Below are positions 1 through 23,268 of a stretch of DNA of 23,268 nucleotides, one piece after another. Under the pieces are notes generated by a model. It worked only from the letters and a program-made list of their open reading frames with translations. It was not told the DNA's origin and searched no databases. Within the stretch, counting starts at the first letter, position 1. The number at the start of each line of letters is the position of its first letter. Both the position numbers and the translations under genes were made by a program. The stretch is from a virus, in the IMG/VR virus record IMGVR_UViG_3300025138_008075, positions 1 through 23,268 of that record, one strand, 5' to 3'.

Positions 1-1227
1 GAAACCAGTAGTTGTTAAGTTTGCAAGAGTAACACCACCAGCGGTTAGGGTTATAGTGTCATTCGCTGGGAAATCGAGATAAGTATTCGAATCGCTAGCA
101 TGTGATAATTTAGAATTAATTGGAACATTGGGAGTATTTAAAGTTATGCTGGTCGCAGCAGTTTGGGTGATCACATTGTGACTATCTCTAACCAATATCT
201 TAGTGCCGTTATTTGCACCATCCGTGTCACCTATTTGTATGTTCAGGCCGCTGCTGACATCTAAAAACGCTTCTCCGTCTGCGTTACGCAGGTGGAAAGC
301 ATCTGGAGTATGGATATCTCCACCCACGGTGATGCCACCGTCAGAAGAAATACCAGCGACATGTAATAAAAGACCAGAAGTGTTAACATCACCAGTTACA
401 CCATTGAATGAGGTGACGATAGATTCAGTTGTGGTTCCATCTGGGAATCTGTAAAATTCACTCGCACTCATTCTAGTGTTTTGTCCGGGATTTACATAAC
501 CCCCAGCGTTCACCGACTTACCACCCCCACTTGACTGACTATTACCATCAGAAATGGTGAAAGTCCAAACTGGTGAACTATAGGAAGCAGCGTTTACCGT
601 ATAATTTCTCTCACTATCTCCAAATGATAATCTTATTATACTTGTTCCGTAGTTTTCGATGTCATCTCTGACTGTTGCCCAAGTGGTTCTTGTATTAGAG
701 CCACCAGAGTCTACTTGGTGAATCAGGAGTCTACTTAATCCTGTTTGGTGTCTTATGTTTCCTGTACTCGGAATAGTAATATCTGCTGCCGAAGTGTAAG
801 TCCAACTAGTTGATAAAACTCCAATTCTTGATGCAATGTCCAGTGCATCCCATGTTATTAAGGTTTTATTTGCAGTTTGAGATGCAGAAAGGGTAAGTCC
901 CGGTGTAAGTGATCTAAAAGATAACTCATTGGTATTTGCAAAAGTTTCACCTGATACTCCATCTCCATTTAAGTCGGAAACTCCTACAACCTGTATATCG
1001 CCAACTGTAATATCACCAGTAGAACCATTCACCGATGCTACAAATCCTTCGTTAGTAAAACCTCTAAACTCCCAAAGATCTCCTGATGGTGTACCGTTCG
1101 TTTGCTGAGAGAAAAACAATTTGCCATCAGCCGAGTTAATCGCAGGTTCACCAAACGATAACCCGCTAGGTTGAACACCAGCGGAATCGCTTCGTTTAAC
1201 AAGAATTTGGTTTGGACCTGTAGACAT
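1..1227 (-). CDS. Phage tail-fibre / virion structural protein, C-terminus beyond window edge
   Basis: The frame stays open from an ATG at 1227 to the left edge of the window (409 codons, no stop), so the gene continues outside. The N-terminus (residues 10-40) has the pattern common in T4-like marine phage structural proteins: a short lead-in, then GLSFGEPAINSADGKLFFS. Two copies of a fibre-type motif are visible: VNGSTGD (residues 66-72) and FNGVTGD (about residue 270). Gly/Ser/Thr/Asn are abundant and Cys is absent, as expected for a beta-rich fibre. A strong ribosome site AAGGAG lies 5 bases before the ATG and a late-promoter-like box just upstream. It is the last gene after the glycosyltransferase/phosphonate island and is a candidate acceptor for those modifications (inference). 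The exact virion role (fibre, baseplate or neck) cannot be told from this fragment. Confidence 0.75.
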   Translation of the reverse strand, partial: MSTGPNQILVKRSDSAGVQPSGLSFGEPAINSADGKLFFSQQTNGTPSGDLWEFRGFTNEGFVASVNGSTGDITVGDIQVVGVSDLNGDGVSGETFANTNELSFRSLTPGLTLSASQTANKTLITWDALDIASRIGVLSTSWTYTSAADITIPSTGNIRHQTGLSRLLIHQVDSGGSNTRTTWATVRDDIENYGTSIIRLSFGDSERNYTVNAASYSSPVWTFTISDGNSQSSGGGKSVNAGGYVNPGQNTRMSASEFYRFPDGTTTESIVTSFNGVTGDVNTSGLLLHVAGISSDGGITVGGDIHTPDAFHLRNADGEAFLDVSSGLNIQIGDTDGANNGTKILVRDSHNVITQTAATSITLNTPNVPINSKLSHASDSNTYLDFPANDTITLTAGGVTLANLTTTGF

Positions 1228-1258
1228 TATATCTCCTTAGACTTTACTTCTATTTATC
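1228..1258 (-). promoter_or_regulatory. Candidate T4-type late promoter and ribosome site for the structural gene
   Basis: On the minus strand GATAAATA occupies 1258-1251, matching the late consensus TATAAATA at seven of eight positions and the relaxed NATAAATA form reported for T4-like cyanophages. It overlaps the stop region of the upstream glycosyltransferase and lies 24 bases before the ATG. AAGGAG follows at 1238-1233 with 5 bases to the start. A separate late promoter for a virion gene behind a long operon makes biological sense. The match is short, so the promoter call is tentative; the ribosome site is clear. Confidence 0.5.
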
Positions 1259-2531
1259 TCTTTTGTTTCGCCCGCTTTTTCTTTTGGACTTTTTGCTTTT
1301 CTCTTCTCTTCAACAAGATTTCCCTTTGTCTTTCCTTTTCCTTTTCCTGTCTATCGGAAAAATCTTTCTCTTCATTCTGTAGTTCCAAAAGTCTTGCCCG
1401 ATATACACCCATGTTCTGTTGGATTCTTTCTCTTTCTGTATCAGGAACATTTTTATTCTGTAGTAGAGATTCACATGCATGATACCCACGAACAAAATCA
1501 TGATTATAGAAAGCACTTGCAGCAAATTCATCCAATGCTTGCCAAGCATAAACGTCACCAGAGATGAACAAAATATCTCCTTCTGGATACTTAATCTCTG
1601 ATGCAGTCTTTGCATAAAGGTAAGCAATCCTTGGTTCGTTTCTTTCCTGTCGATGTATTCTTGCTAATTGCCAAAGAGGTTCTGCCCTACTCGGACGAAG
1701 GGCATACGCTTGAAGATATAATTGCGAAGTTTCAGACCAATCTGCCTTCTGTATAGATTTAACAATGGCCATTCTGTATGCAGAGTACCACTGCTCTTCT
1801 TCCCATCCACCCGCTAACACACGAACTTTGTACGCTTCGAACGCTTTATCCCATTGCTGTGAATCAAAGTAAGACTGGGCAAGATAAAACATATAGCGAT
1901 GGTTCTCGGGTTCATCCTTGAGTGCTTCAAGTAGAATCTCTGCGTCTCTAGAATACTTCTGAATATGATCCTGAGTCTGGTTTCTCTCGAAACCCATCGT
2001 TCTGGCCTCAATGTAATAATCACCTTCCACCTTCACCGTTGTTCGGTTTTCTCTTTTATCACAATCTGCATATTCATGAAGAATACCTGTGTATCTCCAT
2101 TTAGTATCTTCGCCCGTCTTGAATACTTGATTACGCCACCACACAAAATCACCACGTTGTATGCGAAGGACATAAGAATCTGCATCCATGACTTCAGGCC
2201 ATGCGAAGTTACCATTCTTCACTTCGATAAAATCGTCAGCATCAATTACCCAAGCGTACTGTGCCTTACCATCACAGTTACGAAGAGACTCCGTACGAGA
2301 TCCCATCTTCCCGCCATGATCACCAAATCCCTTCCAGTCCGAATCATAAACTTCGCCTGGAATTCCCTTCTCATCGAAGAAGTTACGAATAATATCTTGA
2401 GTTCCATCTGTAGAACCAGTATCGGTGATATCATAACGGTCGATATATTTGTACACAGAATTCAGACACTCAAGGACAATATCCTTCTCATTCTTCACAA
2501 TCATACACAAGGTAACTTTAGGTAGACTCAT
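1254..2531 (-). CDS. Family 2 glycosyltransferase with TPR-like segment and charged tail
   Basis: A 425-residue protein with an N-terminal GT-A fold of family 2 type: LCMIVKNE at 8-15, the nucleotide-binding DTGSTDGT at 37-44 and the metal-binding DADD at 97-100. After the catalytic part, residues of about 195-330 look like helical TPR repeats (for example RYMFYLAQSYFDSQQWDKA). The last 36 residues (390-425) are almost all Lys, Arg, Glu and Gln and probably form a charged helix. The start ATG at 2531 has GGAG 5 bases upstream. TPR-containing family 2 transferases often glycosylate proteins or surface glycans. The donor and acceptor are unknown; the next gene downstream is a virion structural gene, so a virion protein is a possible acceptor (inference). 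Confidence 0.8.
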   Translation of the reverse strand: MSLPKVTLCMIVKNEKDIVLECLNSVYKYIDRYDITDTGSTDGTQDIIRNFFDEKGIPGEVYDSDWKGFGDHGGKMGSRTESLRNCDGKAQYAWVIDADDFIEVKNGNFAWPEVMDADSYVLRIQRGDFVWWRNQVFKTGEDTKWRYTGILHEYADCDKRENRTTVKVEGDYYIEARTMGFERNQTQDHIQKYSRDAEILLEALKDEPENHRYMFYLAQSYFDSQQWDKAFEAYKVRVLAGGWEEEQWYSAYRMAIVKSIQKADWSETSQLYLQAYALRPSRAEPLWQLARIHRQERNEPRIAYLYAKTASEIKYPEGDILFISGDVYAWQALDEFAASAFYNHDFVRGYHACESLLQNKNVPDTERERIQQNMGVYRARLLELQNEEKDFSDRQEKEKERQREILLKRREKQKVQKKKRAKQKR

Positions 2532-2582
2532 AATTTCTCCATGTCGAAAAGACTTTCATTGATGTAATAGTATATATGTCGA

Positions 2583-3380
2583 TCACTTTCTAAAATGGGA
2601 GTAAGCATCATTTTCATTTATTTCTTTTGTTCCTGTGGATTTATCCCATATTCTATGATCCTTTGTGCCTGGGGACGGATTCTTGTCTTCGCCCCACCAA
2701 CTTCTAGTAATCTTCCAATCCCTAGGCATACAATATTTAGATGTTTTTTTGTCTAAGTTTAGAGTGCTTAAATAATTCTGAAAAACTGACTCAAGATTAG
2801 TTGCCCCCTCTTGGGAGGTTGAACTAAAATGATTATAGAAGTCACACAATTTATCAATATTTTCACTACCAGAAAAACATAAAATATCACTAGCACTTCC
2901 TAAGAATACTTTGCAAAGCCATAATGATTCAGTATCCTCCAACTCAGAATCTATAAGGTTTTCATAATAGATAATATCAGGTCTACTTACAACAACAACA
3001 TCGTACTTAAACTTATTTATTTTTTCATATTGTTTTTTTAATTCATTAACCATATATCTACTATACTGGGAATATAAAACTCCTTCCTCACATTGGTTAT
3101 GAAATATTGTTTTGTTTGGATTTTTAATTGTCTGTGTCTCGACTAAAATATCTGTGGGATTATATAAAGAAGTAATTTCAGATTTGTCTACCAATTCGTG
3201 AGATGTCTTTAGGTAGCCTTCGTGCCAAGTTACTGTTTGTGGTTCCAAACAGTCCCAAGTATGAACAAACGTGTCACATTCATATTTCTCTTTTAAATTA
3301 TCTAAAATACTATTAAAGGATGCATGTGTGAATTTGTAACTTCTCATATGACCAAACAATAAAAACGCAAGTCTTTTCAT
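2583..3380 (-). CDS. Glycosyltransferase-like protein
   Basis: A 265-residue protein opening with FLLFGHMRSYKF (residues 6-17). A conserved-looking FVHTWDC follows, and then YDVVVVSRPDIIYY in the middle. These patterns resemble a family of putative glycosyltransferases seen in phages and capsule clusters, in which RPDI carries the metal-binding acidic residue. I cannot place it in a numbered GT family with certainty. It follows the cytidylyltransferase by 14 bases, so it could use the activated donor made by that enzyme, but this is inference from position only. A 51-base gap (2532-2582) separates it from the next gene. That gap contains AT-rich sequence but no clear promoter or terminator. 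Confidence 0.55.
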   Translation of the reverse strand: MKRLAFLLFGHMRSYKFTHASFNSILDNLKEKYECDTFVHTWDCLEPQTVTWHEGYLKTSHELVDKSEITSLYNPTDILVETQTIKNPNKTIFHNQCEEGVLYSQYSRYMVNELKKQYEKINKFKYDVVVVSRPDIIYYENLIDSELEDTESLWLCKVFLGSASDILCFSGSENIDKLCDFYNHFSSTSQEGATNLESVFQNYLSTLNLDKKTSKYCMPRDWKITRSWWGEDKNPSPGTKDHRIWDKSTGTKEINENDAYSHFRK

Positions 3381-3394
3381 AATATACCAATCAT

Positions 3395-3805
3395 CTATTT
3401 AATGTCTATATGTCGTAATCTTTTTATGATATCGGAAGTGGAAATACCTTGTGTGTAAGGAGTATACTTCATGATGCCTAGTTCCAATGGAACTTTGTGT
3501 TGCTCCATGAAGTGTGGACCTGGATCATCTCCATGAACCACTACATCTATGTTATGCTCACGAATAAAGTCAATAGAAATATTTAGTGGTACATCTTTCA
3601 CTATTTCATCTACCAATCTACAATTTGCAATCAGTTCGTACCTATCTTCCTCACAGAATATAGGTTTTCTTTTGTATGACTCTACAGTAGAATCGGAGTG
3701 AATCCCCACAATTAAGTGAGTTCCATATTCTCTTGCTTTCTTAAAAAGATTTAAATGTCCAACATGAAATAAATCACCGACAATATCACAATATACACGA
3801 ATCAT
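3395..3805 (-). CDS. CTP-dependent cytidylyltransferase (HxGH family), likely AEP- or ethanolamine-phosphate-type
   Basis: A 136-residue member of the nucleotidyltransferase superfamily with HxGH and ISTSxII signatures. HVGH is at 14-17 within DIVGDLFHVGHLNLFKKA, KRKPIFCEEDRY follows near 45, VVHGDD near 89, and ISTSDII is at 121-127. The order and HGDD resemble ethanolamine-phosphate and glycerol-phosphate cytidylyltransferases. I chose the ATG at 3805 because the family N-terminus (IRVYCDIVGD) begins there. This start overlaps the end of the aminotransferase gene by 20 bases, indicating translational coupling. Next to an AEP transaminase, the likely substrate is AEP, giving CMP-AEP for transfer to a glycan or lipid (inference). 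The established CMP-AEP enzyme PntC belongs, as I recall, to a different, LicC-like fold, so this would be an analogue. Ethanolamine-phosphate or glycerol-phosphate are alternatives. Confidence 0.75.
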   Translation of the reverse strand: MIRVYCDIVGDLFHVGHLNLFKKAREYGTHLIVGIHSDSTVESYKRKPIFCEEDRYELIANCRLVDEIVKDVPLNISIDFIREHNIDVVVHGDDPGPHFMEQHKVPLELGIMKYTPYTQGISTSDIIKRLRHIDIK

Positions 3806-4772
3806 TAAATGCCTCAACAATTGAATTGAAATGTTCATCGAATAAAACACTCATGGTTGAAATCCTGAAACTATTCTCCACCCCTGCGATTCCCGAGTAT
3901 ATTACAATATCAAGATCATAAAGATAATCCCGAAGTTCCTCATAGGTCATGGTTGGATGTTTAAATCCTATCACAGAATTACTAGGTAGATAATTTATAC
4001 ACTCAATATCCAACGAAGAAAACGCATCGATAATCTTGTCTTTTCTTCTGTCAAATAGTTCACGCTGATTGTCTATAATTTTCAACGTGGTATTCAAAGC
4101 ACTTACAGACTGAACGGGGAGAGTGAACGGGAGATCTTCACCCATGTACCTTGTGAGGTCACAGTAGTATGATTGGTGGTTGTGTTCTAACTCGGGGTGC
4201 CAAATTACTACACCAAGACCTGGCGTAGATTGCAGACACTTGTTCCCACAAAAAGACATCCCCAATATCCTATCATAAAACCCTTCATAACAGGATGCAC
4301 CAAATGATGAGGTGGTGTCAATAAAGAATTTTGCGTTAGGATACAATTTAATCATCTCATCCAACGGAAATTTTTCTCCAGTTGTCGTTTCGTTTTCTAC
4401 GAAATAAACACATTCATATTCATCGTTTGGTTGCAGTTCATTTATGTTGGTCGCTTTGATTTCTGTATGTTCAATTCCGTACACATTCATAATATCAATC
4501 GCTCGCTTGCCATACGCACCCGCATTGATAATAGCAACATCGTCCATAACCACGGAGGAAATCATCGCCTCCATCCCAATCGTGCCACTACCTCCGAGAA
4601 GGGCGACATTAAATGATCTATCCCCGAACATATCAAGTAACAAATTCTTTGTCTCTTCCAAAACAACCTTAAAATCGTCTGTTCTATGACAAACATCGGA
4701 GTTTGTGTGCTGTGCGGCCTTTGTCTCTTCTCTTGTGTTTGTTGGGCCTGGGTTTAGTAAAATTTTGGTCAT
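3786..4772 (-). CDS. phnW: 2-aminoethylphosphonate:pyruvate transaminase-like, class V aminotransferase
   Basis: A 328-residue PLP enzyme of the class V family, somewhat shorter than typical PhnW (about 360-370). NPGPTNT lies at 7-13, the phosphate-binding GSGT at 61-64, VENETTTG at 125-132, the PLP-ring Asp at D152 (FFIDTTSSFG), and the Schiff-base Lys at K178 in GNKCLQSTPG. That last motif is close to the NKCIQGVPG of PhnW. PhnW interconverts phosphonoacetaldehyde and AEP; in a cluster with a PEP-mutase-like enzyme and a decarboxylase it would run in the AEP-forming direction. It starts with an ATGA overlap on the upstream methyltransferase and overlaps the downstream cytidylyltransferase. 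Other class V transaminases (serine-glyoxylate type) share most of these motifs, so the substrate call leans on context. Confidence 0.8.
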   Translation of the reverse strand: MTKILLNPGPTNTREETKAAQHTNSDVCHRTDDFKVVLEETKNLLLDMFGDRSFNVALLGGSGTIGMEAMISSVVMDDVAIINAGAYGKRAIDIMNVYGIEHTEIKATNINELQPNDEYECVYFVENETTTGEKFPLDEMIKLYPNAKFFIDTTSSFGASCYEGFYDRILGMSFCGNKCLQSTPGLGVVIWHPELEHNHQSYYCDLTRYMGEDLPFTLPVQSVSALNTTLKIIDNQRELFDRRKDKIIDAFSSLDIECINYLPSNSVIGFKHPTMTYEELRDYLYDLDIVIYSGIAGVENSFRISTMSVLFDEHFNSIVEAFNDSCIL

Positions 4773-5335
4773 TTGTCCATCTCAACATATACATTAAATC
4801 TAGGTCTGCCCTCTACAAAACCAGCAGAAACTTCCCAATCAGAAAATTTATCTGGTGTAAAAAGAAGGTGAGAATCATCATGAGATTCGTAAGCCAAGTC
4901 GCCCAGAAAAACACTTTGCTTTGATACTCTGAAAAGTTCTGCGATACACTCATCAGCGTATTGGTATGAAGGAAAATACTGGAAACTACTAAACACTATG
5001 ACTTTATCAAATGAATTGTCTTCAAAGGTCAGTTTATTCGCTTCAGAAACCACACAATCAGGAGAGGTTAGTTGTTTATACTTTTCGACCATACAAGACG
5101 AATAATCACAACCAAAATAATTACATTCATCAATAAAGTATTGTGATAAAGCACCGCTTCCGCAACCAACCTCTAAAACACTATCGGTTTTCTTAAGTGA
5201 TATAATATTTTTTATTCGAGAAGATACAAATTGCATGTCTACATTCGTCTGTTCCCAACCATTTATTAGCAATTTATCAGTTTCATCGCAACTGCTCTTT
5301 CTGTTCCATATGTTTTTCCAAGATAAATTTGTCAC
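4769..5335 (-). CDS. Class I SAM-dependent methyltransferase
   Basis: A 188-residue Rossmann-type methyltransferase. The SAM-binding motif I is VLEVGCGSGALSQYF (about 53-67). A motif II-like acidic segment FGCDYSSCMVE follows, and then LTFEDNSFDKVIVFSSFQYF, which is the usual motif III/IV region of small-molecule methyltransferases. The GTG at 5335 is the start; it forms a GTGA overlap with the stop of the decarboxylase beta gene, so its translation is coupled to the pathway. Its position between the phosphonopyruvate decarboxylase and the AEP transaminase suggests that it acts on a phosphonate intermediate or product (N-, O- or C-methylation), but nothing in the sequence fixes the substrate. 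Confidence 0.75.
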   Translation of the reverse strand: MTNLSWKNIWNRKSSCDETDKLLINGWEQTNVDMQFVSSRIKNIISLKKTDSVLEVGCGSGALSQYFIDECNYFGCDYSSCMVEKYKQLTSPDCVVSEANKLTFEDNSFDKVIVFSSFQYFPSYQYADECIAELFRVSKQSVFLGDLAYESHDDSHLLFTPDKFSDWEVSAGFVEGRPRFNVYVEMDK

Positions 5336-5790
5336 GATAAAAATCCCTTAACGTTTTTTGTATTTTCTAAACACTCAACACCAACACGCGGAGATTTGCC
5401 ATCATTAGATATCTTGTAGATTCTATCAATGCCTGGGTATGTTTTTTCTAGATGAGAACACTCGTACCCACCAACAGATTCATGACACCCATTATCCAAA
5501 ACATAAACATGTAGGTTTGGTAAATTAGCATCACGAATATTATGAGTTATACCCAAGTGCATCAATAAAGCGGCATCTCCACTAAGAACAACTACATCTT
5601 TTTCCGTATTCATCGCTATACCCAAACCAATACACGGAGCAAGGCCCATACTCCCTTGCATATAAAAAACATTTTTATGTTCGGGGTAGAGAGTATAAAC
5701 GGCTCTAGAGATATATCCCGTATTGGTAACAAACACAGCACCCTCATGCATGGAAAAAATTTGTTGGATTGCTTCTTCTCTAGTTAACAT
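5332..5790 (-). CDS. Phosphonopyruvate decarboxylase, beta (TPP pyrophosphate-binding) subunit
   Basis: A 152-residue polypeptide corresponding to the C-terminal half of phosphonopyruvate or sulfopyruvate decarboxylases. It carries the thiamine-diphosphate/Mg motif, GDA at 71-73 ending with Asn at 100 (VLDN), preceded by FYMQGSMGLAPCIGLGIA, typical of this family. HESVGGYE follows the motif. Together with the alpha gene just upstream (11-base overlap) it would form a heteromeric TPP enzyme converting phosphonopyruvate to phosphonoacetaldehyde and CO2, the step that makes the PEP mutase reaction irreversible. Phosphonopyruvate decarboxylases are usually one chain of about 380 residues; the split form resembles ComD/ComE sulfopyruvate decarboxylase. 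Sulfopyruvate is therefore an alternative substrate, less likely beside an AEP transaminase. Confidence 0.8.
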   Translation of the reverse strand: MLTREEAIQQIFSMHEGAVFVTNTGYISRAVYTLYPEHKNVFYMQGSMGLAPCIGLGIAMNTEKDVVVLSGDAALLMHLGITHNIRDANLPNLHVYVLDNGCHESVGGYECSHLEKTYPGIDRIYKISNDGKSPRVGVECLENTKNVKGFLS

Positions 5791-6175
5791 TATTACTACC
5801 CTCTACGATAGTATAGTTGGAGTAACCAATAAGGTCAAGTATTTCCTTGTCAGTTTCTCCCATGATTTTATGTTGCGGTAATGTATGTCGATGTCCCACT
5901 ATGAGATGGGGGAAAATTCCATGCGGTATACAAAGACTCGTTAGAGGATTTATGATATTACCGAGTCCTGAGTTTTGTAAATAAACGCATGTCTTTTTCC
6001 CTGCAAGTTCTGCACCGACGGCGATACCAACTGCTTGTCCTTCGTTTGTTGCTATAACATGAGACAGACCTGAATCTATCACCGAGTTCTGAAAAGGTTT
6101 CAATGCACTATCAGGAACCCCAGTGAAAAAATCATAACCATCATCAATCAGTTTTTCAAATAATTCATGAACCAT
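5780..6175 (-). CDS. Phosphonopyruvate decarboxylase, alpha (TPP pyrimidine-binding) subunit
   Basis: A 131-residue polypeptide matching the N-terminal domain of phosphonopyruvate or sulfopyruvate decarboxylase. FFTGVPDSALKPF is at about 16-28, the catalytic TPP-activating Glu at E45 (TNEGQAVGIA), YLQNSGLGNIINPLTSL at about 65-81, and PQH at 100-102 before a Met-Gly, matching the family's PQHxxxG segment. It starts at an ATG that overlaps the PEP-mutase-like gene by 11 bases and ends with TAG inside the beta gene. The two halves meet where the domain boundary lies in the single-chain enzyme. This looks like a stable two-subunit arrangement rather than a recent frameshift, because each half has its own start and both are intact. 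Confidence 0.8.
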   Translation of the reverse strand: MVHELFEKLIDDGYDFFTGVPDSALKPFQNSVIDSGLSHVIATNEGQAVGIAVGAELAGKKTCVYLQNSGLGNIINPLTSLCIPHGIFPHLIVGHRHTLPQHKIMGETDKEILDLIGYSNYTIVEGSNNVN

Positions 6176-7034
6176 ATCGTTTTTGATTTTCCTTTAGTTG
6201 ATCGACTCGAATCAAATCAAAAATAGTTTCCATTGGAACTATGTCATTATTAACGGACGATAAAGTTCCTTCGGTTTTAATTTTTTCAAACACCTCTTGA
6301 ATAACTTTAACTGTTGCCCGTACCGAACAGTTTGCGTAAATTGCCAAACTGAACCCAGCATCACACAATTCATTCTCGGTAATAGTGTTATATGTTGTAG
6401 GAACACAAACCAATGGCGCCCTCAAATTTTCTTTGTGATAAGCATCAGCAAACGCCAATACTTCATCGGGACTCTTACTCTTGCTGTGAATTAGAAACCC
6501 ATCACAACCTGCATCATTATACATCCTTGCTCGTTCCATTGCAACCTCTTGTCCGTATCCTTGAATTAAAGACTCGGTTCTGGCAATGATGGCAAAATCA
6601 TCGTTCAATCGCTTTTCCACTGCTGCTCTAATCTTCCCACACATGATCTCTTCAGATTCCAAAGACTGCTTCATGCCATAAAAGGAACACCTTTTAGGTG
6701 AGGGATTATCCTCAAAACACATGGCCGAGCCGCCTGCTTTTTCATACTCCCTTACCATGCGAATGGTATTGATTGCACTAGGACCGCCCTCATCTGCATC
6801 CACCAAGATTGGAATATCAATTCTGTCACTGATCTTGCTGATGGTGTCAAAATAATCTGCGGTGTTTAGTATGTTTGCATCTGGAAGTAGGTTCCATGCA
6901 TGTGATTCAAAACTAGAAATCCAAACACCATCATAACCAACTTTAGCGGCGATTTCGGCAAGCAAAGCATTACCCGCACCCATTACTATACTAGTTTTGT
7001 TTTTTGTGTTTAATAATTCTTTAATACTTTTCAT
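6165..7034 (-). CDS. pepM: PEP mutase-like enzyme of the isocitrate lyase superfamily
   Basis: A 289-residue TIM-barrel protein, the usual PepM length. Residues matching PEP mutase are W38 and S40 (GVWISS), D52 (PDANILN), the metal ligands D79 and D81 (VDAD), E108, R152 (IARTES) and H183 in HSKSKSPDE. PepM makes phosphonopyruvate from PEP, the entry step of nearly all phosphonate biosynthesis. The diagnostic gating-loop motif EDKxxxxxNS is altered: here E108-D109-N110, five residues, then C116-S117. Lys and Asn of the motif are thus replaced by Asn and Cys, and KRC recalls the lyase motif KKCGH without the final Gly-His. Context (decarboxylase downstream, AEP transaminase) favours PepM. A lyase or hydrolase of the same superfamily remains possible. 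It overlaps the RuBisCO-like gene by ATGA. Confidence 0.75.
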   Translation of the reverse strand: MKSIKELLNTKNKTSIVMGAGNALLAEIAAKVGYDGVWISSFESHAWNLLPDANILNTADYFDTISKISDRIDIPILVDADEGGPSAINTIRMVREYEKAGGSAMCFEDNPSPKRCSFYGMKQSLESEEIMCGKIRAAVEKRLNDDFAIIARTESLIQGYGQEVAMERARMYNDAGCDGFLIHSKSKSPDEVLAFADAYHKENLRAPLVCVPTTYNTITENELCDAGFSLAIYANCSVRATVKVIQEVFEKIKTEGTLSSVNNDIVPMETIFDLIRVDQLKENQKRYGS

Positions 7035-8167
7035 TTGATTGCCTCTCTAATCTTAGATGCGCCGGCGATAGTGCCGTTCGGATCACCATGAATTGCCCCA
7101 CCAACATTTGCCATCCAGTCAACCCCGAACCTGTCCCTGATTGGTTGAATAAGTTCGGCCTTCATACCGCAAGAAAGAGCAGGAACAACATTACGATCGG
7201 TCAGGATCTTAATGTTATTTCGTAGTTCTTCCTCATCATCACTCTTGTATCCACCCCACATACCAGAATGAATGGTATCGACACCGATCATACCTGCCAT
7301 GTCACAGACGACATCCCAATCAATTCCATACTTGTGAGTTGGTTCGGTAAATACCTTATCACCACTCTTCTGAAAGTGAATGAACAGTCCAGGCAGATCC
7401 ATCTTTCGGACAGAGTTATATGCACCCAAACCACACCACACATTGAGATGAACTCCGTTGCCACCGTTTTGGTGAACAAAAGAAACCCGATCAAGGATTG
7501 CGTGTGGGTCTGCGTTTACGCAAAAACAATAGACTACATTCCGACCACAGTTACTAATGTAGTTGGAAATTTTCTCGACACGATCTTCGAGTGAACAGAA
7601 CGATGGGTTTGCCATGATCTCATCTTCCTTGATAAAATCAACTCCACCATCCACCAACTGCTTAGTCATATCAAGAAGGCCATCAACTGAAAGTCCAATC
7701 TTTGGTTTAATGATAGAACCGAAAAGAGGCTTATCGTATTGACCAGTGAACTCTCGCATACCACTGAGTCCCATCTGTGGTCCAAGGAACTTGTCTTCGA
7801 CACACTTTGGGTACTTGACATCAACTAGTCTACATGAAGTGATGGTGTCAATGTCCATCTGACCACCCATCAATTGACAAAGTAGATGAGAGATACCATC
7901 ATTTTCCCAGTCAGTGTTGATTACAGGGAAAGCAATCTCAACCAGGCCTTCCTTGAAGTTTGCTAATTGGTTTTCATCACCAATGATGATACAAGAATTT
8001 CTCTCAAAGAGTTCTTCTGTTTCCCATTGATTACGAACATTGGGATTTCCCACGCTTTGTCCGATTGCTATATTCCATGCCGCATCTGCAAGACTAGTAC
8101 TAGCAGTTACATGGTAAGTTGCGATAACATATTTTTCGTTGTCAACAGAGTCTCTATAAAATTTCAT
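7031..8167 (-). CDS. RuBisCO-like protein (form IV-type large-chain homologue)
   Basis: A 378-residue RuBisCO large-chain family protein, shorter than true large subunits (about 470). Recognised blocks are CRLVDVKYP (112-120), FLGPQMGLSGMREFTG (127-142), GSIIKPKIGLS (150-160), GGVDFIKEDE (174-183), IHSG (299-302), LSCG (331-334) and VGGAIHGDP (355-363). K154/K156 correspond to K175/K177 of spinach RuBisCO, and K180-D182-E183 to the carbamylated K201 with D203/E204. H300 (H327) and the S332/G356-G357 region are also kept. Lost or changed are N123 (here Gly-Gly at 101-102), H294 and R295 (W244 and C245 in my alignment), and K334 (Y307, with K308 next to it). Bisphosphate carboxylation is therefore unlikely; an enolase or isomerase on a phosphorylated keto compound is more plausible. 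The gene overlaps both the cupin and pepM genes by 4 bases. Confidence 0.9.
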   Translation of the reverse strand: MKFYRDSVDNEKYVIATYHVTASTSLADAAWNIAIGQSVGNPNVRNQWETEELFERNSCIIIGDENQLANFKEGLVEIAFPVINTDWENDGISHLLCQLMGGQMDIDTITSCRLVDVKYPKCVEDKFLGPQMGLSGMREFTGQYDKPLFGSIIKPKIGLSVDGLLDMTKQLVDGGVDFIKEDEIMANPSFCSLEDRVEKISNYISNCGRNVVYCFCVNADPHAILDRVSFVHQNGGNGVHLNVWCGLGAYNSVRKMDLPGLFIHFQKSGDKVFTEPTHKYGIDWDVVCDMAGMIGVDTIHSGMWGGYKSDDEEELRNNIKILTDRNVVPALSCGMKAELIQPIRDRFGVDWMANVGGAIHGDPNGTIAGASKIREAIK

Positions 8168-8490
8168 TTTTTCACCTCATACTTATCACTCGGAATTGAT
8201 GGTGTCTTTACACAGAGTACCTTGCAGTCCTCTAGGAAAATCGGATCTGATACTTCATAGGGATCAAAGACAAAGATTTCGTTTGGATGAATAGTTTTAC
8301 CCTGAACGATCATCTTACCAGATAGTAAGACATTTATTTCAGTTGATTCTTTGTGGTAGTGGGCGGGCCACTTCTCATCCTTTTTGTGGATGAGGACGCC
8401 GACCTCGAAGTCCCGAGTCTTTAGCATGGTTGGTTCAAAGTCACCTATAAACCAACCTCTAGTCATATCATTCAAATTGCAAATTTTCAT
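8164..8490 (-). CDS. Small single-domain cupin protein
   Basis: A 108-residue cupin. The first cupin motif is WPAHYHKESTEINVLLSGKM, with H44, H46 and E51 as likely metal ligands. The second motif region IFVFDPYEVSDP lacks the usual His, so metal binding may be incomplete or involve another residue. Single-domain cupins of this size are often isomerases, small oxygenases or sugar-acid binding proteins. The stop overlaps the RuBisCO-like gene start (ATGA), and its own start lies 23 bases inside the upstream nucleotidyltransferase gene, so the three are probably co-translated. A role as partner enzyme of the RuBisCO-like protein is suggested by this coupling only. Confidence 0.75.
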   Translation of the reverse strand: MKICNLNDMTRGWFIGDFEPTMLKTRDFEVGVLIHKKDEKWPAHYHKESTEINVLLSGKMIVQGKTIHPNEIFVFDPYEVSDPIFLEDCKVLCVKTPSIPSDKYEVKK

Positions 8491-9199
8491 TACGAATATA
8501 TTCTCTCAAATCGTCGGGGGTGCCGACTGCATGGTGTTGACACTTCGGGATGTGGTAGATGCCAACCCGCTGCTGGCGTCTAACCATTTGGTTGTAAGAA
8601 GGACCGACATAGAACTCACCGTTCACTGCCCTGTCATCTTCTTCGACCATCTTATCATAACTATTTATAAAGTCAAGTCCACGTCTCCAGTAATGAATTC
8701 CGTTCAATGAAATATCACTGATGACTTCCTTCTCTCGGATCTCCTGAACGAGACCGTCCATGTCAATTCTTGCATAACTGTTTTTAGTTGAGTCACAGAA
8801 GTATGTGACAATCACCCCATCGAAACCATAGTACTGACAGTAGTGAATGAAGGCGGCACCGTCCCACCACATAATCTGATCGCAGTTAGCAACCACCAAC
8901 TGATCGTCGTTGTTGATTTCATCACGAACAAGGTTGACTGTAGAAGACGGGCCATCAGTGACATAATCAATCTCACGAATTAAACAGTCTGGTTTGATCC
9001 TTCTGAGATGCTCATGGATTTCTTCTGAGTGTTCTGTTTTTCTTGTGATAAAGATGTAACGACCGTCAATTCCAATCGACTCAATTGCCTTCTGGATCAT
9101 TGGGACATTGTTAATTTCAATTAGTGGCTTGGGTCGCGTGAACCCGTCGTCTGAGAATCTTTTTCCCAAACCAGCCATAGGGATGACTATATTTCTCAT
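8468..9199 (-). CDS. Nucleotidyltransferase (NDP-sugar / LicC-like pyrophosphorylase family)
   Basis: A 243-residue protein with the N-terminal signature IPMAGLGKRFSDDGF then TRPKPLIEI (residues 6-29), the nucleotide-binding loop and Lys of the GT-A-like nucleotidyltransferase superfamily. The metal-binding Asp is D107 in VVANCDQI. The family activates sugar phosphates or phosphocholine-type head groups with NTPs. I chose the ATG at 9199, where the family begins; a GTG at 9220 would add only seven residues not seen in relatives. The ribosome site AAGAGAAAATT before it is modest. It is one of three nucleotidyltransferases in the island, so it is either the sugar donor-forming enzyme or the one that activates the phosphonate; sequence alone does not decide. 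Confidence 0.75.
   Translation of the reverse strand: MRNIVIPMAGLGKRFSDDGFTRPKPLIEINNVPMIQKAIESIGIDGRYIFITRKTEHSEEIHEHLRRIKPDCLIREIDYVTDGPSSTVNLVRDEINNDDQLVVANCDQIMWWDGAAFIHYCQYYGFDGVIVTYFCDSTKNSYARIDMDGLVQEIREKEVISDISLNGIHYWRRGLDFINSYDKMVEEDDRAVNGEFYVGPSYNQMVRRQQRVGIYHIPKCQHHAVGTPDDLREYIRNENLQFE
8662..8669 (-). promoter_or_regulatory. Perfect T4 late-promoter octamer inside a coding region
   Basis: TATAAATA, identical to the T4 late promoter consensus, reads on the minus strand at 8669-8662, inside the nucleotidyltransferase gene. It lies 172 bases upstream of the cupin start and points toward the cupin, RuBisCO-like, pepM and decarboxylase genes. It is the only exact copy I found in the window. 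If active it would let the phosphonate submodule be expressed late and separately from the upstream glycosyltransferases. An 8-base AT-rich match can occur by chance in this sequence, so it remains a candidate. Confidence 0.3.
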
Positions 9200-9230
9200 A
9201 ATTTTCTCTTTTCTTCTCACTAATCATTTT

Positions 9231-9959
9231 TCATTTAAATACTTTTTCTACGTTGGTGTTACCAGACCGATATGATTTACCTTTTTCTTTGTAGATATCG
9301 GGTGGAACATTTTTAAATTTATCAATATGATACTGTTCATAAAAATCACCTTCTGCTTTTGGTGTATAAGTGAAAAACAAAAAAGGTCTTGGGATTTTAG
9401 TTTTGTTATCATACGAAGCGTGTGGAACATAACTATCGAAGAAGATGACATCACCTAAAGACGTACAAATCAATTTATAATCTAACTCCAATGTTAGGTC
9501 GGTGAAATTTGGTGTTAGTTGTTCTGTGATAGTGTCACCGAAATATATTCCACCATTTTCATCATCAGTATCACATAATGGAAGAGCAAAACTTACATGC
9601 TTATTTGTATAATTTCCCCAACCAGCAGTGATATCTTGGTGTGGTTGAAATCCTTCACCGCCTGGATATTTGTAGTTGATTTTGTCTTTAAACAAAATTG
9701 ATTCTTCGCCCATTAACTCATTGACTACATTTAATACTTTTTCAGAATTGGCAATATTCTTTAGTCCACTGTGGTGGTTAACAAAATATTCAATTCTATT
9801 AACTGTGGTGTTATCTGGTTCATAAAACTTCCAGATGTATTCTTTCCTATCTTCTTCGTTAGTGAGGGTAAAGACCATATCCTTAATGTTTTCTACTTCG
9901 TCAATAGTGAAGAAATTTTTCTTTAAAACTTTTCCAAATGCATTTTCCCAGTTATTCAT
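9231..9959 (-). CDS. Fe(II)/2-oxoglutarate dioxygenase, phytanoyl-CoA hydroxylase (PhyH) family
   Basis: A 242-residue PhyH-type oxygenase. The metal triad is visible as H107 and D109 (FQPHQDITAGW) and H170 (YVPHASYDN), with R181 (RPFLFFTYTP) placed to bind the 2-oxoglutarate carboxylate. KINYKYPGG before the HxD is the usual substrate-facing strand. PhyH enzymes include PhnY, which hydroxylates AEP at C1, and other phosphonate hydroxylases, so hydroxylation of AEP or of a sugar is plausible here. No PhnZ-like HD-domain partner lies nearby, which argues for tailoring rather than breakdown. The gene starts with a TAATG overlap on the preceding nucleotidyltransferase. The stretch is AT-rich compared with the RuBisCO-like gene. 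Confidence 0.85.
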   Translation of the reverse strand: MNNWENAFGKVLKKNFFTIDEVENIKDMVFTLTNEEDRKEYIWKFYEPDNTTVNRIEYFVNHHSGLKNIANSEKVLNVVNELMGEESILFKDKINYKYPGGEGFQPHQDITAGWGNYTNKHVSFALPLCDTDDENGGIYFGDTITEQLTPNFTDLTLELDYKLICTSLGDVIFFDSYVPHASYDNKTKIPRPFLFFTYTPKAEGDFYEQYHIDKFKNVPPDIYKEKGKSYRSGNTNVEKVFK

Positions 9960-10624
9960 TAATCATTGTCCTTATACACATCGTGTTCAAAATAAACTGT
10001 GCCCTTTGTGCTGTCCGAATTGTTGTCTGGTGTTGACCAAATATTTTTGTAAAATGCGTATGACATAAATGTACCAACATCGTTATAGAAATATTCGTCA
10101 AGAGGTTTATGAGGATGAAATTGGCGATAATACTTGATTGCACATGAGTAATTCTCCTCACTCAAAAAATATTTTTTGTGAGATTCGGAAATCATATTAA
10201 TACAATCACCCATATCTGCCCGTCTAATTAATCCAGTCGATGATTGGAGGTGTGGACCCCATGCATGTTGATAACGACAAAGAGCAGACTCATATTCGCT
10301 TGTCACAAATTTCTCCACATCACCATTCTGCAATTGAACAAGGTCACCACAAACTAAAATACAATCACCTTCAACAGATAAAGCAGCCTCAAAGGTACTT
10401 CGTATCTTATCACCCTTTGGAATGATTGTATCAATATTTTCATACGATGCAACATGATTTTGTAACTCTATGTTGCTTTCATTAACTACAACATAAAGTC
10501 TGGTATCATCAACTCGGCATTTATTAATTAACCTGTCAATTAAAACCTGACCATCAAATAATTCCAGATGACGATTGCGATTTGGTTTGGGTGGACCGCC
10601 GGCGAGTATAACGATATTTTTCAC
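9959..10624 (-). CDS. MobA/LicC-like nucleotidyltransferase
   Basis: A 221-residue protein starting KNIVILAGGPPKPNRNRHL (residues 2-20), a variant of the LAGGxGxR nucleotide-binding loop of the NTP-transferase family, with an Asp in ILVCGDLVQL as probable metal ligand. The start is a GTG at 10624 that forms a GTGA overlap with the dehydratase stop, so translation is coupled. Related small enzymes activate phosphocholine, sugar phosphates or keto-sugar acids with CTP or other NTPs, and the characterised CMP-AEP enzyme PntC is, as I recall, of this broad type. Position directly beside a sugar-nucleotide dehydratase and the dioxygenase supports a donor-making role; the substrate is not readable. 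Confidence 0.7.
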   Translation of the reverse strand: MKNIVILAGGPPKPNRNRHLELFDGQVLIDRLINKCRVDDTRLYVVVNESNIELQNHVASYENIDTIIPKGDKIRSTFEAALSVEGDCILVCGDLVQLQNGDVEKFVTSEYESALCRYQHAWGPHLQSSTGLIRRADMGDCINMISESHKKYFLSEENYSCAIKYYRQFHPHKPLDEYFYNDVGTFMSYAFYKNIWSTPDNNSDSTKGTVYFEHDVYKDND

Positions 10625-11484
10625 ACCATTTCCTCAATTTCAGAGACACTATACAATTCAACTTCGTTTGAATACGGACCTTCCTCTAGAATCTTTTCGT
10701 GTAGATTCTCGCCCCTTTGAAGTCCTATTGTTTTGATCTTCAGTTCCCCATCTGAGGGAAGATATTTATTTGCCATCGCTTGTAGAAGATCTTCAATTTT
10801 CATGGCTTTCATATCTGGACAATATGGAGTTGTGTCTGTTGAATTCTCAAGACAAGAGAAAATTAAATCAATGGCTTGTTCACGGGTCCAGAAAAATCTA
10901 GTAGCGGATGAATCAGTTACAATCACCTCTTTGTTTTGCGAGAGAAGATCTTTCCATTTACAAAGAACAGAACCAGTAGAATATAGAACATTCCCATAAC
11001 GAACAATTCTATAATTTGTGTTCGGGTTTATTCTTGCATACTCATGAAACAGTCCCTCCATGAGAAGTTTCGTTGCACCGTACATACCCACTACTTGTGC
11101 TGCTTTGTCTGTGCTAATTCCCAGCACAAAGTCTAAGGATTTTCCTAGAGTTAAATCGAGAAGATTCATGCTCCCTATCGTATTACTGGCGATACACTCT
11201 CGCGTATGTGTTTCCGCCATACCAACATGCTTGAATGCCGCCAAGTGAAAAACACCAGAAACATCTTCAATAGTCTTGTGTAAACAATGAGGGTGAGAAA
11301 TATCTCCAGGCACAATTTCCAACCACGGAAAGTTTTGCTTAGTTTGTACCAGATTCCCCTCATTACGACAGACAGTTACCACATTAGTGCAACCAAAATT
11401 TTCTAGTCTAGCAAGGAGGGCTTCACCAAGAAATCCAGAGGCACCCGTTACCAAATACTTTTTATCAGGACTAACAATACCCAT
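10621..11484 (-). CDS. NAD(P)-dependent sugar-nucleotide dehydratase/epimerase, PseB/CapD-like extended SDR
   Basis: A 287-residue extended short-chain dehydrogenase. The dinucleotide-binding TGASGFLG is at 13-20, FHLAAFKHVGMAE near 80-91, STDKAA at 124-129, and the catalytic YGATK (Y135, K139). RYGNVLYSTGSVL follows. The combination STDKAA...YGATK...RYGNVxxSxGSV is that of UDP-GlcNAc 4,6-dehydratases (PseB/FlaA1 and CapD groups). It probably makes a 4-keto-6-deoxy hexosamine nucleotide for the glycan built by neighbouring transferases. The start at ATG 11484 is preferred over GTG 11490 because GGAG lies 7 bases before it. It overlaps the downstream nucleotidyltransferase and starts a few bases beyond the upstream stop. 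Confidence 0.8.
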   Translation of the reverse strand: MGIVSPDKKYLVTGASGFLGEALLARLENFGCTNVVTVCRNEGNLVQTKQNFPWLEIVPGDISHPHCLHKTIEDVSGVFHLAAFKHVGMAETHTRECIASNTIGSMNLLDLTLGKSLDFVLGISTDKAAQVVGMYGATKLLMEGLFHEYARINPNTNYRIVRYGNVLYSTGSVLCKWKDLLSQNKEVIVTDSSATRFFWTREQAIDLIFSCLENSTDTTPYCPDMKAMKIEDLLQAMANKYLPSDGELKIKTIGLQRGENLHEKILEEGPYSNEVELYSVSEIEEMV

Positions 11485-11486
11485 TA

Positions 11487-12269
11487 TCACTCTCCGTATA
11501 TTATATCCATGGCTCGCTCTGTTTTAAAATTACCAATTTCTTCAGATCTGTGCGAGTAAAATTCTTTCACTTTACTTATGTCTTCTTCCCGCATACCAAA
11601 AACATTCAACTTGCCAGGATATTGATTATCACTGACCAATTCAATTTTTTTTGCACACCAGCGATCCGCCGTACCTAAGATTTTATATCCATCACCCTCT
11701 GCCAATTTTCCGCCAACTATTTCCCACTGATGTACTGTCCAGTCTCGTTGTAGATTTTTTAGAAAATATTCTCTATTCCAGATTGAAAACTGTCCTGATA
11801 TTCTGTAGATAAAAGAAGCAGCAGATCTTTGTCTAAGTTCTAAGATTTTAAAATCATCAAACTCTTTGTAAACACTAACATCCTCTGGATTCCTACAATG
11901 TTGAATTGATGGTTGTAGATCTATTCTTCCAACCTTTTCATCGGAAATTTCTTTCAAAAGAGTTTCATATACCTCACGATCAAAAGGTCTTACCATATAA
12001 AAATCATCAATACCGAATATAAAATGCTCATCATCAATCGACTCAAAAAAATCTATGATATAATTGGACCATCCCTTTGAACGACCAACTTGTTCTTTTG
12101 CCATAGATATGAATTCGAAATTAGAGGGCAGTTCAAATTCGGGTTCCGAAAATCCTAAAACTTTTACATCGAAATCTTCGCCCCAATATTTGTTAAAAAA
12201 GTATGCAAATCCCTCTATCGCAAATAAATGAGGATCACATGTCGGAATGTATACTTTAAGATTATTCAT
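11487..12269 (-). CDS. Putative glycosyltransferase-like protein
   Basis: A 260-residue protein opening with LKVYIPTCDPHLFAIEGFAYFFNKYW. In the middle it has a hydrophobic strand followed by acidic residues, EHFIFGIDDFYMVRPF, the GT-A type arrangement in which DD binds the metal of the nucleotide sugar. Later segments SIQHCRNPEDV and FSIWNREYFLKNL are typical of poorly characterised phage and capsule transferases. I do not recognise a named family. It joins its upstream neighbour through an ATGA overlap at 12266-12269 and lies beside the sugar-nucleotide dehydratase, which fits a transferase using that donor (inference). Confidence 0.55.
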   Translation of the reverse strand: MNNLKVYIPTCDPHLFAIEGFAYFFNKYWGEDFDVKVLGFSEPEFELPSNFEFISMAKEQVGRSKGWSNYIIDFFESIDDEHFIFGIDDFYMVRPFDREVYETLLKEISDEKVGRIDLQPSIQHCRNPEDVSVYKEFDDFKILELRQRSAASFIYRISGQFSIWNREYFLKNLQRDWTVHQWEIVGGKLAEGDGYKILGTADRWCAKKIELVSDNQYPGKLNVFGMREEDISKVKEFYSHRSEEIGNFKTERAMDIIYGE

Positions 12270-13510
12270 ATTACTTCTTTCATTAACTGAATGTCTCGAA
12301 CATCTTTGGGTTCGTTTCTTTTTTCTTTTAGTTCTCGTATCACACCAAGAGATGCAACTTTAACACCATCATACCAGAAGTGATTCTTTGGGTCAAACAA
12401 TATCTCATCTTTACCCATTGTATATTTGCTTAACTCTTCGTTGTGACTGTGGACCATATGATGGCCTTGAATATCAAGATCACGGTGTAGATAATCCAAA
12501 TCTTTTCCCTCTCGTAACCCGTACAATGAAAGAACAGAACTGGCAGTAACACAATAGTTCTCTGGATCTAAATTGTTATCTCGGATGTAGTTTCGGTAGT
12601 AGTCAAACATACACTGAAAAGAATTGTAATGAACGTGCTTTGCATTGTTCATGTGATGAATACTATTTTCGTTATAGTATAGTCTTGCAATTCTCATAGT
12701 CTCTTCATGCGTGTCGTTGATATGACACGAATGCTTTCCTATACCGAAGATGTTTCGGATAGATTCTTTCAACTGAACCATGTCTACAGACTCATGTGGT
12801 ACAATCAAGAAAGAAAGAACGGGTGCAGTTGTAGTGAAACAAAGTTTTGCTTTATAGGCAAACCCAGCAAAGTTCTGAGGCCATCCCAATCCCCAATCTT
12901 CGCCCAGATATATCTGTCGGATGAGATTCAGAGGCGCATTGTTTTTCCAATCGAAAGACTTCGCATAGACAACATCAGAAGTCTTGTTTAGCAGTTCCCA
13001 TGCTGATTGAATCTTTTCATTGTCGTGTGTCACGGAGGGGAACAAGGTGACAACTAATGTATTCGGAACCAGTCTTACATACTCAGTTGCCATTGCATCC
13101 AGATTAAACGTAGACAAACCCCTAGATGCAAACATACTGCTACTGCAATCTAATTGTCCTTCGTTTTCCGTTGCTTCGTGTGTCTCAACTTCTTTGTCGT
13201 ATAGTATAGATGCTGCAACTCTATGTGAACCATTTATCAGATAGTTCTCATAAACTGGTAAAGTTCCTTTCGTCGAATCAAACCCATCAGTAGAAATTGA
13301 ATCGAGTATGTTATCGAAAGTAGATTTGAAACTCTCGTAAGTATTCTTGTTAGAGTTGTCTAATTCATTGAAACTGTTCCATGCATTTAGATGTGATGCG
13401 TATACATCCTCACCAAAGGACGTATCATAACCTGCATCTCTATACCTTGCGTATAGGTGCTTTGCTGGAATATCGAATCGATTATTCTTTAGGAGAGTCA
13501 GTGGGTTCAT
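12266..13510 (-). CDS. ParB-like N-terminal domain joined to a possible nucleotidyltransferase-like domain
   Basis: A 414-residue protein. The N-terminal third has a ParB/sulfiredoxin-like element: YENYLINGSHRVAASILY, whose GSHR..A matches the G-x-HR-xxA core of ParB-like folds. The C-terminal third has YCVTASSVLSLYGLREGKDLDYL, resembling the strand-helix-strand of nucleotidyltransferases in which a serine-rich loop is followed by an acidic DxD-like pair. The middle (about 150-280) has no motif I recognise. Such proteins occur in glycan clusters of phages and bacteria but I know of no assigned activity. Both ends are joined to neighbours by ATGA overlaps, so it is a full part of the glycosyltransferase operon. 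Confidence 0.5.
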   Translation of the reverse strand: MNPLTLLKNNRFDIPAKHLYARYRDAGYDTSFGEDVYASHLNAWNSFNELDNSNKNTYESFKSTFDNILDSISTDGFDSTKGTLPVYENYLINGSHRVAASILYDKEVETHEATENEGQLDCSSSMFASRGLSTFNLDAMATEYVRLVPNTLVVTLFPSVTHDNEKIQSAWELLNKTSDVVYAKSFDWKNNAPLNLIRQIYLGEDWGLGWPQNFAGFAYKAKLCFTTTAPVLSFLIVPHESVDMVQLKESIRNIFGIGKHSCHINDTHEETMRIARLYYNENSIHHMNNAKHVHYNSFQCMFDYYRNYIRDNNLDPENYCVTASSVLSLYGLREGKDLDYLHRDLDIQGHHMVHSHNEELSKYTMGKDEILFDPKNHFWYDGVKVASLGVIRELKEKRNEPKDVRDIQLMKEVI

Positions 13511-14241
13511 AACGAATTTAGTTTTTCATATGGTTGCCGTTCTTTCAGCAATTTTTCAATTCTCAATTGTTCATGTGGCACTTTACGCCAGTCAGAGTTT
13601 TCATTGTGTTCATTATAAACGTAAAGAGGTTCTGGAATGAAAACAAATCTGTCTCCACACATCTCAAGCATTGGCCACATAAAAGTCAAATCACCAGCAG
13701 CCTTAAACCACTCTCCATCTATGTCAATGAAGTCATCAGTATTTATGTTCAATACCAAGTCCCGACGAAATGTTCTCAAGTGTGTTGCTCTCCAACGATC
13801 TTTACGGAATGCATTATTGTTTACAATATCATCACGGTAACGATCGTGTCCCCAAACAACATCCTTTGTACCTGTTTTGTACATGGAACCATATGTCATC
13901 CATACATCTTCTGTATAATACTTATCTAATGTCGTTAGAACATTGTCGTGAGGCAACCAGTCATCAAAATCTAGAGTTACAATGATAGACCCTTCTCGGG
14001 CCATTTCAGATCCTTCAACCACATTTTGTGTTTGATACTTTCTAGTTTCGTTACGGATGACTTTTAGATTTTCATATTCATCTTGTTTTTCAAGAAGACA
14101 TTCATACGTTCCGTCATTTGTTTGTGCGTCAATTGCAATGACATCAAAGTTATCGTGGTTCTGTAATAATGCCGATTTTACAGATTCTTCGATCCAAGGA
14201 CGAGAGTTGTATCCCATCATTAAAATAGTATAGTGGTTCAT
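13507..14241 (-). CDS. Family 2 glycosyltransferase
   Basis: A 244-residue GT-A enzyme. It begins YTILMMGYNSRPWIEESVKSAL, the usual family 2 start (strand, then a helix with a conserved SV..L). VIAIDAQTNDGTYE at about 34-47 replaces the common DDGSTDGT with a variant, and the metal-binding motif is DFDD at 91-94 (TLDFDDWLPHDN). EHNEN near the end could be part of the acceptor site. Start and stop both overlap neighbours by ATGA. Family membership is secure; donor and acceptor are unknown. Confidence 0.85.
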   Translation of the reverse strand: MNHYTILMMGYNSRPWIEESVKSALLQNHDNFDVIAIDAQTNDGTYECLLEKQDEYENLKVIRNETRKYQTQNVVEGSEMAREGSIIVTLDFDDWLPHDNVLTTLDKYYTEDVWMTYGSMYKTGTKDVVWGHDRYRDDIVNNNAFRKDRWRATHLRTFRRDLVLNINTDDFIDIDGEWFKAAGDLTFMWPMLEMCGDRFVFIPEPLYVYNEHNENSDWRKVPHEQLRIEKLLKERQPYEKLNSL

Positions 14242-14978
14242 AAAAGTTCCAAAAGTTTATCTATCTGATCTCTATGCTTATCATAGGGACGCAGCGAGTG
14301 ACAGTCAATATACCAATCATTCGTAACTTTGTCAACTTCAATATTCCAGTTTATTCTGTCCAGTCTTCTTCCATTATGAAAACCACTAGGTCTCATAGGC
14401 TGACTAACTCTTCCCCCATTGTCACGGTGCGAAGAAATAACCAGAGAAACAAACTGTTCATCTAGACCCCAAGATTCCATTGCTCCGCCGTCCCAATTTT
14501 CAGGTGTGTGTCTTGTCCCCTCATTGAAATTTGAAGTAACATCTTCCATGAAGTCAGAGAAAGATTCTTCTACACCCAGAATGGTTTTGAAATTTTCTCC
14601 AGAGGCGACATTGTAACACAAAGGAAAGTAGTTTTTTAGGTTTGTGTTTAGATTACACCAATCATACTCATTGGTTACGTTTTCTCTCCAATAAGATCGA
14701 GAGACGGGAAACATATCAATGTCGCTGGTTATCCATAGGGTCTCAGGTTCAAACTGCGGATACCACAATCTCGCCAACTGTGCCTGAGTATGAATCTGAT
14801 AGTCTTCCTCGGGTTTTACATTTACGACTTGACCGTGTTCATCGGATACTTGGGTTTCTCCAACATGAACAAGAACGGGTTCGTACCCTATTCTTTCCCT
14901 CCAGACTCTAGCAACCAGAGGCCAAAACTCTAAGTAGTATGGGTTGTCGTCGCAAGACATTATTACTTTAGTTTGCAT
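14238..14978 (-). CDS. Putative glycosyltransferase with DxD motif
   Basis: A 246-residue protein starting MQTKVIMSCDDNPYYLEFWP. A helix follows (IHTQAQLARLWYPQF), then the strand LWITSDIDMFPVSRSYW, in which DID is the expected DxD metal motif of GT-A transferases. YPLC-like and GLDEQFV segments follow, the latter typical of enzymes where DEQ/DQ helps position the acceptor. I chose ATG 14978 because AAGG lies 6 bases upstream and the longer frame adds 16 unrelated residues. It overlaps the preceding gene by 11 bases and the next by ATGA. It resembles hypothetical transferases of other marine phages but I cannot name a family. Confidence 0.6.
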   Translation of the reverse strand: MQTKVIMSCDDNPYYLEFWPLVARVWRERIGYEPVLVHVGETQVSDEHGQVVNVKPEEDYQIHTQAQLARLWYPQFEPETLWITSDIDMFPVSRSYWRENVTNEYDWCNLNTNLKNYFPLCYNVASGENFKTILGVEESFSDFMEDVTSNFNEGTRHTPENWDGGAMESWGLDEQFVSLVISSHRDNGGRVSQPMRPSGFHNGRRLDRINWNIEVDKVTNDWYIDCHSLRPYDKHRDQIDKLLELL

Positions 14979-15666
14979 TTTCAACCTTATCCAAAGCATC
15001 ACGATCAGACTGCGACCACAGTTCATCGTCCTTGGTCACACACTCTCCAATGTAGTAAACCATTGACTCGGAATTTCTTTCTGGTGTAGGGAAAGGAGCG
15101 TTCTCTGTATAGAAAGGATCATGAGTAATGTTGTCTTCCATAGCAAGAGGCCAAATTAAACCCCACAAAAACGCTTGATCAACACCCTTCTTGTCTTCGT
15201 GGTATTTTCCTCTAATAAACTTTTCTACCTTAGATTGCATTTTAATTCTTGCAGTCTTTTTCATCCCCCACATACCAGCCATAATTGCGGCAACATGATA
15301 AGGATGATCTCTCATTATATGGAAATTTTTATCTGACTCCAACCATTCGTCAACTGCTTCTTTCTCTCTAACAGATAAACGAGAGTCAGTATCCCTAGAA
15401 ATAAAACACTCAACATCTTCGTCATCGCAAGCAGTAAATCTAGACATCGTAAAATTATGAGAACCAACTTCGTCTTTAACAACGACTTCAACATTGTCGT
15501 ACTCCATAAGACGATCGACAATTTCGGTTGGTGTGTTTTTACCAGCAACATAGAACCGACAAATCCAGTCGGGATAAATCTCTTTGGCCAACTCTACGTT
15601 TTTGTATGCACCATCAAGGTAAAAGGGATCATCTCCCCACACAGAAAAAGTAATAAGTTTTTTCAT
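14968..15666 (-). CDS. Putative glycosyltransferase with DTD motif
   Basis: A 232-residue protein beginning MKKLITFSVWGDDPFYLDGAYKN, followed by IYPDWICRFYV and then VECFISRDTDSRLSVRE, where DTD is the DxD metal motif. HIMRDHPYH and AGMWGMKK follow, a set that recurs in phage and bacterial glycosyltransferases of a poorly named family. The family N-terminus fixes the start at ATG 15666, which makes an ATGA overlap with the preceding gene; a further in-frame start at 15702 would lie inside that gene. It is part of the run of transferases that are very probably co-translated. Confidence 0.7.
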   Translation of the reverse strand: MKKLITFSVWGDDPFYLDGAYKNVELAKEIYPDWICRFYVAGKNTPTEIVDRLMEYDNVEVVVKDEVGSHNFTMSRFTACDDEDVECFISRDTDSRLSVREKEAVDEWLESDKNFHIMRDHPYHVAAIMAGMWGMKKTARIKMQSKVEKFIRGKYHEDKKGVDQAFLWGLIWPLAMEDNITHDPFYTENAPFPTPERNSESMVYYIGECVTKDDELWSQSDRDALDKVENAN

Positions 15667-16286
15667 TGTGTTACCACCGATTCGGTTTCTTCTGTAGACC
15701 ACTGATAAACATGAAGAAATTCATCGGACTTACATGATCGTAAAACCTTTGGGTAAAGTCTAGACAACCACTGAATATCTTCACACGACTGACCTGTCTG
15801 TGAATACGTTTCGACAAACTGTTCACTTTGAGCCAATTCGGTTTTCCAACAACACCAATGATACGGGGGACGAAGAGTATCTCTATACTCTCCCGTTTGA
15901 TCTACAAGAACAGGATCGTGGGGGTTATACATGTCACAAAAAATACGAGCGTGCTTACCGTTAAGATAGGCATTTTGATTGAAAGAAATCACATCCCACG
16001 AAGGATCATTCTCGATGATATCAGTCAAACAAGAAATATAATTGTCTTCCACATCATCGTCGTCATCAAGCCAACAGAGATGACTTCCCCGAGCAGCGTT
16101 CAATAGAACATTTCTCTTTTCGTAGATATGAAAAGACTTATTATCAATGAAAGAAAGAACTTCTACGTCTTCTCTGTCACCAATCTGTTCGAGCAATTTA
16201 TTTTGTAAGACGGTATATTTTTCGAGTCTCGAAGGAATCGAGAGTATTAGAATACTAAGTTTTATTTTCGACGGTTCTTTGGGCAT
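15663..16286 (-). CDS. Family 2 glycosyltransferase, short
   Basis: A 207-residue GT-A enzyme. KLSILILSIPSRLEKY (9-24) is the first strand and loop, KRNVLLNAARGSHLCWLDDDDDVEDNY (58-84 region) carries the run D74-D78 that includes the metal-binding DDD, and WDVISFNQNAYLNG and PPYHWCCWKTEL follow as in family 2 transferases of capsule clusters. Its start ATG lies 32 bases inside the preceding gene, the longest overlap in the operon. No other Met offers a start in the conserved region, so the overlap is probably real. Confidence 0.8.
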   Translation of the reverse strand: MPKEPSKIKLSILILSIPSRLEKYTVLQNKLLEQIGDREDVEVLSFIDNKSFHIYEKRNVLLNAARGSHLCWLDDDDDVEDNYISCLTDIIENDPSWDVISFNQNAYLNGKHARIFCDMYNPHDPVLVDQTGEYRDTLRPPYHWCCWKTELAQSEQFVETYSQTGQSCEDIQWLSRLYPKVLRSCKSDEFLHVYQWSTEETESVVTQ

Positions 16287-16986
16287 CTAGACGCTCCTTC
16301 ACTGAGTTCATATCAAAATCATTTTTCATTCGCTCCTGATAGATTGCTCCATCTTTCGCATACATCTCTGCATTCTCATTTCTTTGATGGAGAGCATCAG
16401 CATCAGGATGATCTCCTGGCAGCCAAGCATGTCGAATAATACATGTAGGAGAAACAGCCAAGATATCCATCTTAGCAAACAACGCAGTCATTTCTGTGTC
16501 GCAGTATATTGATGTATAATCAGGGTGATACAGATGTCCCATTGCCTTGTACAAAGGGAAACCAAGGACTGGCAATGTCATCAACAGATCTTCTGGTCCA
16601 CGAAGTCCATCATTGAATTTAATGGAACCGCAATAGTCGGGAAAGAGTTGATTGAAACCCTGAGCAATGATATCATCCCATCCCTCTAAACAGGGAACCA
16701 TGTCATCACTGATAAGAACGATGATGTCACCATCTTCGCCTTCAAGATCGGCATTACATGCCTCAATCTTAGTCTTTGATTGTCCATAGTTGTACTTGAG
16801 ATCAATGTCCAATGAGTCCAACCACTCTTTGATCTCTGGAGTGTTCATAGAAGTATCGTCTTCATCCATCGTAATAACGAAACGGATATCGTGCTTCCCA
16901 GAAAGGAAGGCGATATACTTCTGTAGAACACTCTTGAATTTTTCTGGACGGGATCTAGTTGGAAATTTTACCACAATTTTTGACAT
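16255..16986 (-). CDS. Family 2-like glycosyltransferase
   Basis: A 243-residue protein with KIVVKFPTRSRPEKFKSVL at the start, VITMDEDDTSMNTPE in the position of the nucleotide-binding acidic loop, and GDIIVLISDDMVPCLEGWDD, in which SDDM is the metal motif. CDTEMTALFAK later matches the acceptor-side acidic helix of family 2 enzymes. AAGGAAT lies 7 bases before the ATG at 16986. It is the first gene of the island after RegA, separated by 19 bases, and no separate promoter is visible there, so it may be read through from the replication operon. Confidence 0.8.
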   Translation of the reverse strand: MSKIVVKFPTRSRPEKFKSVLQKYIAFLSGKHDIRFVITMDEDDTSMNTPEIKEWLDSLDIDLKYNYGQSKTKIEACNADLEGEDGDIIVLISDDMVPCLEGWDDIIAQGFNQLFPDYCGSIKFNDGLRGPEDLLMTLPVLGFPLYKAMGHLYHPDYTSIYCDTEMTALFAKMDILAVSPTCIIRHAWLPGDHPDADALHQRNENAEMYAKDGAIYQERMKNDFDMNSVKERLDAQRTVENKT

Positions 16987-17005
16987 AATGAATATTCCTT
17001 TTTTT

Positions 17006-17413
17006 TTACTTTCGTCTACCTATATGATATTTAGGTATCATTTCCCAATCTTTTTTATCATTATAGGAAATAATTTTGATTTGTGCAAGTGAAACTTTTG
17101 GTTGTTTTACCTTTTCGGGGATCACGATAGAAAGAAGATCCCATTCTTCTAATAGAGAAGTGATTGTATTTCTTCTACCTATATCGGTTTCGCTTATATC
17201 AGTAGGTAGTCCATCCAAAGAAAAAAGTTCTTTAAAATGAACAATATAATACTTACCGCGTTTATGTAAAATATGACACGACTGATATAATTTGTTTTCT
17301 GTACGAGACGACACACCAATTCTGGTAAGAGTTTCTCTCACTTTAAGAAAGTCGTCTTCTTCCTTCAGAGTGATTTCTACCAAATCGTCGATCGATAATT
17401 CTATATGTTCCAT
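17006..17413 (-). CDS. regA: RegA translational repressor of early mRNAs
   Basis: A 135-residue protein matching T4 RegA (122 residues) throughout: VEITLKEEDDFLKVRETLTR, LYQSCHILHKRGKYYIVHFKEL, RRNTITSLLEEWDLLSI and the C-terminal WEMIPKYHIG. RegA binds the initiation region of many early phage mRNAs, including its own and those of clamp loader genes in T4, and blocks ribosome entry. The protein has an extra N-terminal segment of about 11 residues before the T4-like start. The ATG at 17413 has the strongest ribosome site of the region, GGAGG 4 bases upstream. It follows gene 62 by 32 bases, in the T4 order. Confidence 0.95.
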   Translation of the reverse strand: MEHIELSIDDLVEITLKEEDDFLKVRETLTRIGVSSRTENKLYQSCHILHKRGKYYIVHFKELFSLDGLPTDISETDIGRRNTITSLLEEWDLLSIVIPEKVKQPKVSLAQIKIISYNDKKDWEMIPKYHIGRRK

Positions 17414-17445
17414 GTAACCTCCATATTAAACACAATATGTAGGTT

Positions 17446-17832
17446 TTAACTATTTTTATCCCCGTATGTGGTACGATCTCGTATCTGAATCAACTGATCT
17501 TCAGTCATTAAAGAAATATACTCTTCGGCTTTTCTACGAGATACATCATAATACTCCATAACCCAAGAGATTTTGGGATCCATCTCTTTCTTTTGCCACT
17601 TACTGAAACGCTTTCTCTTACGAACTGAATGCAGAAAATACTCATAATGCATTCTCTTGTCCATATTGGGGATGGCGTTCACAGCGTTAGACAAGAAAAT
17701 CGTGTCAGGGAAATACGAAAGAGACTTGTTAATGATAAAAGGAGCATACGATCTCTCCTCTCGATCATCCCGAGATCGGAGTATGTTCTCTTTGTTATGA
17801 TTAATAGAGTTTAGAATCTCACTCAGATTCAC
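17446..17832 (-). CDS. 62: Clamp loader small subunit gp62
   Basis: A 128-residue protein, close to the short gp62 of marine T4-like phages and shorter than T4 gp62 (187 residues). The recognisable parts are SYAPFIINKSLSYFPDT, DKRMHYEYFLHSVRKRKRFSKWQKKE and the C-terminal YYDVSRRKAEEYISLM. With gp44 it forms the 4:1 ATPase that opens and loads the gp45 clamp on primer-template DNA. The start is a GTG at 17832 with GGAG 6 bases upstream, lying 14 bases inside the end of the GroES-like gene. Identification rests on family motifs plus the 44-62-regA order. Confidence 0.9.
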   Translation of the reverse strand: MNLSEILNSINHNKENILRSRDDREERSYAPFIINKSLSYFPDTIFLSNAVNAIPNMDKRMHYEYFLHSVRKRKRFSKWQKKEMDPKISWVMEYYDVSRRKAEEYISLMTEDQLIQIRDRTTYGDKNS

Positions 17833-18109
17833 TAATTACTCCGATAACATCATCAAAGTCTACAATATCAAATGCATCGTATCCATTAACCTTTCGCATA
17901 TCGTAGATCACAATATCCCCCACCGAAAACTCAGCCTCACGAATACGACCACTAGGATGCATCTTACCCTCACCGATCGCCATAACTTGACCTCGGATCC
18001 AATAGTCCATCTGCTTTTCTGAGTACACAATACCCTGTTCTGTAGTTTGTTCTCCTTTGGTTTCCCGCGAAAGAACAACCTTACCCCGTGTAGGAATCAT
18101 CATTTTCAT
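17819..18109 (-). CDS. GroES-like co-chaperonin
   Basis: A 96-residue protein of GroES length and pattern: MIPTRGKVVLSRE at the N-terminus (compare PLHDRVVVKR), a variable stretch of about residues 18-33 in the place of the mobile loop, then RGQVMAIGEGKM, FSVGDIVIYD and VIGVISE at the C-terminus. These are the conserved beta strands of the co-chaperonin ring. It would cap the host GroEL, as T4 gp31 does for capsid folding. The gene sits between 44 and 62, with ATGA at its start and a 14-base overlap with gene 62 at its end. T4 has no gene here; placement beside the clamp loader is unusual for me. Confidence 0.8.
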   Translation of the reverse strand: MKMMIPTRGKVVLSRETKGEQTTEQGIVYSEKQMDYWIRGQVMAIGEGKMHPSGRIREAEFSVGDIVIYDMRKVNGYDAFDIVDFDDVIGVISESE

Positions 18110-19041
18110 TTGAATTCACACCTCATCATAAGTTCTGTAAGACACGCCACCATGTTAATCTCATGGTCGGCAACGAAAGCCGACTTGTACTGATACTCTG
18201 CAAGAATCAGAACGGCTTCAGGAATAGAATGTGGTTTGATGTGATCATACAAACCATCATAAATTTTACGGAAGATCTGTGACTGATCGTTATCGAGATG
18301 TTCAACAACCCAACTACGAACCTTGCCGAACTCTTTTACTTTCATCGACGAGATCAACTGCTTAACACTGATATCACCCAACTCGGAAAGAATACCAACA
18401 TCAATCTTACCACCGACCGAGTATCGTTGAAGTTCGTTCAGAATTCGACGAATGTCTGGGAAGTGCTTCATGATCAACTTGGCAATAACCTCGTCATCAT
18501 ACGGAACATTTTCGTTCTTGAGAATCGTAGAGATTCGATCGTAGATCTGAGATGCCATTTTTGGTCGTTGATCCATTGGAATCTTGAACTCAACAACGGT
18601 ACATCGTGAGTGAAGTGGTTCGATGATCCTGTTCTTATAGTTACAAGTAAGAATGAACCGACAGTTCTTAGAGAACTCTTCAATGAATCCACGAAGAGCA
18701 GGCTGAGTAGACTGGGGATTGGAGTAATCAAACTCATCGAGAATGACAACCTTCTTTCCACCAGTCATCGATACCGTGCTTGCAAAGTTGCGAATCGTTG
18801 TTCGGAGTGTGTCGATGTTTCCATCTTCCGAACAGTTGATCATCATAAACTCACTGTCCATTTCATGGCAGAGGGCCCTTGCAACAGTCGTCTTTCCGCA
18901 ACCAGGCCCACCGCAGAGAAGCAGATTCTGAGTTTCCCCAGAGTCTACCATCTGCTTAAAGGTGGACTTGATCGAGTCAGGGAGAATGCAATCTCCGATC
19001 GTCTTCGGACGATACTTTTCTACCCAGAGAAATTCATCCAT
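18106..19041 (-). CDS. 44: Clamp loader large subunit gp44 (AAA+ ATPase)
   Basis: A 311-residue AAA+ protein. LWVEKYRPKTIGDCILP at 5-21 is the family start, Walker A GGPGCGKT is at 44-51, Walker B VVILDEFD at 98-105, and the SRC motif with the arginine finger R146 at 145-147. The start ATG at 19041 overlaps the end of gene 45 by 8 bases; the frame runs 35 residues further up, but that part encodes no gp44 sequence and lies within gene 45. gp44 hydrolyses ATP to open and place the gp45 ring. Confidence 0.97.
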   Translation of the reverse strand: MDEFLWVEKYRPKTIGDCILPDSIKSTFKQMVDSGETQNLLLCGGPGCGKTTVARALCHEMDSEFMMINCSEDGNIDTLRTTIRNFASTVSMTGGKKVVILDEFDYSNPQSTQPALRGFIEEFSKNCRFILTCNYKNRIIEPLHSRCTVVEFKIPMDQRPKMASQIYDRISTILKNENVPYDDEVIAKLIMKHFPDIRRILNELQRYSVGGKIDVGILSELGDISVKQLISSMKVKEFGKVRSWVVEHLDNDQSQIFRKIYDGLYDHIKPHSIPEAVLILAEYQYKSAFVADHEINMVACLTELMMRCEFK

Positions 19042-19729
19042 TGTACACAGAATCCGACTCAAGGGCGATCCAGTACTGGACACCAGAAGTTCGGTGGACA
19101 AAGTGACTGACAACCTGCTTGGCGATTGATACATCGTAATCACCACCGATCATCTTAAGGTTCTCAACCTTGAAGAAGAACTTAAAGTCAGGAGAATCGG
19201 TCGATAGTTCTCCGAGATCAATCGAATACGAGTTAGAACTGTTGTTTGCCTTCTTGTCAACAGCGGTCATCATAAGAGTTTCACCCTCAGTCTGAACACA
19301 AAGATCAGCAAGTCCAAGAACAGCAGCAGCCTTCTGGAGTTCAACAAGATCCCGCTGTCGAAGTTCAAAATCAACGACAGAATCTGGCATCGTGATCTTC
19401 TTACTTGGTGTAGTAATAAGATTGGGAGCGGAGTAGAAGTAGCGAACGCTAGATCCATTTTTTCCCGAGATCATAACATGGTTCTCCTCAAACTCGAATG
19501 TTGGATTATCGAAGAGACTGATCGTTCCAAGGAACTGATTCAGATCCCAGATAGCGATCTCTCGGTCAAAATCCTCTTCGATCTCTGCTTCAGCCATGAT
19601 GTTCTTCATGGGAGAAACAGTGGTAAGAGTATTACCAGGCTTGATTAGAATGTTAGAGTTGATCCCAGCAAAGTTCTTTAGAATCGCCAGGGTCTTTTCC
19701 GATAGGACGGTCTTAGTTTTAGTCATCAT
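19034..19729 (-). CDS. 45: DNA polymerase sliding clamp gp45
   Basis: A 231-residue protein from ATG 19729, close to the 228 of T4 gp45. Matches include LAILKNFAGINSNILIKPG, IAIWDLNQFLGTISLF, SIDLGEL and the C-terminal WIALESDS. It forms the trimeric ring that holds the polymerase and, in T4, activates late transcription. Two ATG codons in tandem (19729, 19726) follow an AGGAG site; the frame is open to TTG 19738, but ATG fits family length and lies 2 bases after the preceding stop. Its stop overlaps the gp44 start by 8 bases. Confidence 0.96.
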   Translation of the reverse strand: MMTKTKTVLSEKTLAILKNFAGINSNILIKPGNTLTTVSPMKNIMAEAEIEEDFDREIAIWDLNQFLGTISLFDNPTFEFEENHVMISGKNGSSVRYFYSAPNLITTPSKKITMPDSVVDFELRQRDLVELQKAAAVLGLADLCVQTEGETLMMTAVDKKANNSSNSYSIDLGELSTDSPDFKFFFKVENLKMIGGDYDVSIAKQVVSHFVHRTSGVQYWIALESDSVYNG

Positions 19730-19731
19730 AT

Positions 19732-19923
19732 TCACCAATCTCCTTGTTCAAGGTCTTCTGCATAATCATCAAATTTATTACTATCATTCATAAGATCACG
19801 AAGCATTTTCTTGTCTTGTTTTCTCTTACCCTTACGTTGTTCACGACGAACACCGCGAGTACCATCTTCTTCATAGTCTTCTGCCCAAGATCTTTTCTTA
19901 GGCTTTCTGTAGTCCCTAGACAT
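19732..19923 (-). CDS. Small highly charged conserved-type protein of unknown function
   Basis: A 63-residue protein starting MSRDYRKPKKRSWAEDYEE and rich in Lys, Arg, Asp and Glu, with a basic middle (REQRKGKRKQDKK) and an acidic end. No Cys and no membrane segment. I recall similar short basic proteins near gene 45 in other marine T4-like phages, but not a function. It starts one base inside the RNase H stop (TAATG) and ends 2 bases before the gp45 ATG, so it is co-translated with replication genes. A nucleic-acid or clamp-binding role is only a guess. Confidence 0.65.
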   Translation of the reverse strand: MSRDYRKPKKRSWAEDYEEDGTRGVRREQRKGKRKQDKKMLRDLMNDSNKFDDYAEDLEQGDW

Positions 19924-20765
19924 TAAAAGTCTCCGATGCTTTCCATTAGATTCTTCAATCCTTTTTGAATAAAGTAATCGAGAAGGCCACTCCGTGACGC
20001 AATCTCTTGTGTGTCGTAATTTTCATTGATTCTTTCAACCACATCAGACGGAATATAGTTGAAGTCAATCAACTGTCTGTTCCTATCATAGTTCCTTGAG
20101 ATCGTTTCGTCAACCTCAAATCCATCAATAACTTCACGAACGCGAGTCTTCGCCTTTGCGTTCATTGGCTTCTGTCGCTTTCCTTCTACCACAAACGTAT
20201 CGTCATCAGACAGAATGTTTGGAACACCGTCACTCACATCACCCTTCATAATATGATTGAAGAGAAAGGAGTCGGGACGATCACATACCAACATCTTCTT
20301 TTGAATTGGACTGTACTGATTCACGCCTGGATATACTTGCAACTGCTGAAAATCTTTGTCACCAGAAATGATCATGATCTTTTCCTGCTGATGAAACCGA
20401 GCAGTAAGAACCGCAATGATATCATCGGCTTCACATGCATCCACAGTCAAATTCTTATATGGTAAGTTATCGCGTACTTCGTTACGAATACTGGTCAAGG
20501 AGTCATAGATTGAACTCCAATCGACGCTAGAGTCCTTCTGCTGCTTCTTACGAGCAGCCTTGTAGTGTTCAAAGACACCACGACGCCAAGGTCCACCTGC
20601 ATCATTACAGATAACAAGTTCGCCATGATCCGAAAACTTAGAACGATACATGCGGTATGTATTGAGGACGAGATGACGTATAAAATCATCATCTATGTTT
20701 GGATTATATTTGATTGACTGGAAAATGCTTGCCAGAATAATCTGACTATTATCAAGGAGTATCAC
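19923..20765 (-). CDS. rnh: RNase H / 5'-3' exonuclease of the T4 Rnh type
   Basis: A 280-residue flap nuclease (T4 Rnh is 305). Metal-binding acids appear in the expected places: D5 (LLDNSQI), D55 (CNDAGGPWRR), E112, D114 and D115 (CEADDIIAVL), D136 and D138 (SGDKDFQQL), and D176/D179 (KGDVSDGVPN). The C-terminal IDFNYIP and LLDYFIQKGL match T4 Rnh (IDFDYIP). It removes RNA primers and adjacent DNA from lagging-strand fragments. Start is a GTG at 20765, 10 bases after the upstream stop, and the conserved sequence begins right there. In T4 rnh is not next to 45; here it joins the replication operon. Confidence 0.92.
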   Translation of the reverse strand: MILLDNSQIILASIFQSIKYNPNIDDDFIRHLVLNTYRMYRSKFSDHGELVICNDAGGPWRRGVFEHYKAARKKQQKDSSVDWSSIYDSLTSIRNEVRDNLPYKNLTVDACEADDIIAVLTARFHQQEKIMIISGDKDFQQLQVYPGVNQYSPIQKKMLVCDRPDSFLFNHIMKGDVSDGVPNILSDDDTFVVEGKRQKPMNAKAKTRVREVIDGFEVDETISRNYDRNRQLIDFNYIPSDVVERINENYDTQEIASRSGLLDYFIQKGLKNLMESIGDF

Positions 20766-20775
20766 GGGGTTCCAA

Positions 20776-21471
20776 TCACTTTGAATTTGAAACTTTAATT
20801 AGAACTACGTCACTGCTCACGCGACCAGTGACTTCTAGATTCTTGTTCTTCAGTTTATCAATTTCTTGCTTTATCGCTCGCACTCCAGTAATGGCAATGT
20901 CTTGTAGGCTCATCTTGGAACGACCGAAATTTTTACCGTATGATTTATCGGGATCAAAATTCTGAATCGTAGTACCTTTCACTTCAAATCCTGTGTCGCT
21001 TTCATACCAGAACATCTTGTTCTGTTTACAATTATAGCACACAAGAATCTTAGATCCAATGATTTCTTCGGGATTGATGGACTTTACTCCATCGCACTCT
21101 TCTTTGAACTTCATTTTTTTTACCTGAACAGAGGCAGACTTTGCTCGCTTACGGCGAGTAATCTTACTGTTGGTCTCTAAGAAGTCTCTAACAAGAGTGG
21201 CAAAAGAAATCAGGTGATTCAACTTCGTCTTCGAAAGAAAGTCCCAAGCCTCTCGAAGATCTTCGTCTCCGTCGAGAGCAGATTCAATCTCGTCAACCAA
21301 AGAGGCATATTGATCAACCAATTCTTTCATGTCTCTTTTAGTTGGCTTATATGCCTTGACCAAACCTGTTACCTTGGGCTTCTGCGTAGACGTACCCTGT
21401 CTCAAATTCTCGATATACCGATCAGTCATCAGGTCGAGAACGGACGCTAAATTATCTTGACTCGTCTTCAT
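20776..21471 (-). CDS. Conserved hypothetical protein of marine T4-like phages
   Basis: A 231-residue protein. The N-terminal half is helical (MKELVDQYASLVDEIESAL; LREAWDFLSKTKLNHLISF) and leads to a basic stretch (KITRRKRAKSASVQVKKMKF). The C-terminal half has a beta-rich pattern, SINPEEIIGSKILVCYNCKQNKMFWYE, then GTTIQNFDPDKS, which I recall from hypothetical proteins of cyanophages and relatives. No enzyme motif is visible; two Cys in CYNC are too few for a zinc site alone. The ATG at 21471 lies 20 bases inside the end of the methylase gene and has only a weak ribosome site, suggesting coupling. Function unknown. Confidence 0.7.
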   Translation of the reverse strand: MKTSQDNLASVLDLMTDRYIENLRQGTSTQKPKVTGLVKAYKPTKRDMKELVDQYASLVDEIESALDGDEDLREAWDFLSKTKLNHLISFATLVRDFLETNSKITRRKRAKSASVQVKKMKFKEECDGVKSINPEEIIGSKILVCYNCKQNKMFWYESDTGFEVKGTTIQNFDPDKSYGKNFGRSKMSLQDIAITGVRAIKQEIDKLKNKNLEVTGRVSSDVVLIKVSNSK

Positions 21472-23044
21472 TAGGCTTAAAGAATACAAATACTGGTTCG
21501 TATTTGAGATACTTTCCTTTCACTTGACAAAAGTTCTTACACTTGGGCTTACCATCTTCACCGACGCGGTTCTGACCTGGCATCCCTTCTAGGGCCATCT
21601 TCATAGTGTATCTATAAATCATTCCGTTGTCAAGTAGTATGTCCTTTGAATCCTGCTCCAGAGGTAAGTATTTTCCGCTCACCAAAATGTCGGCAATATT
21701 CCAGAGAAGATATCCGCCAGGTCGCAACCACTCAACGGCAGTTTCGAGAGTAGGCTTTAGGAATCCGTCTCGCCACGATTCATACGATGAACCATACTTT
21801 TTGTAACTCTGGTTTTCATCTTCACTATAAGCCTCTCGATTAAAATAAGGAGGTGAAGTAAATACCAAGTCAATTTCGCCTCGGTGTCTTTGAAAATCTT
21901 CATTATGTCGTATCTCCTCGGATCCTAGTTGGAAGACTTCGTGGGTGTTGGTGCTAGAGAAGAATGGATTTGATCTGTATGTCTTGGTGTTATAAAAATC
22001 CGCGACATTAGAATATCTAGAATCCATATCAGAATAAAAATTATCTGGATTGGGGTCGGTGCCGATGTAATGTACAGTGCGGTCATCACGGATAGCCATA
22101 GCACCAAGTATCCTACCACCCCAACCACTGCTAGGATCATAGATCTTGATTTGTCGGTCTTTGATATGATCGGTGAATTTTTCATAGAGATATTTCGCAG
22201 TCATTGGAGGGAAGTTTACTGCGGGTTGAATGTAACCGATGCGAAAAGATTTGAACCCGCCAGGAAAAATCTTCTTACCTTTATCATACAAACGAATAGC
22301 ATAGACATGATCATCATCCATATTTTCGATATCAAACGTCGAGTGATGACGATACTCTAGACGGTCTCGCATCGCCTCAACTTGATCCTTCGTTAGTTGA
22401 AGAATGTCTGACTGCTCCAATTGAAAGTATCCACTATTCAATCCCTCTCGGATTTTGACCTGCTCTAATAGAAAATCTTTTCCCTTGAACATGTCTGGAT
22501 AATCAAAGAAAGTCAGAATCCAATCTTCGCCGTTATCTACATTGACAACAGAGTGCTTTGTATCGTTCTTGATGGTAGAAAGGGCGTGGCTGTAGAACGA
22601 ATCTCGTCGAAAGTGTCTCAATGATCCTTTATAGACTCTCTCAAGGTAGTCAGGGTTCGCTACGAGATCATAGATCGAGTATCCGTTGTCCTTCTCGGTA
22701 TAGTTGATACGAGTCTTGAACATGTTATCAAAGAACTGATCGACCTCGACACCGAGTCGTGATTTATTAATGATAACTTCTTTAGGCGTATCAGACAACT
22801 CGTCATCAAACTCAAATTCATGAACGGGAAACTCAGACATACGATTGAATGCCGTAATCATATCCTCTTCGTTCTTTCCTGTTCGGGGAGGACAGCCGTA
22901 TGTGTCCCATGCGGCAGTTAACTCTGCACGAAGTTGAATCACCCAATCCTTAAATTGATCGGGTGTCATCTCTAGGAGGTCTTCGAAGTTTACATTCACA
23001 TCGCTGTTGATGATGTGATCATTACGCTGATAAGGTATATTCAC
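21452..23044 (-). CDS. DNA methyltransferase-like protein of marine T4-like phages
   Basis: A 530-residue protein. The C-terminal half holds a SAM-dependent DNA methylase fold: motif I DPSSGWGGR (about 303-311), IGTDPNPDNF, and the catalytic motif IV TSPPYF (about 396-401), then WLRPGGYLLWNIADI. Motif I precedes IV, and SPPY is typical of N4-cytosine or N6-adenine enzymes. The N-terminal half includes YGCPPRTGKNEED and KTRINYTEKDNGYSIYDL, conserved in cyanophage relatives but of unknown role. I place the start at GTG 23044, which forms a GTGA overlap with the preceding stop; a GTG at 23101 would read through that gene. No restriction partner is nearby, so self-protection or regulation is more likely than a restriction system. 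Confidence 0.75.
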   Translation of the reverse strand: MNIPYQRNDHIINSDVNVNFEDLLEMTPDQFKDWVIQLRAELTAAWDTYGCPPRTGKNEEDMITAFNRMSEFPVHEFEFDDELSDTPKEVIINKSRLGVEVDQFFDNMFKTRINYTEKDNGYSIYDLVANPDYLERVYKGSLRHFRRDSFYSHALSTIKNDTKHSVVNVDNGEDWILTFFDYPDMFKGKDFLLEQVKIREGLNSGYFQLEQSDILQLTKDQVEAMRDRLEYRHHSTFDIENMDDDHVYAIRLYDKGKKIFPGGFKSFRIGYIQPAVNFPPMTAKYLYEKFTDHIKDRQIKIYDPSSGWGGRILGAMAIRDDRTVHYIGTDPNPDNFYSDMDSRYSNVADFYNTKTYRSNPFFSSTNTHEVFQLGSEEIRHNEDFQRHRGEIDLVFTSPPYFNREAYSEDENQSYKKYGSSYESWRDGFLKPTLETAVEWLRPGGYLLWNIADILVSGKYLPLEQDSKDILLDNGMIYRYTMKMALEGMPGQNRVGEDGKPKCKNFCQVKGKYLKYEPVFVFFKPNEDESR

Positions 23045-23268
23045 GATCCTACATTCCAAAAAAGTGCGCCAGGTGACGCATGATCTAATATGAACTCCCA
23101 CGCTTTTGCGTCGTAGGTTGGTGCTGACGGGAATGGGGGCAACACTTTGGTTGCTTTGTTGAAGGCATACTTTGATTTGTACAACTTCGCCTTTCCGTAT
23201 TCGCCGCTATGTCCCACACGCACACAGTGAAACTCGGCGTTGGACCAAGCGAGTTGTAATCCTCTGGA
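23041..23268 (-). CDS. C-terminal fragment of an unidentified protein, 5' end beyond window
   Basis: The frame is open from the right edge of the window to a TGA at 23043-23041, giving 75 residues, so the true start is outside. The visible part includes SNAEFHCVRVGHSGEYGK, then KATKVLPPFPSAPTYDAKAWEF and ends FWNVGS. I do not recognise the family. The stop overlaps the methylase GTG start (GTGA), so the two are probably translated together. Confidence 0.6.
   Translation of the reverse strand, partial: SRGLQLAWSNAEFHCVRVGHSGEYGKAKLYKSKYAFNKATKVLPPFPSAPTYDAKAWEFILDHASPGALFWNVGS

Follow-up and report, generated by a model that had tools for sequence, protein, structure and literature searches.

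A RuBisCO-like protein on a T4-like phage fragment belongs to a distinct clade linked to a sugar-activating gene

RuBisCO-like proteins (RLPs) have been assigned to only a few cellular metabolic routes, and the known members enolise phosphorylated keto compounds. Described RLPs include MtnW, the 2,3-diketo-5-methylthiopentyl-1-phosphate enolase, and the OiaX-like RLPs of apionate breakdown. In Rhodospirillum rubrum, the Deep-Ykr RLP (Rru_A1998) adjoins a cupin (Rru_A2000); the RLP shifts the carbonyl along a pentulose phosphate and the cupin then acts on the product (PMC4958253). A further subgroup, IV-GOS, is marine, unplaced and without function, and is known only from ocean sampling sequences (PMC1821046, PMC10173188). 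The phage RLP described here also adjoins a cupin, but it falls in a different clade from the R. rubrum protein, the cupins differ in length and context, and its partner is a nucleotidyltransferase, which has not been reported for the R. rubrum pair.

The window, that is the whole stretch of DNA analysed, is a viral contig of 23,268 bases. The features of the module are the following.

8468-9220, minus strand: sugar-phosphate nucleotidyltransferase (NTPT), 250 aa (PHROG 3980, E=1e-52)
8164-8490, minus strand: small cupin, 108 aa, with the metal-type motif HxH...E (PHROG 24762, E=8e-32; alignment, model)
8164-8167, minus strand: ATGA overlap of cupin stop and RLP start (direct sequence reading)
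7031-8167, minus strand: RLP (Pfam, model and PDB fold match, tree, residue table, alignment)

The RLP frame is complete, with an ATG at 8167, a stop at 7031 and 378 aa, while stops interrupt the plus strand of the same interval. An earlier note on this DNA had given these coordinates exactly, the coding strand being the minus strand. It had also described the gene as translationally coupled on both sides, and both four-base overlaps are real: in addition to the one with the cupin, a second ATGA at 7031-7034 joins the RLP stop to the start of a PEP-mutase-like gene, again by direct reading. The T4-like phage origin is supported by the viral record and by PHROGs matches to a clamp loader (18106-19146), a sliding clamp (19034-19738) and an exonuclease (19923-20765). 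Both large-chain domains score above cut-off in Pfam (RuBisCO_large, E=8e-36; RuBisCO_large_N, 5e-5), and the RuBisCO sequence blocks named previously are present. The AlphaFold2 model (pLDDT 93.1, pTM 0.91) has a RuBisCO fold, the top solved structure being the form III RuBisCO 2d69 (query TM 0.88, 27% identity), with MtnW close behind (2oem, query TM 0.84). The observation of a RuBisCO-superfamily gene on a T4-like phage fragment is thus confirmed.

This gene is not an isolated case. Relatives are encoded on 169 IMG/VR stretches in a single-sequence scan and on about 340 in an alignment-based scan, all RLP-bearing contigs being fragments. Among 50,697 deposited phages there were no matches, no PHROG family matched the RLP, and no RuBisCO fold was present among the BFVD viral structures. 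No paper on a phage RLP was found in the literature searched, whose partial coverage does not prove absence. An uncharacterised, unannotated branch of the RuBisCO family without the carbon-fixing residues is carried by numerous phages of marine and fresh waters and by a few bacteria.

The branch was placed in a tree of 86 sequences, comprising 40 phage-type members, 4 MtnW, 13 Deep-Ykr-like, IV-Photo and OiaX-like proteins, and references of forms I-III. Labels of the OiaX-like, Chlorobium-type and form III references were based on NCBIfam or PDB matches, and the Deep-Ykr label on an adjacent cupin in 6 of the 13. In six Pseudomonadota and Bacteroidota genomes (L315, L321, L324, L326, L327, L328), the gene directly after the RLP is cupin-like and encodes about 150 aa, an arrangement that resembles the R. 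rubrum MTA-shunt. All 40 phage-type sequences fall into a single clade (ultrafast bootstrap 100, branch 0.83), separate from RuBisCO I-III, MtnW, Deep-Ykr-like, IV-Photo (Chlorobium and R. palustris RLP2) and OiaX-like proteins. MtnW and the Deep-Ykr-like sequences group together at 99 with the phage-type clade outside; an apparent MtnW kinship in a first tree, which held a single MtnW sequence, vanished once the 4 MtnW and 13 Deep-Ykr-like sequences were included and was discarded. The nearest neighbour of the clade is poorly resolved, with OiaX-like RLPs at a support of 70. Profile scores agree with this separation, as the phage RLP stays far under all NCBIfam equivalog cut-offs, its best family being form III (184.6 against a cut-off of 497.45). 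The protein lies, as the earlier note had supposed, outside every RLP family of assigned function, and tree, scores and residues together rule out membership in the MtnW, Deep-Ykr, OiaX-like or IV-Photo groups. The clade may correspond to the orphan IV-GOS group, which is likewise marine, unplaced and without function. In that case the clade itself is already on record, and the novelty is confined to its genomic context and proposed role.

Residues of the 40 clade members were tabulated in RuBisCO site numbering against the references. K175, K177, K201, D203, E204, S379, G381, G403 and G404 are kept in 40 of 40, so that the KPK motif is retained throughout and the phosphate-site glycines are invariant. 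The carbamate lysine and Mg ligands K201, D203 and E204 correspond to K180, D182 and E183 of the phage protein, the triad that had been recognised from the sequence, and are likewise found in every member. Seven sites are replaced in all 40 (E60 to G, T65 to N, W66 to P, N123 to G, H294 to Q, K334 to Y and G380 to C), while R295 (K, S or R) and H298 (D, A or I) vary within the clade. The earlier note was right that N123 and K334 are lost, the two sites being G102 and Y307 here, but it mistook W244 and C245 for the equivalents of H294 and R295, which are in fact Q266 and K267. Its expectation that the protein does not carboxylate ribulose bisphosphate stands, given the uniform loss of E60, T65, W66, N123, H294 and K334. 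With a RuBisCO fold and substituted carboxylase residues, the phage protein is a form IV RLP in the broad sense. Because H294 is Q and both R295 and H298 vary, RuBisCO's second phosphate site is changed in the clade, and the residues point only weakly to a particular substrate.

Gene-neighbourhood counts were made on 164 RLP loci, some on duplicated contigs, which reduce to 83 distinct loci at 90% identity. The most conserved partner is the NTPT, no more than four genes away in 79 of the 83; a cupin lies within two genes in 48, and a GDPD-like protein within four genes in 50. The cupin and the GDPD-like gene are absent at many loci, and some loci without partners end at contig ends. In the phage fragment the NTPT has a profile match to 4evw (E=3e-32), with Pfam NTP_transf_3 below cut-off, and the cupin model (pLDDT 88.4) matches cupin folds, with archaeal phosphomannose isomerases of the cupin type among the nearest but scoring modestly (7zvm, query TM 0.68). 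The GDPD-like protein of the relatives is only about 150 aa long and matches solved GDPD enzymes weakly (E=6e-4), yet its H-R, E-N, E-x-D and G-H motif positions are kept in the alignment. A PhyH-type 2-oxoglutarate dioxygenase gene (Pfam; 9231-9959, minus strand) lies directly upstream of the NTPT of the fragment and occurs in none of the other loci of a first comparison set.

A second version of the module, with other enzymes in place of the RLP, is found in cyanophages. With the cupin of Synechococcus phage SynMITS9220M01 as starting point, 72 viral loci were collected and joined with 4 deposited phage regions to give 76. These carry an operon of HAD(KdsC), PfkB, NTPT, cupin and GDPD, with RpiB fused to the NTPT (L090-L161, L086, L087; Bellamy and SynMITS9220M01 among the deposited phages). 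The NTPT, cupin and GDPD are homologous to those of the RLP module and similarly ordered, whereas a HAD phosphatase, a PfkB kinase and mostly also RpiB (63 of 76 loci) replace the RLP. In deposited phages the fusion proteins are labelled 'phosphatase' or hypothetical, and one such 385-aa 'phosphatase' beside the cupin, considered as a distant RLP, proved to be an NTPT::RpiB fusion. The two versions keep apart: no RLP occurs in the 76 cyanophage-type loci or in 44 whole records of this type, although the same model readily finds RLPs elsewhere, and Pfam finds LacAB_rpiB on none of 41 RLP contigs and PfkB on three, two of them with the gene about 4 kb from the RLP. PfkB figures are those of Pfam: the neighbourhood counts had relied on a single-sequence PfkB model, which missed genes that Pfam found and whose zero counts were set aside. 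As the cyanophage loci are closely interrelated, this separation is a contrast of two gene sets and not a record of many independent exchanges. A tree of the NTPTs from both versions did not demonstrate a shared substrate.

Cells carry the RLP only rarely. It was found in one Patescibacteria MAG (of 287 sampled), in three Pelagibacterales genomes (of 247), and on a Bacteroidota (L082) and a Sphingobacteriales (L085) MAG contig. The neighbours of the last, as read from sequence, are phage-like (PhoH-like, peptidase, GroES-like), which makes its bacterial assignment doubtful. In one SAR11 genome (G1291, L312), a GDPD-NTPT-RLP order is followed by two genes that we take, by eye, to be epimerase-like and glycosyltransferase-like, all within a polysaccharide island. 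In another (G1358, L313), the RLP presumably lies between two nucleotidyltransferases, in an island that the same by-eye reading places between gyrB and the genes lepA, pheT and pheS. In the Patescibacteria contig (L084), four module genes stand among genes that we read, again by eye, as glycosyltransferases. In SAR11 and Patescibacteria the module thus sits in surface-glycan islands. In the tree, two SAR11 copies (L083, L312) sit within the phage sequences, which suggests transfer between phage and host, while L313 branches first.

Since the RLP nearly always stands beside a sugar-activating gene, it probably helps to make an unusual sugar of the surface coat rather than serving carbon fixation or phosphonates. 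We consider it an even call that the RLP and NTPT, usually with the cupin and the short GDPD-like protein, form a module for the synthesis of a nucleotide-activated sugar or sugar-like unit, with the RLP as a ketose-phosphate isomerase. In such a module, carbamylated K180 and a Mg2+ held by D182 and E183 would enolise a phosphorylated ketose, probably a pentulose phosphate; proton transfer would shift the carbonyl, and the isomer would be handed to the cupin and nucleotidyltransferase. The activated unit could then pass to glycosyltransferases that work on a glycan of the virion or of the cell surface. By reasoning on paper, a C2-to-C4 shift of the carbonyl in a pentulose 5-phosphate would formally, upon renumbering, give a pentulose 1-phosphate. 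Neither kinase nor phosphatase would be needed for such a product, which would account for the absence of the phosphatase, kinase and RpiB of the cyanophage version. An NDP-ketose made from it would be no ordinary glycosyl donor, and the product could serve phosphodiester transfer instead.

We infer the isomerisation, the substrate, the order of steps and the product from the family, the clade, the residue pattern, the gene linkage, the separation of the two versions and the surface-island context in cells. Supporting an isomerase are the partner counts for NTPT, cupin and GDPD, the distinctness of the two gene sets, the surface-glycan setting, the invariant Mg and carbamate residues with the phosphate-site glycines, the phosphomannose isomerases among the cupin fold matches, and the R. 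rubrum precedent (PMC4958253). Weakening it are the altered second phosphate site, the PfkB genes on three RLP contigs, the frequent absence of cupin and GDPD, the relatedness of the cyanophage loci and the failure of the NTPT tree to reveal a common substrate. The fuller proposal, that the RLP of phages and SAR11 was recruited to nucleotide-sugar biosynthesis and that a carbonyl shift in a ketopentose phosphate replaces kinase, phosphatase and aldose-ketose isomerase, is put forward as tentative, and is rather less likely than the module itself.

Within the same nucleotide-sugar module, the RLP could instead decarboxylate, hydrolyse or cleave a branched or acidic sugar phosphate, much as OiaX-like RLPs act in apionate breakdown. 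The weak grouping in the tree favours such chemistry, as does an OiaX profile match of E=6e-41, though its score of 140.6 is far below the cut-off of 700. The OiaX-like and IV-NonPhoto RLPs keep E60, N123, H294, R295 and K334, a set that the phage clade does not share, the replacement of H294, R295 and K334 speaking against this chemistry, and no sugar-acid genes recur beside the RLP. We regard it as unlikely.

A much poorer fit is a methionine-salvage or MTA-shunt enzyme of the MtnW or Deep-Ykr kind that would, during infection, provide sulfur or precursors of isoprenoids. The adjacency of RLP and cupin resembles the R. rubrum pair, the MtnW fold match nearly equals that of RuBisCO, and MtnW shares the carbamate/Mg triad and G at site 60. 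Nevertheless, the clades are separate with support of 100 each; MtnW profile scores of 99.8 to 134.7 contrast with cut-offs of 513.6 and 409; and site 123 is a lysine in all four MtnW but G in the 40 phage-type members. MtnW keeps H294, which is Q in the phage clade, and the phage clade keeps K177, which is lost in the MtnW, Deep-Ykr-like, IV-Photo and OiaX-like references used. No salvage genes recur at the loci, where the partner is a nucleotidyltransferase. We think this role very improbable.

Slightly less credible still is an RLP that, in this phage, works with the product of the PEP-mutase-like gene on a phosphonate or on a compound derived from PEP, the link that the earlier note had drawn. 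The ATGA overlap speaks for it, as does the phosphonate-type set that follows on the same strand (3395-7034): a PEP-mutase-like protein, split phosphonopyruvate decarboxylase-like alpha and beta chains, a methyltransferase, a PhnW-like aminotransferase and a cytidylyltransferase-like protein. Overlaps between adjacent genes occur over most of this strand, however, which makes this one weak evidence. PEP_mutase occurs on none of 49 other RLP-bearing viral contigs, and the pepM of the fragment has no match in 84 other loci of the first comparison set. A phosphonate role cannot be the function of the family, whose conserved partners are the NTPT, cupin and GDPD-like protein. Of the former interpretation, the RLP, its T4-like phage, the lack of expected carboxylation and the absence of an assigned family survive, and the phosphonate link falls. 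The set occupies the place of the GDPD and glycosyltransferases in relatives, no GDPD gene being near the RLP of the fragment. In the alignment, this RLP stops about 18 residues short of the usual family end and is without EY..AI.KWG, the C-terminal tail conserved in most relatives; the downstream set may have taken the place of the neighbour usually found there, shortening the RLP gene. The PEP-mutase-like protein scores below the PEP-mutase cut-off and reads EDNPSPKRCS, where the usual motif is EDKx5NS. An aminoethylphosphonate decoration set on a phage would be worth a study of its own.

Finally, the idea of an active carboxylase that fixes carbon for the infected host, which the overall fold, the form III top score and the retained KPK might suggest, is rejected as next to impossible on the six residues replaced in 40 of 40 and on a form III score so far under its cut-off.

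Taken together, a whole clade of RLPs extends across hundreds of viral contigs and is tied to sugar activation, and a viral 'RuBisCO' match in environmental data need not signify carbon fixation. The two alternative gene sets, RLP versus HAD/PfkB/RpiB, make the function directly testable. SAR11 are the most abundant bacteria in the ocean. If the proposed isomerase role is true, it would add a new reaction to the RuBisCO superfamily, give an orphan group of marine RLPs its first function, and place the RuBisCO fold in the building of surface glycans, common to marine phages and SAR11.

Follow-up and report, generated by a model that had tools for sequence, protein, structure and literature searches.

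PEP mutases (PepM) carry the motif EDK(X)5NS in their gating loop, and two phosphonate-producer surveys, one of them marine, require this motif and discard other homologues, as described in passages of PMC8931226 and PMC6697681. According to the active-site passages of a review (PMC7916636), Asp85 of PepM binds Mg2+, Asp58, Asp87 and Glu114 hold waters, and the phosphonyl oxygens are contacted by Arg159, His190 and hypothetically also by Asn122 and Ser123. Most authors blame the Asn122Thr replacement for the difference between PepM and phosphonopyruvate hydrolase (PPH, loop EDK-x5-TS), an assignment about which the same passages are doubtful. 2-Methylisocitrate lyases have a K-[KR]-C-G-H loop. 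In the excerpted description of Pnt-type 2-aminoethylphosphonate (AEP) tailoring clusters (PMC6697681), PepM is combined with Ppd, an AEP transaminase and a cytidylyltransferase.

Here we describe a PepM-like protein encoded by a 23,268-base IMG/VR virus record, which is referred to as the window and also contains members of the phage families of clamp loaders and DNA polymerase processivity factors. The protein resembles PepM (AepX, Ppm; Mytilus 1pym/1m1b, Streptomyces 5unc) in its predicted fold (Z 33.5 with 5unc, 33.2 with 1pym), in its catalytic W, S, three D, E, K, R and H, and in its Ppd and AEP-transaminase partners, but differs from it in the loop (EDN-x5-CS), at S41/F42 and E82-G-G-P, in forming its own clade and in scoring below the NCBIfam cut-off. 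With PPH (Variovorax 2dua) it shares close family membership, the fold (Z 33.0) and a residue other than Asn at position 122, whereas PPH has its own loop and clade and no Ppd annotated near two PPH-like genes. The 2-methylisocitrate lyases (1mum, 1o5q) have K-R-C in common with it and a similar fold (Z ~29-30), but differ in the Gly-His after Cys, in Tyr/Phe and mostly Glu at the positions of W38/H183, and in a clade apart at 100/100. The logic of the locus is that of the Pnt-type clusters as excerpted in PMC6697681, in contrast to which it is phage-borne and has split PpdA/PpdB, an unfused PepM and a PF01467 cytidylyltransferase nearest the phosphoethanolamine type.

Table 1. Features of the locus and their positions in the window.
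Feature	Position	Strand	Basis
PepM-like enzyme	6165..7034, stop codon included	-	289 aa, ATG start; TIGR02320 best model; predicted fold closest to 5unc
Gating loop EDNPSPKRCS, residues 108-117	6684..6713	-	Translation; alignments; codon comparison
Cys116 codon	6687..6689	-	Aligned position is Asn122 in Mytilus PepM, Thr in PPH and Cys in methylisocitrate lyases
Predicted PpdA, N-terminal TPP half of phosphonopyruvate decarboxylase	5780..6175	-	TIGR03297 Ppd 111.3 vs sulfopyruvate decarboxylase alpha 70 bits, both below cut-offs
Predicted PpdB, C-terminal TPP half of phosphonopyruvate decarboxylase	5332..5790	-	TIGR03297 Ppd 102.7 vs sulfopyruvate decarboxylase beta 88.5 bits, both below cut-offs
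Class I methyltransferase	4769..5335	-	Pfam Methyltransf_11; 46% relative directly upstream of PepM in L080
AEP aminotransferase-like enzyme (AT)	3786..4772	-	TIGR03301 PhnW-AepZ best, 164.6 bits, below cut-off 360.8; best PDB 1m32, AEP-pyruvate aminotransferase
Cytidylyltransferase PF01467 (CytT)	3395..3850	-	Pfam CTP_transf_like; best PDB 3elb, ethanolamine-phosphate cytidylyltransferase, 123 bits; 5x3d (PEP phosphomutase entry) 49 bits
PhyH-type 2-oxoglutarate oxygenase	9231..9959	-	NF052437 methylphosphonate hydroxylase best, 126 bits, below cut-off 500; relatives near PepM in L002 (81%), L081 (58%)

Gating loop and active-site residues

The initial annotation had described a PEP mutase-like enzyme with a non-canonical gating loop, an assignment which our analysis supports. 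Translation confirmed the loop spelling, EDN followed by five residues and CS (E108-D109-N110-P-S-P-K114-R-C116-S117; codons 6713 down to 6684, inside 6662-6730). HMMER alignment to Mytilus PepM 1m1b pairs E108 with E114, N110 with K116, K114 with K120, C116 with N122 and S117 with S123, and a separate alignment pairs W38 with W44, S40 with S46, D52 with D58, D79 with D85, D81 with D87, R152 with R159 and H183 with H190. The complete PepM catalytic set (W44, S46, D58, D85, D87, E114, K120, R159 and H190 in Mytilus numbering) is present in the window protein, which retains every PepM residue named in the passages of PMC7916636 except Asn122. The residues W38, S40, D52, D79, D81, E108, R152 and H183 were thus correctly listed at the outset, but the accompanying statement that the rest of the active site is kept overlooked two departures. 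These are S41/F42 in place of G47/L48 of Mytilus PepM, and E82-G-G-P in place of T-G-Y-G, a stretch variable among motif-bearing PepMs too.

The loop EDNPSPKRCS departs from EDK(X)5NS as well as from the lyase loop K-[KR]-C-G-H, KRCS having the Cys without Gly-His. The likeness of KRC to the KKCGH lyase loop, pointed out in the initial annotation, holds position by position for K, R/K and C. Structure prediction, proposed there as a check of the loop, gave a fold nearest PepM, but residues 113-120 have AlphaFold pLDDT values below 50. This fits a mobile loop, and because of it no distance from Cys116 to the active site is claimed.

Family placement and conservation of the loop

The best NCBIfam model for the open reading frame at 6165-7034 (minus strand) was TIGR02320 PEP_mutase (255.9 bits, E 3.6e-76), followed by PPH (191.6), prpB (146.9) and CPEP (107.1 bits). 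PEP_mutase was also the best model in all three members of the EDN..C clade that were scored (255.9, 242.7 and 232.3 bits), with the PPH model 64, 73 and 58 bits lower, and none of the three reached the curated cut-off of 319.55 bits. Three motif-bearing PepMs scored 404.9, 383.5 and 318.3 bits with this model, two of them passing and one (L090, 318.3) just missing the cut-off. The window protein likewise remains below the cut-offs of the PPH model TIGR02321 (374.4 bits, which the PPH-like L092 itself narrowly misses with 367.1) and of the CPEP model TIGR02319 (420.05). The trees are without a true CPEP mutase because no protein in 149 genomes scored above the TIGR02319 cut-off. In PHROGs, the PepM, PpdA, PpdB and transaminase of the window had no match up to E 0.001.

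Phylogenetic trees were built from an alignment of 71 rows, 24 of which (near-duplicates, the truncated L007 and L020, thinned lyases and EDK PepMs) were omitted from a 47-row tree. A loop-masked 43-row tree additionally omits the long-branched L008, L063, L065 and L075, and a likewise masked 55-row tree omits five more (L041, L059, L071, L073, L099) and adds 17 new rows, including viral PepMs; L106, L109, L120, L125 and L127 are not in it. In the 43-row tree the EDN..C rows group together as a single clade (100/97) within the PepM/PPH branch, which is split from methylisocitrate lyases at 100/100; the corresponding values in the 55-row tree are 100/99 and 100/100. The position of this clade varies: it is sister to the remaining PepM and PPH in the 47-row tree (87/57), joins EDS variants weakly in the 43-row tree (89/76), and shares with PepM and PPH a fork of 96/84 in the 55-row tree, where the EDN-x5-NS group lies outside and a long-branch warning applies. 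Approximately unbiased (AU) tests of its placement among PepM, PPH and EDS variants (p 0.145-0.147) did not separate a sister from a nested position. In these trees the window protein stands outside the PPH clade, and its loop is not EDK-x5-TS. All 22 EDQ..CGH rows have Tyr or Phe at the counterpart of W38, and none has His at that of H183 (mostly Glu, three gapped).

The predicted fold of the window protein (pLDDT 86, pTM 0.86, from 12 sequences) is nearest to PepM 5unc with a TM score of 0.90. In VIA-align, most PepM and PPH entries gave Z 32.0-33.5, a tie in which the two are not told apart by fold, and the PepM entry 1s2w gave only Z 29.5.

A protein scan of viral contigs found six relatives, an alignment scan recovered the same six contigs, and the loop pattern found 11, the six included. 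These are 64-89% identical to the window protein over the stretches compared, and EDNPSPKRCSF is repeated letter for letter in 11 of 11. The independent viral instances are fewer than 11, because the PepM proteins of L005 and L006 are identical and L003, L004 and L007 are near copies. A twelfth pattern match (L015) is a 17-residue open reading frame and not a PepM. Across nine viral genes, silent differences occur at 12 of the 14 loop codons and residue changes at none, compared to residue-changing columns at 122 of the 255 codons in the alignment of the same genes. A sequencing error or chance motif is ruled out by the 11 additional viral contigs and the silent codon changes.

Outside viruses, EDN-x5-C was found in two actinobacterial genomes. 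A single scan of cellular contigs with two short peptide patterns revealed a 47% relative in the Frankiales MAG L027 (loop EDNVFPKRCT), together with a distant protein without the loop (L028), and the same loop as in L027 is present in its relative G406. In both of these cellular sisters the counterpart of D81 is Asn. Overlapping draws of cell genomes around G001 (396 genomes of one phylum, 61 relatives and 397 genomes of one order) gave no further EDN..C among the loops read, which covered 30 of 51, 12 of 12 and 12 of 12 listed matches, respectively; the remaining 21 matches reach no more than 156 bits, in contrast to 462-489 bits for the two EDN..C proteins. As for a verified PepM clade sharing EDN and CS, named in the initial annotation as the case that would speak against its reading, such a clade exists, but no assayed member was found.

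Gene cassette and other viral phosphonate genes

The gene order PepM-PpdA-PpdB-AT-CytT is found in the window and in all nine other viral contigs that run past PepM (L005, L020, L076-L082), with the methyltransferase between PpdB and AT in the window; the contigs of L002 and L007 stop inside PepM. In the Frankiales MAG the order is identical and the next gene encodes a LicD-like protein (Pfam 25.3 bits, cut-off 22.6), and the contig of G406 covers PepM-PpdA-PpdB and stops within AT. The partners expected for a PEP mutase, Ppd and AEP transaminase, are represented by proteins whose best models are Ppd and PhnW-AepZ, below cut-offs, and by this synteny.

Phosphoethanolamine cytidylyltransferase is the nearest match to CytT. 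Since AEP is the phosphonate isostere of phosphoethanolamine, it is the likely substrate of CytT, with CMP-AEP as the likely product. The methyltransferase could perhaps N-methylate AEP. The PhyH-type oxygenase, whose sole PDB match is EctD, is a possible phosphonate hydroxylase and an uncertain part of the cassette. On the far side of the cassette, positions 9959-16986 (minus strand) contain a glycosyltransferase, a polysaccharide-synthesis epimerase and unassigned genes, and relatives of the genes at 9959, 12266 and 13507 adjoin PepM in related viral contigs. This region is a candidate source of a glycan on which CMP-AEP might be used.

A RuBisCO-like protein is encoded at 7031-8167 (minus strand), with cupin and NTP-transferase neighbours at 8164-8490 and 8468-9220. 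Its membership in the phosphonate cassette is ruled out, as none of the 13 other viral and bacterial records searched has it. Relatives of this protein occur in 169 viral stretches, and 80 of these were kept, with an NTP-transferase homologue in the locus of 78 and a cupin homologue in that of 53; the GenBank phage collection gave no match to it. The locus appears to be a viral module of its own, and a widespread one.

A pattern for the motif-bearing stand-alone loop matched 13 viral stretches, 12 of which (L120-L123, L125-L132) have a PepM match, the frame of L120 being interrupted around the motif; L124 has a stop within the motif and no PepM match. A Ppd match lies beside PepM in 10 of these 12 EDK-x5-NS contigs (weak in L120, 28%), and the stretches of L125 and L127 end soon after PepM. 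Relatives of the methyltransferase, cytidylyltransferase and AEP transaminase are also present in L131. Because EDK-x5-NS viral contigs carry PepM and Ppd, the phage phosphonate pathway is not confined to the EDN..C clade. A scan of viral contigs for PpdB alone returned nothing, a blank that is uninformative given the insensitive pattern, relatives being present in other comparisons. Six GenBank phage records contain relatives less than 60% identical, one of which (Vibrio phage Va2) is annotated as PEP mutase. Among the matches listed from the open-access PMC literature no title concerned phage PepM, and the viral genes listed in the excerpt of PMC13188868 include ones for phosphonate degradation but no pepM.

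Actinobacterial PepM-like proteins with EDN-x5-NS (L105, L106, L107, L108, L110) had a Ppd match nearby in none of five cases, within ~7.5 kb searched on each side (one on a 7.6-kb contig), as against three of three motif-bearing PepM regions searched likewise. Kinship of the window clade with these variants is ruled out, as the four of them in the tree (without L106) form their own clade. A third loop variant, EDS-x5-NS (PKCNS), occurs in the PepM-like L068/L084 and L098, and the stretches covered around them show neither a Ppd match nor a Ppd annotation.

Proposed function and alternative reactions

The best explanation, which we consider quite probable, is that the phage encodes a PEP mutase from a divergent clade, marked by an EDN-x5-C-S/T gating loop, which feeds phage-encoded synthesis of AEP and CMP-AEP. 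The analysis shows sequence, clade, fold prediction and the conserved cassette, and from these we infer every reaction and the role of Cys116. The PepM-like enzyme would convert PEP to phosphonopyruvate and PpdAB would decarboxylate this to phosphonoacetaldehyde, which would therefore pull the unfavourable PEP mutase equilibrium forward; the PhnW-like transaminase would form AEP, and the cytidylyltransferase would turn it into CMP-AEP, to be transferred onto a glycan or a lipid. In the active site, Mg2+ would be bound to D79, D52, D81 and E108 would occupy its second sphere, the phosphoryl group would be held by R152 and H183, and in the closed loop Cys116, together with Ser117 and Lys114, would take the place of Asn122 as a cap over this group. 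A mutase with Cys116 capping the pocket is the simplest reading. Against a plain mutase stand the unexplained S41/F42 and E82-G-G-P and the D81N change in the cellular sisters, the counterpart of D81 in PepM holding a Mg2+ water according to the same passages of PMC7916636. By the motif rule and the NCBIfam cut-off the protein is not a PepM, but by clade, fold, remaining catalytic residues and partners it appears PepM-like in its working.

It is unlikely that Cys116 is itself catalytic, capturing the phosphoryl group as a phosphocysteine or protonating the substrate, so that C-P bonds would form by a way other than the dissociative metaphosphate route held by Asn122. That PKRC shares K, R and C with the loop of the lyases speaks for another reaction on the same fold, in which the loop Cys would act as acid/base like in methylisocitrate lyases, a C-C bond would be made or cleaved, and the Ppd-like enzyme would receive another 2-oxo acid. 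The Ppd-like and transaminase-like enzymes, all below NCBIfam cut-offs, could take other oxo acids. However, the Cys lacks Gly-His, Trp/His stand where lyases have Tyr/Phe and mostly Glu, and the protein lies outside the lyase clade, while a cytidylyltransferase nearest the phosphoethanolamine type needs a phosphate or phosphonate substrate, which a C-P route supplies. We therefore regard such a reaction as quite unlikely.

Hydrolysis of phosphonopyruvate to pyruvate and phosphate is very improbable, even though position 122 is non-Asn, as in PPH (Thr), and this exchange is the one held responsible by most authors in the partly sceptical account of PMC7916636: the PPH model scores 64 bits under the PepM model, the protein is outside the PPH clade, the adjoining PpdAB, AEP transaminase and cytidylyltransferase make up a biosynthetic cassette, and two rhizobial PPH-like genes examined have no Ppd annotated nearby. 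The several active-site changes, including D81N in the cellular sisters, could also mark a decayed, non-catalytic homologue in another role, with the phage relying on the host PepM; this appears the least probable, as the loop changes are silent only and the frames open in nine viral genes, and the cassette is complete wherever sequence continues. The initial annotation had left four activities open. Only a divergent mutase agrees with the tree, with the order of the profile scores and with the neighbouring genes. The others lack support, in view of 107 vs 256 bits for the PepM model in the case of a CPEP-type mutase, of clade and the adjoining PpdAB in that of a hydrolase, and of W38/H183 and the separate clade in that of a lyase. 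The cassette is an indication of what the pathway needs and not of the enzyme's own reaction.

Because the loop departs from EDK(X)5NS, motif-based surveys would miss these enzymes, and the EDN..C clade would be dropped from them, although in phages and an actinobacterial MAG it stands at the head of what looks like a complete AEP to CMP-AEP cassette. A natural Cys at position 122 also offers a handle on the disputed mutase/hydrolase switch residue. If Cys116 were catalytic, the clade would represent a second chemical solution to C-P bond making. For the preferred reading, a PEP mutase with a capping Cys116, the cassette points to a supply of activated phosphonates by phages, which may serve to decorate surface glycans.
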